A stretch of 39,724 bases of DNA from Bacillota bacterium (GTDB taxonomy: Bacteria > Bacillota > SHA-98 > UBA4971), in the NCBI GenBank assembly GCA_024653485.1, contig JANLFY010000020.1, forward strand, positions 1 through 39,724. The letters are read 5' to 3'. Positions 1 to 39,724 of this stretch are shown here, in pieces; within the stretch, counting starts at the first letter, position 1, and each line of letters opens with the position of its first letter. Made by a program: the position numbers and the translations under genes. Below the pieces are notes generated by a model. The model made no database searches. It had not been told where the DNA came from and was given only the letters and a program-made list of their open reading frames with translations.

Positions 1-229
1 AGATCCCCGATCCCGAAAACCCCCTCTGTGTGCCCTGTCACTGTCGAACCCGGGTCCAGGCTTCTAACGATATGCCAGCTGTGGGGCCCCTTGCCTTCGT
101 TCGAAAGAAAGCACGGCGCACTCGTCACGAACACCTGAATCGTTGTAGGACTTCGCTCAGACTTCGCGGGGCCCCGCGTCTTTGCCACAATCTCAACTTG
201 CAGCTCTTAGTCATGGGAGGCGTGACTAC
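1..229. other. Leader region, no gene seen
   Basis: No convincing coding sequence or RNA gene is visible here. The frame of the following HD-GYP gene is closed by a TAG at 146-148, so that gene does not enter from outside the window. No clear promoter was recognised. Confidence 0.4.
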
Positions 230-907
230 GTGCTCGAGCAGATCGTCGCAGAACTGGGTGCCTGGAAGAGATTGGGGCCGATCAGAAAGCGTGATCTCCT
301 TGTCGCCGTGGCTGCGCTCGTGGATATTCGTTGTCCGTTCACTGCAGCCCACTCGACGAGAGTTGGCACGTATAGTGAGATCATCGCTCAGGAAATGGGG
401 CTCATTCCCAGCATCCAAAAGAGTTTGAGGCTGGCTGGACTCGTCCATGACATCGGAAAGATTGGAGTGCCCAAAGCCCTCCTTCAGAAGAGCGGCATCC
501 TGACAGAAGCAGAGAGCGCGGAGATTCGCAAGCATCCCCTCCTGAGCTACGACATCGTCTCCGACGTGCCCGGCCTTCTCGCCATCGCCAACATCGTTCT
601 CTTCCATCACGAGCGCTGGGACGGGCATGGATATCCGTACGGAATTCGGGGTGAGGAGATACCTCTTGGATCGCGCATACTCTGCGTGGCCGACAGCTTC
701 GACGCTATGATCAGCGAGCGCCCGTACCGACCGGCGGTCGCCGTTAGCGACGCCCTGAGAGAACTAGAGCGATGTGCAGGTACGCAGTTTGATCCTGATG
801 TGGTCCAGTGTTTCAAATCATACGTTCAACAGAGAGGCTTAAAGCTCTCTCCGAACGCGACAAGCAAGCGCTCCACATCCAGTCTTGACCCCAAGCAGCC
901 AGACTAA
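230..907 (+). CDS. HD-GYP domain protein (putative cyclic-di-GMP phosphodiesterase)
   Basis: This encodes about 225 residues that are almost entirely an HD-GYP domain, the family that hydrolyses cyclic di-GMP. Metal-ligand and signature motifs are present in order: AAHSTRV, LVHDIGKIGVP, FHHERWDGHGYPYG (the GYP motif) and CVADSFDAM. No receiver, sensor or membrane segment is present, so it is probably a soluble stand-alone enzyme. I place the start at the GTG at 230 because GGGAGG lies at 215-220 with a 9-nt spacer. An in-frame TTG at 182 would add 16 residues but has no ribosome-binding site. It lies 49 bp upstream of the fapA-like gene on the same strand and is probably co-transcribed with it. 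The biochemical activity is inferred from the motifs. Confidence 0.85.
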   Translation: MLEQIVAELGAWKRLGPIRKRDLLVAVAALVDIRCPFTAAHSTRVGTYSEIIAQEMGLIPSIQKSLRLAGLVHDIGKIGVPKALLQKSGILTEAESAEIRKHPLLSYDIVSDVPGLLAIANIVLFHHERWDGHGYPYGIRGEEIPLGSRILCVADSFDAMISERPYRPAVAVSDALRELERCAGTQFDPDVVQCFKSYVQQRGLKLSPNATSKRSTSSLDPKQPD

Positions 908-956
908 CCAACGCAACCAGCGCGTTGCTACCATCAAGTTCAGGGAGTGCTGACGT

Positions 957-2957
957 GTGGCAAACAAGGAAGTAGTCATCCGAGGTAGGACGGTGCAAGA
1001 GGCTAGCCTCGTAGCCAGCAGGACTCTGAAGGTCGACAAGAACGGTCTTCGCATAGAGGTGATGTCGAGAGGACGACGGGGTTTCTTCGGCTTGTTCAAG
1101 CGCCCGGCCGTCATTAGGGTGACGGTCGTCCCGCCGGGTGATGACCTGAAAGACAAGGAAGAACACTGCGGGTCACGGCGCGACCATATCGACGGGATGG
1201 CCGCGGTGAGTGGTGGCAGACTGCAGTTGTGGAACCCGCGCGGCAAGGGACAGCCTGCAGTGATCATCCCGACGTCAGGGGCTATCCTACGTGTGAACGG
1301 CGTCGCCACAAACGCCCCTAGACCAGTGCGTGAAGATGACGAAGTAGATGTGGAGCTTGTGAAGGAAGTCCGTCCTGGCCGGGTTGAGGTCGAGGTCTCT
1401 CAAGACGGCCTTTCGGCGACCGCAAAGGTAACCCCGCAGGTTACCATCAGCCATGAACTAGTCGACCAGGATCCCCAGAACGTGCTCGAGTTGCTGACTC
1501 GCTCCCATGAAGAGCGAACCAACGTTATCACTGCTGCTCAAATCGAAGAGGCATTGCGGCAGCAAGGGGTGACCTTCGGGCTCGATCACGAGGAGATCAT
1601 GCGGACAGCTGATGCAGCTGACGGGGTCCCACGAGTGGTGGCCAGAGGTAAGCCGGTCCAGGAAGGGCGGAACGGCTTTGTCGAGTACTTGTTCGACTGG
1701 AAGCCAACGGAAATCGCGTATGCAGATGACGAAAGAGCCGATTACTGGGAACGGTACGTCTTCCCTTCCGTAAGGGAAGGTGAGGTGCTGGCCGAACTCC
1801 GCCCTCCAGTGGCGGGTACCCCAGGCATGAAGGTGACTGGAGAAGTGGTCTTACCTCGTCCTGTCAGAGAAGCGGTGTTGCGGGCGAAGGACGGAGTCCG
1901 GATCAGCGAAGACGGCCGAAAGGCTATTGCGGCCATCGCCGGCAGGCCCGTGCTTGAAGGCCGTTGGACGCCGTACCTGAGGGTCGCGCGACTGATGGTG
2001 CACCCAGGCAACATAGACATCAAAAGCGGGAACGTGCGCTTCTGGGGGGATCTACTGGTCCTCGGCAACGTCACAGAAGGGGCCGAGGTGTGTGCTCACG
2101 GCGATATCACCATACTGGGGGATGCCACTGGCGCCGTGATCCGAGCAGGCGGTAGAGTGGTCTGCCGCGGGAGGTCAATCGGGTCCCGCATCTATGCGGG
2201 TGGCCTGAACTCGTTACACGCCCGACTGGCCCCCATACTGAATGACCTCCAAGAGGCGCTCGTCTGGATCATTCAGGAGACGACTAGGATCCAGCAGCAT
2301 CCCTCCAATCAAGGGAGGCTGGAGAAGGGCGACATCAACAGGGTCGTCAGGCTCCTCGTCGAGAGGAAGAGGAAAGAGCTCAACGAGATCGCGACCGAGT
2401 ACGCTGCTGCCCTTCAAACTGCTAATCTGCCGTTTCCGAATGCCGTTCGTGAGTTGGTGCAGGATGTCATGAGCATAACTGTCGGTCCGATAGCTCGGAC
2501 GGGCCCTATTCCCGACGACCTGAGGAGGGTACTTGAGAAGAAGGAGGAAGTCGACTACCTGGTCGACTCATTGCCCGATCATCCGGGAGACATCATTTGC
2601 TCTTATGTGCAGAACAGCGTCCTGGAAGCCAGCGGCAGCATCACAGTGGTGAATGAAGGCTGTTTCCATTCGACCCTCCTCGCGGGCAAGCAAGTTGAGA
2701 TCAAGGGTGTCTTTCGTGGTGGAAAGATACAAGCTGCGGGGAGCGTATTCGTCAAGGAGGCGGGATCGCCTGGGCTGCCCGCGGGGAAAGTCAAAATCAA
2801 GGTTCCAGAACAGTCCACCGTGAGGATTCTCAACGTCCATCCCGAGACGACTGTCCAGGTCGGTCGTCGCTCCCACGTTTTCGATAAGGAGAACGGTCCC
2901 GTGAGGGTATACCTCGGGCCGAATGGAAGTCTCGTCATCGAAGATTTCCGAGTATGA
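957..2957 (+). CDS. FapA family protein (DUF342) with N-terminal Jag-N domain
   Basis: This 666-residue protein of the FapA/DUF342 family has a GTG start with AGGGAG 9 nt upstream. Residues 1-58 look like a Jag-N domain: the helix region VQEASLVASRTL is followed by RRGFFGLFKRPAVIRV. The middle holds the DUF342 region with the typical PPVAGTPGMKVTGE segment. After it come beta-helix-like repeats rich in G-x-I/V turns, near residues 340-420. A charged helical stretch at about 420-540 may be a coiled coil, and a second beta-helix segment follows near 555-610. FapA-type proteins have been linked to flagellar assembly and to polymer-forming scaffolds, but the molecular role is not settled. It follows the HD-GYP gene, which suggests a shared function in cyclic-di-GMP or surface regulation. 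No signal peptide is seen, so a cytoplasmic location is likely. Confidence 0.85.
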   Translation: MANKEVVIRGRTVQEASLVASRTLKVDKNGLRIEVMSRGRRGFFGLFKRPAVIRVTVVPPGDDLKDKEEHCGSRRDHIDGMAAVSGGRLQLWNPRGKGQPAVIIPTSGAILRVNGVATNAPRPVREDDEVDVELVKEVRPGRVEVEVSQDGLSATAKVTPQVTISHELVDQDPQNVLELLTRSHEERTNVITAAQIEEALRQQGVTFGLDHEEIMRTADAADGVPRVVARGKPVQEGRNGFVEYLFDWKPTEIAYADDERADYWERYVFPSVREGEVLAELRPPVAGTPGMKVTGEVVLPRPVREAVLRAKDGVRISEDGRKAIAAIAGRPVLEGRWTPYLRVARLMVHPGNIDIKSGNVRFWGDLLVLGNVTEGAEVCAHGDITILGDATGAVIRAGGRVVCRGRSIGSRIYAGGLNSLHARLAPILNDLQEALVWIIQETTRIQQHPSNQGRLEKGDINRVVRLLVERKRKELNEIATEYAAALQTANLPFPNAVRELVQDVMSITVGPIARTGPIPDDLRRVLEKKEEVDYLVDSLPDHPGDIICSYVQNSVLEASGSITVVNEGCFHSTLLAGKQVEIKGVFRGGKIQAAGSVFVKEAGSPGLPAGKVKIKVPEQSTVRILNVHPETTVQVGRRSHVFDKENGPVRVYLGPNGSLVIEDFRV

Positions 2958-3030
2958 TGCGGAGTTTTCACGTTCAGATGGCGTCCGCTTGATGCAGCGT
3001 TCTGTGACACGAGGACGTTAAGCGCGAGAA

Positions 3031-3055
3031 AGCCCGGTCCCGTCGGGACCGGGCT
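3031..3055. terminator. Strong palindrome between convergent genes
   Basis: A perfect 12-bp inverted repeat (AGCCCGGTCCCG with its complement, one base at the centre) lies 74 bp after the fapA-like stop and before the stop of the opposing small gene. Neither side has a long T-run. It could act as a bidirectional terminator or as an RNA 3'-end stabiliser. Confidence 0.55.
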
Positions 3056-3113
3056 CGGCCTGTGAAGGAGACCGCAAAGCCTCATTACAGGGAATCGACG
3101 GTTGCTCGCGGCA

Positions 3114-3434
3114 TCATAGCTGCACGGAGTCAACAGACACGCTGCAGATTCTGTCGATGGGAATGGCGATTGCCCTGACCACTTGGGTCTCCACCAGTTG
3201 TCCGCCGCTTATCGTCTTCACCACGATGCAACCGTCGTTGCAACCCACCAAGACGAGGAATTTGTCGATTATCTTCCGGATCTTGGCATTGAGGGCCTTC
3301 TTGCAGCATTCACCGCATTCGAATTCGACGGCGAGACAGAGCGACTCAAGATCTCCGATGGGTTTGAGCGCCCCGAGCAGCGGATGAGGAACGATGCCGG
3401 AATCTATGGGGCCCTTCGTCTCTTGTTCTTGCAT
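3114..3434 (-). CDS. Small Cys-containing protein of unknown function
   Basis: This encodes 106 residues that I do not recognise. It is supported as a real gene by a very strong ribosome-binding site: GGGAGGT lies just upstream of the ATG, read on the minus strand. The sequence has a CGECC cluster near residue 40, then a basic helix (KIRKIIDKF), then a beta-rich part containing the GCNDGCIVV segment and a further Cys (RICSV). Five or more cysteines in 106 residues suggest metal binding or disulfides, as in some spore or envelope proteins, but this is speculation. It has no signal peptide or membrane segment. It is convergent with the fapA-like gene and shares the palindrome between them. Confidence 0.6.
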   Translation of the reverse strand: MQEQETKGPIDSGIVPHPLLGALKPIGDLESLCLAVEFECGECCKKALNAKIRKIIDKFLVLVGCNDGCIVVKTISGGQLVETQVVRAIAIPIDRICSVSVDSVQL

Positions 3435-3799
3435 CTTCTCTTACCTCCCTGTCACTTGAGGTTGGGCATGAACCTGTCTACTGCCCGTAGCAGTCTATGC
3501 TGGATGTACTGAAGGTGTTACTTGTGCTAAGGCCGAATCCTCGCGCCGATTTCCTTTATACTCCGTGTCGCTTAGGAGCCAGCGATGGCGGGTTTGCGGG
3601 CTTGGTGCTCGCGCACGACCAAAAGATACCGAGTCGGGCGGACCGGCCGTGAGAGTTCGTGAAGACTGCGCCGGAGGCGCGTGTTCCTGCGGGAAGCGCG
3701 GGAAGCGCGGAGGAAGGGCGTGCCCGGCAGGGAGCCCTTCCTCCGTGTGCAAGTCGGTCCCTCTCGCGCGGGTGTGGGAGGTTCTCTCAGTTGGGTTGG
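3435..3799. other. Intergenic region between pyrP end and the small gene
   Basis: This gene-free stretch contains a promoter-less GC-rich segment. It includes a short direct repeat (GGGAAGCGC twice, about 3691-3708) and a perfect 12-bp inverted repeat, annotated separately. The ribosome-binding site of the small minus-strand gene is at its left edge. Open frames here are short and show no recognisable protein. Confidence 0.4.
3708..3745 (-). terminator. Candidate terminator hairpin after pyrP
   Basis: CGGAGGAAGGGC (3708-3719) and its exact complement (3734-3745) form a 12-bp stem with a 14-nt loop, 55 bp past the permease stop codon. No T-run follows on the minus strand, so the terminator role rests on position and stem strength. 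Confidence 0.45.
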
Positions 3800-5137
3800 C
3801 TAGGAGCGGGCTTGCGCTGCCTGGTCCCTCGCGGGGCCGACTCTGACCGGGAAGAACTCGAACACGAGGTTCAGCACGATGCCGAAGATGGCCGCGGTCG
3901 CGATCGCCGGTAGGTTCATGCCGAATGCCGGGATCATCCCGTTGGGAAAGGCGAAGCTGCCTCCGATGCCGATCACCAGGACGGTAGCGGCGACCGCAAG
4001 GGTCCTCGCGGAGAAGAGGTCCACCCTCTCAGAGATCATCAGAGCCACGCCCTGCACGCCTATCACGCCGAAGAGGTAGATGGAGACGCCGCCTATTACG
4101 GCTCCCGGCACGCTGCTCACTGCGGCAGCCAGCTTCCCGAAGAAGGACAGGCCCATGGCGATGGCGGCCGCCAGCACGAGAACCGGAACGGAGAAGTTGC
4201 GAGTGATAGCCATGACGCTGTTGTTCTCGCCGTAGTTCGTGCCTGCTGGTCCACCGATCGCTCCCGCGATTATGTCTCCGATGCCGTCACCGATGAGATT
4301 GGTGCCCAAAAGGCTTGCGATGGGATAGGTTTTCTTGCGTCCGAGTTGCCTGGCGAGGTTGTTCACGTACAGGTCTATCTGGTAAAGGTGTGCTGTGGAT
4401 TCCGGGATGGTGGCGATGGCGATGGGCATGATGGCAAGAATCGCTGCGGGGCTCCACGACGGGAATGTGAAATGGGGGGCGGTCACAGCGGCGGCCTCGC
4501 CTATCTTGGCGAAGTCCACCAGCCCCAACGGTATGCTGACAACGTATCCCACTGCCACCCCTAGGAGGACCGGGAGTTGCCCGAGCGTTCCTCGGAGGTA
4601 CACCGAGAAGAGGATAGTGGCAAGGAGCGTAACGATGCCGACAGTCCAGTTGCTCGCGGTGCCACTCATCGCCTCGTCGGCGAGAGCTATTCCGATGACC
4701 ATCGCCACGCTGCCCGTCACGACCGGCGGCAGCACCTTCTCCACTTTGTCCCTTCCGAATCGGTTTATGACCGTGCCTGCCAGGATCGAGACGAGACCCG
4801 AGGCTATGATACCGCACTGTGCCTGAGAAATCAGTGCATCAGGAGCGACGGTCCCGAGCGCCTTCACGCCGGTGATGGCCGCCACCGCGGCGATGTACGA
4901 GAAACTCGAGCCGTAATAGAGAGGGATTCGACCACGGGTGACCAGGATGAAGCCCAGGGTGGCAAGACCGCTAGCGAATAGCGTGGTGGATACGTGGAAT
5001 CCGGTGAGGAGTGCCACTAGCACCGTAGCCGGGAACATGACGACCACCTGCTGCAAGGCGAAGAACACTAGTCTCCACGCTGGGGGCGTGTCATCAGGAA
5101 GGTAGCCGACGATCTGGGTGTTTGCCTGAGTAGACAT
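3800..5137 (-). CDS. pyrP: Uracil permease (NCS2 family)
   Basis: This 445-residue polytopic membrane protein of the NCS2 (nucleobase:cation symporter-2) family has about 12-14 hydrophobic segments. Family motifs include YYGSSFSYIAA near the N-terminus, the conserved PEST segment (IATIPESTAH) and GGPAGTNYGENNSVMAITR. The start at 5137 is chosen because AGGAGGT precedes this ATG. The longer open frame upstream lies in the untranslated leader. The substrate is assigned as uracil rather than xanthine or urate because the leader carries a PyrR-binding hairpin and attenuator, the standard control of pyrimidine genes in firmicutes. It lies downstream of a nucleoside-type ABC transporter on the same strand but has its own promoter, so it is probably regulated separately by UMP/UTP through PyrR. 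Confidence 0.92.
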   Translation of the reverse strand: MSTQANTQIVGYLPDDTPPAWRLVFFALQQVVVMFPATVLVALLTGFHVSTTLFASGLATLGFILVTRGRIPLYYGSSFSYIAAVAAITGVKALGTVAPDALISQAQCGIIASGLVSILAGTVINRFGRDKVEKVLPPVVTGSVAMVIGIALADEAMSGTASNWTVGIVTLLATILFSVYLRGTLGQLPVLLGVAVGYVVSIPLGLVDFAKIGEAAAVTAPHFTFPSWSPAAILAIMPIAIATIPESTAHLYQIDLYVNNLARQLGRKKTYPIASLLGTNLIGDGIGDIIAGAIGGPAGTNYGENNSVMAITRNFSVPVLVLAAAIAMGLSFFGKLAAAVSSVPGAVIGGVSIYLFGVIGVQGVALMISERVDLFSARTLAVAATVLVIGIGGSFAFPNGMIPAFGMNLPAIATAAIFGIVLNLVFEFFPVRVGPARDQAAQARS

Positions 5138-5193
5138 ACTGCTCGACCTCCTATGGTGTTGATCTGTTCGGTTACCCCCGGAGCGGGACACAC

Positions 5194-5230
5194 AAAAAGG
5201 CACTTCCTCCTGCCGGACAGGAAGTGCCTT
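5194..5230 (-). terminator. Attenuator terminator in the pyrP leader
   Basis: On the minus strand a perfect 12-bp stem (AAGGCACTTCCT with its complement, 10-nt loop) runs directly into TTTTT. This is an intrinsic terminator lying between the pyrP promoter and the pyrP start, 57 bp upstream of the ATG. Its placement after a PyrR-binding motif identifies it as the regulated terminator of a pyr attenuator. Confidence 0.9.
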
Positions 5231-5263
5231 GCAATCAAGCGTGCCTGCTCATACTCCCTTGCC

Positions 5264-5277
5264 GGCCTCGCTGGACC
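5264..5277 (-). promoter_or_regulatory. PyrR-binding loop (anti-antiterminator)
   Basis: The minus-strand RNA contains GGUCCAGCGAGGCC, which matches the conserved PyrR-binding loop (UCCAGNGAGGY type) of pyr operon leaders. It sits between the promoter and the attenuator terminator. Flanking CCCTT and AAGGG segments can form the lower stem. With UMP or UTP, PyrR would stabilise this hairpin and let the terminator form. The mechanism is inferred from the family; pyrR itself is not in the window. Confidence 0.82.
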
Positions 5278-5307
5278 GTCTTAAAGGGTAACCTTGTCTT
5301 AACTAGC

Positions 5308-5337
5308 AGTATAATGTCATGTCCCCGAGCGTGTCAA
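5308..5337 (-). promoter_or_regulatory. Sigma-A type promoter for pyrP
   Basis: On the minus strand TTGACA (5332-5337) and TATACT (5308-5313) are separated by 18 bp, close to the vegetative consensus. Transcription would start near 5300 and read through the PyrR site and attenuator before pyrP. Confidence 0.8.
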
Positions 5338-5549
5338 GAAGAGGTGTCGAAGAATGTCAAAGCTGGCGTCCGCAGGAGGAGGAAGCGAGGAAGATTCGGT
5401 CTTCGCGTGAAAGCCGCGTCCGTGCCGAGCCTTTGGGGTCGACGGGCATCGTCCCCGCGGCGTTTCGGGATTGCCGGCGGCGCGCAAGGGAGGGTTGGCT
5501 ACAGGGCACGAGCGGAGCTGCCCCTCAAAACCTCGCGTGGCCACCAGCA

Positions 5550-5581
5550 ATCCCGCGACACAGTGATCCCGCGACACACTG
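5550..5581. repeat. 16-bp tandem direct repeat, two copies
   Basis: ATCCCGCGACACAGTG (5550-5565) is followed immediately by the same 16-mer with one change (5566-5581). It lies between the end of the ABC transporter operon and the pyrP promoter. No function is evident. Confidence 0.75.
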
Positions 5582-5617
5582 AAATGGACCGCCCGCGGCG
5601 CAAGCAATCTCACCAGG

Positions 5618-6757
5618 CTAAGCCTGATCCGGCGCCGCAAGCGCTTCCTGCGCCGCCCGCTGTGCCGTTCGTCCTCGCCACGCGTGCAGCGCCAGCGCGA
5701 CGCCGATGATTCCGTATGCCACGAACACCCTGAAGTACTCCCCCACCTGAGGCACGCCCAGCAACTTCTGGCCTGCAAGCGGCGACACCACGAAGAGCGT
5801 GTGGAAGAGGATCACGCCTACTATGGCATGCCATATCGTTGCGCGCTGCGTTGTGGCGCCTCCCACGAGAAGAGCCGCTATAGAGAACATGCCGACCTGC
5901 TCGTGGCTGTTATAGGTGTTCAGCGTGCCGATGTTCTGCAGGAAGACGAGTTGTCCCCAGGCGGCTATGACCGTGGAGAGTATCATGGCTATGATCCTGG
6001 TCTGATTCACCTTGATCCCCATGATCTCCGCGATGTGGAGATCCTGCCCAACCGCTCGCATGTCTTGTCCCAGTTTGGTCCTTAAGACAAAGGTTATTGC
6101 CAGGCACATGAGCGCCCCCAGCGCCAGCGTGACCACGGGTATGCGCACCCCGCCCACGAACGGCCAGATGATCATGTCGAGAGACTGCGCGGTGGCGATC
6201 AGGTCGACCGTGTTCCGCAGGCCCACTCCCGACGGTAGGAGAAGGGAGGGGTTCTTCATGGGTATGACCGACCCGACCAGGAAGAGAAATATCAGCTGGT
6301 AGATACCATTGACGAAGAAACCCAGTATCATACTGGTGATCATCTCTCGTCCCTTCGCCATGTTCAGCACGTGACCTGCAAACCATCCCGCAAGGACGGC
6401 TACGGGGGTCGCAAGCAGACACGCGAGGAGGAGACCTCCGATACCCGGCACGCCCCAGTACGTCACCACGATTATCGCGGCTTGGCCTGCCATAGCGCCT
6501 ATTACGATGCCGAAGTTGAGTCCCATCCCGGCGGTCACCGGGATGAGGAGCGACAGCACCAACAGGGAATTGCGCGCGAGTCGCGTGACCACCTCGTTCA
6601 GCAGAAATGTCACATCCAGCCCCGCGACGATCACCATCGCCAGCGAAAGGGCAAGGAACAGGGCAGGCACGCTATTCGCCGCAAGCTGGCGCCGGACACC
6701 GGAGAAGACACTGCCGCCCGCTACGGCTGTGGTCTTGGCTCGCGAAACCTCTGCCAT
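5618..6757 (-). CDS. ABC transporter permease (nucleoside/BMP-type), second subunit
   Basis: This 379-residue inner-membrane permease of the BPD_transp_2 family (sugar/nucleoside and branched-chain amino acid type) has about 8-10 hydrophobic segments. The AGMGLNFGIVIGAMAGQ segment and the later GAWGQ-like and EQVGMFSIAALLVGGATTQRA stretches are typical of paired permeases of BMP-family nucleoside importers. The ATG has GGGAGGT upstream, embedded in the last codons of the preceding permease gene, so translation is probably coupled. It is the last gene of a four-gene operon and resembles the 346-residue permease before it, as expected for a heterodimer. The substrate cannot be read from the sequence; a nucleoside or similar small ligand is inferred from the family and the neighbouring uracil permease. 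Confidence 0.85.
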   Translation of the reverse strand: MAEVSRAKTTAVAGGSVFSGVRRQLAANSVPALFLALSLAMVIVAGLDVTFLLNEVVTRLARNSLLVLSLLIPVTAGMGLNFGIVIGAMAGQAAIIVVTYWGVPGIGGLLLACLLATPVAVLAGWFAGHVLNMAKGREMITSMILGFFVNGIYQLIFLFLVGSVIPMKNPSLLLPSGVGLRNTVDLIATAQSLDMIIWPFVGGVRIPVVTLALGALMCLAITFVLRTKLGQDMRAVGQDLHIAEIMGIKVNQTRIIAMILSTVIAAWGQLVFLQNIGTLNTYNSHEQVGMFSIAALLVGGATTQRATIWHAIVGVILFHTLFVVSPLAGQKLLGVPQVGEYFRVFVAYGIIGVALALHAWRGRTAQRAAQEALAAPDQA

Positions 6758-6761
6758 GTCT

Positions 6762-7802
6762 CTACTTACCTCCCGTCGCCCGCGTGAGAGCGTAAAGGAT
6801 CATGCCGTTCGAGATGATGAGTCTTGCTACCTCCGAGATGTCGCCTTGGATGACCCTGCTTGTGACCGGAAGCGCGATCGTCAGAAGGGTCTGAAAGAGG
6901 ACCGTGCCCACGATGACGTTGGATATGGTCGCCCTCTGCAGCCGCGCACCGCCGATGAGAATCGAGGCGACCGCCGGAAAGGCCATCATGAGAGGTGCCA
7001 GGTAGAGCTGGAGGAACCCGTAGCTTTGGGCGTACACGATGATGCCGACGGCACCTAGGACCGTCGAGAGCATGACGCCCGCAGCCTTCATTCGCCGGAC
7101 GTCAATGCCCGCGGATCTTGCGAAGAGGGGGTTCGTCCCAGCGGCCAACATGGCGATTCCGAGTTTCGTCCGGAAAAACAGGTACACAAGGAAGCACAAC
7201 AACAAGAAGAACCCGAGCAGCCCTCCTGAGACGCTCACACCGAACACGTTGAATACCAGGAAGTTGTTGAGCACCTTCCCGAAGTGATTGCTCAAGGTTA
7301 GGGTATATCTGAGACCTTGCCCACCGATAGCCCATATGAGCGCCGGGTTCTTGAACGGAGCCATCAGCCAGAAGACGCACATCAGGGCGACTATGGAGAA
7401 CCCCGCGTACGTTCCGACCATCATCTCCTGTCCCCTGACGCTCTCGAGAAGCCTCGCGTACGCGTACCCGACCAGGACGGCGAGGGGCACTGCGCAGCCT
7501 ACGGCGGCGAAGAATCCCGCGAATCCGCGAAGGTTCATCTCCATGCTGATGAGGGACCCTACGAGGCCACAGATGATCCCGAGTGGAAGCCCGAAGTTGA
7601 GCCCCACACCGCACGCGATCGTGGGCACCATGGCGAGCACGAGGACGCCGTTCATCCCCACCCTGATTAGGGAGTCGCTGATGAGCTGGGGCACGGACAT
7701 CTTCGTGGCATAGGCGACCGCGAAGAGCGCCGCGAGGAAGCCCGCGATGATCAGCCTCGGGACCCCGATTTGCTCGACTAGCTGACGAAGGTTTACGCGC
7801 AC
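6762..7802 (-). CDS. ABC transporter permease (nucleoside/BMP-type), first subunit
   Basis: This 346-residue multi-spanning permease is the partner of the gene that follows. The start is the GTG at 7802, two nucleotides after the ATPase stop, with GGAGG about 10 nt upstream. The longer frame runs backwards into the ATPase gene and is rejected. Typical permease segments include CGVGLNFGLPLGIICGLVG near the N-terminal third and MMAFPAVASILIGGARLQRA near the C-terminus, a stretch that is a paralogue of the motif in the second permease. The tight spacing on both sides indicates a single transcript and translational coupling within the binding protein-ATPase-permease-permease operon. Confidence 0.85.
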   Translation of the reverse strand: MRVNLRQLVEQIGVPRLIIAGFLAALFAVAYATKMSVPQLISDSLIRVGMNGVLVLAMVPTIACGVGLNFGLPLGIICGLVGSLISMEMNLRGFAGFFAAVGCAVPLAVLVGYAYARLLESVRGQEMMVGTYAGFSIVALMCVFWLMAPFKNPALIWAIGGQGLRYTLTLSNHFGKVLNNFLVFNVFGVSVSGGLLGFFLLLCFLVYLFFRTKLGIAMLAAGTNPLFARSAGIDVRRMKAAGVMLSTVLGAVGIIVYAQSYGFLQLYLAPLMMAFPAVASILIGGARLQRATISNVIVGTVLFQTLLTIALPVTSRVIQGDISEVARLIISNGMILYALTRATGGK

Positions 7803-7804
7803 TG

Positions 7805-9415
7805 CTACACCGCCTCCTTCCGGATCCTGGCCCCGCCAGCCATCATGAGGCCGAACTCGGCATCGGGCGCGTCGGGCGGCAGGATGCCCGCCAGCTTGCC
7901 GCCGTACACTATGGCGATTCTGTCGCATATCTTTCGCAGCTCGCCGAGCTCGCTCGACGTCATCACGACGGTGACGTTTCGCTCCCTATTCAGGCTGACC
8001 AGCAGGTCGAGCACGAGTTTCTTCGCGCCCACATCGATGCCTCGCGTCGGCTCGGACACGAGGAGTATCTCCGGATCGAGGGCGAGAGCCTTTGCTATGC
8101 ACACTTTCTGTTGATTCCCACCCGAGAGCCTGCGCACCGGTTGGCCGGGCCCCGTACACCTGATGTCGAGCTTGCGAATGACCTCTTCTGTATGGGAACG
8201 CAACGCGGCGCGGTCCTCCAGCTTGAGCGCTGGAACACGAGGCCACCTCGCCAGGAACTTGTTCTGAACTTGCATCGCAACGGTCCCAATGTTGCGCTCG
8301 ATGGACTCGTCGAGGAGGAGACCCACTCCGCGCCGGTCCTCGGAAACGAACGCGAGCCCCATCCCTAGCGCGCGCTGAGGGGAGTTGAGCGGCACCTCGG
8401 TCCCGTTCTTGCTGACCTTGCCTGAGGCGGGGTAGAGGCCCATGATCCCGTTGGCGATGCCTATCTTACCGTGCCCGGCTAGTCCGCCGATACCCAGGAT
8501 CTCGCCACGACGGACGGCCAAGGACACGCCTCGGACCACCTCCCCCGGCATGTTGACCACGAGGTTCTCAATGGCGAGGGCTATGTCCTCGTCCGAAGGG
8601 TCTTTGCTCCTGCCGGGAAGGTCGACCTTCTCGACTTTCCTTCCGACCATCAGCTCGGCTATCCTTTCGAGGACCGCTTCATCGCGAGAGAGCCTCGACA
8701 CGACCTCGCCGTCTCTGAGCACCGTGATCTTGTCGGCCACCGCCATTACCTCGGCAAGGCGGTGTGTGATGAAGAGGATCGCTATACCTTCGGCTGCCAG
8801 GCGCCGGAGCGCGTCGAGGAGCCGTTCGGCCTCTGTCTCCGTGAGCACCGCGGTCGGCTCGTCGAACACCAGGATTCTGACGTTTTGCTTGTCGATCTCT
8901 CTGGCGATCTCGATGAACTGCATGTACCCCACGGGAAGCCCCGCCACCTGGATCCACTCGTTTATGCCCAGGTCAAGGCGGGATAGTGCCGCGCGGGCGT
9001 CTTTCCGCATTGCCGGGATGTCCAGGTAATCGAGGGCACGCGTCCGGCATGATCTGCTGACGAGATTCGGACGCGTGATCTCTCGGTTGAGTTTGATGTT
9101 TTCGGTCACGGTGAATCCCGGAAGAAGCATGAACTCCTGGTGCACCATGCCTATGCCCAGATCCATCGCAGCGCGAGGTGAGGGGATGTCCACTTTCTGG
9201 CCGCCCACGAGTATTTCCCCCGAGAAACCGCCGGTGCTGTGGATGACGGGCATGCCGAATAGGATGTTCATCAGCGTGGACTTTCCCGCTCCGTTCTCGC
9301 CTACGAGGGCGTGGATCTCACCCGGCTCGACGTCGATGGACACGCCGCTCAACACGGTGTTCCCGAAATACTGTTTTGTGATGTCCCTCATTTCCAGGGC
9401 CTTGGAATGACTCAT
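7805..9415 (-). CDS. ABC transporter ATP-binding protein, two nucleotide-binding domains
   Basis: This 536-residue ATPase with two fused nucleotide-binding domains is of the sugar/nucleoside importer type (NupO/RbsA-like). In domain 1, Walker A is GENGAGKST (39-47) and Walker B is ILVFDEP (181-187), but the signature is an unusual LPVGYMQ (about 160-166) instead of LSVGxxQ. Domain 2 has a degenerate Walker A (GLAGHGKIG), a canonical signature (LSGGNQQK) and LLVSEPTRGIDVG. Loss of the second Walker A is normal in this family, which often has one competent site. The ATG has GGAGAGG upstream. It lies between the binding-protein gene and two permease genes and energises that importer. Confidence 0.9.
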   Translation of the reverse strand: MSHSKALEMRDITKQYFGNTVLSGVSIDVEPGEIHALVGENGAGKSTLMNILFGMPVIHSTGGFSGEILVGGQKVDIPSPRAAMDLGIGMVHQEFMLLPGFTVTENIKLNREITRPNLVSRSCRTRALDYLDIPAMRKDARAALSRLDLGINEWIQVAGLPVGYMQFIEIAREIDKQNVRILVFDEPTAVLTETEAERLLDALRRLAAEGIAILFITHRLAEVMAVADKITVLRDGEVVSRLSRDEAVLERIAELMVGRKVEKVDLPGRSKDPSDEDIALAIENLVVNMPGEVVRGVSLAVRRGEILGIGGLAGHGKIGIANGIMGLYPASGKVSKNGTEVPLNSPQRALGMGLAFVSEDRRGVGLLLDESIERNIGTVAMQVQNKFLARWPRVPALKLEDRAALRSHTEEVIRKLDIRCTGPGQPVRRLSGGNQQKVCIAKALALDPEILLVSEPTRGIDVGAKKLVLDLLVSLNRERNVTVVMTSSELGELRKICDRIAIVYGGKLAGILPPDAPDAEFGLMMAGGARIRKEAV

Positions 9416-9487
9416 GTCGCGGGCCTCTCCTCTCCTTGCGGCATCCTGGAGCGGCGGCTGCCTTTCCGCCGTCCCAGACGCGGAAAT

Positions 9488-9518
9488 GAAGTGCCGGGTA
9501 GGTCTTACCCGGCACTTC
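9488..9518 (-). terminator. Intercistronic hairpin after the binding-protein gene
   Basis: GAAGTGCCGGGTA (9488-9500) and its exact complement (9506-9518) form a 13-bp stem with a 5-nt loop in the 137-bp gap between the binding-protein and ATPase genes. Only a weak T-rich tail (ATTT) follows. Such hairpins usually act as a partial terminator or 3'-end stabiliser that raises binding protein above membrane components. Confidence 0.7.
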
Positions 9519-9552
9519 CACTCTCCGCCTACATGGAACGTGCCGCGGGCAA

Positions 9553-10671
9553 TCAGAACTTATCCTTGCCGAATATCACCGATCCGCTGGTGAGGAGGTA
9601 GAAATTCCCCTTCTTCTCGTCGTACTTCTTGACGTTCATCTTCACACCAGCGAGCGATTCGAGCTTAGCGGCGACTGCCTTCGTGTCGTTCAGCTTGATC
9701 TTGCCGGCGATCGCGTCGCGCGCGAGCTCCACGCCAGCCTCGACGAAGAGCATGTTCACGGGCACGGGCCAGGTGGCGAACCGTCCGGCGCCGCCCTTCG
9801 CGACGATGGCGTCATTGATGGCCTTCAGGATGGCAGGCATGTTGCCCTTCATCTCTTCCTTGATCTCGAGGCCGAGAGCTCCGGGGTAACCATGAGTCGG
9901 GCTCGGGCAGCACTGCTCGGGGAAGATTGCCCCGGTCTGCAGCGCGGATGTGATGAGCGGCTCCTGCATCGCGCAGTTCGTGCTGAACACCGCGATGTTC
10001 TTGCCGTACTTCGCGACCTGCCTCGGGACGTCCTCAAGGATGAACTGCTGCGCTCCCGGGATTCCGGATTCGCCCATTGGGTCGGGAGCCGTCACGAACA
10101 CGAACTCCATCCCCAGCTTCTCGCACTCAGCTTTCATGATGTCGCGCCGCTTGGCCAAGAGCTCCATGGACATGTGCCGCGGGAAGGAATAGTGAAGGAA
10201 CTTCTGAGCGCCGAGCTGCTTTGCGAGCCTTACGATGGTCTCGCCACGGGCAAGGTTATCCGTCTCGAGGACGACGTCCGCAGTGTCATTCACTATGGCC
10301 GGGTCCTCGTGCGGAACCCCCAGCAAGAAGATGATATCAGGCCGCGTTGCACGCACTCTCCTGATCGCGGCGACGGTGCCGGGCACCGCCTGGCAGACTA
10401 CGATCGCCTTGACGTTCTTGTCAGCGGCCATGCCCGTGATCTGAGCTATGGTCGTCTCCTGCTCCTGCATGAAGTTGTCAGGATAGGTGACATGCTTGAT
10501 CATGTCGCCGTACTTTGCCTTCACTTTCTCGGCGCCGCGGTACTCATCCTCACCTTGGGAGACGGTGCCCGTGACGACCCCTATCTTGTAAGTCCCCTGA
10601 GCCATCCCGGAGAAGCCGATCATTCCCACGAGAAATGTCAAAACCAACAAGCAAACGATGAATCTCTTCAT
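9553..10671 (-). CDS. Periplasmic binding protein, DUF3798-like
   Basis: This 372-residue secreted substrate-binding protein is the first gene of the ABC importer operon. Residues 1-25 form a classical signal peptide (basic start, hydrophobic core, cleavage near GMAQG). There is no lipobox cysteine, which is unusual for a monoderm firmicute but fits a diderm cell with a true periplasm. The mature part begins with YKIGVVTGTVSQGEDEYRGAE, which I recognise as typical of the DUF3798 group of binding proteins related to the BMP/nucleoside class. The ATG has GGGAGGT upstream. The ligand is unknown; nucleosides are a guess from the permease type and the nearby uracil transporter. Confidence 0.8.
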   Translation of the reverse strand: MKRFIVCLLVLTFLVGMIGFSGMAQGTYKIGVVTGTVSQGEDEYRGAEKVKAKYGDMIKHVTYPDNFMQEQETTIAQITGMAADKNVKAIVVCQAVPGTVAAIRRVRATRPDIIFLLGVPHEDPAIVNDTADVVLETDNLARGETIVRLAKQLGAQKFLHYSFPRHMSMELLAKRRDIMKAECEKLGMEFVFVTAPDPMGESGIPGAQQFILEDVPRQVAKYGKNIAVFSTNCAMQEPLITSALQTGAIFPEQCCPSPTHGYPGALGLEIKEEMKGNMPAILKAINDAIVAKGGAGRFATWPVPVNMLFVEAGVELARDAIAGKIKLNDTKAVAAKLESLAGVKMNVKKYDEKKGNFYLLTSGSVIFGKDKF

Positions 10672-10907
10672 CTAACAGCTTACCTCCCTCTATGGGCTAA
10701 TCGATGTTGGTGGTCTCTTCTCTGTGGATTGGCGTCTCCTACCGTCCATTCCCACCCCCGCGATTCTAGTGCTTTGACACCTATGGTGTGCCTTTCGGAA
10801 TTGCAGGTGAACCGAACGACAAACGAGACAACAAATGAGCGAATTACAAATTCAACGCCGCACACGAGATTCCTCTGTAGCAAGGCGGGAATTTGCGTAA
10901 CCGGCGT

Positions 10908-11321
10908 TCACAGACGCTGCCGGTAGTTCGTGAGCTCGCTCATGAGATAGTACCACAGGAAGGCACCCACGCCGATGTCATCGAGCCAACCCAGCAAGGG
11001 GATGAAATCAGGGGTGATGTCGAAGGGCGTGACGATGTACAGGACTCCCAAGAGCAGGAGGAGTTTGCGGGTGAGGGGTACCGACTTGTCCAAGAGATAC
11101 CTGGGCAGGAGCAGCCACAGGGAAAGGCCTCCCGCAGGCGCGAGCCGTCGCGGCCTCACGGGATCTTCGATCACGCCTCTGAAACGTCCCCGGTTCTCTC
11201 GAGGCTCCGAGCCTTTTGCTTGACGCCCGGCGTCGACTTGTGGCCTGGACGGCATTCGTTGTCCGCAGTAGGGGCAGACGCGGGCGAAGGCGACTTCTTC
11301 TTGGCATCTCGGGCACCTCAA
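10908..11321 (-). CDS. Zinc-ribbon plus DUF1232 (YkvA-like) membrane protein
   Basis: This encodes 137 residues with two parts. Residues 2-20 form a zinc ribbon with two CxxC knuckles (CPRC and CPYC). Residues about 80-125 are a DUF1232 domain: LTRKLLLLLGVLYIVTPFD followed by a D-F-I-P-L-G-W-L-D-D pattern, typical of the YkvA group. The start is set at a TTG (11319-11321) because GGAGGAGGTG sits 8 nt upstream. An ATG further upstream would add 24 residues without a ribosome-binding site. The DUF1232 part probably spans the membrane once or twice. Its function is not known. It is divergent from hutH. Confidence 0.75.
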   Translation of the reverse strand: MRCPRCQEEVAFARVCPYCGQRMPSRPQVDAGRQAKGSEPRENRGRFRGVIEDPVRPRRLAPAGGLSLWLLLPRYLLDKSVPLTRKLLLLLGVLYIVTPFDITPDFIPLLGWLDDIGVGAFLWYYLMSELTNYRQRL

Positions 11322-11552
11322 GCGCCCAACACCTCCTCCGACCACTGTGATCTTACCAAACTTGTCGAGCGCGGGCAACCTACTTGGATCCACTGTTCAG
11401 CGCCAGAACCACTCGGCAGCCGCTTTCGCTGTCCTGTGCGCGGACCTTCGATGAGGGTATACTTCGAGTTAGGACCCGTGCTCACTCCGCGGCTCGGGGC
11501 AGGAATGGGCGGCGACCCAGAGAACTGATACGTTGTAGAGATGCGAGTGGGC

Positions 11553-11570
11553 TCCAGCGTCAGCGCTGGA
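11553..11570 (+). other. Small hairpin in the hutH leader
   Basis: TCCAGCG and its complement form a 7-bp stem with a TCAG loop, 16 bp before the hutH GTG and just ahead of its ribosome-binding site (AGAGGGGGA). It could modulate translation; no known riboregulator family is recognised. Confidence 0.35.
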
Positions 11571-11586
11571 CAGAGGGGGAAAGCAC

Positions 11587-13101
11587 GTGTCGTCAGTGCT
11601 CATAAACGGGATGAGCCTCTCTTGCGACGACGTGGTGAAAGTAGCGAGGCGAAGGGCGACCGCCGAGATCGCTCCCGGCGTGAGGGAGAAGGTTGAGCGG
11701 AGCCGCAAGGCAATCGAGTCCTTCACAACTCGAAACGCTGCCGTCTATGGTATTACGACAGGCTTCGGCCACTTGGCCCGCGTCAGGATCGCCCCTGACG
11801 AGCTCGAATCGCTGCAGCGCAACCTCATTCTGAGTCACGCGGTCGGCACGGGGAACCCGCTTCCCGATGAAGTCGTGAGGGCGATGATCCTCCTTCGCGC
11901 GAACTCGCTTGCAAAAGGCCTTTCCGGCATCCGTTTCGAAGTCGTCGAGACACTGGTGCGGTTCCTTGAAGCGGACATATGCCCTATCGTTCCCGAGAAG
12001 GGTTCCCTCGGCGCCTCGGGCGATCTCGCACCCCTCGCCCATCTTGCCCTTGCTCTCCTCGGCGAGGGCAACGTGCGGGTTGCGGGTGAGGAGATGCCGG
12101 CGAGGGAAGCCCTGAAAAGAGCGGGGATGAGTCCGCTCGTTCTGCATCCCAAGGAAGGCCTTGCCCTCATCAACGGCACTCAGGCCATGACCGCCATAGG
12201 CACTCTGGCGCTTCATGATGCTGAAGCGCTGGCGCTGACGGCCGACGCTGCCGCGTCACTTTCAATCGAGGCCCTGAGGGGGATACCGATGGCCTTCGAC
12301 GAAAGAGTTCACGCAGAAGCAAGGCCTCATCCCGGCCAGGTGGCATGCGCGCGCACGCTCCGCGCGCTGCTCAAGGGGAGTAAGCTGGTGAGCGCTCCGG
12401 GCGAGCTGAGAGTGCAGGACGCGTACTCCTTGCGGTGCGTTCCGCAAGTCCATGGCGCCACGAGAGACGCCCTTGGGTACGTGAGGAACGTGTTGCGGGT
12501 GGAAATCAACTCCGCAAGTGACAACCCCCTCGTTTTCGAGGACGGGAGCGTTGTCTCGGGGGGCAACTTTCATGGCCAGCCGGTCGCTCTCGCCATGGAC
12601 TTCCTGTGTATGGCCGCATCTGAGCTCGGAAGCATATCGGAGCGGCGGATCGAGAGATTACTGAATCCCACCCTGTCTGAGCTCCCGGCGTTTCTGACAC
12701 GACACAGCGGCGTGAACAGCGGGTTCATGATAGCTCACTACACGGCGGCTGCACTCGTTTCCGAGAACAAGGTGCTTTCGTCGCCGGCAAGCGTGGACTC
12801 GATTCCGGTGTCGGCGTCCCAGGAGGACCACGTCAGCATGGGCATGATCTCCGCGCGCAAGGCGCGGCAGGTGGTGCAGAACGTCGCGAGGGTGCTGGCT
12901 GTGGAGCTCATGTGCGGGTGCCAGGCGGCGGACTACAGAGGTCCTGAGAACCTGGCGCCTGCCACGCGGGCCGTCTATGAGATGGTCCGAGAGGCGGTGC
13001 CGCCTCTGGAGGAAGACAGGTGGCTTCACCCGGACCTCGAGGCTGTCGTGGGTCTCGTGGAGCAAGGGAGGATCGCTGAGATCGTGGCGTCTTTCTCCTG
13101 A
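11587..13101 (+). CDS. hutH: Histidine ammonia-lyase
   Basis: This 504-residue enzyme converts L-histidine to trans-urocanate and ammonia, the first step of histidine degradation. The MIO prosthetic group forms from the Ala143-Ser144-Gly145 triad in GSLGASGDLAPLAH. The catalytic Tyr is in YGITTGFG (about residue 54). Other family blocks are NGTQAM, QDAYSLRC-P-QVHGA and the NSASDNPLV region. The length equals the family norm of about 500-510. The GTG start has a purine-rich AGAGGGGGA 6 nt upstream. No other hut genes (hutU, hutI, ftcD) are in the window, so the rest of the pathway must lie elsewhere or the product is used differently. A related aminomutase or tyrosine ammonia-lyase cannot be excluded by motif alone. 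Confidence 0.93.
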   Translation: MSSVLINGMSLSCDDVVKVARRRATAEIAPGVREKVERSRKAIESFTTRNAAVYGITTGFGHLARVRIAPDELESLQRNLILSHAVGTGNPLPDEVVRAMILLRANSLAKGLSGIRFEVVETLVRFLEADICPIVPEKGSLGASGDLAPLAHLALALLGEGNVRVAGEEMPAREALKRAGMSPLVLHPKEGLALINGTQAMTAIGTLALHDAEALALTADAAASLSIEALRGIPMAFDERVHAEARPHPGQVACARTLRALLKGSKLVSAPGELRVQDAYSLRCVPQVHGATRDALGYVRNVLRVEINSASDNPLVFEDGSVVSGGNFHGQPVALAMDFLCMAASELGSISERRIERLLNPTLSELPAFLTRHSGVNSGFMIAHYTAAALVSENKVLSSPASVDSIPVSASQEDHVSMGMISARKARQVVQNVARVLAVELMCGCQAADYRGPENLAPATRAVYEMVREAVPPLEEDRWLHPDLEAVVGLVEQGRIAEIVASFS

Positions 13102-13281
13102 GTGAGGGTGCAGAAATGGCCTAGACTTTTGGAAGAGGTTGCCGGCGATTGCGCGAGCGGTGTCAAAATCCGACCGCTGACCCGAGGGCGGGGTTTGGTC
13201 CAGGAGATCGAGTTCGTGGGCGGGGGCTTGCGTGAGCAGACGAAGAAGAGTAGTATGAGTGTTGAAGGATCAATGACATAG
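13102..13281 (+). CDS. Possible 59-residue ORF after hutH
   Basis: This short open frame begins with GTG immediately after the hutH stop codon and ends at the TAG at 13279-13281, just before the FMN riboswitch. The translation has a plausible amphipathic and charged composition (LLEEVAGDC, GLVQEIEFVGGG), but there is no ribosome-binding site of its own and I recognise no family. Translation would depend on coupling with hutH. It may be a chance frame in the intergenic region. Confidence 0.22.
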   Translation: MRVQKWPRLLEEVAGDCASGVKIRPLTRGRGLVQEIEFVGGGLREQTKKSSMSVEGSMT

Positions 13282-13282
13282 C

Positions 13283-13507
13283 GCGAGACCTTCAGGGCAG
13301 GGTGAGGCCCTTGCAGGGTGCGACGTGACGCGACGCAACGCAACGTGTTCCCGCAAGGAGCCAATTCCCGACCGGTGGTGATGTTCCGGGGGTCGGCCCC
13401 GGGGCAAGTCCACGAGCCGCGAATGTGCGAATGAACGCGCGCAGGGGCGGTTGAGCCGGCGTGAAACCGGCACCGACGGTACAGTCCGGATGGAAGAGGG
13501 TCGCAGG
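13283..13507 (+). ncRNA. FMN riboswitch (RFN element) with expanded P2 loop
   Basis: The conserved RFN blocks are present in order. CTTCAGGGCAGGGTGA (from 13290) opens the element, AATTCCCGACCGGTGGTGATG follows from 13363, and CCACGAGCCGCG comes near 13411. GCCGGCGTGAAACCGGCACCGAC starts near 13455 and GTACAGTCCGGATGGAAGAG near 13480. Ends close as P1 (GCGA..ACC..CTTC with GAAGAGGGTCGC). It controls the riboflavin transporter gene downstream, as is usual for RibU. Unusually, 57 nt (13306-13362) are inserted between the GTGA and AATTCCC halves of the P2 loop. The insert itself folds as a hairpin (GGC-CCTTGC with GCAAGG-A-GCC) and contains five tandem RACGY pentamers. Confidence 0.93.
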
Positions 13508-13546
13508 CATCTGCTTGCACATGATGGATCCTTGGCGGATCCTCGG

Positions 13547-13578
13547 AGCCCTGAGGTCGGTTGCCTCGGGGCTTTTCT
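13547..13578 (+). terminator. Intrinsic terminator of the FMN riboswitch
   Basis: AGCCCTGAGG pairs with CCTCGGGGCT (10 bp, one G-T pair) around a 7-nt loop and is followed by TTTTCT. It lies between the riboswitch and ribU, as expected for the expression platform: FMN binding should favour this terminator. Confidence 0.85.
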
Positions 13579-13662
13579 CGTGCCCTCCAGACGGGGCGGG
13601 AGGGCGGGGATGCCCCGGGGCGCGCGGGGATCTTCGAATAGCTGTGAGGAGGTTCCAGAGAA

Positions 13663-14316
13663 ATGCGTTACAGAACGAAGAAGCTGGTCACTCTAGGCGT
13701 CATGGCCGCCCTGGCGGTGCTTCTTTCCCTCGCGAACTGGCCCATATTCCCTGCAGCACCCTTCCTGCGCTACGAGGCCGCTGACGTTCCGGTGCTCATA
13801 GTGGGCTTCGCCTTGGGACCCGGGCCTGGTCTTCTGGTGACGCTGGTGATGGCGGTGCTCATGGCAGTTATAACAGGGCTCGATGGCATGGTGGGAGCGC
13901 TCATGCACTTCCTCGCCACGGGAGCCCTCGTGGGTGCGGCAAGCATCGTCTACAGGCAGCACCGCACGAGGGCCGGAGCCGTCGCGGGGCTTATGTGTGG
14001 GACCCTTGCGATGACGATATTCATGCCCGTGGCCAACTTGGTGCTGATGCCTGTACTGTATGGGTACTCGCGCGCTCAGGTCCTATCGATCTTGTGGATA
14101 CTGGTGGCGTTCAACGCTATCAAAGCCGGGATCAACTCAGCGATCACGTTCGTCGTATACAAGCGTGTGTCATGGTTGGTGAAAAGCCTGGCCAGCCTCG
14201 GCAAAGGCGAGGAGTTGGTCGGAGCGATGGCTGCGACTCAGGCTTCGCCGGCGGCGGGCGGCGAGCTTGCTTCGGGCAATTCCCGTAGATGCGGCTCGCG
14301 CGTTAAAGCAGGGTGA
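13663..14316 (+). CDS. ribU: Riboflavin ECF transporter substrate-binding subunit (RibU-like)
   Basis: This 217-residue integral membrane protein of the ECF-transporter S-component family has about six hydrophobic segments in residues 8-180. The N-terminal KKLVTLGVMAALAVLLS and the following FLRYEAADVPVLIVGFALGPGPGL are typical of riboflavin S components. The FMN riboswitch and terminator upstream give independent support for riboflavin as substrate. The ATG has GAGGAGGT with a 9-nt spacer. The C-terminal 35 residues are polar and low-complexity, beyond the usual end of the family. The shared energising module (EcfA/EcfA'/EcfT) is not in this window, so it is expected elsewhere. Confidence 0.9.
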   Translation: MRYRTKKLVTLGVMAALAVLLSLANWPIFPAAPFLRYEAADVPVLIVGFALGPGPGLLVTLVMAVLMAVITGLDGMVGALMHFLATGALVGAASIVYRQHRTRAGAVAGLMCGTLAMTIFMPVANLVLMPVLYGYSRAQVLSILWILVAFNAIKAGINSAITFVVYKRVSWLVKSLASLGKGEELVGAMAATQASPAAGGELASGNSRRCGSRVKAG

Positions 14317-14471
14317 GGCTCCACGGGGCGCGGTGAGTGCTCGCCGGGCGCCGGTCGGGCAGCGGCTCCGCACATGAACTACCTTTCACCATCTCACTTT
14401 GCCATCTCACTGCGTGTCGAAAGCACGCCCCGAGCTGCGACACGGACGTTAGGATATGGCTACGAACAGCA

Positions 14472-14501
14472 ACCGCCCTGCGCGGGTTCGCGCAGGGCGG
14501 T
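14472..14501. terminator. Terminator-like hairpin between ribU and htrA
   Basis: ACCGCCCTGCGCG and its exact complement form a 13-bp stem with a GGTT loop, in the gap where ribU (plus) and the htrA-like gene (minus) converge. The stem is very stable but lacks a strong T-run on either side. Its place, 39 bp past the protease stop, suggests transcription end or 3'-end protection for both genes. Confidence 0.65.
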
Positions 14502-14540
14502 CGGCGCGATCTCCTTCGTGCCGTCCTTTCGGCAGCGCGG

Positions 14541-15734
14541 TCACTCTGTGAGGTCAGGCATCGCTTCCAAGGTGACCGGGACGTACCTGGCCGCTTTGTT
14601 GCGCCATATCTGCAGCGTTATTCTCTCGCCTGCCTTGCGAGCTCGCACCTCATTCTGAAGCTGGCTGATTGTCTCCACTGCCTTGCCGTCCACTTTGAGA
14701 ATGACGTCGCCATCTCGGAGACCGGCTTTCTCTGCTGGGGACTTCGGGTAAACGTAAGCTACCACTACGCCCGTGGCTCCCTCGCGCATGCCGAAGTAGT
14801 CTGCGAGAGCCGGAGTGAGCTCCTGTAAATCTACTCCTATCCACGGGTAGGCGAGGTTCTTGCCGGCCATGAGGTCATCCAACACGTTCTTCGCCACGTT
14901 GATGGGCACCGCGAACCCTATGCCTTGCGCCTGCGGTATTATGGCTGTGTTGATCCCGACCACACGGCCGTCGATGTCGATCAGCGGCCCGCCGCTGTTT
15001 CCTCGATTGATCGCCGCGTCTGTTTGGATGTAGATGCCGGGCTCCTTCGGGTCGCCGTCGATTGACCTCGCGAGCCCGCTGATTATGCCCGCAGTGACCG
15101 TGTGTTGCAGTCCGTACGGGTTACCTATGGCTATCGCCCAGTCACCGGGCCTGACTCGGTCGGAGTCGCCGAGCTCCACCGACGGCAGCTTCGTAGCGTC
15201 TATCTTCACCATCGCCAAGTCGTATCTGGGGTCTCTTCCCAAAACCGTGCCGTTGAACTTCCGACCATCGGCGAGGGTTACGACGATCTCCTTGGCGCCT
15301 TCGACGACGTGATTGTTGGTGAGCACGTAGCCGTCGGGTTTCACGATGAACCCGCTTCCGATGGCTGGTACCGTCATTTCTCTGGTGCCTTGGCCCGGTG
15401 TTTCTCCGAAGAACTCGAAGAAGAAGCCTCCGAAGGGGAACGCCGGCACTTTCACGGTGCGTTTCGTGTCGATGTTCACCACCGCCTTGCTCACGCGCTC
15501 AGCCACGTTCGCTATCGTATCGCGTCCCAAGGGCGCGTTCGAGCTCTGCGGCCCAGCCGCCAGCGCTGCCGAGGGTGCTATCTGAGCTCCCGTCGCTGCT
15601 GGAGCTTGGCCGCTCGCGGCGAAGGTCGTGCGGTTCTCCGCGAATTGTACCACGACAGTGCCGGCGACAAGCGCGCTTATCACCGCCACAATCACATACG
15701 GCATATACGTCCTCATGACTTCACGGAACCTCAT
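14541..15734 (-). CDS. HtrA/DegP-type serine protease with PDZ domain
   Basis: This 397-residue envelope protease is anchored by one N-terminal membrane segment (residues about 9-30). A low-complexity linker, a trypsin-like domain and a single PDZ domain near residues 295-390 follow. The catalytic triad is visible: His142 in LTNNHVV, Asp172 in RYDLAMVK and Ser247 in NRGNSGGPL. The start is the ATG at 15734, with GGAGGAGG 11 nt upstream; the TTG seven codons earlier overlaps that site. It degrades misfolded envelope proteins in related systems. It is the last gene of the sigma/anti-sigma/RseB-like cluster, matching the rpoE-rseA-rseB-degP logic of envelope stress responses, and is presumably a target of that sigma factor. 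Confidence 0.92.
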   Translation of the reverse strand: MRFREVMRTYMPYVIVAVISALVAGTVVVQFAENRTTFAASGQAPAATGAQIAPSAALAAGPQSSNAPLGRDTIANVAERVSKAVVNIDTKRTVKVPAFPFGGFFFEFFGETPGQGTREMTVPAIGSGFIVKPDGYVLTNNHVVEGAKEIVVTLADGRKFNGTVLGRDPRYDLAMVKIDATKLPSVELGDSDRVRPGDWAIAIGNPYGLQHTVTAGIISGLARSIDGDPKEPGIYIQTDAAINRGNSGGPLIDIDGRVVGINTAIIPQAQGIGFAVPINVAKNVLDDLMAGKNLAYPWIGVDLQELTPALADYFGMREGATGVVVAYVYPKSPAEKAGLRDGDVILKVDGKAVETISQLQNEVRARKAGERITLQIWRNKAARYVPVTLEAMPDLTE

Positions 15735-15779
15735 GAGCGTTTGCGCCTCCTCCAACTATGATGATCTCGAGTCTCGGTG

Positions 15780-17018
15780 TCATCTGCCTGTCCACAGGAA
15801 TTCATAGAAGAACTTGATCACCAGACTCCCGAACGGATCCTTCATCTGGCTCCTCGGCTCGGGCGCCGTTACTGATTTCCCCATTTCCAGCAACAATGAT
15901 TCGTCCACCTCGCCGATGAGCGTGAACTCGTACCCCGCTGCCTGCCATCGCAGGAGCTTGGCATCCTTGTAGTCGGCAAGCCTTCCCCTGGCGCTGTCAA
16001 GCGAGACTTGCCTGCCCATGGCTGCCACACTGAGCTGGTCCGGGCTCCCCCCGGAGGCACCGGGTCTCCGGTCTGCCCGAGGCACCGGCGGCGCCACGAA
16101 GAAGGAAATGGTGTTGAGCCCGTCCGTATAGCGCACGTGAGCCACCTCGGCTTCTCCGCGCCTCGTGAGCGTCCCGCCTTCGAGAACGTACCCCGCCGGC
16201 ACGAAGCCTGGCACGGGCACTGGGAAACCCGCCATCCTCTGGAGCTCTTCCAGTGGCATCAGGTTCTCTGCGAGAGGGAGCGTCACTATCGCCACCCCAG
16301 GCGGGACTTGTATTCTGAACGCGTCGTCGTCGATAGCAGGCGAGAACTCGATGTTGTTGTAGAATGACGCAGACGACAGGAACCCATTCGGCCTGTGTTT
16401 CTCCGTCCTAAGGATGAAAGGCAGCTCCGTGTCAACCCAGATCGTCCTCGACGGGTTCCCGGGATGCACCGGCTTCAGCTTTATCACGTGTGCCCGCCGA
16501 CCCGCAAGGTTCTCGGTGGATATCAAAGAGACGGAGTAGTTCCGTTCGATGAGCGAGAGCGCGCTGCCGCCCGCGGCCGAGACCGTACCAGGCCCGCTGC
16601 CCGACGGCTTCTGCCGGCGGGCAGCTTCAGACATCGCTCCGGGCATATGGAAGACGACTCCAAGCGACGGCTCGTAATGCCACATTGATTCTCCGTCCGA
16701 GATGACCACGCGGTAGCCGGACGTGGCCGTCACGGAAGGAAGGTATTCCGTCCTGGTGAGGTTCGGGGCCTTGTGTACGACGTTGGTTATGCACGCGCTG
16801 CTTCCTGTGGGATACCACAGGATCACCGTCTGGGTGCCTCTGAAGCTGACCTCGTCGCCCCTCTCTATCACGGCCCTTAGCAAAGCTCGGGCAAGAGCTG
16901 AGTCAGACCCCAGGCTGGTGTTCGTTTGTGTCTCCGCCGCCGGCTGGCAGACCACGAGCCCGGCCAGGACCGTGACGACGAGGGCTAGGATCGCCGCAGC
17001 AGCCGACCTCTTGCTCAT
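15780..17018 (-). CDS. RseB/MucB-like regulator of sigma-factor activity
   Basis: This 412-residue exported protein has an N-terminal hydrophobic segment (residues 7-25) and then a MucB/RseB-type lipoprotein-like beta domain, about residues 50-240. The RVVISDGESMWHYEP block and WVDTELPFILRTEKH are characteristic of this LolA/RseB fold. The C-terminal third (GFVPAGYVLEGGTL onwards) resembles the domain that follows in RseB and DUF4367 proteins. In proteobacteria RseB binds the periplasmic part of the anti-sigma factor and protects it from cleavage. Here the gene lies directly after the anti-sigma gene and before the HtrA protease, supporting the same role. The ATG has AAGGTGA upstream. Its action outside the cytoplasmic membrane is inferred from the signal segment. 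Confidence 0.8.
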   Translation of the reverse strand: MSKRSAAAAILALVVTVLAGLVVCQPAAETQTNTSLGSDSALARALLRAVIERGDEVSFRGTQTVILWYPTGSSACITNVVHKAPNLTRTEYLPSVTATSGYRVVISDGESMWHYEPSLGVVFHMPGAMSEAARRQKPSGSGPGTVSAAGGSALSLIERNYSVSLISTENLAGRRAHVIKLKPVHPGNPSRTIWVDTELPFILRTEKHRPNGFLSSASFYNNIEFSPAIDDDAFRIQVPPGVAIVTLPLAENLMPLEELQRMAGFPVPVPGFVPAGYVLEGGTLTRRGEAEVAHVRYTDGLNTISFFVAPPVPRADRRPGASGGSPDQLSVAAMGRQVSLDSARGRLADYKDAKLLRWQAAGYEFTLIGEVDESLLLEMGKSVTAPEPRSQMKDPFGSLVIKFFYEFLWTGR

Positions 17019-17075
17019 GATGGGGTGGTCACCTTCCGTGAGTGCTCCCGCATACTCCCGCTCACTCGCCCCGGC

Positions 17076-17804
17076 TTACTTTGGGTACGATATGAGCGTG
17101 AACTCGTTGCCAGTGAAGTCGTGAAACGAGGAAGACGGGGACGGTGCGCCTTTGAGATCTCGCGAGCGCGTGCCTTCGCTCCACGTCTCCAGACTTGACC
17201 GCTCCAGCAAGTCGGACGTATACATCGTGACCGCCTGGCCGGTTACCACGAATCCCACAGAGGTCTTGTCGGACAGAGGCCTGTCGTACTCAGAGATGAC
17301 GTAGTCACGGAAATACGGTCCTATACTGTCCATCCCGGCTATCCCGGAGGATACTTGAGCTTCGGCAGGCTTTCTGTAGGAGTTCCAGACCATCGGCATG
17401 GCCGCGAGCGCAAGAGCCAGGAAAGCCGGCACGAGCACCCTCAACGTCGGTATCGAAAACAGGCGCTTGCCCGAGCCTCCTATCTCAGCGTGGCCAGGCG
17501 TTTTCCACCATGACCCGAGTGAAGGAGATCGTCCGGTCGAGCCAGACGGCCTCTCCCCGCTGGCTGCAAAGCCGTTCTCCGCGGCGACCATGCCCAGCCT
17601 CTCGCGCAGTTCGGGCCAGAACTCCTTTGGGAGCTCGGCAGCCTTCAGCGTGCCGAGGAGCTCCTTGGTGGCTCTGAGCGACTCGTACTCTTGTGAGCAC
17701 TCCTCGCAGAACGCGAGATGCAGCTCGACTTGGCGGAATTCGTCGAACCCGAGTTCCTTGTCAAGGTATGCTGACATGAGGCTCATGGCCTTCTCGCATG
17801 TCAT
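17076..17804 (-). CDS. Zinc-finger anti-sigma factor (zf-HC2)
   Basis: This 242-residue membrane-bound anti-sigma factor has the ZAS zinc motif in the cytoplasmic N-terminus: Cys3, and then HLAFCEEC giving the HxxxCxxC pattern. One membrane segment follows near residue 130 (LRVLVPAFLALALAAMP), and the remaining 95 residues would be outside the membrane. That topology suits binding of the sigma factor inside and of the RseB-like protein outside. The start is the ATG at 17804, five nucleotides after the sigma stop codon, with AGGTGGTGA as ribosome-binding site overlapping the end of the sigma gene. An earlier start would overlap the sigma gene by more than 100 bp and is rejected. Confidence 0.88.
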   Translation of the reverse strand: MTCEKAMSLMSAYLDKELGFDEFRQVELHLAFCEECSQEYESLRATKELLGTLKAAELPKEFWPELRERLGMVAAENGFAASGERPSGSTGRSPSLGSWWKTPGHAEIGGSGKRLFSIPTLRVLVPAFLALALAAMPMVWNSYRKPAEAQVSSGIAGMDSIGPYFRDYVISEYDRPLSDKTSVGFVVTGQAVTMYTSDLLERSSLETWSEGTRSRDLKGAPSPSSSFHDFTGNEFTLISYPK

Positions 17805-17809
17805 TGCGA

Positions 17810-18415
17810 TCACCACCTGGCCCCGGCCTCGGCGGTTGGCTTCACATATGGCGTAAGCCTCTCGCGCAGGAGCCTTCGACCTCTGTGTATGCGCGACCTG
17901 ACGGTGCCGATGGAGCACCTGAGTATTCCGCTGATTTCCTCGTAGGAGAAGCCTTCGAGGTCATACAAGATCACGGCCAGCCGGTAGTTGATCGGCAGGG
18001 ACCGAAGAGCCGCTTGAACCTGTCCCGCGAGCTCGTTTTGTTCGGCGACATCCTCCGGGTTGTTGGACCAATCAGGCAGCGCCTTTTCCACCTGGCCGCT
18101 TGCGGTGGGGATCGGTTCGTCCAGGGACTCGAACCTCACGTTACGCTGCTTTCGGAGCCTGTCGATGTACAGGTTCGCGGCGATCCTGAAGAGCCATTTC
18201 TCAAACGACGTGCCGAGTTGGAACCTGCCAAATCCCCTGTACGCCCTCAACAGCGCTTCCTGGGCCAGATCCTTCGCCTCGTCGGGATTGCCCGTCAGCC
18301 TGAGCGCGACGTTGTACAGCTTGCGATCATGACGTTTGACTAGTTCCTCGAAAGCCCGCACATCGCTTTCTTTGTAGCGGACTCCGGCAAGGGCCTCCGT
18401 GTTCAGCACGCCCAA
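17810..18415 (-). CDS. ECF (sigma-70 group 4, RpoE-like) sigma factor
   Basis: This 201-residue extracytoplasmic-function sigma factor has region 2, about residues 18-95. It includes the core-binding AKDLAQEALLRAYRGF and the -10 recognition stretch FEKWLFRIAANLYIDRLRK. Region 4, about 130-185, has YRLAVILYDLEGFSYEEISGIL and the helix-turn-helix GTVRSRIHRGRRLL. The annotated start is a TTG; a GTG two codons later is equally possible, and no strong ribosome-binding site decides it. It heads a four-gene minus-strand operon with its anti-sigma factor, an RseB-like protein and HtrA. An ECF-type promoter 54 bp upstream points to autoregulation. Confidence 0.9.
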   Translation of the reverse strand: MGVLNTEALAGVRYKESDVRAFEELVKRHDRKLYNVALRLTGNPDEAKDLAQEALLRAYRGFGRFQLGTSFEKWLFRIAANLYIDRLRKQRNVRFESLDEPIPTASGQVEKALPDWSNNPEDVAEQNELAGQVQAALRSLPINYRLAVILYDLEGFSYEEISGILRCSIGTVRSRIHRGRRLLRERLTPYVKPTAEAGARW

Positions 18416-18468
18416 CCACCCGCTTCTCTGCCGTCCCGGTACCGGGCCGGGGCCTCATTCACTCACTA

Positions 18469-18495
18469 CAAACGCTACGCCACCTCAAAAGTTCC
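18469..18495 (-). promoter_or_regulatory. ECF-type promoter for the stress operon
   Basis: On the minus strand GGAACTT (18489-18495) is followed 14 bp later by CGTTTG (18469-18474). GGAACTT is the classical -35 element of RpoE-like sigma factors, and CGT is a common start of their -10 element. The promoter lies upstream of the ECF sigma gene, so autoregulation is the simplest reading. A KpnI-type palindrome (CCCGGTACCGGG) lies between it and the gene. Confidence 0.6.
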
Positions 18496-18765
18496 GCCCA
18501 CCGCGCGTCGTCGATAGCGCGATATCGGCCGCACGTGGTTCCAGGTCGAATGCCAGTTCCATGCGCGGCAGTCGGATGCGCCTTGAAGTATACAGATCTT
18601 AGCGTGGGCACGCAACATGAGTACGCGGCAAACGGAGCAAGGCGCAAGCGGAATTGGGCGAGGAAGAGCAGAGAGCGGAAGAAATGGGTGCGGACGGGTG
18701 TGTACCTGGCACCCGTGCGGGACCCCGACCGCGAGAGAATTCGGAAAGTCAGATTCTCCCTCCCG
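18496..18765. other. Intergenic region between folD and the sigma-factor operon
   Basis: No convincing gene is seen. A 7-bp hairpin (ACGGGTG at 18694-18700 with CACCCGT at 18710-18716) lies 50 bp past the folD stop and could be a weak terminator, without a T-run. A short CGATA...TATCG inverted repeat lies just upstream of the ECF promoter, near 18521-18536, and could be a binding site. Confidence 0.35.
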
Positions 18766-19635
18766 TCAACGCACAGCTCTCTCCGCAGCTATGAGCGTAT
18801 TCTTCATGAGCATAGCTATGGTCATGGGCCCGACGCCGCCGGGCACGGGCGTGATGGAACCTGCGACTTCGCTCGCGGAGTCGAACTTCACGTCGCCTAC
18901 CAGCTTGCGCTTGCCACCCTCGCTCGTGCCCACCTCATTGACTCCGACATCGATCACGACTGCGCCGGGCTTGATGTAACTCGCATCAACCATTTCTGGT
19001 TTGCCGACGGCGACCACGAGGATGTCGGCCTCCCGGCAGACCCCCGGGAGATCGCGGGTGCGCGAGTGGCACACGGTCACCGTGGCGTGTTCGGCCAAGA
19101 GCAAGACGGCCACGGGCTTGCCGACGATGTTGCTTCTGCCGACCACTACTGCGCGCTTGCCCTTGAGGTCCACGCCAGTTCTCTTGATCAGCTCAAGGAT
19201 GCCCGCTGGCGTGCATGGCACGAAGCACTCTGCGCCCACGAGCAGCTTGCCTACGTTCACAGGATGAAACCCGTCCACGTCCTTGCGCGGGTCGATGGCC
19301 TCGAGCACTCGTCCCTCGTCGAGATGATCGGGAAGAGGCAATTGGACAAGGATCCCGTGTATCCGGGGATCCTCGTTCAGACGTCTTATCAGCGAGAGCA
19401 GTTCCTCCTGGGTTGTAGTGGCGGGAAGCGCGTGTTCCTCTGAGTAGATACCCAGGGCATGGCACGCCTTCTTCTTGCTGTCCACGTACACTCTGGATGC
19501 GGGGTCGTCGCCCACGATGACCACCGCGAGTCCGGGCGGAAACCCGTGCTTACTCACGAAATCCTGCACCCCCGCCGCCACTTCCGTCCGGACGTCCTTC
19601 GCCACGGCCTTACCGTCGATGATTGTCGCAGCCAT
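18766..19635 (-). CDS. folD: Bifunctional methylenetetrahydrofolate dehydrogenase/methenyltetrahydrofolate cyclohydrolase
   Basis: This 289-residue cytoplasmic enzyme interconverts 5,10-methylene- and 10-formyl-tetrahydrofolate with NADP. The active-site block [12 protein letters not shown] contains Tyr50 and the catalytic Lys56. Other signatures are [23 protein letters not shown] and the nucleotide-binding [11 protein letters not shown]. The length matches the family. The ATG at 19635 is chosen because GGGAGGGG lies upstream and the family starts here; an in-frame ATG seven codons earlier is less well supported. It follows murD by 25 bp on the same strand, so they are probably co-transcribed although the functions differ. 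Confidence 0.96.
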
Positions 19636-19660
19636 CTCCCCGACCCCTCCCACCATTGCT

Positions 19661-21055
19661 TCATCTCATTGAGCGCACTAGCTCTTTGAACCTGTCCCCG
19701 CGCTCCTTGTAGTTCCTGAACATGTCGAAGCTTGCGCAAGCTGGGGAGAGCAACACTACGTCTCCGGGCGAGGCTGCGCTCGCGGCGAGGCGGACCGCAT
19801 CCTCGAACGTGTCTGCCTCGACCTTCTGAACGAGCTTCCCCCGCCTCGCCTGGGCCTCCTCAATCGCCGCCCGTATCTGGGGCGCCGTCTCGCCCACCAG
19901 CACCACGGCTTTTGCCCTCTCAACAGCGGCGTCGGCGAATTCGTCGAATGGCACGTTCTTGCCCGACCCGCCCGCTATGACGACGACGGGCTCGCTGAAA
20001 GACTTGAGGCCGGCCACCGCCCGGCTGGGCGTTGTGGCTATTGAGTCATCGAAATACCTGACGCCGCCGACCTCCGCCACGAACTCGATGCGGTGCGCGA
20101 CCCCCCTGAACTCGCGTAGCACTTGGCGCAGCGGCCCGAAATCACATCCGCACAGCGCGGTGACCGCCGCCACCGCAAGCACGTTTTCAACGTTGTGCCC
20201 GCCCGGGAGCCGGATGTCTCGGCGGCTCGCAGCTATCTCCTCCCGGCCGCGGATCTCCACGATGATGTCGTCGCCGCGCAAGAATACGCCTCCGGGCGCC
20301 TCGCTTCGCCTCGAGAAGAAAACGCGGCCTCCTGGGCACTCATCCCCCATAGCGCGTGTGTGGACATTGTCGAAGTTCAGGACCGCGAAGTCGTCTCGGC
20401 CCTGGTATCTGAGGATATTCTTCTTGGCGTCCGCGTACTCCTCCATGGATCTGTGATGGTCCAGGTGGTTTGCGGTCAAGTTCAGCACTACGCCGATATG
20501 CGGGCTCTTGGACAACGGCTGCAATTGAAAGCTGGACAGCTCGAGCACTACGACGGAGTCCGGCGATATGTCGAAGACCTCCGACAAGAGCGGGTTTCCG
20601 ATATTGCCCCCCGTGAACACAGCCTTGCCCGCCGCTTTGAGGACCTCGCTCACCAGGGTGGTCGTGGTGGTCTTCCCGTCGCTCCCCGTGATCCCAACCA
20701 CCGGTGCTTCGCAGAGATCGAGGAAGAGCCCGACCTCATTCGACTGCCAGACTCCGCGCTCTCTTGCCCTCACAAGTTCGGGGATATCGAGCGGCATCCC
20801 CGGAGTGGGAAACACCATGTCGAAGTCCTCCAATCCGTCAAGGTACGAACGACCGAGCCTGAACTCCACGGGGAGGGCGGCGACGTTCTCGTACGCGTCA
20901 CCCAGCTCTTCCCTGGTCTTCATATCGCACGCCGTCACCTTGGCGCCAGCCTCGACAAGGAATCTTATCACAGGGGTGTTGCTTGCGCCGATGCCCAACA
21001 CGGCTGCGGTCTTGCCATTGAACTCAGCCATGTATCTTCTTTGTCTCTCAGTCAT
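19661..21055 (-). CDS. murD: UDP-N-acetylmuramoyl-L-alanine:D-glutamate ligase
   Basis: This 464-residue ATP-dependent ligase adds D-glutamate to UDP-MurNAc-L-Ala in peptidoglycan synthesis. The P-loop is [11 protein letters not shown] (121-131). The Mur ligase core motifs ELSSFQL and [10 protein letters not shown] follow, and the carbamylated lysine is expected in YADAKKNIL (about 211). The C-terminal domain has FDDSIATTP and [12 protein letters not shown]. The start at 21055 is preceded by a purine-rich AAAGGGCGAG. An ATG eight codons later is a close alternative that matches the common MurD N-terminus. The longer frame upstream is rejected because it lacks homology. No other dcw genes are adjacent, so murD is outside the usual cluster. 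Confidence 0.95.
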
Positions 21056-21186
21056 GGAACTCGCCCTTTCCCTTTGTTGCACAATTGCGGTAGAATATGG
21101 ACGAGACTTGCGAATAGCGTCCGCGAGCGCGATCCCTGCGAATCCCTCTCTGCCCCTTCGTATCCTTTCCGAAGGAGGGCTATCGT

Positions 21187-21678
21187 ATGGGGAAAACCCC
21201 AAGGAAGAGGCCCCGCGTCCAGATACATGCAAAGGGGTTTCGGAGACTCGTAAGGATCATAAACGCGCCGATCCTTGTGGGGTTCAGGTATCCTCCGACC
21301 CCCGAACCCGCTTGCTTCTGGTGGGGCGACAGATGCTATCGAATACTCCACATACTAAAACAGTACTGGGATCGCCCCCACAAGTATTACCTGGTCATCA
21401 CGAATATGGGGGCCTTCCAACTCTGCCGGGAGTTCCGCCCCCCAAACCCTGGCAGAAGGATCCCCGCTTTCAATTGGTGGCTCGTGGCGGAGTACGAGCT
21501 GTACACGCTGCCGAGATCGAAACGTCAACTCAAGGACCCCGACGCGCCGTGGTACTGGAAGCACACGATCTTCCCCCGAGAGAGCCGTAACAGGGATCGG
21601 GGGCCGGCGCACGGACGAAGACGGCCCACGGAGCGTGCAGCTGAAAGCCTCCACCAAGATACCGGCGCTGATGAGTAG
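21187..21678 (+). CDS. Conserved-looking protein of unknown function
   Basis: This encodes 163 residues with a basic N-terminus. A central part rich in aromatic residues (ACFWWGDRCYRI, YYLVITNMGAFQL, NWWLVAEYELYTL) has the look of small families in which a W-G-x-x-Y-x-V/I strand is followed by a short beta sheet, such as DUF6504. That assignment is only a resemblance. The ribosome-binding site GAAGGAGGG, 7 nt before the ATG, strongly supports translation. The last 35 residues are basic and low-complexity. It is divergent from murD. There is no signal peptide or membrane segment. Confidence 0.6.
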   Translation: MGKTPRKRPRVQIHAKGFRRLVRIINAPILVGFRYPPTPEPACFWWGDRCYRILHILKQYWDRPHKYYLVITNMGAFQLCREFRPPNPGRRIPAFNWWLVAEYELYTLPRSKRQLKDPDAPWYWKHTIFPRESRNRDRGPAHGRRRPTERAAESLHQDTGADE

Positions 21679-21786
21679 AGCCGTACCCTGAAGCAGACAC
21701 CCCGACGCCGATCCTCACTCAATACTCAATGCCGCCACAATCCCTAGCTACGGACGCTCTCACCATTTCGGTTTCCGCCGCGATCG

Positions 21787-22623
21787 TCACAACGTGGCGC
21801 TCAAGACCCCTTCCATGTCCGCCACCATGGCAATGCGCTCGTCTTCGAGCACGGCCGTCCCCAGGAGGTTCGGCCCGGCGAAAGCGGACGCGAGAGGCTC
21901 GACCTCCACGTCTCGCTTCCCGACGATCTCGTCCACCACCACGCCAACCTGCCGCTCCCCGTCGTTCACTATCACGACGTAGAGCCTGTCCGTCACGAGG
22001 GCTGCGGAAACATCCGCGCCCAGCACCCCGAGGGGCGTGCCCGACGCGTCCTTCACGGGCGTGGACACAGTGACGCAGAGCGAGTCCGTTGCCGCGGACA
22101 CGTACTTCTCGGAAACGCACGTCGCGCCCTGGATAGCGTTTCGGAACCACGATCGGGAGGACCAGTCCTGGCCAGACACCTCGAGCCCAGCCGCTGTCTC
22201 CAACACTCCCTTTCTCGTGAGCGGTCCGGCGACAAGACGACCGTCGCGCCTCACGACGAACGCGACTTCCAGGAACGGATGCGCCTCGAGAAGCTCAACG
22301 AGCGTCGCCAGCGCGGCACGCGGATTCATGGACACGACTCGATGGTCGAGGGCGGCCTTTTCCAGCACCGATTTGGCCTTGTTTGTTGCCTCGTCGATGC
22401 TGAGGTTCTGGCAGAAGTCTTGAAAGCCTGCCTTGCGATGCGTTCGCGTCGAGGCGAACACGTCGGACAGCCAGACAAGGGGGACGACTCGTCCCCGGAC
22501 GGTCATGGCGGCCTTACCCTTTGCCGCCTTCACGTCGGACCGCAGTGCACGCACAACCTCCACTACGTTGTCAAGCGGAAGCCCGTACAACCTCTCGTGT
22601 GCCGAGACCAGTAGCACGTTCAA
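21787..22623 (-). CDS. CheW-like protein interrupted by a Cache sensor domain
   Basis: This 278-residue protein has a TTG start with GGAGGT 8 nt upstream. Residues 1-56 read as the first half of a CheW fold (LLVSAHERLYGLPLDNVVEVVRAL, then GRVVPLVWLSDVF). Residues about 70-205 look like a Cache/PDC sensor: an amphipathic helix, EVAFVVRRDGRLVAG, then the typical W-x-x-R-x-W-F and V-S-E-K-Y-V-S-A run, and TVSTPVKDASGTPLGVLGADV. Residues 212-278 return to the second half of CheW/CheA-P5 (YVVIVNDGERQVGVVVDEIVGKRDVEV, then GTAVLEDERIAMVADM). So the sensor seems inserted between the two CheW subdomains. There is no signal peptide or membrane segment, so the Cache part would be cytoplasmic. It lies next to the flagellar/chemotaxis operon but is transcribed away from it. 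It might couple a soluble ligand directly to CheA. Confidence 0.75.
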   Translation of the reverse strand: MNVLLVSAHERLYGLPLDNVVEVVRALRSDVKAAKGKAAMTVRGRVVPLVWLSDVFASTRTHRKAGFQDFCQNLSIDEATNKAKSVLEKAALDHRVVSMNPRAALATLVELLEAHPFLEVAFVVRRDGRLVAGPLTRKGVLETAAGLEVSGQDWSSRSWFRNAIQGATCVSEKYVSAATDSLCVTVSTPVKDASGTPLGVLGADVSAALVTDRLYVVIVNDGERQVGVVVDEIVGKRDVEVEPLASAFAGPNLLGTAVLEDERIAMVADMEGVLSATL

Positions 22624-22798
22624 GGCGCACACCTCCGTTCTCCGCGTGTCCCGCGTGCTGGCAAGAATAGCGCGCGTACTGTATTCTCGCTCGCAGGCTT
22701 CATCTCCTGCAGGGCTGAGGGTGTCACAGGCGCCCGGGGCGCAAGGGCCGGGGTGCTGCTCGGTGGCGACGTGCGGACGCTCGGGCCTCAAGGTGTGA

Positions 22799-22828
22799 CC
22801 CGAGGTGGGCAAATCTTGCTCACCCGGG
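22799..22828. repeat. Inverted repeat upstream of the sigma-54 promoter
   Basis: A 13-bp imperfect stem with one bulge and a 3-nt loop (core GGTGGGCAA with TTGCTCACC) lies about 125-155 bp upstream of the -24 element. It may be an activator-binding site or an RNA hairpin for one of the divergent transcripts. Confidence 0.4.
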
Positions 22829-22866
22829 AAGGGCGTTCCGATGTAGGATCCCCGGAAGAATCCCTG

Positions 22867-22881
22867 GCGGTGGTTCACCGC
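22867..22881. promoter_or_regulatory. Possible enhancer-binding-protein site
   Basis: GCGGTG-GTT-CACCGC is a perfect 6-bp dyad centred about 80 bp upstream of the sigma-54 promoter. That is the usual position for the upstream activating sequence of an AAA+ enhancer-binding protein. The regulator gene is not in the window. Confidence 0.4.
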
Positions 22882-22952
22882 GACCGAGCATAGCTGGTGT
22901 GAGCGTTGGGTTTTGCACCCGGTGGGTCGCGGCCAGGTCGGTTGCCCCAGGG

Positions 22953-22969
22953 TTGGCACGCGAGTTGCT
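22953..22969 (+). promoter_or_regulatory. Sigma-54 promoter of the flagellar operon
   Basis: TTGGCACG-CGAG-TTGCT matches the -24/-12 consensus (YTGGCACG-N4-TTGCW) at all core positions, with GG and GC exactly 10 bp apart. Transcription would start near 22980, giving a 335-nt leader before flgF. It requires RpoN and an activator ATPase, neither of which is in the window. Confidence 0.8.
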
Positions 22970-22979
22970 ATGTCCATGA

Positions 22980-23314
22980 GGCGAGTGTTCTCCGCTCAAG
23001 GCATAAGGGCCCTTTGCCGCTCCTATCGGCGCTCTTGGCCCCCGGCTCCCGGTTCGCTACCGGGGATCGGGGCTCAGGCTTGCGGTCGCGGTGACGATGG
23101 CCGCCGCGGTCGCGGAGCCAGCTGCAAACGCACGCGGAGCTTGGCATGCGGAGGGAGTTCATTCCAGCACTTGGCCTGCGCGCGGCTGAAGGCTGGGCAC
23201 GGTGCGATGCGTGCACGACACACGGGCGATGAAGGCGGGTCTGCCGAGGACCCATCACCCGGCCACAACCCGAGGACCCGCCTGTGCTTGGGAAGTTGGG
23301 AAGGAGGTGACGGG
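22980..23314 (+). other. Long untranslated leader before flgF
   Basis: About 335 nt lie between the predicted sigma-54 start site and the flgF start. The region is open in the flgF frame but shows no protein similarity. A hairpin with an 8-bp stem (GGCGGGTC at 23234-23241 with GACCCGCC at 23275-23282) sits just ahead of the flgF ribosome-binding site AAGGAGGTGA (23300-23310). It may act in post-transcriptional control, for instance by CsrA, which is encoded at the end of the same operon; that is speculation. Confidence 0.35.
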
Positions 23315-24088
23315 TTGGTTCGCGGTCTGTACGCGGCAGCATCCGGCATGGTCGCCGGGATGCTCCAGCAGGACGTGATCGCTCAGAATCTGGCCAATAT
23401 CGACACACCGGGCTACAAGAGAGACGTTGCTCTCGTGGGCTCTTTCGGCCGGGAAATGGCGGTCCGCGTGGAGAGGCAAGTCGCGGGGCAACTCGCGAGG
23501 TCCGTGCCCCTCGGGTGGGTGGGCTTTGGCTCTCACGTCAGGGGGACGGGGTTCGACAAGAGCGATGGGCCGATTGTGGAAACCGGCGCGCCGCTGGACC
23601 TCGCTATCCAGGGCGACGGCTACTTCGTAGTGGAGCGGGCGGAAGGTGCGGCATACACGCGCAGCGGTTCGTTCACCCTCAACGCCGAGGGGGAGCTCGT
23701 GACGCAGCAAGGAGCCCCTGTGCTGGGTGAGTCGGGGCGAATCGTAATACCCTCGGGTGCCAACGTGGAGGTGCGGGGCGACGGCTCTGTCGTGGTCGAC
23801 GGCAAGATGGTGGCAAGGCTCAGGCTCGTGTCCTTCGACTACGGCTTCACGCCTGAGAAGGCCGGCCAAGATGTGTTCGTGGCTCCCCGTGGGATGGCGC
23901 GATCGATAGAGGCGGGGGACGGGACCGTTGTGCGGCAGGGTTTTCTCGAGATGTCCAACGTGAGCGCCGTGAAGGAACTGGTTCAGATGATCGCGGGGAT
24001 GCGGGCGTACGAAGCGTGCCAGAGGGTGGTGTGGTTCCTGGACCAGACGCTTGACAAGTCCATAAACGATGTCGGGAGACCGGCTTGA
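23315..24088 (+). CDS. flgF: Flagellar basal-body rod protein FlgF (FlhO-like)
   Basis: This 257-residue protein of the flagellar rod/hook family is first in the operon. The N-terminal motif RGLYAAASGMVAGMLQQDVIAQNLANIDTPGYKRD is the signature of flagellar rod proteins, and the C-terminus [31 protein letters not shown] is the matching helix. The central part (LAIQGDGYFVVE, YTRSGSFTLNAEGELV) follows the FlgF/FlgG pattern. The first of two tandem paralogues is called FlgF by order and divergence from FlgG. The TTG start is chosen because AAGGAGGTGA lies 4-7 nt upstream; the frame open further upstream is in the leader. It is exported by the flagellar type III system to the proximal rod. Confidence 0.88.
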   Translation: MVRGLYAAASGMVAGMLQQDVIAQNLANIDTPGYKRDVALVGSFGREMAVRVERQVAGQLARSVPLGWVGFGSHVRGTGFDKSDGPIVETGAPLDLAIQGDGYFVVERAEGAAYTRSGSFTLNAEGELVTQQGAPVLGESGRIVIPSGANVEVRGDGSVVVDGKMVARLRLVSFDYGFTPEKAGQDVFVAPRGMARSIEAGDGTVVRQGFLEMSNVSAVKELVQMIAGMRAYEACQRVVWFLDQTLDKSINDVGRPA

Positions 24089-24291
24089 GTCGGTGGGTGG
24101 CTGGACCGCGCAAGCGGAGGCCATGGGCCGCTGAGCGACTGAGGCGGCTCGAATGGGACGTGGGACGTAGAGAAATCCAGACAGGCTCTCGGGACGGCTC
24201 TCCCGATGGGTTCAGAGCATGCGCGCTTAGGGCGCAGCTCGAACCGCTAGGGTTTGGGTCGTCTTTGTTGTCTTTCAACGTTGGTTTCCAT

Positions 24292-24310
24292 CCGGTCCGA
24301 GGGGGACCGG
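24292..24310 (+). other. Hairpin ahead of flgG
   Basis: CCGGTCC and its complement form a 7-bp stem with a 5-nt loop, 10 bp before the flgG ribosome-binding site. It lies in a 249-bp gap between flgF and flgG that otherwise shows nothing recognisable. It may process or stabilise the transcript. Confidence 0.35.
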
Positions 24311-24337
24311 CAGAAGGCGGAAGGCGGTGAACGAGAG

Positions 24338-25126
24338 ATGATGAGGGCGCTCTGGAGCGCGGCCACGGGGATGCTGGCGAAGCAGCTCAACATGGACGTC
24401 ATCGCCAACAACCTGGCCAACCTGAACACATACGGGTTCAAGAGGAGCAGGGTGGATTTTCAAGACCTGATGTACCAGAACCTTCGCACGTCTGGGTCGA
24501 CGGTGGCGGAAGGCGCAAAGGTGCCCGCCGGCATAGAGGTTGGCCTCGGCACGAGGCCTGCCGCGATCCAGCGGATCTTCTCGCAAGGCGACTTCATTCA
24601 GACTGAAGGGCCTCTGGACCTCGTGATTGAGGGCGACGGCTTCTTCCAGGTCCTCATGCCGGACGGCACGGTGGCCTACACGAGGGACGGCTCGTTCAAG
24701 ATGGACAGCGAGGGGAGGATCGTCACGTCCGACGGTTTTCCCATCGAGCCGGAGATAACCATCCCCCCCGAGGCTGTGGACCTGTCCATAGGAACCGACG
24801 GTACGGTGTCGGTGATCCTGGCAGGCGAGAGCGAGCCTCAGGAGCTCGGCAAGATAGAGCTGGCGAAGTTCGTGAACCCGGCAGGCCTGTCTGCCGTGGG
24901 GCGCAACCTGTTCACGGCAACAGCCGCGTCGGGCCAGCCGGTGGTGGGCACTCCAGGGCTCGAGGGTTTCGGGACCATATCCCAAGGATTCCTGGAGATG
25001 TCGAACGTGAAGGTGGTCGAGGAGATGGTCAACATGATAATCGCGCAGCGCGCGTACGAGGTGAACTCCAAGGCCATCCAAACGTCCGACGACATGCTGT
25101 CGATAGCGAACAACCTCAAGCGCTGA
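24338..25126 (+). CDS. flgG: Flagellar distal rod protein FlgG
   Basis: This 262-residue protein, exactly the family length, forms the distal rod of the flagellum. The N-terminus [35 protein letters not shown] and the C-terminus [39 protein letters not shown] are textbook FlgG. The -GDGFFQV- and [20 protein letters not shown] blocks lie between them. Two adjacent ATG codons at 24338 and 24341 are possible starts; AAGGCGGTGA lies 7 nt before the first. It is a paralogue of flgF upstream, and the rod is expected to pass through the P and L rings encoded downstream. Confidence 0.96.
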
Positions 25127-25147
25127 TGAAGTGCGGGTGAGCGCGGC

Positions 25148-26158
25148 GTGACCGCAGTGTGTGCTCCATCTTGCAAAGGCCTCCTTGCGAGGGCGGCGAC
25201 CCTCGCAGCGGCGCTGGTCCTCGCTGTGGGTTGCCGCGTCGAGTCCGGAGAGGCGAGGATCAGGATCGATGTCTCTGGCCGGGCCGAGGTCAAGGGGGCG
25301 GTGATCAAGCTCGGAGACATCGCCGATGTCAGCTGGCTGGCGGGGGACGAGGGCGCGGCAGTCCGACTGCGAGAGATCGAGGTCGGCAGGTCGCCTCTTC
25401 CCGGCCGGGAACGGACTCTGAGCCTCGCCGTAGTCCGCACGAGGTTGCGACAGGCGGGGTTCGACCCGGCCGAGATGGTCATCACCGGCCCAAGCACCAT
25501 AATCGTGAGAACGCGCCCCGTGCTGGTGGACGCAGACGACATCGCGGCCGCCGTGCGGGACTACGTGACCGCCAAGATGCCTTGGGACGCACACGAAGCA
25601 GAGGTGGACGCCCTTGTCGATCCCCGCGATCAAGTCCTCGTCCCGGAAGGAGAGATCTCGCTTGTGGTGGAGGCCTTGACCTCCACGAAGTTCATCGGAA
25701 GCACGAGCGTCAAGGTCACCGTCCTCGTGGACGGCGCAGCTTACTGTTCCTTTCCGGTGCGCGTTAGAGTGGACGTGGTCAAAGGTGTGGTCGTGGCAGC
25801 AAGGACGATCGAGAGGCACGAGACGATCGAGCCGTCGGACGTGCGCCTGGAAACGAGGGATCTTGCAGGCGTCCCTGCGGGCGCGGCTTTCGACCTCGAG
25901 GCCGTGGTAGGCATGAGAGCGAGTCACACGATCCCCGCGGGGCGGGTTGTAGTGAAATCCAGCGTTGACCCGCCGCCTCTCGTGCGCAAGGGTGACGCCG
26001 TGACCATAGAGGCTGTCTTGGCCGGCGTCACGGTGTCGGCTTCGGGAGAGGCGCTCGAGGACGGCTGCGAGGGAGCCCTCATTCGCGTCAGGAACTCGGC
26101 CACAGGGACGATCGTCCGCGCGAAGGTGGTTTCTCCCGGAGTGGTTCACGCCACATGA
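25148..26158 (+). CDS. flgA: Flagellar P-ring assembly chaperone FlgA
   Basis: This 336-residue exported protein has an N-terminal hydrophobic signal (residues 12-28, LARAATLAAALVLAVGC) and a C-terminal SAF-type domain. The latter is visible as VVAARTIERHETIEPSDVRLETRDLAG, followed by VGMRASHTIPAGRVV and VRKGDAVTIEA. FlgA helps FlgI polymerise into the P ring in the periplasm. The length is somewhat above the 220-240 of enteric FlgA because of an extra N-terminal domain, as in other long FlgA proteins. The AVGC end of the signal could be read as a lipobox, but soluble periplasmic protein is the family norm. It starts with GTG 21 bp after flgG. Confidence 0.9.
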   Translation: MTAVCAPSCKGLLARAATLAAALVLAVGCRVESGEARIRIDVSGRAEVKGAVIKLGDIADVSWLAGDEGAAVRLREIEVGRSPLPGRERTLSLAVVRTRLRQAGFDPAEMVITGPSTIIVRTRPVLVDADDIAAAVRDYVTAKMPWDAHEAEVDALVDPRDQVLVPEGEISLVVEALTSTKFIGSTSVKVTVLVDGAAYCSFPVRVRVDVVKGVVVAARTIERHETIEPSDVRLETRDLAGVPAGAAFDLEAVVGMRASHTIPAGRVVVKSSVDPPPLVRKGDAVTIEAVLAGVTVSASGEALEDGCEGALIRVRNSATGTIVRAKVVSPGVVHAT

Positions 26159-26249
26159 CACGTCGTCTCACCTGTGGCTGCCGGGAGCCTGCCGGGAGCC
26201 ACGGCTGAATTGGGCCGGAACTCCAAGATTGCTGCGGGGTGATGCAGCT

Positions 26250-26921
26250 GTGTCCATGACATGCCCGACCAGTGTAAAACGCCCTAGCACCAGTAGGCGA
26301 GCACGCATCGTTGCCGCGCTGCTGCTCTTCGCGTGCTTCGCCGCAGATAGCGGTGGTATCCATGGTGGACAGCGGGTGGGCGCGGCGGACGTTTCGTCCT
26401 CGCTATGGAGCGATGAAGCCAACTCGCTTTTTTCGGACCACAAGGCGAGACGGGTTGGGGACCTCATCACCGTGCTCATCTCCGAGCGGTCCTACGCCAG
26501 CAACAATGCCCAGACTTCCACGGGGAAGGGGGCCGGGCTTACCGTCGCCGAGGGAGTCGGATGGCTGTCGTTCCTGCCCGAGACGGGCTTTTCATCCAAC
26601 GTCAAGTCCACCGGAAGAAACTCCACTTCCCGGTCTGGGAACCTGGTCGCAAGGATGACCGCAAGGATCACGGAGGTGCTGCCCGACGGGAACCTCAAGA
26701 TAGAGGGCACGCAGGCAGTCGTGATCAACAGGGAGAGGCAGGATATCGTCATCACGGGGATCGTGAGGCCGGAAGACATCGGCGCGGACAACACGGTGCT
26801 CTCGACGTACATCGCGGGCGCGGAGATCAAGTACGAGGGTTCGCTCAACAGCGAACAGAGGAAGGGCTTGCTTTCGTATCTCGGGCGGTTCTTCGACGGG
26901 ATACTCGACTTCTTGTTCTGA
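26250..26921 (+). CDS. flgH: Flagellar L-ring protein FlgH
   Basis: This 223-residue protein forms the L ring in the outer membrane, so its presence implies a diderm envelope. A signal segment (IVAALLLFAC) ends in LFAC, an imperfect lipobox; FlgH is a lipoprotein in enteric bacteria. Family motifs are SSLWSDEANSLFSDHKARRVGDLITVLISE, GNLVARMTARITEVLPDGNLKIEG and IVRPEDIGADNTVLSTYIAGAEI. The start is set at GTG 26250 because GGGGTGAT lies 6 nt upstream; a TTG seven codons earlier overlaps that site. It is followed by flgI. Confidence 0.95.
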   Translation: MSMTCPTSVKRPSTSRRARIVAALLLFACFAADSGGIHGGQRVGAADVSSSLWSDEANSLFSDHKARRVGDLITVLISERSYASNNAQTSTGKGAGLTVAEGVGWLSFLPETGFSSNVKSTGRNSTSRSGNLVARMTARITEVLPDGNLKIEGTQAVVINRERQDIVITGIVRPEDIGADNTVLSTYIAGAEIKYEGSLNSEQRKGLLSYLGRFFDGILDFLF

Positions 26922-26966
26922 CGGGGTCTCGCGACCGGTAGCGAGCAGCGGGAGGTGGAACCTACC

Positions 26967-28145
26967 GTGAGATTGAGCGAGACGAGATCGACTGAGGCTG
27001 ACGGAACCTTCTCGTTTCGGAGGGAAGCCAATGACCTTGAAGAAAGACGGCTCGCCGCGCGCCTGCAGCGGGCGCGAGGCCGCCACGGACGCGGGCTCGT
27101 GCTGCTGGCAGAGTGCATAGTGTTGGTGGCCGCGCTCGCCGGGCTCGCGCCGGCTGCCCGCGCCGCGTCGCGGATCGGGGACATCGCGAGGGTCGAGAGC
27201 GTTAGGGACAACGATCTCATCGGTTACGGCCTTGTCGTCGGTTTGAAAGGCACGGGGGACTCGGGAGGCGCGATGTTCACCGTCCAGTCGGTGGCGAACA
27301 TGCTCATGAGATTCGGCGTCAAGGTCACGCCGGACCAGATGCGGGTGAAGAACGTGGCAGCCGTCATGGTTACGACGAAACTACCGGCCTTCGCCCGGGT
27401 CGGAGACAGGCTCGATGTCGTGGTATCGTCGCTCGGTGACGCTCGAAGCCTCGAAGGAGGGACACTCCTGCTGACGCCGCTCCTTGGGCCGGATGAGAGG
27501 ATGTACGCGGCCGCACAGGGGACCATCTCACTCGGCGGCGGGTCTGGCGGCAGCGCCCGCCAGAACACTCATCCGACGGTGGCCCGGATACCTCAAGGTG
27601 CCACAGTGGAGCGGGAGCTTGTCTCCACCATTGCCGGGTCGGGCGGCGGCAAGCTCACCTTGGCGTTGTTCAGGCCCGACTTCGCCACCGCGGACAGGGT
27701 GGCGAAAGCGATTTGCGCACGCCTTGGCGAGGGCGCTGCCAAGGCTACAGACGCCGGCGCAGTGGAGGTCCGAGTGCCGGCCGAGTACGCCGATAACCTA
27801 GTGGGACTGGTGGCGCTCGTCGGGGCGATCCCTGTTGAGGCGGACATGACTGCCCGGGTAGTATTCAACGAGCGCACCGGCACCGTCGTCATCGGCGGCA
27901 GCGTCAGAGTGCTCCCGGCCGTGGTGTCCCACGGCGGCCTGAGGGTGCAGGTGGCGGCGAAGACCGACACTGACGTTGCCAACAGCGGACAGGCGGGCGC
28001 CGTGTTTGACGTCTCGTCTGTGGACACCGTGGACGCCCTCGTGGCGGCGCTCAACGCCGTCGGTGCGACGTCCCAGGACATCATAGCCATTCTGCAGGCG
28101 CTCAGGGAGTGCGGCGCCCTCCTCGCGGAGATAGAAGTCCTCTAG
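26967..28145 (+). CDS. flgI: Flagellar P-ring protein FlgI
   Basis: This protein of about 392 residues forms the P ring around the rod in the periplasmic peptidoglycan layer. Motifs include [77 protein letters not shown] and [21 protein letters not shown]. The signal peptide ([22 protein letters not shown]) begins only about 45 residues in, behind an unusually long charged N-terminus. I prefer GTG 26967, 11 nt after GGGAGGTG, over the GTG at 26955 that overlaps that site. A start nearer the signal peptide would be more typical but no good ribosome-binding site is seen in frame. Confidence 0.94.
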   Translation: [392 protein letters not shown]

Positions 28146-28187
28146 AAGCTGGCGATGCACGAGTCACTCATGACAGGGGGCGGACCC

Positions 28188-28661
28188 ATGAGCGATTTGA
28201 GAGTGAGCGGTCTTGGGAGTGACACCAGCGTCCTTGCTGCCTTGCTCCGCACGCGGGCGGGAGGGCCGCTCGGCACCGGGTCTGGGGGCAGGGGCAGCGG
28301 CGGAGCTGCCGTGGTGGGGGCGAGCGCAGGCAGCAGAGACGAGGGCACTGACACACGCGCCGACCTGAGGGAGGCATGCGAGCAGCTGGAATCGGTGTTC
28401 CTGGAGCAGCTTCTCAAGGAAATGCGTCGAACCGTTCAGAGGGACGGTCTATTCGGCGGCGGGCGCGGCGAGGACTGGTTTCAAAGTATGTTCGACCAAG
28501 AGATTTCTGAGGCGATGGCTCGGCGCGGGGGCATAGGCCTTGCCGAGATCATCTATCGACAGCTGTCACGACAAGCGGCTTTGCCGTCGCAGCTGGGAGG
28601 CCATCGGCCGAGCGGCTCCGGCCTCAACCTCAGTGGGGCAGAAGAGTCCTCGGAGGGCTAA
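28188..28661 (+). CDS. flgJ: Flagellar rod-binding protein (FlgJ N-terminal type)
   Basis: This 157-residue protein corresponds to the rod-binding half of FlgJ only. The peptidoglycan hydrolase domain of enteric FlgJ is absent, which is common outside gammaproteobacteria. The conserved block is CEQLESVFLEQLLKEMRRTVQ, followed by WFQSMFDQEISEAMARRGGIGLAEIIYRQL. The first 60 residues are Gly/Ser-rich and variable. The ATG at 28188 has GGGGGCGG upstream; earlier ATGs at 28155 and 28170 are less well supported. Its stop codon overlaps a sigma-28 promoter. It probably caps or guides rod assembly. Confidence 0.88.
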   Translation: MSDLRVSGLGSDTSVLAALLRTRAGGPLGTGSGGRGSGGAAVVGASAGSRDEGTDTRADLREACEQLESVFLEQLLKEMRRTVQRDGLFGGGRGEDWFQSMFDQEISEAMARRGGIGLAEIIYRQLSRQAALPSQLGGHRPSGSGLNLSGAEESSEG

Positions 28662-28685
28662 ACACCTGCCTCGATTTGCCGATAA
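28659..28685 (+). promoter_or_regulatory. Sigma-28 (FliA/SigD) promoter for flgM onward
   Basis: TAAA (28659-28662), 15 bp, then GCCGATAA (28678-28685) is an exact match to the sigma-28 consensus. The TAAA overlaps the flgJ stop codon. Transcription would start near 28692, 35 bp before the flgM GTG. It places flgM, flgN, flgK, flgL and probably the che genes in the late flagellar class. Confidence 0.9.
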
Positions 28686-28726
28686 GATCACCGAGACCGA
28701 GTTGGCATCCGAGAGAGGTGCGTGCA

Positions 28727-29023
28727 GTGAAGATCGAGAACGAGGGACTGCGCAGGCTCCTCAGCAGGTACGCGGAGCAAGCCGAGGCCACGAAGCCAAA
28801 GGAAGCTCGGGAGGCCCAAGAGACACGGGAGAAGGCGGATGCGGACGCAGACGAGGTCGTCGTCTCCGACCGTGCGCGTGAGCTGCAGCGCGCGCACCAG
28901 AGGCTGGATGAGATCGCTGCCGCGAGAAAGGCGAGGGTTGAGGCCATCAGCAGAGACGTCGAGACCGGCGCCTACAAGGTGAGCGGCGACATGGTCGCCC
29001 GCAAGCTCTTGAAGCAGTCTTGA
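28727..29023 (+). CDS. flgM: Anti-sigma-28 factor FlgM
   Basis: This 98-residue, highly charged and probably largely disordered protein binds and inhibits sigma-28 until it is exported by the flagellar secretion system. The C-terminal sigma-binding part is recognisable: VVSDRARELQRAHQRLDEI, and then RVEAISRDVETGAYKVSGDMVARKLL. The length matches the family (about 90-100). The GTG start has GAGAGAGGTG 6 nt upstream; a longer frame begins inside the promoter and is rejected. It is the first gene after the sigma-28 promoter, so sigma-28 controls its own inhibitor, as in other flagellar systems. Confidence 0.92.
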   Translation: MKIENEGLRRLLSRYAEQAEATKPKEAREAQETREKADADADEVVVSDRARELQRAHQRLDEIAAARKARVEAISRDVETGAYKVSGDMVARKLLKQS

Positions 29024-29089
29024 GCACCTTGGCGGCGGAGGCCACGCCCGGCCTCGCGACGTGCGGCCGCGCGGGGTGAGTGAACGGAA

Positions 29090-29614
29090 ATGCGAGACGT
29101 AGTTCGAAGGTGCAACGAGATCCTCGGTCTTCTCGAGGAAGAGGTCGCCCTTCACAGGGATCTCCTCGACCTCTCCCGCCGGGAGCAGGGGTGTCTCGTT
29201 TCTTTTGATGCCGACGCCCTCGCGGCCACGCTGCGTGACGTCGAGGCCGTGGTCGCGAAAATACGCGCCATGATGGACATGCGGCTCGCCCTCTTGCGAG
29301 AGGTGGCGCGGGACATGGGCATGGGTTCTGACCCGGGGCGGGACGGCGCGGCATGCGAGGAGATCATGTCCTCGGCCGGAGAGGAGTGCGCCGAGAGGTA
29401 CAGGAGCATAGTCCATCAGCTTGCGCCGGTCCTCGAGGAGCACGCCGTGATCAACAGCGGGAACCTGGTGCTCATTGGCAACATCCTTGACTACATCGAC
29501 TTTGCTGCTGGGCTATGCGCGAGTCGCAAAGGCCTGAACACCTATTCCGTGAACGCCACGGCGTCCAGGAGAAAGGCGGGAAAGCCGTATGCGCTCCACT
29601 TTTCTCGCCCTTGA
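29090..29614 (+). CDS. flgN: FlgN-type export chaperone for hook-junction proteins
   Basis: This 174-residue, largely helical cytoplasmic protein lies between flgM and flgK, the normal place for FlgN, which chaperones FlgK and FlgL. It opens with a long helix with heptad-like leucines (ILGLLEEEVALHRDLLDLSRRE). Its end overlaps the flgK start by 26 bp, implying coupled translation of chaperone and client. The C-terminal part (LNTYSVNATASRRKAGKPYAL) is typical of FlgN tails. The ATG start has GGGGTGAGTG upstream. The sequence is divergent, so the call rests mainly on context and pattern. Confidence 0.85.
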   Translation: MRDVVRRCNEILGLLEEEVALHRDLLDLSRREQGCLVSFDADALAATLRDVEAVVAKIRAMMDMRLALLREVARDMGMGSDPGRDGAACEEIMSSAGEECAERYRSIVHQLAPVLEEHAVINSGNLVLIGNILDYIDFAAGLCASRKGLNTYSVNATASRRKAGKPYALHFSRP

Positions 29615-31046
29615 GACCGCAAGGCGGGCTCTCGTCGCGCATCAGAGAGCGCTCGAGGTGACCAGCCACAATATCGCTAACGCGGGGACTCCCGGTTACG
29701 TCCGGCGCGAGCCCATCCTCTCGGCCACCCCGGGCTACGTCGTGGAAACGGGCGCCGGCTTCAAGCGGCCGGGCACGGTCGGCACGGGAGTGGAGATAGT
29801 CAGGATAAAACGAGTCTTCGACGGGTTCGTGGAGAGCCGGCTTCGTCAAGCCGGTGTTACGCTCGGCATGTGGGAAGGCAGAAGCGAAGCCCTTTCGCAG
29901 GTGGAGGCTGTCCTCGGTGAGCCTTCAGACGCGGGACTGGCAGACGCTCTAGGCAAGTTCTTCGCGGCGTGGGATGAGCTTTCGAAGCGGCCTGAGAGCA
30001 TCGCCGCGCGGACGGCCTTGGTTGAGGAGGCCAAGACGCTCGGGTCGTATTTCGATGACGTGCTTCGCGGCTTGAGAGAGCTGGCTCGCGACCTGGACGA
30101 TGGAACAGCCGCCCGGGTCGACGAGATAAACTCCCTCGCTAGGGAGATAGCGGCGCAGAACAAAGAGATAGTGAGGATCACCGCCATCGGGAACGATCCC
30201 GCTGATCTCAAAGACGCTCGGGACGTTGCAATCCAGCGTCTTTCGAGGCTCGTGAACATCAGCGCGTTCGAGACGAAAGACGGGTCCGTGGTGGTCGAGA
30301 TCGGCTCCGGGGAGCTGGTGAGAGGAGACGCATGGAACGCGCTGCGGTTTGAGCCCGGAACGTTGCCCGGGGAGGTGCTCGGCCCAGGGGTGGAGCCACA
30401 GGAATCCCGGGTGGTTTGGGCGGCTGACGGCAGTCCGGCGGGTGTCAGTGGCGGTGAGGTAGGCGGGATGATGCAAGCCAGGAACGTCGACATCGCGGGG
30501 TATTTCGATGGCCTACAAGCCCTGGCAACGACGCTGGCGAGCGAGGTCAACACGCTTCATCGCAGCGGGTACGGCATCGACGATCTCGCGACGCACGGGA
30601 TAGACTTCTTCGTGTTCGACCCCGGCCGTCGCACGCTCTCAGTCAACCCAGAGCTCGACCCGGAGGCCGGGGGGGATGTGGCGAGAGTGGGCGCGGCAGC
30701 CGCGCCCGGACTAGCGGGTGACGGCTCCGTCGCACTCAGTATCGCCGGTCTCGAGGACGCTCTCACCATGGGCGGCGGCAAGGTGAGCTTCGCAGGGTTC
30801 TACGAGCAGCTCATCGCTGATATAGGAACGAACGTCCGCCAGGCCGCGCACATGGTGCAGGTGCACGAGGCTTCGCTCCAGCAGTACAGCAATAACAAGG
30901 ACAGCATCTCCGGGGTGGCCATCGATGAGGAAATGGTGAACCTCATGCGTTATCAACGAGCTTACGAGGCCGCTGCGAGGCTTGCCACCGTGATAGACGA
31001 GATGTTGGATACGCTCATCAACGGAACGGGCATGGTCGGCAGGTAA
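29589..31046 (+). CDS. flgK: Flagellar hook-associated protein 1
   Basis: This 485-residue protein forms the first hook-filament junction ring. The N-terminus FLALETARRALVAHQRALEVTSHNIANAGTPGYVRRE is the flagellar rod/hook signature. The C-terminus IDEEMVNLMRYQRAYEAAARLATVIDEMLDTLINGTG is the diagnostic HAP1 helix. It is slightly shorter than enteric FlgK (about 550), as in many firmicutes. It overlaps the FlgN gene at its 5' end. Export is by the flagellar type III apparatus with FlgN as likely chaperone. Confidence 0.96.
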   Translation: MRSTFLALETARRALVAHQRALEVTSHNIANAGTPGYVRREPILSATPGYVVETGAGFKRPGTVGTGVEIVRIKRVFDGFVESRLRQAGVTLGMWEGRSEALSQVEAVLGEPSDAGLADALGKFFAAWDELSKRPESIAARTALVEEAKTLGSYFDDVLRGLRELARDLDDGTAARVDEINSLAREIAAQNKEIVRITAIGNDPADLKDARDVAIQRLSRLVNISAFETKDGSVVVEIGSGELVRGDAWNALRFEPGTLPGEVLGPGVEPQESRVVWAADGSPAGVSGGEVGGMMQARNVDIAGYFDGLQALATTLASEVNTLHRSGYGIDDLATHGIDFFVFDPGRRTLSVNPELDPEAGGDVARVGAAAAPGLAGDGSVALSIAGLEDALTMGGGKVSFAGFYEQLIADIGTNVRQAAHMVQVHEASLQQYSNNKDSISGVAIDEEMVNLMRYQRAYEAAARLATVIDEMLDTLINGTGMVGR

Positions 31047-31214
31047 GCCCTCGCTTGGTCGACGGATTGAGTGTGCAGACGCGAATCGTGCTGGGGTGCT
31101 TCAGGACTTGCGGCCGCCTGAGCGTCTTGCAGACCCGAGTTCGTCAGAGGAGCCGCTCGCGGCCGCTCGCGGCGGCGGCTGGCTCGGGCTCGTCGTCCAG
31201 AGGAGGTGATGCGA
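31047..31214 (+). other. flgK-flgL spacer with GC-rich tandem repeat
   Basis: This 168-bp spacer contains two direct copies of GCCGCTCGCG, near 31153-31173, followed by a GCGGCGGCGG tract. No gene is recognised. The ribosome-binding site AGGAGGTG for flgL is at 31201-31208. Confidence 0.4.
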
Positions 31215-32150
31215 TTGCGCATAAGCACCAGCTACCTCTTGAACAATCTCTCCAGGGACATCGCCCGGCAGCTCGCACGGATGCAAAGACTCTCAGAGGA
31301 TATATCCACCACGAAGCGGGTGAGGAAGCCTTCCGATGACCCGATCGCGGCGTCGCGAGGCTTGGCTATCCGCGCGCTCCGAGCGGGTGTGGCGCAACAC
31401 AAGGCCAACATAGACGATGCCAGGGATTGGCTGGGAGCCACGGAGCAAGCTCTCGTGAAGGCGCAGCAGGTGTTCGAGAACGCAGCCGACGCCGCCATTC
31501 GCGCGGGGAACGATGCTCTCTCCGACGACGAACGGCACGCCCTCGCACAGGACGTCGACGGCCTCATCTCCGAGCTGGTAGACCTCGCTAACACGCAGTA
31601 CGACGGGAGGTACATCTTCGCGGGCCTCAAGACGTTGACGAGGCCTTTCGTTCTGAGCGACGGGCCCGGCATTCCGAGCTACGTAGTCACCTACGAGGGC
31701 GCCGACGGCGCCAAGCGAATCGAGGTTGAGCCGGGCACGACCATGCAAGTGAACACGAACGGCGGTGAGGTGTTCATGCAGGGCATCGCGCAGGCAGGCG
31801 CGAGGGACCTCTTCGAGATCCTGGTCGACCTCCGTGACCACCTATTGGCCGGCGGCCAATCGCCCACGTTTCACGACGACATCGCTTCTGACATCGCGGC
31901 GACCCAGGCGGCACAGGACAGGATCTTGAACGAGGTCACAAGCATAGGGGCAAAGGCCAGGCGCCTCGATAGGGCGTCGGAGAGTCTTGCGCGCGACGAG
32001 GTTGAGCTAGCAGCTCTGCTGTCCAAGGCGGAGGATGCCGATGTATTCAAGGCCATAGCAGACCTGCAGTTGCAGGAGACGGTTTACAGAGCGGCGCTCA
32101 ACGCGGCCGCCGGGTTGATGCAAGTCTCTTTGGTCGACTTCTTGCGGTAA
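31215..32150 (+). CDS. flgL: Flagellar hook-associated protein 3
   Basis: This 311-residue protein forms the second hook-filament junction ring and is related to flagellin. Starting at the TTG at 31215 gives MRISTSYLLNNLSRDIARQ, matching the usual MRIST start of FlgL, and puts AGGAGGTG 6 nt upstream. The GTG and ATG just before it overlap that site. The N-terminal coiled coil contains KRVRKPSDDPIAASRGL, and YDGRYIFAG is the typical FlgL core motif. The C-terminal helix LQLQETVYRAALNAAAGLMQVSLVDFL pairs with the N-terminal one. It follows flgK, as in most flagellar operons. Confidence 0.95.
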   Translation: MRISTSYLLNNLSRDIARQLARMQRLSEDISTTKRVRKPSDDPIAASRGLAIRALRAGVAQHKANIDDARDWLGATEQALVKAQQVFENAADAAIRAGNDALSDDERHALAQDVDGLISELVDLANTQYDGRYIFAGLKTLTRPFVLSDGPGIPSYVVTYEGADGAKRIEVEPGTTMQVNTNGGEVFMQGIAQAGARDLFEILVDLRDHLLAGGQSPTFHDDIASDIAATQAAQDRILNEVTSIGAKARRLDRASESLARDEVELAALLSKAEDADVFKAIADLQLQETVYRAALNAAAGLMQVSLVDFLR

Positions 32151-32164
32151 GGGTCGGTGACGAA

Positions 32165-34390
32165 GTGGCGGAAGGATACACTCTTAGTCCCGAAGACGTG
32201 AAGCTCTTCCTCGACGAGACCCTCGATCAGCTCGAGGTTCTGGAGGAGGAGATAGTCAAGCTGGAGGGAGAAGGACACGACCCGCACCTCCTTCAGGACA
32301 TGTTCCGGATCGCGCACACCGTCAAAGGCTCGTCGGCGACCGTGGGACATTCGAGCATGTCCACCCTTGCTCATGCAATGGAGGACGTGTTTGCGGCGAT
32401 GCGCGACGGCAGGCTGGCGCCTTGCCGGGAACTCGTGAACGTGCTCTTGGAAGCGGTGGATGGCCTTCGGCGGCTCGCGGCGGAATTCGAGACGGCAGGT
32501 GGTTCGGGCACCGAAGGCGAGGACGGGATCGACGTCGGGGCCCTCGTGGCAAGGCTGTCGGAGTCCGCATCCCTCGGAGCGGGCGCATACGAGGTGCGGG
32601 TGAGGTTCGCCGAAGACACCGTGATGCCCCCTGTGCGTGCGCTGCAAGTGATCCAAGCGCTCCAGGGGCTCGGCACGGTGGCGGGGTCGCGTCCGTCGAT
32701 CGATGAGATCAGAGCGGAGAAGGCTGGTCTCGATCTCTCGGCAGTCTTGGTGCTCACGGCGCATGTCGAGGAGGCGGAGGTCGAGAGAAAGGTACGCGAG
32801 GTCAGCGATGTGCGGAGCGTGGAGGTATGCCGTTTCAGGTCGGAGGACCACGAGCGTGACGCTCGTGGCGCTGAGGGTGGTGTGGATGCCAAGGCATCTG
32901 CTTCACCCGGGCCCGGTGCGGAGGTGCAGTCGGGTGTTCATGACGGAGCGGTGACGCCTGGCGACACCGATCGTGTCGACGGGAGGCAACGGGAGTCGGG
33001 TGGCAACGGCGGGGCCGAGAACGGTGGGGAGCCTCAGCCCACGGATGTCCCGAGGCTCTTGGGCAGGGCACAAGGAGAGACCATTCGCGTCGGCATAGAG
33101 GCGTTCGACAGGCTCGTTCGAATAGTATCCGAGCTTGCGATAGACGAGGCGAGACTGGCCGAGGTACAGAAACGCCTTTCGCTGCTGGAAGGGCGCCTGG
33201 ACTGCATCGAGGACCTCGAGCAGATAACCTCGCATATGGCTCGGCTCACGACGGAGCTCCAAGAGGAAGTCATGAAAGCCAGGATGACCCCGCTGGCGAG
33301 CCTCTTCAAGCGGTTCCCCAGAATGGTTCGGGATACCGCGTCCAGCTCTGGCAAGCTGGTGGATTTCGTGGTCGAAGGGGAGGACACCGAGCTCGATCGC
33401 GCACTGATAGAAGAAGTAGCTGACCCCATAATCCACCTCCTTAGGAACGCTGTGGGGCATGGAATCGAGCCGCCCGAGGAGCGAGTGCGACGCGGAAAGC
33501 CAGAGAAGGGAAGGGTGAGGCTGGCTGCGCGACACGTGGAAGACCGCGTCGTGATAGTGGTGGAAGACGACGGCGGGGGCATTGACCTGGTGCGAGTCCG
33601 CGAGGCGGCCGTTCGCAAAGGGCTCATAGCCCCCGAGGCTGCGGAAGCTCTCTCGGACGAGGAGACCATAGAGCTCATCTTCCAGCCGGGATTCTCAACC
33701 GCGAGCCAAGTGAGCGACGTGTCGGGACGAGGCGTGGGTCTGGACATAGTCCGCACGAACATCGAGAAGCTTGGCGGGACTTTGAGAGTGAGAACGTCCC
33801 CCGGCAAGGGATCAACCTTCGTCCTGTCGGTGCCGCTTACGCTCGCCGTGTTCAGGGCCCTCCTGGTGGACTCCTGCGGTCAGGAATTCGCTGTGCCGTT
33901 GTCGTCGGTGGTAGAGGTCACGCGCGTGTCCCTTTCGGAGGTCAAGCCTGTCGGTCACGGGCAGGCGATAGTCCTCAGGGGCAGAGTGCTTCCCGTCTTT
34001 GACTTGAGGGACTTCGCGGGAGGAGGCGGAGGGACGGTTACGATAGATCCCGGCGGCGATCCAGGCGGCGCCCCCGCTGAAGGCGCAGGAAACTTCCTCG
34101 AGCGACCCAGCGACCGCGCGTTTGTGGTGGTCGCGAAGTACGAGGACATGCGAGTGGGCATCATCGTCGATTCCCTCCTTGGAGAGCAGGAAATAGTCAT
34201 CAAGAGCCTCGGCAAGCTCGCAAGGTCCGCCAGGGGTGTGCTCGGAGGGGCTATCCTCGGCGACGGACGCGTCGCCCTCATCCTGGATGTTGCGAGGGTG
34301 CTCGAGAAGGCAATGGGCCGCACCCACGTCACCGGACCGGGAGTCGAAGGAGGGAACGAAGATCGCTCCGATTACCAGTTACACTGCTAG
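32165..34390 (+). CDS. cheA: Chemotaxis histidine kinase CheA
   Basis: This 741-residue CheA has all five domains. P1 carries the phosphorylated His51 in FRIAHTVKGSSATVG. P2, about residues 140-215, is of the CheY-binding type, and a Gly/Ser/Glu-rich linker follows (215-290). P3 is the dimerisation helix pair, and P4 is the ATPase (LLRNAVGHGIEPPEE, VEDDGGGID, RGVGLDIVRTNIEKLGG). P5 is the CheW-like coupling domain near the C-terminus. The N box reads NAVGHGIE where most CheA proteins have NAVDHGIE; the Asn needed for Mg-ATP is kept. The GTG start lies 15 bp after flgL. It phosphorylates CheY and CheB encoded downstream and is expected to be activated by receptors through CheW. Confidence 0.96.
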   Translation: MAEGYTLSPEDVKLFLDETLDQLEVLEEEIVKLEGEGHDPHLLQDMFRIAHTVKGSSATVGHSSMSTLAHAMEDVFAAMRDGRLAPCRELVNVLLEAVDGLRRLAAEFETAGGSGTEGEDGIDVGALVARLSESASLGAGAYEVRVRFAEDTVMPPVRALQVIQALQGLGTVAGSRPSIDEIRAEKAGLDLSAVLVLTAHVEEAEVERKVREVSDVRSVEVCRFRSEDHERDARGAEGGVDAKASASPGPGAEVQSGVHDGAVTPGDTDRVDGRQRESGGNGGAENGGEPQPTDVPRLLGRAQGETIRVGIEAFDRLVRIVSELAIDEARLAEVQKRLSLLEGRLDCIEDLEQITSHMARLTTELQEEVMKARMTPLASLFKRFPRMVRDTASSSGKLVDFVVEGEDTELDRALIEEVADPIIHLLRNAVGHGIEPPEERVRRGKPEKGRVRLAARHVEDRVVIVVEDDGGGIDLVRVREAAVRKGLIAPEAAEALSDEETIELIFQPGFSTASQVSDVSGRGVGLDIVRTNIEKLGGTLRVRTSPGKGSTFVLSVPLTLAVFRALLVDSCGQEFAVPLSSVVEVTRVSLSEVKPVGHGQAIVLRGRVLPVFDLRDFAGGGGGTVTIDPGGDPGGAPAEGAGNFLERPSDRAFVVVAKYEDMRVGIIVDSLLGEQEIVIKSLGKLARSARGVLGGAILGDGRVALILDVARVLEKAMGRTHVTGPGVEGGNEDRSDYQLHC

Positions 34391-35081
34391 CGAACTCGAG
34401 ACGCTCAAGAGCATTCTGGCAAGAGGGATGGAAAGCGCGGCCTCAGTGCTCTCAGACATGATAGGTCGAAAGATCGCCATGAGCGTGCCCGACGTCTGTC
34501 TGGTCGCGCGCGAGGACATCTCAAGGGTTGCAAAGCACAGCGTGGAAGAGCCGACGGTAGGCGTGAGGATCGGGCTCACCGGCGACGTCACGGGCGACGT
34601 GATACTCATTTTCCCGCGTCCAAGCGCCTTCAGGTTGGTGGATATTCTCATGGGGAACGCTCCCGGAACGACCACTCACCTGACGGAGATTGGTGGCTCG
34701 GCCCTCTGCGAGGTCGGCAACCTTGCGGGTTCCTTCTTCCTGAACTCGCTGGCGGAGGCGACAGGGCTCCGGGCCATGCCCGCTCCGCCGGTGCTCGACG
34801 GGGAGACGCTTGTATCCAGGATGCTAGAGGCCTCGGTGGCAACGAGGGAAGGACAGATATCGAACGAAACGCGCAAGGGAAAGCGCGATGGAACGCACGA
34901 TGAAGTCGGGAAAGGCCCGGGGCATGTGACGAGCGGGGACGCTCTGGTGGCTCAGACCGTGCTCACTCAGAGCCTTGAGAGCGTGGAAGCCCTGTTCTTC
35001 ATCATGCCTACCAACGACTCTCTCGCAACCATCCTCGATGCGCTGAGCTCGGGCAACGCAAAGGGGAACGGGGTGATGTAA
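34362..35081 (+). CDS. cheC: CheC-family phosphatase-like protein, unusual start
   Basis: This protein of about 239 residues is of the CheC/CheX/FliY phosphatase family, which dephosphorylates CheY-P. The second CheC motif is clear: SALCEVGNLAGSFFLNSLAEATGL, followed by APP. The first motif (normally EIGNIG-A) is degraded to ARGMESAASVLSDMIGRK, so only one active site seems intact. A strong ribosome-binding site, AAGGAGGG (34347-34354), is followed after 7 nt not by ATG/GTG/TTG but by ATC at 34362. An ATT follows at 34371. The nearest regular in-frame start is an ATG at 34287, far inside cheA and without a ribosome-binding site. The gene overlaps cheA by about 29 bp and is followed directly by cheY. 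Confidence 0.8.
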   Translation: MAPITSYTASELETLKSILARGMESAASVLSDMIGRKIAMSVPDVCLVAREDISRVAKHSVEEPTVGVRIGLTGDVTGDVILIFPRPSAFRLVDILMGNAPGTTTHLTEIGGSALCEVGNLAGSFFLNSLAEATGLRAMPAPPVLDGETLVSRMLEASVATREGQISNETRKGKRDGTHDEVGKGPGHVTSGDALVAQTVLTQSLESVEALFFIMPTNDSLATILDALSSGNAKGNGVM

Positions 35082-35438
35082 GTGCCCAGGGTGCTCATCG
35101 TGGACGACGCGGCGTTCATGAGGATGAGATCGCGGAAGCTTCTGGAAGAGCATGGCTACCAAGTGGAAGAAGCGCAAGACGGGGAGGAGGCCGTCAAGAA
35201 GTACGCGGAGACCACCCCAGACGCAGTCCTCATGGACATCACCATGCCTGTGATGGATGGAATCGCCGCGCTGAAAGAGATAAAGAAACGCGACCCGCAC
35301 GCCAAGGTCATAATGTGCACGGCCGTTGGCCAGCAGTCGCTAGTCATGGAGGCCATCATGGCCGGAGCGCGTGACTACCTCCTGAAGCCCTTCGATCCGG
35401 CCAAGGTGCTCGCGTCCCTGAAAAAACTGGTCGGTTGA
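35082..35438 (+). CDS. cheY: Chemotaxis response regulator CheY
   Basis: This 118-residue single-domain receiver has the phosphorylation site Asp52 in VLMDITMP, the acidic pair Asp8-Asp9, Thr80 and Lys102 in LLKPFDP. It has no output domain, so it acts by binding the flagellar motor switch (FliM/FliN, not in window) after phosphorylation by CheA. The GTG start follows the CheC stop codon directly (stop TAA 35079-35081), so translation is probably coupled. It lies between cheC and cheB, which fits the phosphatase role of CheC. Confidence 0.95.
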   Translation: MPRVLIVDDAAFMRMRSRKLLEEHGYQVEEAQDGEEAVKKYAETTPDAVLMDITMPVMDGIAALKEIKKRDPHAKVIMCTAVGQQSLVMEAIMAGARDYLLKPFDPAKVLASLKKLVG

Positions 35439-35473
35439 TGACCCGCTACCAACCCAAGAGGGAGACTTGATTC

Positions 35474-36523
35474 GTGGGCCTGCCAATCAGAGTGCTCGTG
35501 GTGGATGACTCGGCCTTTACACGCAAAGTTGTTTCCGATATGCTGGGGTCGGATCCTGATATCACAGTAGTCGACATCGCCAGGGACGGCAGGGCGGCCG
35601 TGGAGAAAGCCCGTGCCCTCAGGCCGGACGTCATCACCATGGATGTTGAGATGCCGGTGATGGACGGCCTTGAGGCGCTGCGGGAGATCATGGGGGATCG
35701 CCCCGTCCCTGTGGTGATGCTGAGCGCCCTGACGCGGGAGGGGGCCGCGACGACCATTGAGGCGTTGGAACTCGGCGCGGTCGACTTCGTCGCCAAGCCC
35801 TCGCACTCGATGACCATTGGGCTCGGTGAGATCCGCGATCAGCTCGTGGCCAAGGTGAAGTTGGCGGCGCGGGCTAAAGTGCGTGTGCCAGCAGCCGCTT
35901 CCTCCGGTCGCCTCGGAGGCGGTGAGAGCCGAAAGCCCAGGTCAGGCAAGGAGTCAGACATCGCCGTGGTCATCGGCTCTTCGACCGGCGGTCCTTCCGC
36001 GCTCAACCAGGTTCTCCCGGCCTTGCCCGGGGACATTAAGGCGGGCGTGCTCGTCGTCCAGCACATGCCGCCGGGATTCACGAGGTCGCTCGCCGCGAGG
36101 CTCGCTGAGGCCTCTGCCATCACGGTGAAAGAGGCCGAGGCGGGGGACAGGCTTGTTGACGGTTTGGCGTTGGTTGCGCCAGGCGGGCACCACCTGTCGG
36201 TGACGGGTGCTGGAGAAGTGGTGCTGTCACAAGACCCACCGCGACACGGCGTAAGGCCGTCCGTTGATACGACGATGGAGTCGGCGGCGCGCGTGTATGG
36301 GGACAGGTTGGTAGGGGTTGTGCTCACGGGAATGGGCAGGGATGGCGCGGCAGGTATGGCTGCTATCAAGGCGGCAGGCGGGAGGACGATAGCGGAGCAT
36401 GAGTCTACTTGCGTGATATACGGCATGCCGAAAGCCGTGGTCGAGCAGGGGCTGGCCGATGTGGTCGTTCCCGTCCAGGAGGTGGGCGGTGCTATCGCGC
36501 AGATGGTTCGCGAATTAGGGTAG
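35474..36523 (+). CDS. cheB: Chemotaxis protein-glutamate methylesterase CheB
   Basis: This 349-residue receiver-plus-esterase protein has the receiver domain in residues 4-120, with Asp57 in ITMDVEMP and Lys108 in VAKPS. A variable linker of about 35 residues follows. The methylesterase domain (about 160-345) has the catalytic Ser169 in GSSTGGP, His196 in QHMPPGFT and Asp289 in GMGRDGAAG. It removes methyl groups from receptors and deamidates glutamines, which resets chemotactic sensitivity. The GTG start has GAGGGAGA upstream. It is followed by cheR, the opposing methyltransferase. Confidence 0.96.
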   Translation: MGLPIRVLVVDDSAFTRKVVSDMLGSDPDITVVDIARDGRAAVEKARALRPDVITMDVEMPVMDGLEALREIMGDRPVPVVMLSALTREGAATTIEALELGAVDFVAKPSHSMTIGLGEIRDQLVAKVKLAARAKVRVPAAASSGRLGGGESRKPRSGKESDIAVVIGSSTGGPSALNQVLPALPGDIKAGVLVVQHMPPGFTRSLAARLAEASAITVKEAEAGDRLVDGLALVAPGGHHLSVTGAGEVVLSQDPPRHGVRPSVDTTMESAARVYGDRLVGVVLTGMGRDGAAGMAAIKAAGGRTIAEHESTCVIYGMPKAVVEQGLADVVVPVQEVGGAIAQMVRELG

Positions 36524-36536
36524 AACTCGATGAACG

Positions 36537-37364
36537 ATGATGAGACTTGGCGTTCCGGGAGTTGCAATAGACGTGCAGGACATGGAGTACGGCCTTTTCC
36601 GAAAGAAAGTCATGCAGGCGGTGGGAATTGACCTGGGCTGCTACAAGGAGAACCAAATGAAGCGCAGGTTGGCCGCGGCGCTCACGAGGTCGGGTCACGC
36701 CAGTCTCTTCGACTACTGGCGGGCGATGGAGCAAGATCCCACGCTGCTCCGGGACTTCGTGGATTTCGTAACCATAAACGTATCGAGTTTCTTCAGGAAC
36801 CGAGAGAAGTTTGACGAACTAGCAAGAACCATTCTGCCTGACCTTCTCAAGGTCAGGCGGTCCCTCAAGGTGTGGTCGGCAGGGTGCTCGACGGGCCAAG
36901 AGCCTTACACGATCGGCATAGTGCTGAGCGAGCTTACACCCGGTACCGCGCACCGTATCCTTGGAACGGACATCAACGTCTCAGCCCTGAGTCTTGCGCG
37001 AGAAGCGGTTTACACGCGAGACGACGTCAAAGAGGTAAGATCGGGGCTCGTGCAGAAGTATTTCACGGTAGAAGGAGACAAGCTGAAGTTGAGGGACTCG
37101 GTGCGCCGGATGGTCGAGTTCAGGATCCACAACCTGCTGGCCGACGCGTACGAAGAAGAGTGTGACCTCATTCTCTGCCGGAACGTCATGATATACTTCA
37201 CCGAGGAAGCCAAGGAGCGGGTGTTCAGGGGGTTCCACACGAGTCTGAGGCCGGGAGGCGTGCTGTTCATCGGAGGCACGGAGACTATCATGAACGCGTC
37301 TGAGCTAGGTTTCGAGCTCGTCTCTCCGTTCTTCTACCGTAAGAGGCCCTCGGTTGTCGCGTGA
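36537..37364 (+). CDS. cheR: Chemotaxis protein methyltransferase CheR
   Basis: This 275-residue SAM-dependent enzyme methylates glutamates on receptors. An N-terminal helical domain (FRKKVMQAVGIDLGCYKENQMKRRL) is followed by the SAM-binding domain. That domain has WSAGCSTGQEPYTI, ILGTDINVSALSLAREAVY and the CRNVMIYFTEEAKERVFRGFH block, all typical of CheR. Start ATG 36537 has no strong ribosome-binding site and gives 15 residues before the family start; the ATG at 36582 is a good alternative. It ends overlapping the next gene by about 11 bp. Confidence 0.95.
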   Translation: MMRLGVPGVAIDVQDMEYGLFRKKVMQAVGIDLGCYKENQMKRRLAAALTRSGHASLFDYWRAMEQDPTLLRDFVDFVTINVSSFFRNREKFDELARTILPDLLKVRRSLKVWSAGCSTGQEPYTIGIVLSELTPGTAHRILGTDINVSALSLAREAVYTRDDVKEVRSGLVQKYFTVEGDKLKLRDSVRRMVEFRIHNLLADAYEEECDLILCRNVMIYFTEEAKERVFRGFHTSLRPGGVLFIGGTETIMNASELGFELVSPFFYRKRPSVVA

Positions 37365-38322
37365 GCCGCGCAAGCCGCGAAATGCTGCTTTGGCTGAGGT
37401 GGTTGTCTTGGTTGCCAGAGGGACAAGCGTTGTATCGGAAGATGTGCGAGCTCGAGCTCTCGAGCTCATACAAGATCTGCTCGCCCAGCTCAGAGAGGCG
37501 GGCTCCCCCGTCGTCGAGCCTCCCTACGACGACTTGGTCGAAGTCGTTGAGGACATCAAGTCCGACGTATCGAAGGCCGCGCCGCAGGCGCTGGTGTCCT
37601 GGACCGCTTTCGACGAACCCGACGAATACGAATACGTACACCCGTTCGACGTGGCCGTGTTCTCAGTGGCAATCGCGCTTGCTTTGGGGGAGAAGGCTCG
37701 CATCGTGGACATCGGTCTGGGCGCCCTGCTGCACGATGTGGGGATGGCTCTAGTTCCGGTCGATCCTCGGGTGAGCTATAGGGAGGGCGAAGGGCTCTCG
37801 CCCGAGCGGGCGAAGGAGATGCGCGCCCATCCCGAGTTGGGCGTGAAAGTCCTCAGGCAGCACCCGCGCATCTCGGCATTTACGAAGGCCATCGTCGCCC
37901 AGCACCACGAGCGCATGGACGGCAGCGGTTACCCCAGGGGTCTTCGCGGGTCGGACACCCATCCGTACTCGCGGATAGTCGCGTGCGCCGACGTGTACAG
38001 CTCGATGCTCGCAAGGTCGCGCCTCGACAGGCACATGATGCCCGGCGAGGTAGTCGACTACATGATGAGCGCGGCAGGTTTCGAGCTCGACAAGGATGTG
38101 GTGCGGGCGATGCTGGGTTGCGTGTCGCCGTTTCCGGAGGGGGCTTTCGTGCGTCTCAGCACCGGGGAGCTTGCCGTCGTCACAAGGCTCTCCAGGGGAA
38201 TGGTAACGCGCCCTGTCGTGCGCCTCGTGAGAGAGGACGGCGGAGCGCGGGCGGAAACGACCACCGAGATAGACCTTGCTCGCCCGGAGCACCAGACCAC
38301 GCTCATAACTGCCATCGAGTGA
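37354..38322 (+). CDS. HD-GYP domain protein in the chemotaxis cluster
   Basis: This 322-residue protein has an HD-GYP domain in its middle (about residues 85-250) with intact motifs: VHPFDVAVFS, GALLHDVGMALVP, IVAQHHERMDGSGYPRGL and CADVYSSMLA. The N-terminal 80 residues are an acidic helical part without membrane segments. The C-terminal 60 residues (FVRLSTGELAVVTRL onwards) look like a small beta domain found at the end of some HD-GYP proteins. It probably cleaves cyclic di-GMP. The start is uncertain: TTG 37354 overlaps the end of cheR, and a TTG about 20 codons on, behind GAGGTGG, is an alternative. Its place between cheR and fliW ties second-messenger turnover to motility. Confidence 0.85.
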   Translation: MSREPRKPRNAALAEVVVLVARGTSVVSEDVRARALELIQDLLAQLREAGSPVVEPPYDDLVEVVEDIKSDVSKAAPQALVSWTAFDEPDEYEYVHPFDVAVFSVAIALALGEKARIVDIGLGALLHDVGMALVPVDPRVSYREGEGLSPERAKEMRAHPELGVKVLRQHPRISAFTKAIVAQHHERMDGSGYPRGLRGSDTHPYSRIVACADVYSSMLARSRLDRHMMPGEVVDYMMSAAGFELDKDVVRAMLGCVSPFPEGAFVRLSTGELAVVTRLSRGMVTRPVVRLVREDGGARAETTTEIDLARPEHQTTLITAIE

Positions 38323-38463
38323 GCGGGGCGAACGACTTGAGAGACTGAGCTAGGACAGGGTCGACGCTCGTGCCGGCCCGGGGTCGGGGCGTTGTGCGGC
38401 GAGGAGCAGGTGGCAAGCGTTATGGAGCCCTCTTGACGTGGTGGGAAGGAGGTGGCGGGCCGG
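38323..38463 (+). other. Spacer before fliW
   Basis: This 141-bp spacer shows no gene and no sigma-28 consensus. AAGGAGGTGG, near 38446-38455, serves as the fliW ribosome-binding site. Confidence 0.3.
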
Positions 38464-38892
38464 GTGAGGATCGTGTTTGACGAGGGCATCCTGGGCTTCG
38501 AGGATGTCCGTGAATATGACCTGATAGAGTCGGACGACCCTGGCCCGTTCAGGTGGCTCCGGGCTACCTCAGGAGACCTCGCGTTCATCGTGGTGGATCC
38601 CTCGGTTTTCTGGCCTGACTACGATCCTGACCTGGGCAAGGCTTGCCCGGATCTGGGCGTGACCGGGAGAGACGAAGTCCTCCTGTACGTGATAGTTACC
38701 GTGCCGGACGATCCTCTGCTTGCCACGGCGAACCTCTTCGCTCCGATCGTTGTGAACGCGCGTACGGGCAAGGGGAGGCAGGTGCCGCTGCGTGAGTCTG
38801 GTTTTCCGCTCGCGGCGTGCGTTTTCCCGGAGAACATACGCCAGGGAAAGGTCGGATTGACCGATGCTTGTCCTGACGCGCAGAAGCGGTGA
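38464..38892 (+). CDS. fliW: Flagellar assembly factor FliW
   Basis: This 142-residue cytoplasmic beta-barrel protein antagonises CsrA and binds flagellin, so it links filament export to flagellin translation. Recognisable FliW blocks are FDEGILGFEDVREYDLIE near the start, FRWLRATSGDLAFIVVDPSVF, and ATANLFAPIVVNARTGKGRQV. The GTG at 38464 is preferred because AAGGAGGTGG lies upstream. The GTG at 38452 is part of that site and would add four residues. It overlaps csrA by 29 bp, the usual tight coupling of this pair. The flagellin gene itself is not in the window. Confidence 0.95.
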   Translation: MRIVFDEGILGFEDVREYDLIESDDPGPFRWLRATSGDLAFIVVDPSVFWPDYDPDLGKACPDLGVTGRDEVLLYVIVTVPDDPLLATANLFAPIVVNARTGKGRQVPLRESGFPLAACVFPENIRQGKVGLTDACPDAQKR

Positions 38893-39133
38893 AAGCGTGA
38901 TCATCGCCGACGACATCAAGGTCACGGTGATTTCCGTAGACACGAAGGCCGGCAGGGCCTACGTGAAACTGGGGATCACCGCGCCTGCCGACCTCAGAAT
39001 ATACAGAGAGGAGATATACGAGGAGATCAGACGCGAGAACGAAGCCGCGTCCGGTGCCACTCTCACTGACTTCGCTGCGCTTGCCCGGGCGTGGCGGCAA
39101 ATGAGAGTGCCTGCTCGAGATCGATCAGAGTGA
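38864..39133 (+). CDS. csrA: Translational regulator CsrA
   Basis: This 89-residue RNA-binding protein starts MLVLTRRSGESVIIADDIKVTV, followed by VKLGITAPADLRIYREEIYEEIRREN, the full CsrA fold with Arg in YREE (family R44). It represses translation of flagellin and other mRNAs by covering GGA-containing ribosome-binding sites. The C-terminal tail of about 25 residues is longer than in E. coli CsrA; firmicute-type CsrA with FliW often has such a tail. The ATG is inside fliW. The last 71 bp overlap the cheW gene on the opposite strand. Confidence 0.96.
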   Translation: MLVLTRRSGESVIIADDIKVTVISVDTKAGRAYVKLGITAPADLRIYREEIYEEIRRENEAASGATLTDFAALARAWRQMRVPARDRSE

Positions 39134-39599
39134 TCAGCCTATCTTCCGCCCTAGCGATCCCTACGATGTACGCCAGGCCCGCGCCTTCCCTCGCAAGAGC
39201 CTCCGGTCTCTCGATGTCTTGTTCCGGTATGTGCGATACCTTCACCACGGAGTCTACGATCATCCCGATCGTGTCTTGCCCGGCCTGGACCACCACTATC
39301 CGTGTGGACGGCGTGACCGGTTCGGCGGGAACTCCCAGGCGCTTGGCCAGGCTCAGCACGGGGATGACCTGGCCGCGCAGGTTGACGACGCCTTCCACAT
39401 ACTCCGGAGCGCTCGGCACCGGGGTTATGGGCTGCATGCGTACTATCTCCCGCACGTCGCTGATGCCTACCGCATAGAGCTCCCTGCCGAGTTGAAACAC
39501 GACGACATGCCTCGTGGCGGAGACGCTATGGGCGTGGACGTCCCCGGGTTCCGTTCCCCATCTTGCTCCGCTCGCCGGCGCGCTGACTGAGGTGGACAC
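39063..39599 (-). CDS. cheW: Chemotaxis coupling protein CheW
   Basis: This 178-residue CheW scaffolds CheA and receptors in chemotaxis arrays. The core begins at VVVFQLGRELYAVGISDVREIVRM and continues through GVVNLRGQVIPVLSLAKRLG. The second half is RIVVVQAGQDTIGMIVDSVVKVSHIPEQDIE, then LAYIVGIARAEDRLITLIDLEQAL. The GTG at 39599 is preferred because GGGAGGAGTG lies 8 nt upstream. The first 25 residues are a variable tail. It lies directly after a receptor gene on the minus strand and is convergent with, and overlapping, csrA. It would serve the CheA encoded in the neighbouring operon. Confidence 0.94.
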   Translation of the reverse strand: MSTSVSAPASGARWGTEPGDVHAHSVSATRHVVVFQLGRELYAVGISDVREIVRMQPITPVPSAPEYVEGVVNLRGQVIPVLSLAKRLGVPAEPVTPSTRIVVVQAGQDTIGMIVDSVVKVSHIPEQDIERPEALAREGAGLAYIVGIARAEDRLITLIDLEQALSFAATPGQAQRSQ

Positions 39600-39663
39600 G
39601 TTGCAGTCACTCCTCCCTTTTCCTCTTGAATGGCCCCAGATCCATCGAATAGCCTCCAATCCG

Positions 39664-39724
39664 TCACGCGAACCTGGCCACGAGCTTTTCGAGGTCGGCC
39701 GCCATCTTCGCGAGGTCTTGGGCG
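39664..39724 (-). CDS. Methyl-accepting chemotaxis protein, C-terminal fragment
   Basis: Only the last 19 codons and the stop are in the window; the gene continues past the right edge. The visible peptide ends DLAKMAADLEKLVARFA, the typical last turn of receptor cytoplasmic domains (hydrophobic L-x-x-L-V-x-R-F end). It lies 64 bp upstream of the cheW start on the same strand, so receptor and CheW are probably one operon. Confidence 0.75.
   Translation of the reverse strand, partial: AQDLAKMAADLEKLVARFA

Follow-up and report, generated by a model that had tools for sequence, protein, structure and literature searches.

A predicted soluble CheA P5-type protein with half of a double Cache domain between its subdomains

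Sequence comparison and structure modelling identify a gene in a 39,724-nucleotide stretch of Bacillota DNA (the window) as encoding a soluble, kinase-less domain of the CheA P5 type, 278 amino acids in total, in which half of a double Cache (dCache_1) domain lies between the two P5 subdomains. The original prediction had described this protein, hereafter P5-Cache-P5, as a CheW fold split by a Cache sensor. The three findings that it had named as fatal (ends that do not form one domain, a middle that is not Cache, and a frameshift joining two genes) were each tested and none was found. The assignment of the split domain to CheW was not upheld.

Gene and domain architecture

The gene and the segments of its product were delimited as follows.

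21787..22623, minus strand: whole gene for the P5-Cache-P5 protein, 278 aa, soluble, TTG start
22631..22636, minus strand: ribosome-binding site GGAGGT, 7 nt 5' of the start, from the sequence
22453..22623, minus strand: first part of the P5/CheW-like subdomain pair, residues 1-57 (Pfam CheW positions 2-64, CheA-P5 profile, model)
22399..22452, minus strand: linker, residues 58-75, variable in length and sequence (alignment gaps, relaxed dN/dS, low pLDDT)
22006..22398, minus strand: Cache/PDC domain, residues 76-206, half of dCache_1 (Pfam, PctA match, structural matches)
21988..22005, minus strand: junction, residues 207-212, short and ungapped, between the final Cache strand and the second P5 part (alignment, model)
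21790..21987, minus strand: second P5/CheW-like part, residues 213-278 (Pfam CheW positions 65-136, CheA-P5 profile, model)

The TTG start codon is located at 22621-22623 and the stop codon at 21787-21789 of the minus strand. The reading frame is open 5' of the TTG as far as 22977. In the orthologues, just 5-47 in-frame codons precede the common start, and the GGAGG(T) ribosome-binding site is kept in all six; the start giving 278 residues was therefore accepted as correct, and the short upstream frames and shared GGAGG site leave no room for an overlooked N-terminal membrane segment. Hydropathy analysis of the 278-aa protein found no signal peptide or membrane helix, as had been claimed from the sequence, and since the maximum 19-residue Kyte-Doolittle value is 1.45, the protein was taken to be soluble.

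The Pfam CheW family (PF01584) matched both ends of the gene, with profile positions 2-64 at one end (E 8e-8) and 65-136 at the other (E 4e-10). Both half-matches score above the Pfam cut-off, and the profile stops and restarts at 64/65 around the Cache match with no positions lost between. When the middle (147 aa) was searched alone, it matched dCache_1 with an E value of 1e-10 and 42 bits, just below the cut-off of 45 bits, and MCP-like_PDC_1 with an E value of 1e-7, above the cut-off. Membership of the Cache superfamily, as proposed for the middle, is thus supported by MCP-like_PDC_1 and by structural matches, with dCache_1 below its cut-off; the sensor comprises one PDC, not two. A phmmer search of the PDB led from the middle to PctA and from the ends to CheA. 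Within the 278-aa protein, no Pfam match was obtained to the P1, P3 or P4 domains of the CheA kinase, to a receiver domain, or to a CheR domain, so that the composition is neither that of CheV (receiver) nor of the CheWS type (CheR).

AlphaFold2 modelling with an 86-row alignment gave a mean pLDDT of 88.9 and a pTM of 0.71. Confidence was low in the linker (pLDDT <50 at residues 61-71) and at residues 143-145 and nowhere else, and the modelled strands of the first P5 part were mostly above 90. In this model both ends are predicted to form one P5 fold, which agrees with the single split CheW-like barrel that had been proposed. The best Foldseek match was chain A of 4jpb (Thermotoga CheA P5), with a TM score of 0.86 on 131 residues over 274 columns; because so many columns were spanned for a 131-residue target, both ends must have been used. 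The top eight Foldseek matches were to CheA without exception; sensor domains, among them those of Mlp37, PctA, CtaA and Tlp3, came next, and the structural matches 4jpb, 2ch4 and 1b3q are CheA P5. MAFFT had wrongly aligned complete P5 rows over the Cache gap and mixed half-domains; the 86 rows are a subset chosen so that each row was aligned in the right place. Because the P5 rows in this subset are mostly half-domains placed at either end, the model is not independent of the sequence alignment and is partly shaped by it. When the alignment consisted of the six orthologues alone, AlphaFold2 returned a pLDDT of just 37.6.

Scaffold identity and probable place in the array

The NCBIfam matches for the gene ends were to CheA only, as were those in the PDB. 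A CheA-P5 profile gave 48 bits for the first half and 38 bits for the second, compared with 19-39 bits for whole CheW proteins. In a 62-row tree, the CheW rows formed one clade (100/100) with the split proteins outside it, and the split proteins fell with CheA P5 (100/100), their exact position inside the P5 clade being left unsettled by this tree. They also lack the AP-x-FVEGV segment, which is specific to CheW, as well as the longer CheW C-terminal segment. These results, together with the structural matches to CheA P5, argue that the split domain is of the CheA-P5 type and not a CheW. P5-Cache-P5 thus resembles CheA P5 in clade, in fold (best structural match) and in the absence of CheW-specific segments, but it stands alone without P1-P4 and is interrupted by the Cache. 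With CheW and CheV it shares a CheW-like fold and a presumed array location, but it lies outside the CheW clade, has no receiver domain, and carries its sensor nested within the fold.

An origin of the split domain by recent duplication of the P5 from this genus's CheA is not supported by the 62-row tree, in which the split proteins fall outside the P5 of their own family's CheA. The site at which the Cache is inserted is occupied in the CheA of this genus by a long linker rich in Gly and Pro and, in the second CheW, by insertions, which indicates a site that tolerates added sequence. The insertions that CheA P5 and the second CheW of the genus bear at this site are long and of low complexity (cheA at window 32165-34390; loci L081, L067, L002, L063 and L068).

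The P5 domain shows strong binding to CheW but only weak binding to receptors (PMC6954272), and a kinase-less P5 is therefore likelier to dock on CheW than to couple receptors to CheA. P5-Cache-P5 would accordingly be placed in the baseplate ring through P5-CheW interfaces, at the position of a CheA P5. The same binding preference, the solubility of the protein, and a P5-type domain without P3 or P4 would also suit a ligand-gated decoy, that is, a free P5 mimic off the array that, according to its ligand state, keeps CheW away from CheA or lets it go. We regard such a decoy as unlikely; the conserved fold and rigid junction suit docking in the array equally well. It is rather improbable that the protein is a genuine CheW that links chemoreceptor tips to CheA and takes an extra input from the Cache. 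Its fold is CheW-like, and E22 and R43, which align with the E38-R62 residue pair described in CheW (PMC3828127), are both kept; however, the tree and the missing segments described above place it apart from CheW, and two ordinary CheW genes are already present in the genome.

Cache pocket, putative ligand and proposed input

Cache domains are the main extracellular sensor family of prokaryotes. That a Cache should occur without a membrane anchor had been presented as a departure from this rule; the protein is indeed soluble, but cytoplasmic Caches of this type also occur at the C-terminus of many Bacillota chemoreceptors. The closest full-domain matches to the Cache were mainly Bacillota chemoreceptors in which it follows the MCP signalling domain and is hence cytoplasmic. 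These full-length matches suggest that the Cache was derived from C-terminal MCP Caches, an origin that is left unsettled by a Cache tree whose rows were picked by similarity to the split-protein Cache.

A C-terminal half-dCache_1 was seen in many Bacillota chemoreceptors (L013, L032, L034, L036, L037, L040, L096 and others; 31 rows), and the Arg, Trp and Tyr of the pocket are unchanged throughout the 29 aligned C-terminal chemoreceptor Cache rows. A 251-aa open frame (L042, genome G312) combines a helical N-terminal region with a C-terminal half-Cache. Such chemoreceptors (for example L013, L034, L036, L037 and L040) share near-whole Cache homology and an R/W/aromatic/Y pocket with P5-Cache-P5, but they carry the Cache on an MCP signalling domain, whereas here it is carried on a baseplate scaffold.

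Two pocket residues were located by phmmer alignment to PctA.

22153..22155, minus strand: codon of Arg157, equivalent to PctA R126 (carboxylate contact)
22012..22014, minus strand: codon of Asp204, equivalent to PctA D173

The carboxylate of the PctA ligand is contacted by R126 and a key contact to the ligand is made by D173, the Y129 position having a structural role (PMC10104139). Four residues are identical to PctA (R126=R157, W128=W159, Y144=Y174, D173=D204), while Y129 corresponds to F160 and Y121 to Q152. Five of the six positions of the PctA amino-acid motif are thus kept if F160 is counted as Phe for Tyr, and the full dCache_1AA motif (Y121, R126, W128, Y129, Y144, D173) is absent owing to Q152 and F160. 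All six equivalent residues are invariant across the six species of the genus, and Arg157 is invariant in 6/6 orthologues and in the 29 C-terminal MCP Caches. In a related Cache motif, that for amines, one mismatch can be enough to abolish binding (PMC10104139). Judging from these residues, our best guess is that the cytoplasmic Cache binds an amino-acid-like ligand, although the Q152 change calls for caution. The domain is similar to the dCache_1 amino-acid sensors PctA, CtaA and Mlp37 in family, motif positions and structural matches, but differs in being half of a double Cache, in being cytoplasmic, and in having no membrane helices.

Loss of the PctA Y121 equivalent could also mean that the Cache has ceased to sense and acts on an array component as a spacer or dimerisation module, and Cache and PAS domains frequently dimerise. 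This seems quite improbable, as no variation occurs at the remaining pocket positions and the evolution of the Cache (dN/dS 0.10-0.24) is nearly as slow as that of the P5 parts.

The CheA/CheW baseplate is usually viewed as a passive relay of receptor signals. In our preferred reading, which we consider evenly poised between right and wrong, P5-Cache-P5 would dock into this baseplate via CheW and a cytoplasmic amino-acid-like ligand would tune the array. The Cache, to judge from its retained pocket, would bind an amino acid or a related metabolite; binding would shift the last Cache strand and, through the fixed six-residue junction (207-212), the second P5 subdomain; and the shifted P5 module would grip its CheW neighbours differently, altering array coupling and CheA activity. 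Interface 2 is reported to set array coupling (PMC5181776). An internal signal could in this way reach the chemotaxis machinery with no membrane receptor involved, and an organism with few such receptors could steer by its internal metabolic state. The proposal that the protein feeds CheA directly and bypasses a transmembrane receptor is a plausible hypothesis. We more tentatively put forward, as a possibility that leans towards doubt, that P5-Cache-P5 represents a new type of input, in which a kinase-free P5 with a nested Cache takes CheA positions and a change in the scaffold ring, rather than in a receptor, sets the output.

A precedent for the concept is CheWS of Treponema denticola, in which CheW is joined to a CheR-like SAM sensor; this cytoplasmic sensor protein binds CheA and drives chemotaxis (PMC10653840). 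The resemblance is one of concept only: both proteins are soluble scaffolds with a cytoplasmic small-molecule sensor, but the sensor of CheWS follows an intact CheW, whereas the Cache is nested inside the P5-type domain. The same paper lists 30 undescribed CheW architectures (Fig. S10), and a CheW-Cache combination may already be among them. The searchable literature (CheW-Cache, discontinuous CheW, cytoplasmic Cache) yielded no account of a P5-type domain interrupted by a Cache, in line with the original prediction, which knew of no described protein of this architecture. P5-Cache-P5 is rated here as a variant of array-fused sensors. It would extend Cache domains to a cytoplasmic scaffold and offer a compact template for ligand-gated arrays. 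With a nested sensor whose output strand runs into the second scaffold half, it would also permit a direct test of whether distortion of P5 alone changes kinase output or cooperativity.

Conservation and genomic setting

Full-length orthologues with the same domain order, for which a search had been proposed, were identified in each of the six genomes of this genus at about 68-79% identity. No full-length match was obtained in roughly 770 other Bacillota genomes, drawn from the class (17 genomes), a phylum sample (398), and further Bacillota (22 and 380). A scan of 84,980 species with genus-specific peptide patterns, which would miss distant relatives, returned four matches only, all from uncultured Bacillota MAGs of the same genus, and a plasmid search gave a partial match to the Cache region only. 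Pairwise dN/dS over the whole gene is 0.11-0.22 among the orthologues. Both P5 parts and the Cache are under purifying selection, the linker (residues 58-76) is the sole long relaxed stretch, and the junction at residues 207-212 has no length variation across the six species. An assembly join, a frameshift or a decayed two-gene fusion, which an unusual architecture in a MAG might suggest, has negligible probability and was refuted by the identical, uninterrupted ORF under purifying selection in six independently assembled species.

The gene is located between murD and flgF and is divergent from the flagellar genes. The order murD, P5-Cache gene, flgF is kept in the four genomes for which both flanks were compared (the window and three others). 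In another species (L023 in G001, positions 1-10000), the murD side is kept and the flagellar genes do not adjoin the P5-Cache gene. Next in the window come flgG to flgL, cheA, cheC, cheY, cheB, cheR, a gene for an HD protein, fliW and cheW, some of these neighbour names being taken from sequence reading only. A candidate promoter was noted upstream of the gene.

22682..22710, minus strand: upstream element GCAGGARAT-N12-CGAGAATA, promoter candidate

The element has equal spacing in five of the six orthologues. Its one exact match in the genome is the copy listed here and, because a second is absent, it marks no regulon. A sigma-28-type promoter upstream of the gene was not supported over shuffled sequences.

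The genome (G000) contains three MCP matches, one CheA and the two ordinary CheW genes, and the Cache of P5-Cache-P5 is its sole dCache_1 match. With three MCP matches and no other dCache_1, the protein may be a main metabolic input to motility. The sensory repertoire of this genome is small for a flagellated organism.
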